Assembly (NCBI GenBank): GCA_015233285.1
Contig: JADFYA010000026.1
Coordinates: 1-12,928 of the forward strand
Direction: 5' to 3'
Origin: Deltaproteobacteria bacterium
Lineage (GTDB): Bacteria > Desulfobacterota > JADFXK01
DNA length: 12,928 nucleotides
Position numbers and translations under genes: made by a program. A model generated the notes under the pieces. That model searched no databases, was not told the DNA's origin, and saw only the letters and a program-made list of their open reading frames with translations. How positions within the stretch are numbered: the stretch's first letter is position 1; each line of letters begins with the position of its first letter. This document shows positions 1-12,928 of the stretch, one piece after another.

Positions 1-33
1 ATTCCGTCCCCACGAGTTGCAGTTCCACATCCT

Positions 34-49
34 CCATCTGCCATCTGCC
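34..49. repeat. Two-copy CCATCTG heptamer tandem repeat
   Basis: CCATCTG occurs twice head to tail at 34-40 and 41-47 and is followed by CC. It lies in non-coding sequence upstream of the regulator gene. It is short enough to be chance. It is listed because a second heptamer tandem array occurs in another intergenic gap of the same operon (8408-8435). Confidence 0.4.
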
Positions 50-116
50 CCGCACGATTATCTCTTCGATATTTTACTTAATAACGATGCAAAAGAAGAT
101 CCCCCCAAAAAAAGCC

Positions 117-143
117 TTGACTGTTTAAAACAAATGTTTTAAT
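117..143 (+). promoter_or_regulatory. Candidate sigma70-type promoter of the efflux operon
   Basis: TTGACT at 117-122 matches five of six positions of the -35 consensus. TTTAAT at 138-143 matches five of six of the -10 consensus, but with a short 15-bp spacer. TAATCA at 140-145 would give a 17-bp spacer but a poorer -10. Transcription would start about 30 nt before the TetR gene. The -10 region lies inside the palindrome at 126-154, so repressor binding there would block RNA polymerase. This is inference from sequence only. Confidence 0.45.
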
Positions 144-154
144 CATTCGTTTGA
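126..154. promoter_or_regulatory. Candidate TetR operator (29-bp imperfect palindrome)
   Basis: Reading outward from the centre at position 140, 11 of 14 base pairs between 126 and 154 are complementary. Mismatches are at 127/153, 132/148 and 137/143. The core arms are AAACAAATG (128-136) and CATTCGTTT (144-152). Dyad symmetry of this size just upstream of a TetR gene, overlapping its likely -10 element, is the usual layout of an autoregulatory TetR operator. Binding by the protein encoded at 184 is inferred. Confidence 0.6.
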
Positions 155-170
155 TTATGTAGGACTACTA

Positions 171-178
171 AAGGAAGG
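171..178 (+). promoter_or_regulatory. Ribosome binding site for the TetR regulator
   Basis: AAGGAAGG lies upstream of the ATG at 184; the AAGGA core (171-175) is 8 nt from the start codon. This supports 184 as the start. Confidence 0.7.
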
Positions 179-183
179 CTGGA

Positions 184-858
184 ATGGAAGCTGCAGACAA
201 AAAGGGGACCGATACTCGAGAGCGTTTAATCCAGGCCGCGGGAGAGGTCTTTGCCCAGCGCGGCTTTAAAGGCGCCACTGTGCGTGAAATCTCGCGGCAG
301 GCCAACGCCAATATAGCCGCCGTCAATTATCACTTTGGCGATAAGGAAGAGCTGTATTATGAGGTGTTGAAAAACTCGCTCAGCTCCGTACTTGAAAAGT
401 ACCCGCCGGATCTCGGCGTCACCCCCGAGTCCACCCCGGAAGAGCGGCTGCATGCCTTCATCCGGTCGCTGCTTTTCCGCGTACTCGACGAAAGCCGCCC
501 CACCTGGCACGCCAGGCTCATGGCCAGGGAAATCGCCGAACCGACGGCTGCTCTCGACCAAATGATCGAAAATATATTAGGCCCGTTATACGGTTATTTG
601 ACTATGGTCGTAAAACAACTTATAAGCGATGAAGCAAATGATGAACTGGTCCACAATTGTATGTTCAGCATCATGGGGCAGTGCCTTTTTTATCACAATG
701 CCCGCCACGTCATTTCAAAGCTGTACCATAAAAAATTTGGGCCGGAAGTCATTGAGCGCTTAAGCACGCATATCATGAGATTTTCATTAGGAGCGATGAA
801 GGATTTGGGGATTCTTGACACGAGTCATGCAAAAGCGAACTATATTTCTTCACAATGA
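184..858 (+). CDS. TetR/AcrR-family repressor with CerR/CecR-type C-terminal domain
   Basis: This 224-residue protein is a one-component transcriptional repressor that probably senses a toxic compound and controls the downstream efflux operon. Residues 11-56 form the TetR DNA-binding domain: TRERLIQAAGEVFAQRGF leads into the helix-turn-helix at about 32-51, which ends in the typical AVNYHFGDKEELY. Residues from about 84 to 210, including HARLMAREIAEPTAALD (109-125) and GQCLFYHNAR (165-174), resemble the CerR C-terminal domain (formerly DUF1956) seen in E. coli CecR (YbiH). CecR neighbours and regulates an efflux system with its own membrane fusion protein. The gene overlaps the fusion protein gene by ATGA (855-858), so regulator and pump are translated together. 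A palindrome overlapping its own promoter suggests autorepression. The family assignment is firm; the ligand is unknown. Confidence 0.9.
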   Translation: MEAADKKGTDTRERLIQAAGEVFAQRGFKGATVREISRQANANIAAVNYHFGDKEELYYEVLKNSLSSVLEKYPPDLGVTPESTPEERLHAFIRSLLFRVLDESRPTWHARLMAREIAEPTAALDQMIENILGPLYGYLTMVVKQLISDEANDELVHNCMFSIMGQCLFYHNARHVISKLYHKKFGPEVIERLSTHIMRFSLGAMKDLGILDTSHAKANYISSQ

Positions 859-2105
859 AGATTTATGATGAGGTTATGCCTATGATGTTCACTCAAGACG
901 TTAACGAAAATAATGAGCCGCGGCGGACTCTGTTTAGCACCATCCTCAGGCGCTGGTGGATATGGCTGCCGGCATGTATCCTGGTCATCATCGGCGGCTA
1001 TGCCCACCTGACCAAAGCGGGGGACCAGGCGACGCCCCAGGCCAAGAAAGGGTCGTCCGCTGCGCCCAAAAGCGTACCCGTTGTGGCGACCGCGGCAAAA
1101 CAAGGGGACATAAAAATTTATCTTAACGGACTCGGGGCCGTCACCCCGCTCAACACCGTCACCATCAAGAGCCGTGTCGACGGGCAGTTGATGAAAGTCA
1201 TGTTCCGGGAAGGCCAGACAGTCAACAAGGGATACCTTCTGGCCCAAATCGACCCGCGGCCGTTTGAGGCACAGTTGACCCAGGCCCAAGGGCAGATGGC
1301 CCGAGACCGGGCCCTGCTTGAAAACGCCCAGGTGGATGTCAAACGCTACCAGGAGTTGATCGCCCAGGATTCCATAGCCAAGCAGCAACTGGACACTCAG
1401 AAAGCCCTGGTGCGCCAGTATGAAGGGGCGGTCAAGATCGATCAAGGCCAGATCGATAACGTCAAATTGCAGTTGATTTACTGCCGCATCACTGCGCCGG
1501 TCAGCGGACGGATCGGGTTGCGCCTCGTGGATGAGGGTAACATCGTTCACGCCGCTGATGCCAACGGGTTGGCCGTCATCACGCAGCTACAACCCATTAC
1601 GGTTATTTTTTCCATACCGGAGGATAATCTTCAGTCTGTGCTGGAGAAACTTAAAGCGGGCATCCAGTTGCCGGTGGAAGCCCTCAATCGCGAGCAATCC
1701 AAAAAACTTGCCACGGGATACTTGCTGACCGTCGATAACCAGATCGACCCGACCACCGGCACGGTTCGGCTCAAGGCTGAGTTCCCCAACAAAGACAGTG
1801 AACTGTTCCCCAACCAATTCGTCAATGCCCGCCTGCTGTTGGATACTAAGCGCGGGACCGTGACTGTCCCGGCCGCCGCCTTGCAACGAAGCCCCCAGGG
1901 AGCTTTTGTATATATTGTCAATGATGATCAGACGGTCGCGGTGCGTCCGGTCTATGTCGGACCCGGTGAAGGCGATTCGATATCCATCGACAAAGGACTC
2001 TCGCCTGGGGAACTCGTGGTGCTCGAAGGTGCGGAAAGGCTGCGTGCCGGCAGCAAAGTAGAAGTAAAGGTTCAAGGCGCCAAAACCTCCCAAAAGGGCA
2101 ATTGA
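855..2105 (+). CDS. mdtA: RND efflux periplasmic adaptor (membrane fusion protein), MdtA-like
   Basis: The 416-residue adaptor links the inner-membrane RND pump to the outer-membrane channel. From memory it aligns along its length with E. coli MdtA, which has about the same length. A membrane anchor lies at about 34-50 ([17 protein letters not shown]) instead of a lipobox. It is followed by the first half of the lipoyl domain (about 105-134, ending QIDP), a coiled-coil hairpin (about 135-207), the second lipoyl half ([13 protein letters not shown], 209-221), a beta-barrel (about 245-330, with [13 protein letters not shown]) and a membrane-proximal domain (about 335-405). The start at 855 overlaps the TetR stop (ATGA) but has no Shine-Dalgarno of its own. 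GAGG at 870-873 sits 8 nt before an in-frame ATG at 882, so translation may begin there, shortening the protein by 9 residues ahead of the anchor. The stop overlaps the next start by one base. Confidence 0.92.
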
Positions 2106-5100
2106 TGAATCCCTCGCGTATCTTTATTTTGCGTCCCGTTGCGACGGCCCTGCTGATGGTGGCCATCCTCCTGGCCGGCGCCGTGGCCTATCGCCAATTG
2201 CCGGTTTCCGCGCTGCCCCAGGTGGATTATCCGACCATCCAGATACTCTCTTTTTTTCCTGGGGCCAGCCCCGATGTCGTGGCCTCATCAATTACGGCAC
2301 CCCTGGAGCGGCAATTCGGCCAAATGCCGGGTCTGAAGCAGATGACCTCCAACAGCTCAGCCGGCAGTTCGGTGATCACGCTGCAATTCATTCTGGACCT
2401 CAGTCTGGACGTCGCCGAGCAACAGGTGCAGGCCGCCATTAATGCCGCAGCCACGTACTTGCCCAGGGACCTGCCCAACCCTCCGGTATACAGCAAGGTC
2501 AACCCGGCTGATGCGCCCATCCTGACGCTGGCCCTGACCTCGAAGGCCCTCCCCTTGCCCAAAGTCGAGGACCTGGCCGACACCCGACTGGCCCAGAAGA
2601 TATCGCAAGTACCGGGCGTCGGGCTGGTCAGTATCAGCGGCGGGCAAAGACCCGCAGTGAGAATTCAGGCTAATCCGACGGCCCTGGCCGCCTACGGCCT
2701 AACCCTCGAAGACCTGCGGGCCGCCATCGTTGCAGCCAATGTCAACCAGGCCAAAGGGGGATTCGACGGCCCGCGCCAGTCCTATATCATCGGAGCCAAT
2801 GACCAGCTCCTCTCCAGTAGCGAATACCGGACGTTGATTGTCGCCTATCGCTCCGGTGCTCCGATAATTTTGTCCGATGTGGCCGATGTGGTCGACGACG
2901 CCGAAAACGTAAAACAAGCGGCCTGGATGAACACATCCCCGGCTGTTATCGTCAACATCCAGCGCCAGCCGGGGGCCAATGTCATTGAAGTCGTCGACCG
3001 CGTCAAAAAACTTCTGCCCCAGTTGCAGAGCGCCCTACCCGCGTCCGTGCAGGTGTCCATACTGACCGACCGGACCACGACCATCCGCGGGTCGGTCGCG
3101 GATGTGCAGATCGAGCTGATTTTGGCGGTGGTGCTGGTGGTCCTGGTCATCTTTCTCTTTTTGCGCAACCTGGCCGCCACGATCATTCCCAGCGTGGCCG
3201 TTCCCCTGTCTCTGATCGGGACCTTCGGAGTGATGTATTTGCTGGGGTTCAGTCTGAACAACCTGTCCTTAATGGCCCTGACGATTTCAACCGGGTTTGT
3301 GGTCGATGACGCCATTGTTATGATCGAAAATGTGTCTCGATACATCGAACAAGGGGAATCACCCCTGGAGGCCGCCCTAAAGGGGTCCCAGCAAATTGCC
3401 TTCACCATCGTGTCCTTGACCATCTCGCTCATCGCCGTGCTCATCCCACTTCTTTTCATGGGTGATGTGGTGGGCCGGTTGTTCCGTGAATTCGCCATCA
3501 CCCTCGGCGTGACAATCCTCATCTCGGCCGTGGTCTCTCTGACTCTGACCCCGATGATGTGTTCGCGGCTGCTTCACCATACACCGGAGGAAAAGCAAGG
3601 CCGCCTTTTCCGGGCCTCGCAGCACATGTACGACAGAGTCATCGAACTTTACGGAACGACTCTTCGCTGGATTTTGAAACGACAAACGGCGACGCTGCTC
3701 GTGGCCCTGGCTACCCTGGCCCTGACGGTTTTCTTGTTCGTTATCATCGCCAAAGGTTTTTTTCCGGTTCAGGATACCGGCATCATTCTGGGTATCTCGG
3801 AGGCGCCCCAATCTATCTCGTTTAAGGCCATGGCGGAGCAACAACAAGCCCTGGCCAAGGTCATCCTGCAAGATCCGGGAGTCGAAAGCCTATCCACGTT
3901 TATCGGAGTTGATGGAATCAATACCAGCCTGAACAGCGGACGGGTCCTGATTAACCTGAAGCCGTTAAAAGAACGCAAATTAAACGCCACCGATATCATC
4001 CGCCGCCTCCAACCGGAGCTGGCCAAGCTTCAGGGTATCTCACTGTTTATGCAGCCGGTACAGGATCTTACGGTTGAGGATCGGGTCAGCCGAACACAAT
4101 ACCAGTACAGCCTGGAAGACCCCAGCCTTGACGAATTGAACTACTGGACCCCCAAATTGGTGGAGGCTTTGAGGAAACTGCCCGAGCTTCGCGACATGAG
4201 CAGCGATCTACAAAGCAACGGGCTGCAGCTTACGCTGGACTTCGACCGGAACACGGCCTCACGGATGGGTATCACTCCCCAGATGATTGACGACACCCTT
4301 TACGACGCCTTCGGCCAGCGTCAAGTTTCAACTATATATACCCAGTTGAACCAATATCGCGTCGTTCTCGAGGTTAAGCCCGAATTCCAACAAAATCCGG
4401 ACAAACTAAAAATGATCTACGTCCGCAGCGCCGGCGGCGGGCAAGTGCCGTTAAGCGTCATCACGAGCCATAAAGAGACGACCGGGCCTCTGGTCATCAG
4501 CCACCAGGGTCAGTTTCCATCCACGACGTTGTCGTTCAATCTGGCGCCGGGAAAATCTCTGGGTGACGCCGTTCAGGCTATCGAGGCGACGACGAAAGAG
4601 CTGGGGTTACCTCTTAGCATCCGAGGAAGTTTTCAGGGTACGGCTCAAGCCTTCCAGGCGTCTCTAGCCAACGAGCCGATACTCATTCTGGCCGCCCTGG
4701 TGACGGTCTACATCGTGCTCGGAGTGCTGTATGAAAGCTATATTCACCCGATTACGATCCTGTCCACCCTTCCCTCAGCCGGAGTCGGGGCGATTCTGGC
4801 CCTGCTTTTGTTTCGGACTGAGTTCAGCGTTATCGCCCTGATCGGGATTATCTTGCTCATCGGCATCGTGAAAAAGAACGCCATCATGATGGTCGACTTC
4901 GCTCTGGATGCGGAACGGAACGAAGGAAAGCCCCCGGGGGAGGCCATTTACCAGGCCTGCTTGCTGAGATTCCGGCCGATCATGATGACGACCATGGCGG
5001 CCCTGCTGGGGGCGTTACCTCTGGCTATAGGGACCGGTCTGGGCTCGGAGTTGCGTCACCCCCTGGGCATTTCCATCGTCGGCGGGCTGATCTTCAGCCA

Positions 5101-5206
5101 GATTCTTACCCTTTACACGACTCCGGTGATCTATCTCTGGTTCGACCGGTTGGCCACGCGCTTCGGCCGGCGCCGTTTTCAGTCCTCATATCCGGAGACA
5201 ATCTGA
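2105..5206 (+). CDS. mdtB: RND efflux pump inner-membrane subunit, MdtB-like
   Basis: This 1033-residue proton-driven pump subunit is a full-length HAE1-type RND transporter. It has the N-terminal transmembrane helix (about 7-29), two large periplasmic loops and two six-helix bundles. The proton-relay residues are present: the Asp pair in [13 protein letters not shown] (D401, D402) and the Lys pair in [11 protein letters not shown] (K923, K924). Stretches such as [27 protein letters not shown] and [20 protein letters not shown] match E. coli MdtB better than MdtC. In E. coli MdtB and MdtC assemble as a B2C heterotrimer, and the MdtC-like neighbour suggests the same here. The ATG at 2105 is preferred over the TTG at 2102: AAAAGGG (2092-2098) is 6 nt upstream, and the codon overlaps the mdtA stop as TGATG. 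Substrates cannot be read from sequence; E. coli MdtABC handles bile salts, novobiocin and related compounds. Confidence 0.93.
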
Positions 5207-5265
5207 CGGCATCAGCGTCGGCGGTTATCGAAACTTAAAACCTGAAGGCGAAGACCAAGAATTAT

Positions 5266-8200
5266 ATGAACATTTCGGCACCTTTTATAAAGCGACCCGT
5301 CGCCACCACGCTCCTGACGATCGGCATGGCCCTGGCCGGGATGATCGCCTTTAATTTTTTACCCGTGTCGCCCCTGCCGCAGGTTGATTTTCCGACGATC
5401 CAGGTCTCGTCCTCCCTGCCGGGAGCGGATCCGGAGACCATGGCCACATCAGTTGCCGCGCCTCTGGAACGGCAATTGGGTCACATCGCCGGGGTAACCG
5501 AGATGACGTCGACCAGTTTCACCGGATCGACCAATATCGTGTTACAGTTTGAGTTGAACCGCGACATCAACGGAGCGGCGCGCGATGTCCAGGCCGCCAT
5601 CAATGCGGCGCGAAGTTACCTGCCGGCGAACCTGCCCGAAACTCCCAACTACCGCAAGGTCAATCCGGCTGATGCCCCGATTCTCATCCTGGCCCTCATT
5701 TCCGACAAGGTTAGCAAAGCGGCGATGTATGACGCGGCTTCAACCATTCTCCAGCAAAAGCTGGCTCAGGTGGAGGGAGTGGGCCAGGTCTTCGTGGGAG
5801 GCGGCTCATTGCCGGCAGTCAGGGTGGAGTTGAATCCGGCTGCGTTGAACAAATATGGGATCGGCTCTCAAGACGTCCGCACCTTGCTGCGCAGCACCAA
5901 CGTGAACCGGCCCAAGGGACAACTGGCCGACACGACCCGGACCTGGGAGATAAAGGCAAACGATCAGCTATTTAAGGCTGAGCAGTACCGGTCCTTGATC
6001 GTGGCTTACCGGAATGGGGCGGCAGTCAGGTTGTCGGATTTGGGCGAGGTATTAGATTCGGTGGAGGATCTTCGGGCCGAGGGATTCGTAAACGGCCGGC
6101 CGGCCGTAATGGTGGTTATCTTCCGGCAACCGGGAGCCAATATCATCGAAACGGTCGATCGGGTCCAAAACCTGCTCCCTCAATTAAAGGCTTCTATTCC
6201 CCAGGACATCGATCTGCCGATTGTGCTCGACCGAACCCCGCCGATCCGCGGTTCTCTGAAACACGTCGAGCTGACGCTGATTATTTCAGGCGCGCTGGTC
6301 ATCCTAGTTGTCTTCGCCTTCCTGCGAAATGTCCGGGCCACTCTTATCCCGAGCATCGCGGTTCCGGTCTCGCTCATCAGCACCTTCGGAGTTATGTATC
6401 TGTGCGGCTACAGCCTGGACAACCTGTCCCTTATGGCCATGACCATCGCCACGGGATTCGTCGTTGATGATGCTATTGTCGTGCTCGAAAACATCACCCG
6501 ATACATGGAAAAGGGGGAATCGCCGCTGCAAGCGGCGTTTTCCGGGGCAAAAGAAATTGCCTTTACCGTCTTGTCCATGAGCTTTTCTCTGGTTGCGGTA
6601 TTCATCCCTATCCTTCTGATGGGAGGCATGGTCGGCCGGCTGTTCCGTGAGTTCGCCGTGACCCTCTCCGCGGCTATTTTGATCTCTCTTGTGGTGTCTC
6701 TAACGACGACCCCTATGATGTGCGCGGTGCTCCTAAGGCACGAAGAAGACAGCGCTCACGGGCGGATGTTCAGGGCCAGCGAATGGGTCTTCAACATGAT
6801 GCGCCACGGCTATGATGTAAGCCTTCGCTGGGCATTGAGGCACCCCCGGTTCATGCTCACCCTGACGGTGCTCACGGTGGGGGTCAGTATCTATTTGTTC
6901 ATGATCGTTCCCAAGGGCTTTTTCCCCGAGCAGGACACCGGACGCATCAGCGGCAACATTATAGCCTCGCAGGACATATCATACCAGGCCATGAGAGACA
7001 AGTTGTCGGCTATTGTCGATATCATCAAAAGCGACCCTGACGTGACTTACGTGACCGGCTTCACCGGCGGCGGCGGTCGGGGCGGTTCGGCCACCAATAC
7101 GGCGCGGATGTTCATTTCGCTGAAACCGTTTGGGGTACGGAAAGCCGACGCCCGGCAGATAATTGGAAGGCTGCGTAAAAAGCTGGCTCAAGTCCCGGGC
7201 GCTCCCACCTATCTGCAACCGGTGCAGGATTTGCGCATCGGCGGAAGAGGCGGCGCCGCTCTGTATCAATATACGCTCCAGGGAGACAACCTGGCTGAGC
7301 TGAACACCTGGGCCCCGCGGATGATGCAGCAACTGCTGACATTGCCCGAGCTGGTGGATGTCAACAGTGATCAGCAGGACAAAGGGCTACAGGCTTCGTT
7401 GGTGGTCGACCGCAACGCCGCGTCAAAACTCGGCCTGACATCGCAACTCATAGACGATACCCTGTATGACGCCTTCGGACAACGTCAGGTGACCATCGCC
7501 TACACTATGTTGAACCAATACCATGTGGTCATGGAAGTGGCTCCAAGCTTTTGGCAGCGGCCCGACACGTTGCGGAACATTTACATTCGGTCCTCCACCG
7601 GGGCGGAGGTGCCGCTGAGCAGTTTCACCCGCTATGTGCCTACGGCTACGTCTCTTTCCGTAAATCATTTGGGCCAGTTTCCGTCGGTGACCACCTCGTT
7701 TAATCTGTGGCCGGGAGCCGCGCTCGGGGATGCCGTGAAGTCGATTGAACAGGCCGCGCGCAAGCTGGGATTGCCGGCCGGCATCCGGGCCAGCTTTTTG
7801 GGTACGGCCCAAGCCTTCAAAGCCTCGCTGGCAAACCAACCCTGGCTGATTCTGGCTGCTCTGGTTACGGTTTACATCGTGCTCGGGATACTATACGAAA
7901 GCTATATCCACCCGATCACCATTCTCTCCACCCTGCCCTCAGCCGGTGTCGGGGCTCTTTTCGCCCTGCTGGTCTCGGGCACGGAGCTCAATCTTATCGC
8001 CATGATCGGCATCCTCCTGCTGATAGGTATCGTCAAGAAGAACGGCATCATGATGGTCGACTTCGCCTTAGCCACCGAACGTCAAGGGAAAGTGGACTCC
8101 GCTGAATCGATTTATCAGGCCTGTCTCCTGCGGTTCAGGCCCATCATGATGACGACCATGGCCGCCCTATTGGGGGCGCTGCCTCTGGCGGTAGGGGGGG

Positions 8201-8382
8201 GAGTGGGGGCGGAGCTTCGGCGCCCGCTCGGTATCGCCATCGTCGGCGGGTTGATCTTCAGCCAGATGCTGACACTCTATACAACGCCGGTCATTTATCT
8301 TTACATGGACCGCTTTCGGCTATGGTTCCAAAACGTCCGGACAGGACGCCGACTGCGGAAAGAAACAAACAAGATTGCTTAG
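5266..8382 (+). CDS. mdtC: RND efflux pump inner-membrane subunit, MdtC-like
   Basis: This 1038-residue second pump subunit is full length and keeps the proton-relay residues: D401, D402 in [13 protein letters not shown], and K924, K925 in IGIVKKNGIMM. Stretches such as [37 protein letters not shown] and NSDQQDKG resemble E. coli MdtC rather than MdtB, so the mdtB-mdtC order is conserved. In E. coli MdtC is the minor member of the B2C trimer and does most of the drug binding. A glycine-rich loop at 598-609 (GFTGGGGRGGSA) is several residues longer than in E. coli MdtC. A 59-nt gap separates the gene from mdtB. The nearest purine-rich Shine-Dalgarno candidate (GAAGGCGAAG, 5243-5252) is 13 nt from the ATG, so initiation may be weaker than for mdtB, which would suit a B-rich stoichiometry. 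That last point is inference. Confidence 0.93.
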   Translation: MNISAPFIKRPVATTLLTIGMALAGMIAFNFLPVSPLPQVDFPTIQVSSSLPGADPETMATSVAAPLERQLGHIAGVTEMTSTSFTGSTNIVLQFELNRDINGAARDVQAAINAARSYLPANLPETPNYRKVNPADAPILILALISDKVSKAAMYDAASTILQQKLAQVEGVGQVFVGGGSLPAVRVELNPAALNKYGIGSQDVRTLLRSTNVNRPKGQLADTTRTWEIKANDQLFKAEQYRSLIVAYRNGAAVRLSDLGEVLDSVEDLRAEGFVNGRPAVMVVIFRQPGANIIETVDRVQNLLPQLKASIPQDIDLPIVLDRTPPIRGSLKHVELTLIISGALVILVVFAFLRNVRATLIPSIAVPVSLISTFGVMYLCGYSLDNLSLMAMTIATGFVVDDAIVVLENITRYMEKGESPLQAAFSGAKEIAFTVLSMSFSLVAVFIPILLMGGMVGRLFREFAVTLSAAILISLVVSLTTTPMMCAVLLRHEEDSAHGRMFRASEWVFNMMRHGYDVSLRWALRHPRFMLTLTVLTVGVSIYLFMIVPKGFFPEQDTGRISGNIIASQDISYQAMRDKLSAIVDIIKSDPDVTYVTGFTGGGGRGGSATNTARMFISLKPFGVRKADARQIIGRLRKKLAQVPGAPTYLQPVQDLRIGGRGGAALYQYTLQGDNLAELNTWAPRMMQQLLTLPELVDVNSDQQDKGLQASLVVDRNAASKLGLTSQLIDDTLYDAFGQRQVTIAYTMLNQYHVVMEVAPSFWQRPDTLRNIYIRSSTGAEVPLSSFTRYVPTATSLSVNHLGQFPSVTTSFNLWPGAALGDAVKSIEQAARKLGLPAGIRASFLGTAQAFKASLANQPWLILAALVTVYIVLGILYESYIHPITILSTLPSAGVGALFALLVSGTELNLIAMIGILLLIGIVKKNGIMMVDFALATERQGKVDSAESIYQACLLRFRPIMMTTMAALLGALPLAVGGGVGAELRRPLGIAIVGGLIFSQMLTLYTTPVIYLYMDRFRLWFQNVRTGRRLRKETNKIA

Positions 8383-8407
8383 CTCGGTGCTGGTTGCTGG
8401 TTACCTG

Positions 8408-8435
8408 TTGTTTGTTGCTTGTTGCTTGTTGCTTG
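8408..8435. repeat. Heptamer tandem repeat, four units (TTGTTTG then 3x TTGCTTG)
   Basis: Four 7-bp units occur head to tail at 8408-8414 (TTGTTTG), 8415-8421, 8422-8428 and 8429-8435 (each TTGCTTG). Degenerate GGTTGCTGGTTAC sequence precedes them. The array occupies part of the 123-nt gap between the mdtC-like pump and the outer membrane channel gene. I see no strong terminator in this gap. Small imperfect dyads (CAATGCCATTG at 8437-8447, CGGA/TCCG at 8459-8472) follow the array. Confidence 0.85.
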
Positions 8436-8456
8436 TCAATGCCATTGAATTAAGAT
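8429..8456 (+). promoter_or_regulatory. Weak candidate internal promoter before the outer membrane channel gene
   Basis: TTGCTT of the last heptamer unit (8429-8434) could act as a poor -35 element, with TAAGAT (8451-8456) as a four-of-six -10 at 16-bp spacing. The match is weak. It is noted because only this repeat unit sits at a usable distance, so loss or gain of units would change the upstream context. Confidence 0.2.
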
Positions 8457-8505
8457 TCCGGATTGGTGTCCGCATTACCCAGGGTGGGATCAAAAAGGGA
8501 CAATT

Positions 8506-10017
8506 ATGACCGTTCAAAGTATAACAAAGTTCTTCAAAGCATACTCGGAGCCGAAGCGGCTGACATTCGCCGCGGCGGTCGGAGTGCTTTTACTTTTCAC
8601 CGGCTGTACGGTCGGTCCGAATTACGTCCGTCCCAAAGCCGCCGCGCCCATCGCTTATAAGGAATCGGAAGGCTGGAAAGTGGCCCAGCCCAGGGACCAC
8701 CTCATCCGGGGGGCATGGTGGGAGATTTTCAATGATCCTCAGTTGAATGCTTTGGAAGAACAAGTCAACATCTCCAACCAAAATCTGGCCGCGGCGGAGG
8801 CTCAGTTTCGACAGGCCCGGGCCCTGGTTCAGTCGGCTCGGTCCGCCTTTTTCCCTCAAGTCACGGCTGGAGCAACTTTCACGCGCACGCGCCGTTCTCT
8901 CAATACGGCCGGCGGCTCTCTTGGTTCGGCCGGTCCCGATACAGACTTGCTCCTGCCAGGCAACGTGTCTTGGGAATTGGATGTCTGGGGCCGGGTTCGG
9001 CGGTCTGTAGAGTCCAGCCAGGCCGGCGCCCAGGCCAGCGCCGCGGACCTGGAAACGATCCGTTTAAGCATCCAGGCCGAACTGGCCCAGGATTATTTCT
9101 CGCTGCGCGCATTGGATGCCCAAACGCGGCTTTTTGACGAAACGATCACCGCTTACCAGAAATTTCTCCAGGTGACCAAAAACCGGTACGAAAAAGGGGT
9201 GGCCTCCAAGGCTGACGTTCTTCAGGCGGAAACCCAGCTCAAATCCACCCAGGCACAAGCGATCGACGTCGGCGTGGGGCGGGCCCAGATGGAACATGCC
9301 ATAGCCGTACTCCTAGGCAAACCCGCCTCCGACCTGTCCATTCCCCTGGCCCCGCTGACAACGGCTCCACCGCCCATACCCGTTGATGTGCCGTCGGAAC
9401 TCCTGGAGCGCAGACCCGACATCGCCGCAGCCGAAAGACGCGTCGCCGCGGCCAATGCCCAGATCGGAGTAGCCGAGGCGGCCTTTTATCCAAGACTTAC
9501 TTTGGGCGCATCCGGGGGATTTGAAAGTACGATGCCGGCCTCCTGGCTGTCGTGGCCAAGCAGCCTCTGGTCAGTAGGGGCGGCTCTCTCCCAGACAGTG
9601 TTCGACGGGGGAGCAAGGCGAGCTTTGACCGATCAGGCCCGGGCGGCTTACGACGCCAATGTGGCCGCCTATCGTCAGACTGTGCTTAATGGATTTCGGG
9701 AGGTTGAAGACAATCTGGCCGCTCTTCGGATCCTGGAGGATGAAGGGCGGGTCCAGGATGAGGCAGTGAAGTCCGCAGAGCAATCCGTAACCGTGAGCAC
9801 CAACCAGTATAAGGCAGGGACGATCAGTTACCTTGAAGTCCTGGTTGTTCAAACAATCGCCCTAACCAACGAGCGGGCCGCCATCAATATCCTTGGCCGC
9901 CGGATGACCGCCGGTGTTCTTCTCATCAAAGCCCTGGGTGGAGGATGGCGATCCTTGGATTTGCCTTCCACCGACAATATCGCCGGCAAACTGGAGACCG
10001 CGCCCAGCAAGCGTTAG
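8506..10017 (+). CDS. Outer membrane efflux lipoprotein, NodT/OprM family
   Basis: The 503-residue protein is the TolC-like trimeric exit duct of the efflux system. The N-terminus has a signal peptide (about 1-33) ending in LLLFTGC, so Cys34 is the likely lipidated residue, followed by TVGPNYVRP, which is typical of the NodT family. Phe rather than Leu at the -3 lipobox position is slightly atypical. Two outer-membrane-efflux repeats follow, at about 75-270 and 295-480. They include WELDVWGRVRR (156-166) and LLERRPDIAAAE (299-310), both family hallmarks, and long alpha-helical coiled segments. AAAAAGGGA (8492-8500) is 5 nt before the ATG and fixes the start. In E. coli mdtABC has no channel gene and uses TolC, so this operon is self-sufficient. 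The gene follows mdtC after a 123-nt gap carrying a heptamer repeat. Confidence 0.92.
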   Translation: MTVQSITKFFKAYSEPKRLTFAAAVGVLLLFTGCTVGPNYVRPKAAAPIAYKESEGWKVAQPRDHLIRGAWWEIFNDPQLNALEEQVNISNQNLAAAEAQFRQARALVQSARSAFFPQVTAGATFTRTRRSLNTAGGSLGSAGPDTDLLLPGNVSWELDVWGRVRRSVESSQAGAQASAADLETIRLSIQAELAQDYFSLRALDAQTRLFDETITAYQKFLQVTKNRYEKGVASKADVLQAETQLKSTQAQAIDVGVGRAQMEHAIAVLLGKPASDLSIPLAPLTTAPPPIPVDVPSELLERRPDIAAAERRVAAANAQIGVAEAAFYPRLTLGASGGFESTMPASWLSWPSSLWSVGAALSQTVFDGGARRALTDQARAAYDANVAAYRQTVLNGFREVEDNLAALRILEDEGRVQDEAVKSAEQSVTVSTNQYKAGTISYLEVLVVQTIALTNERAAINILGRRMTAGVLLIKALGGGWRSLDLPSTDNIAGKLETAPSKR

Positions 10018-10034
10018 CCTGGAGAATTCGCTAA

Positions 10035-11042
10035 GTGGATCAAGAAACAGAAAAACTGAAGATCCGGCCGGTTGAAGAATTCGTCGCTTTTTTGCAAAAA
10101 ATCGGCCAAACCAGTATTGACGGCCGGCCGGCCCAGGCCAGTCGAACCGCCTTTATCACCGCCTTTATGCGGGCCTTCCACTCCATCAACGAAAACCCCA
10201 AGGTCTTCGACGACTGGATGGCCGCGCGGTTGCTCTCCACTGAGGAATACGCATTTTTCGAGGAGATGTACTATCGGGGGACCGTAAAAGATGAGACTGA
10301 GGAGCCGGTTTCGCCCACCCAACGCCGGGCGGTGGTCACCGCGGTCTTGCGGGCGGGGGCGGCCGGAGGAGTTCTCAGCCGAGCCCGGTTCGCCGAGGAC
10401 TCACTTGAGACTGCCATCGACCGGGGTATTCGGCAGTATGTGCTTTTAGGGGCCGGACTGGACACCTTCGCTCTTCGCCGGGCCGACCTTCTCGATAAAA
10501 TTCAGGTTATTGAGGTAGATCATCCGGCGACTCAGGCACTCAAACGCCAACGTCTGTCTGCCATGGGCCATTTGGCCCCGCCCTCGCTGGAATTCATCGC
10601 CGTCGATTTTTCCCAGGAAAATTTGCCCCAGGCCCTCTCCCGTTCTTCCTTCGATTTTGAAACCCCGGCCTTTTTCAGTTGGCTGGGCGTAACCTATTAC
10701 CTGGAGCGAGAAAATCTGTTTCAGGTTCTCCACAGCTTGAGTGAGACGGCCGCTCCCCACAGTCGGGTGGTTTTCGATTATATGGACACCGAGGCTTTCG
10801 ATCCGGACATGGCCACACCACGAGTGAAAGACCTCAGGAACAAAGTCCGGCTTCTGGGTGAACCGATGAAAACAGGCCTGGATCCCAGGACATTGGAAAA
10901 GGATCTCAGGCAGGCCGGATGGAAGCTGCTTCAGAACCTGGCACCCAACGATATAGAAAAAATCTACTTCCAAGAAGGGCCGGAGGGATTTCGAGCCGGA
11001 AAGCACATTCATCTGGCCCTGGCGAGCTTGCCCGGCCGATGA
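10035..11042 (+). CDS. SAM-dependent methyltransferase, LCMT/PPM-like family (COG3315, TIGR00027 type)
   Basis: This 335-residue cytoplasmic class I methyltransferase is predicted to transfer a methyl group from S-adenosylmethionine to a small-molecule carboxyl or hydroxyl. It resembles the leucine carboxyl methyltransferase superfamily used in polyketide and related metabolism. The SAM-binding motif I is YVLLGAGLDT (135-144). The acidic strand-2 motif is VIEVDHPATQ (158-167), then FIAVDF (187-192) and the FFSWLGVTYYL segment (213-223) characteristic of the family. The N-terminal helical lid (1-125) includes SRTAFITAFMRAFHS. The GTG start at 10035 has GGAGA (10021-10025) 9 nt upstream, and the gene begins 17 nt after the channel gene stop, so it is probably the last gene of the pump operon. 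I see no convincing terminator after it. The substrate is unknown; a link to the exported compound is possible but unproven. Confidence 0.85.
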   Translation: MDQETEKLKIRPVEEFVAFLQKIGQTSIDGRPAQASRTAFITAFMRAFHSINENPKVFDDWMAARLLSTEEYAFFEEMYYRGTVKDETEEPVSPTQRRAVVTAVLRAGAAGGVLSRARFAEDSLETAIDRGIRQYVLLGAGLDTFALRRADLLDKIQVIEVDHPATQALKRQRLSAMGHLAPPSLEFIAVDFSQENLPQALSRSSFDFETPAFFSWLGVTYYLERENLFQVLHSLSETAAPHSRVVFDYMDTEAFDPDMATPRVKDLRNKVRLLGEPMKTGLDPRTLEKDLRQAGWKLLQNLAPNDIEKIYFQEGPEGFRAGKHIHLALASLPGR

Positions 11043-11099
11043 AAATCTTTTGTCCATCGCGGCCCGTGGCTCAAGAGTTAATGGATTATCGAAAAAATC

Positions 11100-11128
11100 T
11101 TTACAAAACGATTGGAATATCGTATAGC
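11100..11128 (+). promoter_or_regulatory. Candidate sigma70 promoter for the disulfide-chemistry operon
   Basis: TTTACA (11100-11105, five of six) and TATAGC (11123-11128, four of six) are separated by exactly 17 bp. The promoter lies in the 197-nt gap between the methyltransferase stop and the GTG at 11240, which would leave a leader of about 105 nt. An inverted repeat, ACGAT (11108-11112) and ATCGT (11119-11123) with a 6-nt spacer, falls between and onto the two elements and could bind a regulator. Confidence 0.5.
11108..11123. promoter_or_regulatory. Inverted repeat within the candidate promoter (possible operator)
   Basis: ACGAT-N6-ATCGT is a perfect 5-bp dyad lying in the spacer and touching the -10 element. 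It is small and could be chance; its position is what makes it notable. No cognate regulator is visible nearby. Confidence 0.3.
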
Positions 11129-11226
11129 CGAACAATCCCCAACCCAAAACCCTACCAGTAGGTACCGCAAATTTCCATCCCGACCATGACTGTCAAGGGC
11201 CACCCAAATAAACTTAAACCGGTAAC

Positions 11227-11232
11227 AGGAGA
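11227..11232 (+). promoter_or_regulatory. Strong ribosome binding site selecting the GTG start at 11240
   Basis: AGGAGA ends 7 nt before the GTG at 11240. The upstream in-frame ATG at 11186 has no Shine-Dalgarno, and it would bury the signal peptide behind a hydrophilic 18-residue extension. The GTG is therefore the better start. Confidence 0.8.
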
Positions 11233-11239
11233 TGGCGAA

Positions 11240-12571
11240 GTGAAAATATTGAGAAGGCTGGTTATGGCTACCTTGGTTGTATTGTGGGCCGTCACCGGAT
11301 CAGCCTTAATGGTCTGGTCACAGGATAAAGCCCAAGGCATTCCGCCCAAGCTCAACTTAGACGAGGAGAAGCTAAAGGCGAACATCCTGGCTCGGATCCG
11401 GACCATCCAAAACGAAGGAGCATCGGGTAGCCGGACTTTCGAGGCCGCTTCGGTGGTGATCAAGAAAAAAGTCCCTTTCACTCTGGGATCAGTGGATTTC
11501 TTTGCGGTCAGAGCTATGTTGGTCCCGCCCAGCGTGGCGGCCGACCAGAAGCCGGGCGTGCTGGATTTGATAGTGGACCATACCGGCCGGTTCCGGTTCA
11601 CCGATATACGAGATATGGTGACTGGAAAGAGCTTGACCCAGGCGCACCTGGCTGAAGCTGCCCGAGTCGAGATTCCGGGAGGCGTCAGGGTGGAAATACT
11701 TGAGGGATCAAACCGGCATGACGTGGCGCTTATGGCCAAGCCGCCCAAGTCCGAACTCGATGAGCAGAGACTAAAGGACAATGTTTTGGCCCGGGTCCGG
11801 TCCGTAAGAAGTAGTGGGGCGCCGGCTGCTCAAAACTTTGGGGCCTTCGCCGTGGATATCAAGAAAAAAGTCCCTTTTGATGTCGGACCACTAGGTCTAT
11901 TCGCGGTCAGGATGATGGTGCTTCAGCCGAGCCCCGCACTCGACCCCAAACCGGGTAACCTGGCTTTGACGGTGGACCATACCGGCCGTTTTCAGTTCTC
12001 TGAGATAGATGAGCTGGCCACCGGGGCTAGCCTGTCCCACGCGGCCATGGCCGAAGCCACACGAGTTAACCTACCGGACAAATTATCGATAGCTGTATTT
12101 AACGGATCCGGAAAACATAACGTCGTGACTGTTTCAGATCCCTTTTGTCCGGCTTGCCGGAAGGTCTGGAATCATCTGTGGAGCCGGCGCGACCAACTAA
12201 AGTCGATCAGGATATGCCATTATCCGGTGCATCCCGGCTCTGAGGTCGTCTTCGCCATAATATTACACGCCCACGCAAAACAAATCAGCCTGGCCGAGGT
12301 AGTCAATTTTGCCTACACCAAGCTGGAGATGAAAGAAAAGCCTGAAGAAATAATTCAGCAATTTTTTGACGCCTTTCCGAAGCTCCAGAAAAGCCTGGGC
12401 GGCAACACGACGGTTGCTTATAAAATCCTAACTGTCTCCTATGCCTCTTTGCTGAACTCTGAAGTCAGTGAAACGACATCATTAGGCGTCACCTCGGTTC
12501 CCATCGTCTTCATTGACGGGACCATGGTCATTGGGTTCGAGGAAAAGCAAATTACCGAGTTAACGTCATGA
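11240..12571 (+). CDS. Secreted DsbC-like thioredoxin-fold protein with tandemly duplicated N-terminal domain
   Basis: This 443-residue exported protein probably makes or shuffles disulfide bonds in the periplasm. Starting at the GTG, MKILRRLVMATLVVLWAV begins a signal peptide or anchor (about 1-28). Residues 38-170 and 171-302 are two copies of one domain, aligning without gaps at roughly half identity. The second copy runs directly into the thioredoxin fold, as the DsbC dimerisation domain does: GKHNVVTVSDPFCPACRK parallels the E. coli DsbC segment around its CGYC site. The active site is C303-P-A-C306 and the cis-proline is in TSVPI (P421), followed by GTMVIGF as in DsbC. The first copy has no cysteine; the only other cysteine is C326. 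About 118 residues separate CxxC and cis-Pro, more than in DsbC, so the helical insert may be DsbA-like. The stop overlaps the VKOR-like gene (ATGA). Membership of the thiol-disulfide superfamily is firm; oxidase versus isomerase role is open. Confidence 0.8.
   Translation: MKILRRLVMATLVVLWAVTGSALMVWSQDKAQGIPPKLNLDEEKLKANILARIRTIQNEGASGSRTFEAASVVIKKKVPFTLGSVDFFAVRAMLVPPSVAADQKPGVLDLIVDHTGRFRFTDIRDMVTGKSLTQAHLAEAARVEIPGGVRVEILEGSNRHDVALMAKPPKSELDEQRLKDNVLARVRSVRSSGAPAAQNFGAFAVDIKKKVPFDVGPLGLFAVRMMVLQPSPALDPKPGNLALTVDHTGRFQFSEIDELATGASLSHAAMAEATRVNLPDKLSIAVFNGSGKHNVVTVSDPFCPACRKVWNHLWSRRDQLKSIRICHYPVHPGSEVVFAIILHAHAKQISLAEVVNFAYTKLEMKEKPEEIIQQFFDAFPKLQKSLGGNTTVAYKILTVSYASLLNSEVSETTSLGVTSVPIVFIDGTMVIGFEEKQITELTS
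11351..11749. repeat. Intragenic tandem duplication, copy 1 (399 bp)
   Basis: This copy encodes residues 38-170 of the DsbC-like protein and lacks cysteines. It matches copy 2 at a constant 399-bp offset. For example, the 20 bases at 11459-11478 are identical to 11858-11877, and the 17 bases at 11573-11589 are identical to 11972-11988. By hand alignment about 60 of some 130 residues are identical, without gaps. Confidence 0.85.
11750..12145. repeat. Intragenic tandem duplication, copy 2
   Basis: This copy encodes residues 171-302 and ends immediately before the CPAC active site. Its layout (LDEQRLKDNVLARVR helix, IKKKVPF, FAVR strand, VDHTGRF hairpin, ATG..L linker, GSGKH strand) repeats copy 1. 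The VDHTGRFQFSEIDELATG part resembles the YITDDGKHIIQG region of the E. coli DsbC dimerisation domain. Confidence 0.85.
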
Positions 12572-12928
12572 AATCGGGCTCCTCACCATTCATCGCGGTA
12601 GTCAGCCTGGCTGGATTGATTTATTGTATCTGTTCGGCCGCCGGATTGACCGAGTCTTGGTGTTTTACCCAAGGTTGCCGGGTCTATAAAGACTATTCCT
12701 TCGCCGGGATATCTCTTTATTGGTTCGGCGCCCTGGCTTTCGCTGTTTTGGCGGCTTTTTCCCTGATCCGGCCGGGGTCCAGGTATCTGCTGGGGATAGC
12801 CTCCTTATTTGTCTTGGGTGACTGTTGCTTTCTTTTTTTTCAGATAATGCTTTGGCCATGTGTCAGTTGTCTCCTGGCCGCGGTTTGTCTTGGCTCGGCC
12901 TACCTGGCGCTTATTCGGACCCAGGGCC
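12568..12928 (+). CDS. VKOR-like membrane oxidoreductase, 3'-truncated by the window end
   Basis: An open frame from the ATG at 12568 runs uninterrupted to the window end (120 codons, no stop). Predicted membrane helices lie at about 8-26, 48-68, 73-95 and from 98 on. A cysteine pair, C32 and C37 (WCFTQGC), lies in the loop after helix 1. YSFAGISLYWFGALAF (43-58) resembles the conserved FGIPxSxxG region of vitamin K epoxide reductase homologues. The CxxC motif CVSC (98-101) sits at the start of helix 4. This four-cysteine layout is that of bacterial VKOR, which passes electrons from a thioredoxin-fold partner to quinone, replacing DsbB. The start overlaps the stop of the DsbC-like gene (ATGA), so the two are probably translationally coupled and are likely redox partners. 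Additional cysteines (C20, C22, C86, C87, C107) lie within helices. Whether a fused domain follows cannot be seen. Confidence 0.7.
   Translation, partial: MKSGSSPFIAVVSLAGLIYCICSAAGLTESWCFTQGCRVYKDYSFAGISLYWFGALAFAVLAAFSLIRPGSRYLLGIASLFVLGDCCFLFFQIMLWPCVSCLLAAVCLGSAYLALIRTQG

Follow-up and report, generated by a model that had tools for sequence, protein, structure and literature searches.

A DsbC/DsbG-architecture oxidoreductase with a tandemly duplicated N-module overlaps a VKOR-like gene in a deltaproteobacterial lineage

Near the end of the window (the whole stretch of deltaproteobacterial DNA analysed here, 12,928 nucleotides) lies a gene for an oxidoreductase of DsbC/DsbG architecture in which two copies of the N-module precede a single thioredoxin-fold catalytic domain. 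Comparison of the copies with each other and with their relatives indicates that the module was duplicated within the protein's own lineage, giving an N-N-Trx arrangement in one chain. We tentatively favor a reading of this protein as a pseudo-dimeric oxidase of its lineage, with the two N-modules pairing within the molecule, and an isomerase role comes next. The fuller picture is possible but rather more doubtful: a natural single-chain pseudo-dimer in which a duplicated N-module, one catalytic arm and a switch to Val-cisPro and CPAC have made an isomerase-type scaffold into the lineage's only periplasmic disulfide oxidase, re-oxidised by a coupled, divergent VKOR-thioredoxin fusion protein.

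The open reading frame list placed the start of the oxidoreductase gene at an upstream ATG. We prefer the GTG at 11240, where the ortholog L002/P0001 also starts and which is preceded by an AGGAG at 11227-11231. The features of the locus are as follows:

11240..12571, + strand: oxidoreductase gene of DsbC/DsbG architecture, 443 aa (open reading frame; GTG start, TGA stop)
11240..11320, + strand: N-terminal hydrophobic segment, residues 1-27 (helix H2-27 in the structure model), a probable signal sequence
11354..11743, + strand: N-module copy 1, residues 39-168 (BLASTP to copy 2; single-copy module profile)
11684..11752, + strand: junction between the copies, residues 149-171 (sequence; pLDDT <50 at residues 149-166)
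11753..12112, + strand: N-module copy 2, residues 172-291 (single-copy module profile)
12089..12568, + strand: thioredoxin-fold catalytic domain with a helical insert, residues 284-443
12146..12157, + strand: active site CPAC, residues 303-306 (sequence)
12497..12502, + strand: Val420-Pro421 at the cis-Pro loop position, Val being typical of many DsbAs (family alignment)
12568..12928, + strand: 5' part of a VKOR-like gene, the window ending inside it; its ATGA overlaps the upstream stop

The 443-residue protein is apparently exported, judging from the modelled N-terminal helix. Copy 1 comprises a helix, strands, a linker helix and a remnant that matches thioredoxin strand 1, and within the junction RHDVALMAKP is the counterpart of KHNVVTVSDP in the thioredoxin domain. 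In the structure model the elements of copy 1 are H42-58, E71-82, E85-95, E106-113 and H132-141, and those of copy 2 are H175-190, E205-215, E218-228, E238-246 and H267-273. The only cysteines of the protein are C303, C306 and C326, all within the thioredoxin domain, and C303 and C306 are invariant in the family alignment. Only the two-copy lineage, with 4 of 119 rows, has a Cys at residue 326 (window 12215-12217). At residue 338 (window 12251-12253) a Cys is common, in 96 of 119 rows, but the window protein and P0002 have Phe there. By sequence, a C326-C338 disulfide would be possible in P0001 and P0003 only.

Directly 5' of the oxidoreductase gene is a SAM-dependent methyltransferase gene of the TIGR00027/LCM family (10035-11042), and a similar methyltransferase-like ORF, recognised by eye, precedes the oxidoreductase gene in L002 (4704-5801). 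Positions 184-10017 of the window encode, consecutively, a TetR-type regulator, a membrane-fusion protein, two RND pumps and an outer-membrane channel, an arrangement that to the eye resembles an Mdt-type efflux operon. In L001 (2229-3338) and L003 (1792-5857) the opposite strand further downstream holds flagellar export genes, FlhB/FliR/FliP-like as judged by eye. A scan for viral contigs found nothing.

The first-pass annotation had described two tandem copies at an exact 399-bp spacing ahead of a single CPAC thioredoxin domain, and both parts of that description hold: the distance from LDEEKL at residue 40 (base 11357) to LDEQRL at residue 173 (base 11756) is exactly 399 bp, and there is only one catalytic domain. 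Copy 1 aligns to copy 2 without gaps at 62 of 129 identical residues (48%) and 92 of 129 positives (BLASTP, E 6e-46); a fixed-register comparison gives 62 identities over 130 residues, against a maximum of 20 and a mean of 9.2 when copy 2 was shuffled 2000 times. A module profile built from 115 single-copy rows, with two-copy rows excluded, matches residues 40-157 (E 6.9e-27) and residues 172-292 (E 4.9e-27), in both cases across nearly the full model of 118 positions. Chance similarity is rejected by the BLASTP alignment, the shuffles and the profile, and by these sequence comparisons each copy is a complete N-module. An HMM search of each copy against the DsbC N-terminal domain had been proposed as a check on this relationship and gave a divided answer: the single-copy profile recognises both copies, but Pfam DsbC_N (PF10411) gave no score for the window protein while scoring in the E. 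coli control. The absence of cysteine from copy 1, also noted at first pass, is real but does not distinguish that copy, since copy 2 equally has none.

At the DNA level, the duplication is old. A search for DNA repeats listed none between copies 1 and 2, their nucleotide identity is 0.60-0.61, and dS between them is 1.0-1.2. When the window is compared with L002, both modules and the thioredoxin domain show a dS of 0.2-0.35, with 0.54 in the 20-codon tail of copy 1, and these lower values place the duplication before the split of these genomes. Copy 1 (dN/dS 0.37) and copy 2 (0.44) have similar ratios in the same comparison, indicating that both are under constraint; the ratio of the thioredoxin domain is 0.26. 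The N-module tree unites copies 1 and 2 in a single clade (UFBoot 100; 100 for copy 1 and 95 for copy 2), and separate families as the source of the two copies are thereby rejected. The trees disagree on what lies next to the two-copy lineage: the N-module tree has P0110, P0111 and P0113-P0115 there (support 59), the thioredoxin-domain tree the L007 group (support 98).

The first-pass annotation had also called for a survey of one- versus two-copy homologues. Among 132 collected proteins, three have two modules (the window protein, P0001 and L001), 122 have one and seven have none. A single-copy alignment search returned 127 proteins, of 151-354 aa among the matches listed (120), and a search for further two-copy relatives returned six, all of them known lineage members, P0114, or pieces. 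The proteins closest to that of the window come from Deltaproteobacteria MAGs labelled nDJH. Other nDJH bins are named in PMC7602337, which deals with magnetic enrichments, some from acidic peat, and we infer a peat origin for the MAGs carrying the closest proteins. In the genome collection the class of these MAGs amounts to three genomes (G001-G003). G001 and G002 carry two modules, and the gene of G003 is split by a contig end into P0125, which contains a copy 1 and stops at residue 175, and P0003, which begins at residue 176; the two pieces share the HQK58 tag prefix. The assembly break of G003 thus falls between the copies, and residues 150-176 of L001 are 27 unknown residues; assembly may be impeded by the repeat, or masking may account for the L001 stretch.

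Across the phylum, a profile search matched 114 of 395 drawn genomes at E 1e-6 or better, superseding an earlier search with a four-row alignment (14 of 297 genomes). The family proper occupies eight of the 395 (E 6.1e-86 or better), five of them single-copy, which makes it a rare Dsb-type family in the phylum. Beyond it, once the matches to copy 1 in G001 and G002 (1e-26) are set aside, the next best match is at 7.8e-13. By range, the weaker matches look DsbC-type (about 95-200) or thioredoxin-only (about 154-295), and among the few checked four carry DsbC_N. Our protein and genome searches depend on words in common or on a draw of genomes, and their coverage is not exhaustive.

What sets the catalytic domain of the two-copy lineage apart is the combination of CPAC with Val-cisPro, which is found in all four of its rows and in that lineage only among the 119 rows of the family alignment. 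Thr-cisPro is present in 114 rows and CPYC in 108, the fifth Val row being L009, with CRFC; P0124 also has CPAC and Val-cisPro. Since the four two-copy rows are one lineage, they count as one evolutionary event rather than four. The window protein matches PF01323 (DSBA) at E 0.14, below the cut-off, and PF13462 (Thioredoxin_4) at E 9.5e-5 with 23.1 bits against a cut-off of 23.2; P0001 reaches 27.6 bits for PF13462 and E 0.3 for PF01323, and PF13462 is passed by the orthologs in G001-G003. By the Pfam DSBA model, several relatives with one module resemble DsbA more closely than the two-copy proteins do (L010, E 7.2e-11; L007, E 9.5e-7). The catalytic domain is closest to ScsC, BdbD and DsbA, and Foldseek alignments to DsbG, DsbP and DsbC extend into the N-module, although the Foldseek and VIA rows are concentrated on residues 240-443 and barely touch copy 1. 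A PDB sequence search with the 443-aa protein returned nothing under E 0.001.

Most characterised monomeric DsbAs have Val at the cis-Pro position and DsbC and DsbG have Thr, as set out in PMC7089426, and PMC4960241 gives Thr at this position for characterised class II DsbAs. HP0231 is described in PMC4597128 and PMC4960241 as a dimeric Val-cisPro periplasmic oxidase of Helicobacter pylori, a species without classical DsbA/DsbB. In the latter source, its Val to Thr variant is more oxidising in vitro (-85 mV) and inactive in vivo, and the CPYC/VcP and CGYC/VcP variants acquired isomerase activity. Because of these variant results and the Thr of class II DsbAs, Val-cisPro alone is not an oxidase marker.

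The VKOR-like gene starts within the stop codon of the oxidoreductase gene, with a 4-bp overlap and its ATGA at 12568. The fragment in the window has loop cysteines C32 and C37 (CFTQGC) and a CVSC at residues 98-101. In L001 and L003 the protein is 305 and 303 aa long, with 4-5 hydrophobic segments and a fused CPSC thioredoxin domain, and across the four VKOR-like relatives C32/C37 and C98/C101 are invariant and 4-5 hydrophobic windows are found. The loop cysteines of these fusions (L001:1284-2201, L003:805-1716, L007:572-1495 and L009:2367-3326) are only five apart, and they possibly form a distinct VKOR-like branch. Another fusion, seen by eye in L014 (G059, ORF 754-2037), joins a VKOR-type membrane domain to a DsbA-like domain. 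The adjacent VKOR of the first-pass annotation is present as an overlapping VKOR-like/thioredoxin fusion, but it has no Pfam VKOR match: PF07884 matched neither the window fragment nor the four full-length relatives, and had no match genome-wide in G001-G003 at E 0.01. A PDB sequence search with the VKOR-like alignment likewise gave nothing under E 0.001. Profile comparison yields 42% to L023/L024, themselves below the PF07884 cut-off, and 0.35% to a two-row VKOR alignment (L022, which is PF07884-positive, and L014, recognised by eye); as L023/L024 reach only 0.54% against that same alignment, the comparison is insensitive. The VKOR-like label thus leans on anatomy and a weak bridge to L023/L024, and the protein appears too divergent for the Pfam model.

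Co-occurrence of the two genes, another check suggested at first pass, extends past the two-copy proteins. The pair is present in 3/3 two-copy genomes (cut by a contig end in G002) and in two of five single-copy genomes (G295 and G210); it was not detected in the single-copy genomes G254, G297 and G042. All six loci in which the pair was seen (window, L001, L002, L003, L007 and L009) have the ATGA overlap. The first-pass annotation had proposed a natural isomerase-to-oxidase design in which a second N-module lets VKOR oxidise the protein. Val-cisPro, a signature of many DsbAs, and the lack of any DsbA or DsbB match in the lineage's genomes make an oxidase role plausible, but the enabling part is not supported: single-copy L007 and L009 adjoin the same fusion, and HP0231, a dimer with one N-domain per chain, is an oxidase. 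We reject the duplication as the cause of the VKOR link, and since L007, with Thr-cisPro and CPYC, has the same neighbor, partnership and duplication are separate traits. In the thioredoxin-domain tree the two-copy proteins group with the L007 group (UFBoot 98), of which the sampled locus, L007, has the VKOR-like neighbor, so that the partnership extends beyond the two-copy lineage.

If the protein is an oxidase, copy 1 would replace the N-module otherwise supplied by the second subunit of a DsbC-type dimer, and a single chain would provide a pseudo-dimeric base for substrate binding that carries one catalytic arm. This arm, with its CPAC and Val-cisPro loop, would donate disulfides to exported proteins and be re-oxidised by the VKOR-like protein, probably via the fused CPSC thioredoxin domain. 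The two-copy protein would then be the lineage's main periplasmic disulfide-forming enzyme, perhaps retaining some isomerase or chaperone activity through its N-modules. Genome profile searches of G001-G003 found DsbB, DSBA and DsbC_N in 0/3 each, and at E 0.001 the two-copy protein is the sole Thioredoxin_4 match in every one of the three. These absences are weak evidence, because the genome search misses true matches (it missed the L007 protein for DSBA in G295, which hmmscan scores above the cut-off) and the MAGs may be incomplete. Against the oxidase reading stand the HP0231 variant results, the stronger DSBA scores of several single-copy relatives and the VKOR-like neighbor of single-copy L007. 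Moreover, the thioredoxin domain of the VKOR-like protein may itself be that protein's direct partner, and DsbD_TM proteins are present in 3/3 two-copy genomes (frames of 458 aa in G003 and 453 aa in G001), which means that a reductive pathway able to keep the enzyme reduced exists.

That same DsbD_TM content, together with the DsbC/DsbG-like layout and the Foldseek alignments that run into the N-module, speaks for an isomerase or chaperone reduced by a DsbD-type protein, in which copy 1 just enlarges the substrate cleft; in a variant, the protein may still dimerise, with four N-modules and two active sites. We regard this as unlikely, if the best of the alternatives, given Val-cisPro in place of Thr and the conserved overlap with the VKOR-like gene; moreover, without a DsbA or DsbB match it would have no known oxidant to correct, weak as those absences are. 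More improbable still is that copy 1 serves for docking or spacing and stays unpaired with copy 2, binding the VKOR-thioredoxin protein or another envelope partner or lifting the catalytic domain off the membrane. The low-confidence linker at residues 149-166 and the divergence of the copies to 48% identity would suit such a role, but copy 1 keeps the full module profile under constraint similar to that on copy 2, and relatives with a single module have the same VKOR-like partner although they lack a copy 1. Domain-swapped or chain-like higher oligomers, with copy 1 pairing with copy 2 of the next chain, could in principle arise from two homologous dimerisation-type modules per chain and are the least probable arrangement, the single-chain structure model (pTM 0.75) being compatible with a compact monomer without demonstrating one.

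Known systems resemble the two-copy protein in part. E. coli DsbC and DsbG share its order of N-module, linker helix and thioredoxin domain and are likewise exported; they differ in having one N-module and Thr-cisPro, and DsbD keeps them reduced (PMC7089426). The two-copy protein departs from these isomerases through its two modules per chain and Val420-Pro421. It shares Val-cisPro with DsbA-type oxidases, in which no N-modules precede the catalytic domain. ScsC, BdbD and alpha-DsbA2 resemble the catalytic domain only, and their N-terminal parts differ; ScsC has an N-terminal trimerisation region, and BdbD is not known to have an N-terminal part of this kind. HP0231 (DsbK) has a DsbG-like N-module, a thioredoxin domain and Val-cisPro, and differs in having one N-module per chain, forming a homodimer, carrying CPHC and having DsbI, rather than a VKOR-like protein, as its partner. 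Monomeric DsbC mutants complement a dsbA null (PMC7089426, in a passage citing EMBO J 2001 work).

The closest relatives offer the most direct comparison. L007 and L009 share with the two-copy protein the same N-module, the same kind of thioredoxin domain and the ATGA-overlapping VKOR-like/thioredoxin fusion, and are unlike it in having one N-module, with CPYC and Thr-cisPro in L007 and CRFC and Val-cisPro in L009. The N-N-Trx chain and single-copy relatives with the same VKOR-like partner form a matched pair, in which the effects of the extra module and of Val or Thr at the cis-Pro position on partner choice are separately measurable. Why monomeric oxidases become oxidised and dimeric isomerases are spared is a question that has been studied mostly with engineered proteins. 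Bader, as first author in EMBO J in 2001, reportedly described DsbC mutants imitating DsbA. The first-pass annotation knew of no description of a design like the present one, and in the literature searched, which covered few subscription papers, we found no natural DsbC-type protein with two N-modules, but an engineered precedent is said to exist: Arredondo et al. in 2009 reportedly made mDsbC-dim, whose chain joins a pair of dimerisation domains to one catalytic domain and which kept low isomerase activity and gained in vivo oxidation. That protein is artificial and reportedly of the opposite domain order; if the fuller picture of a single-chain pseudo-dimeric oxidase is true, the two-copy protein would be its natural counterpart.
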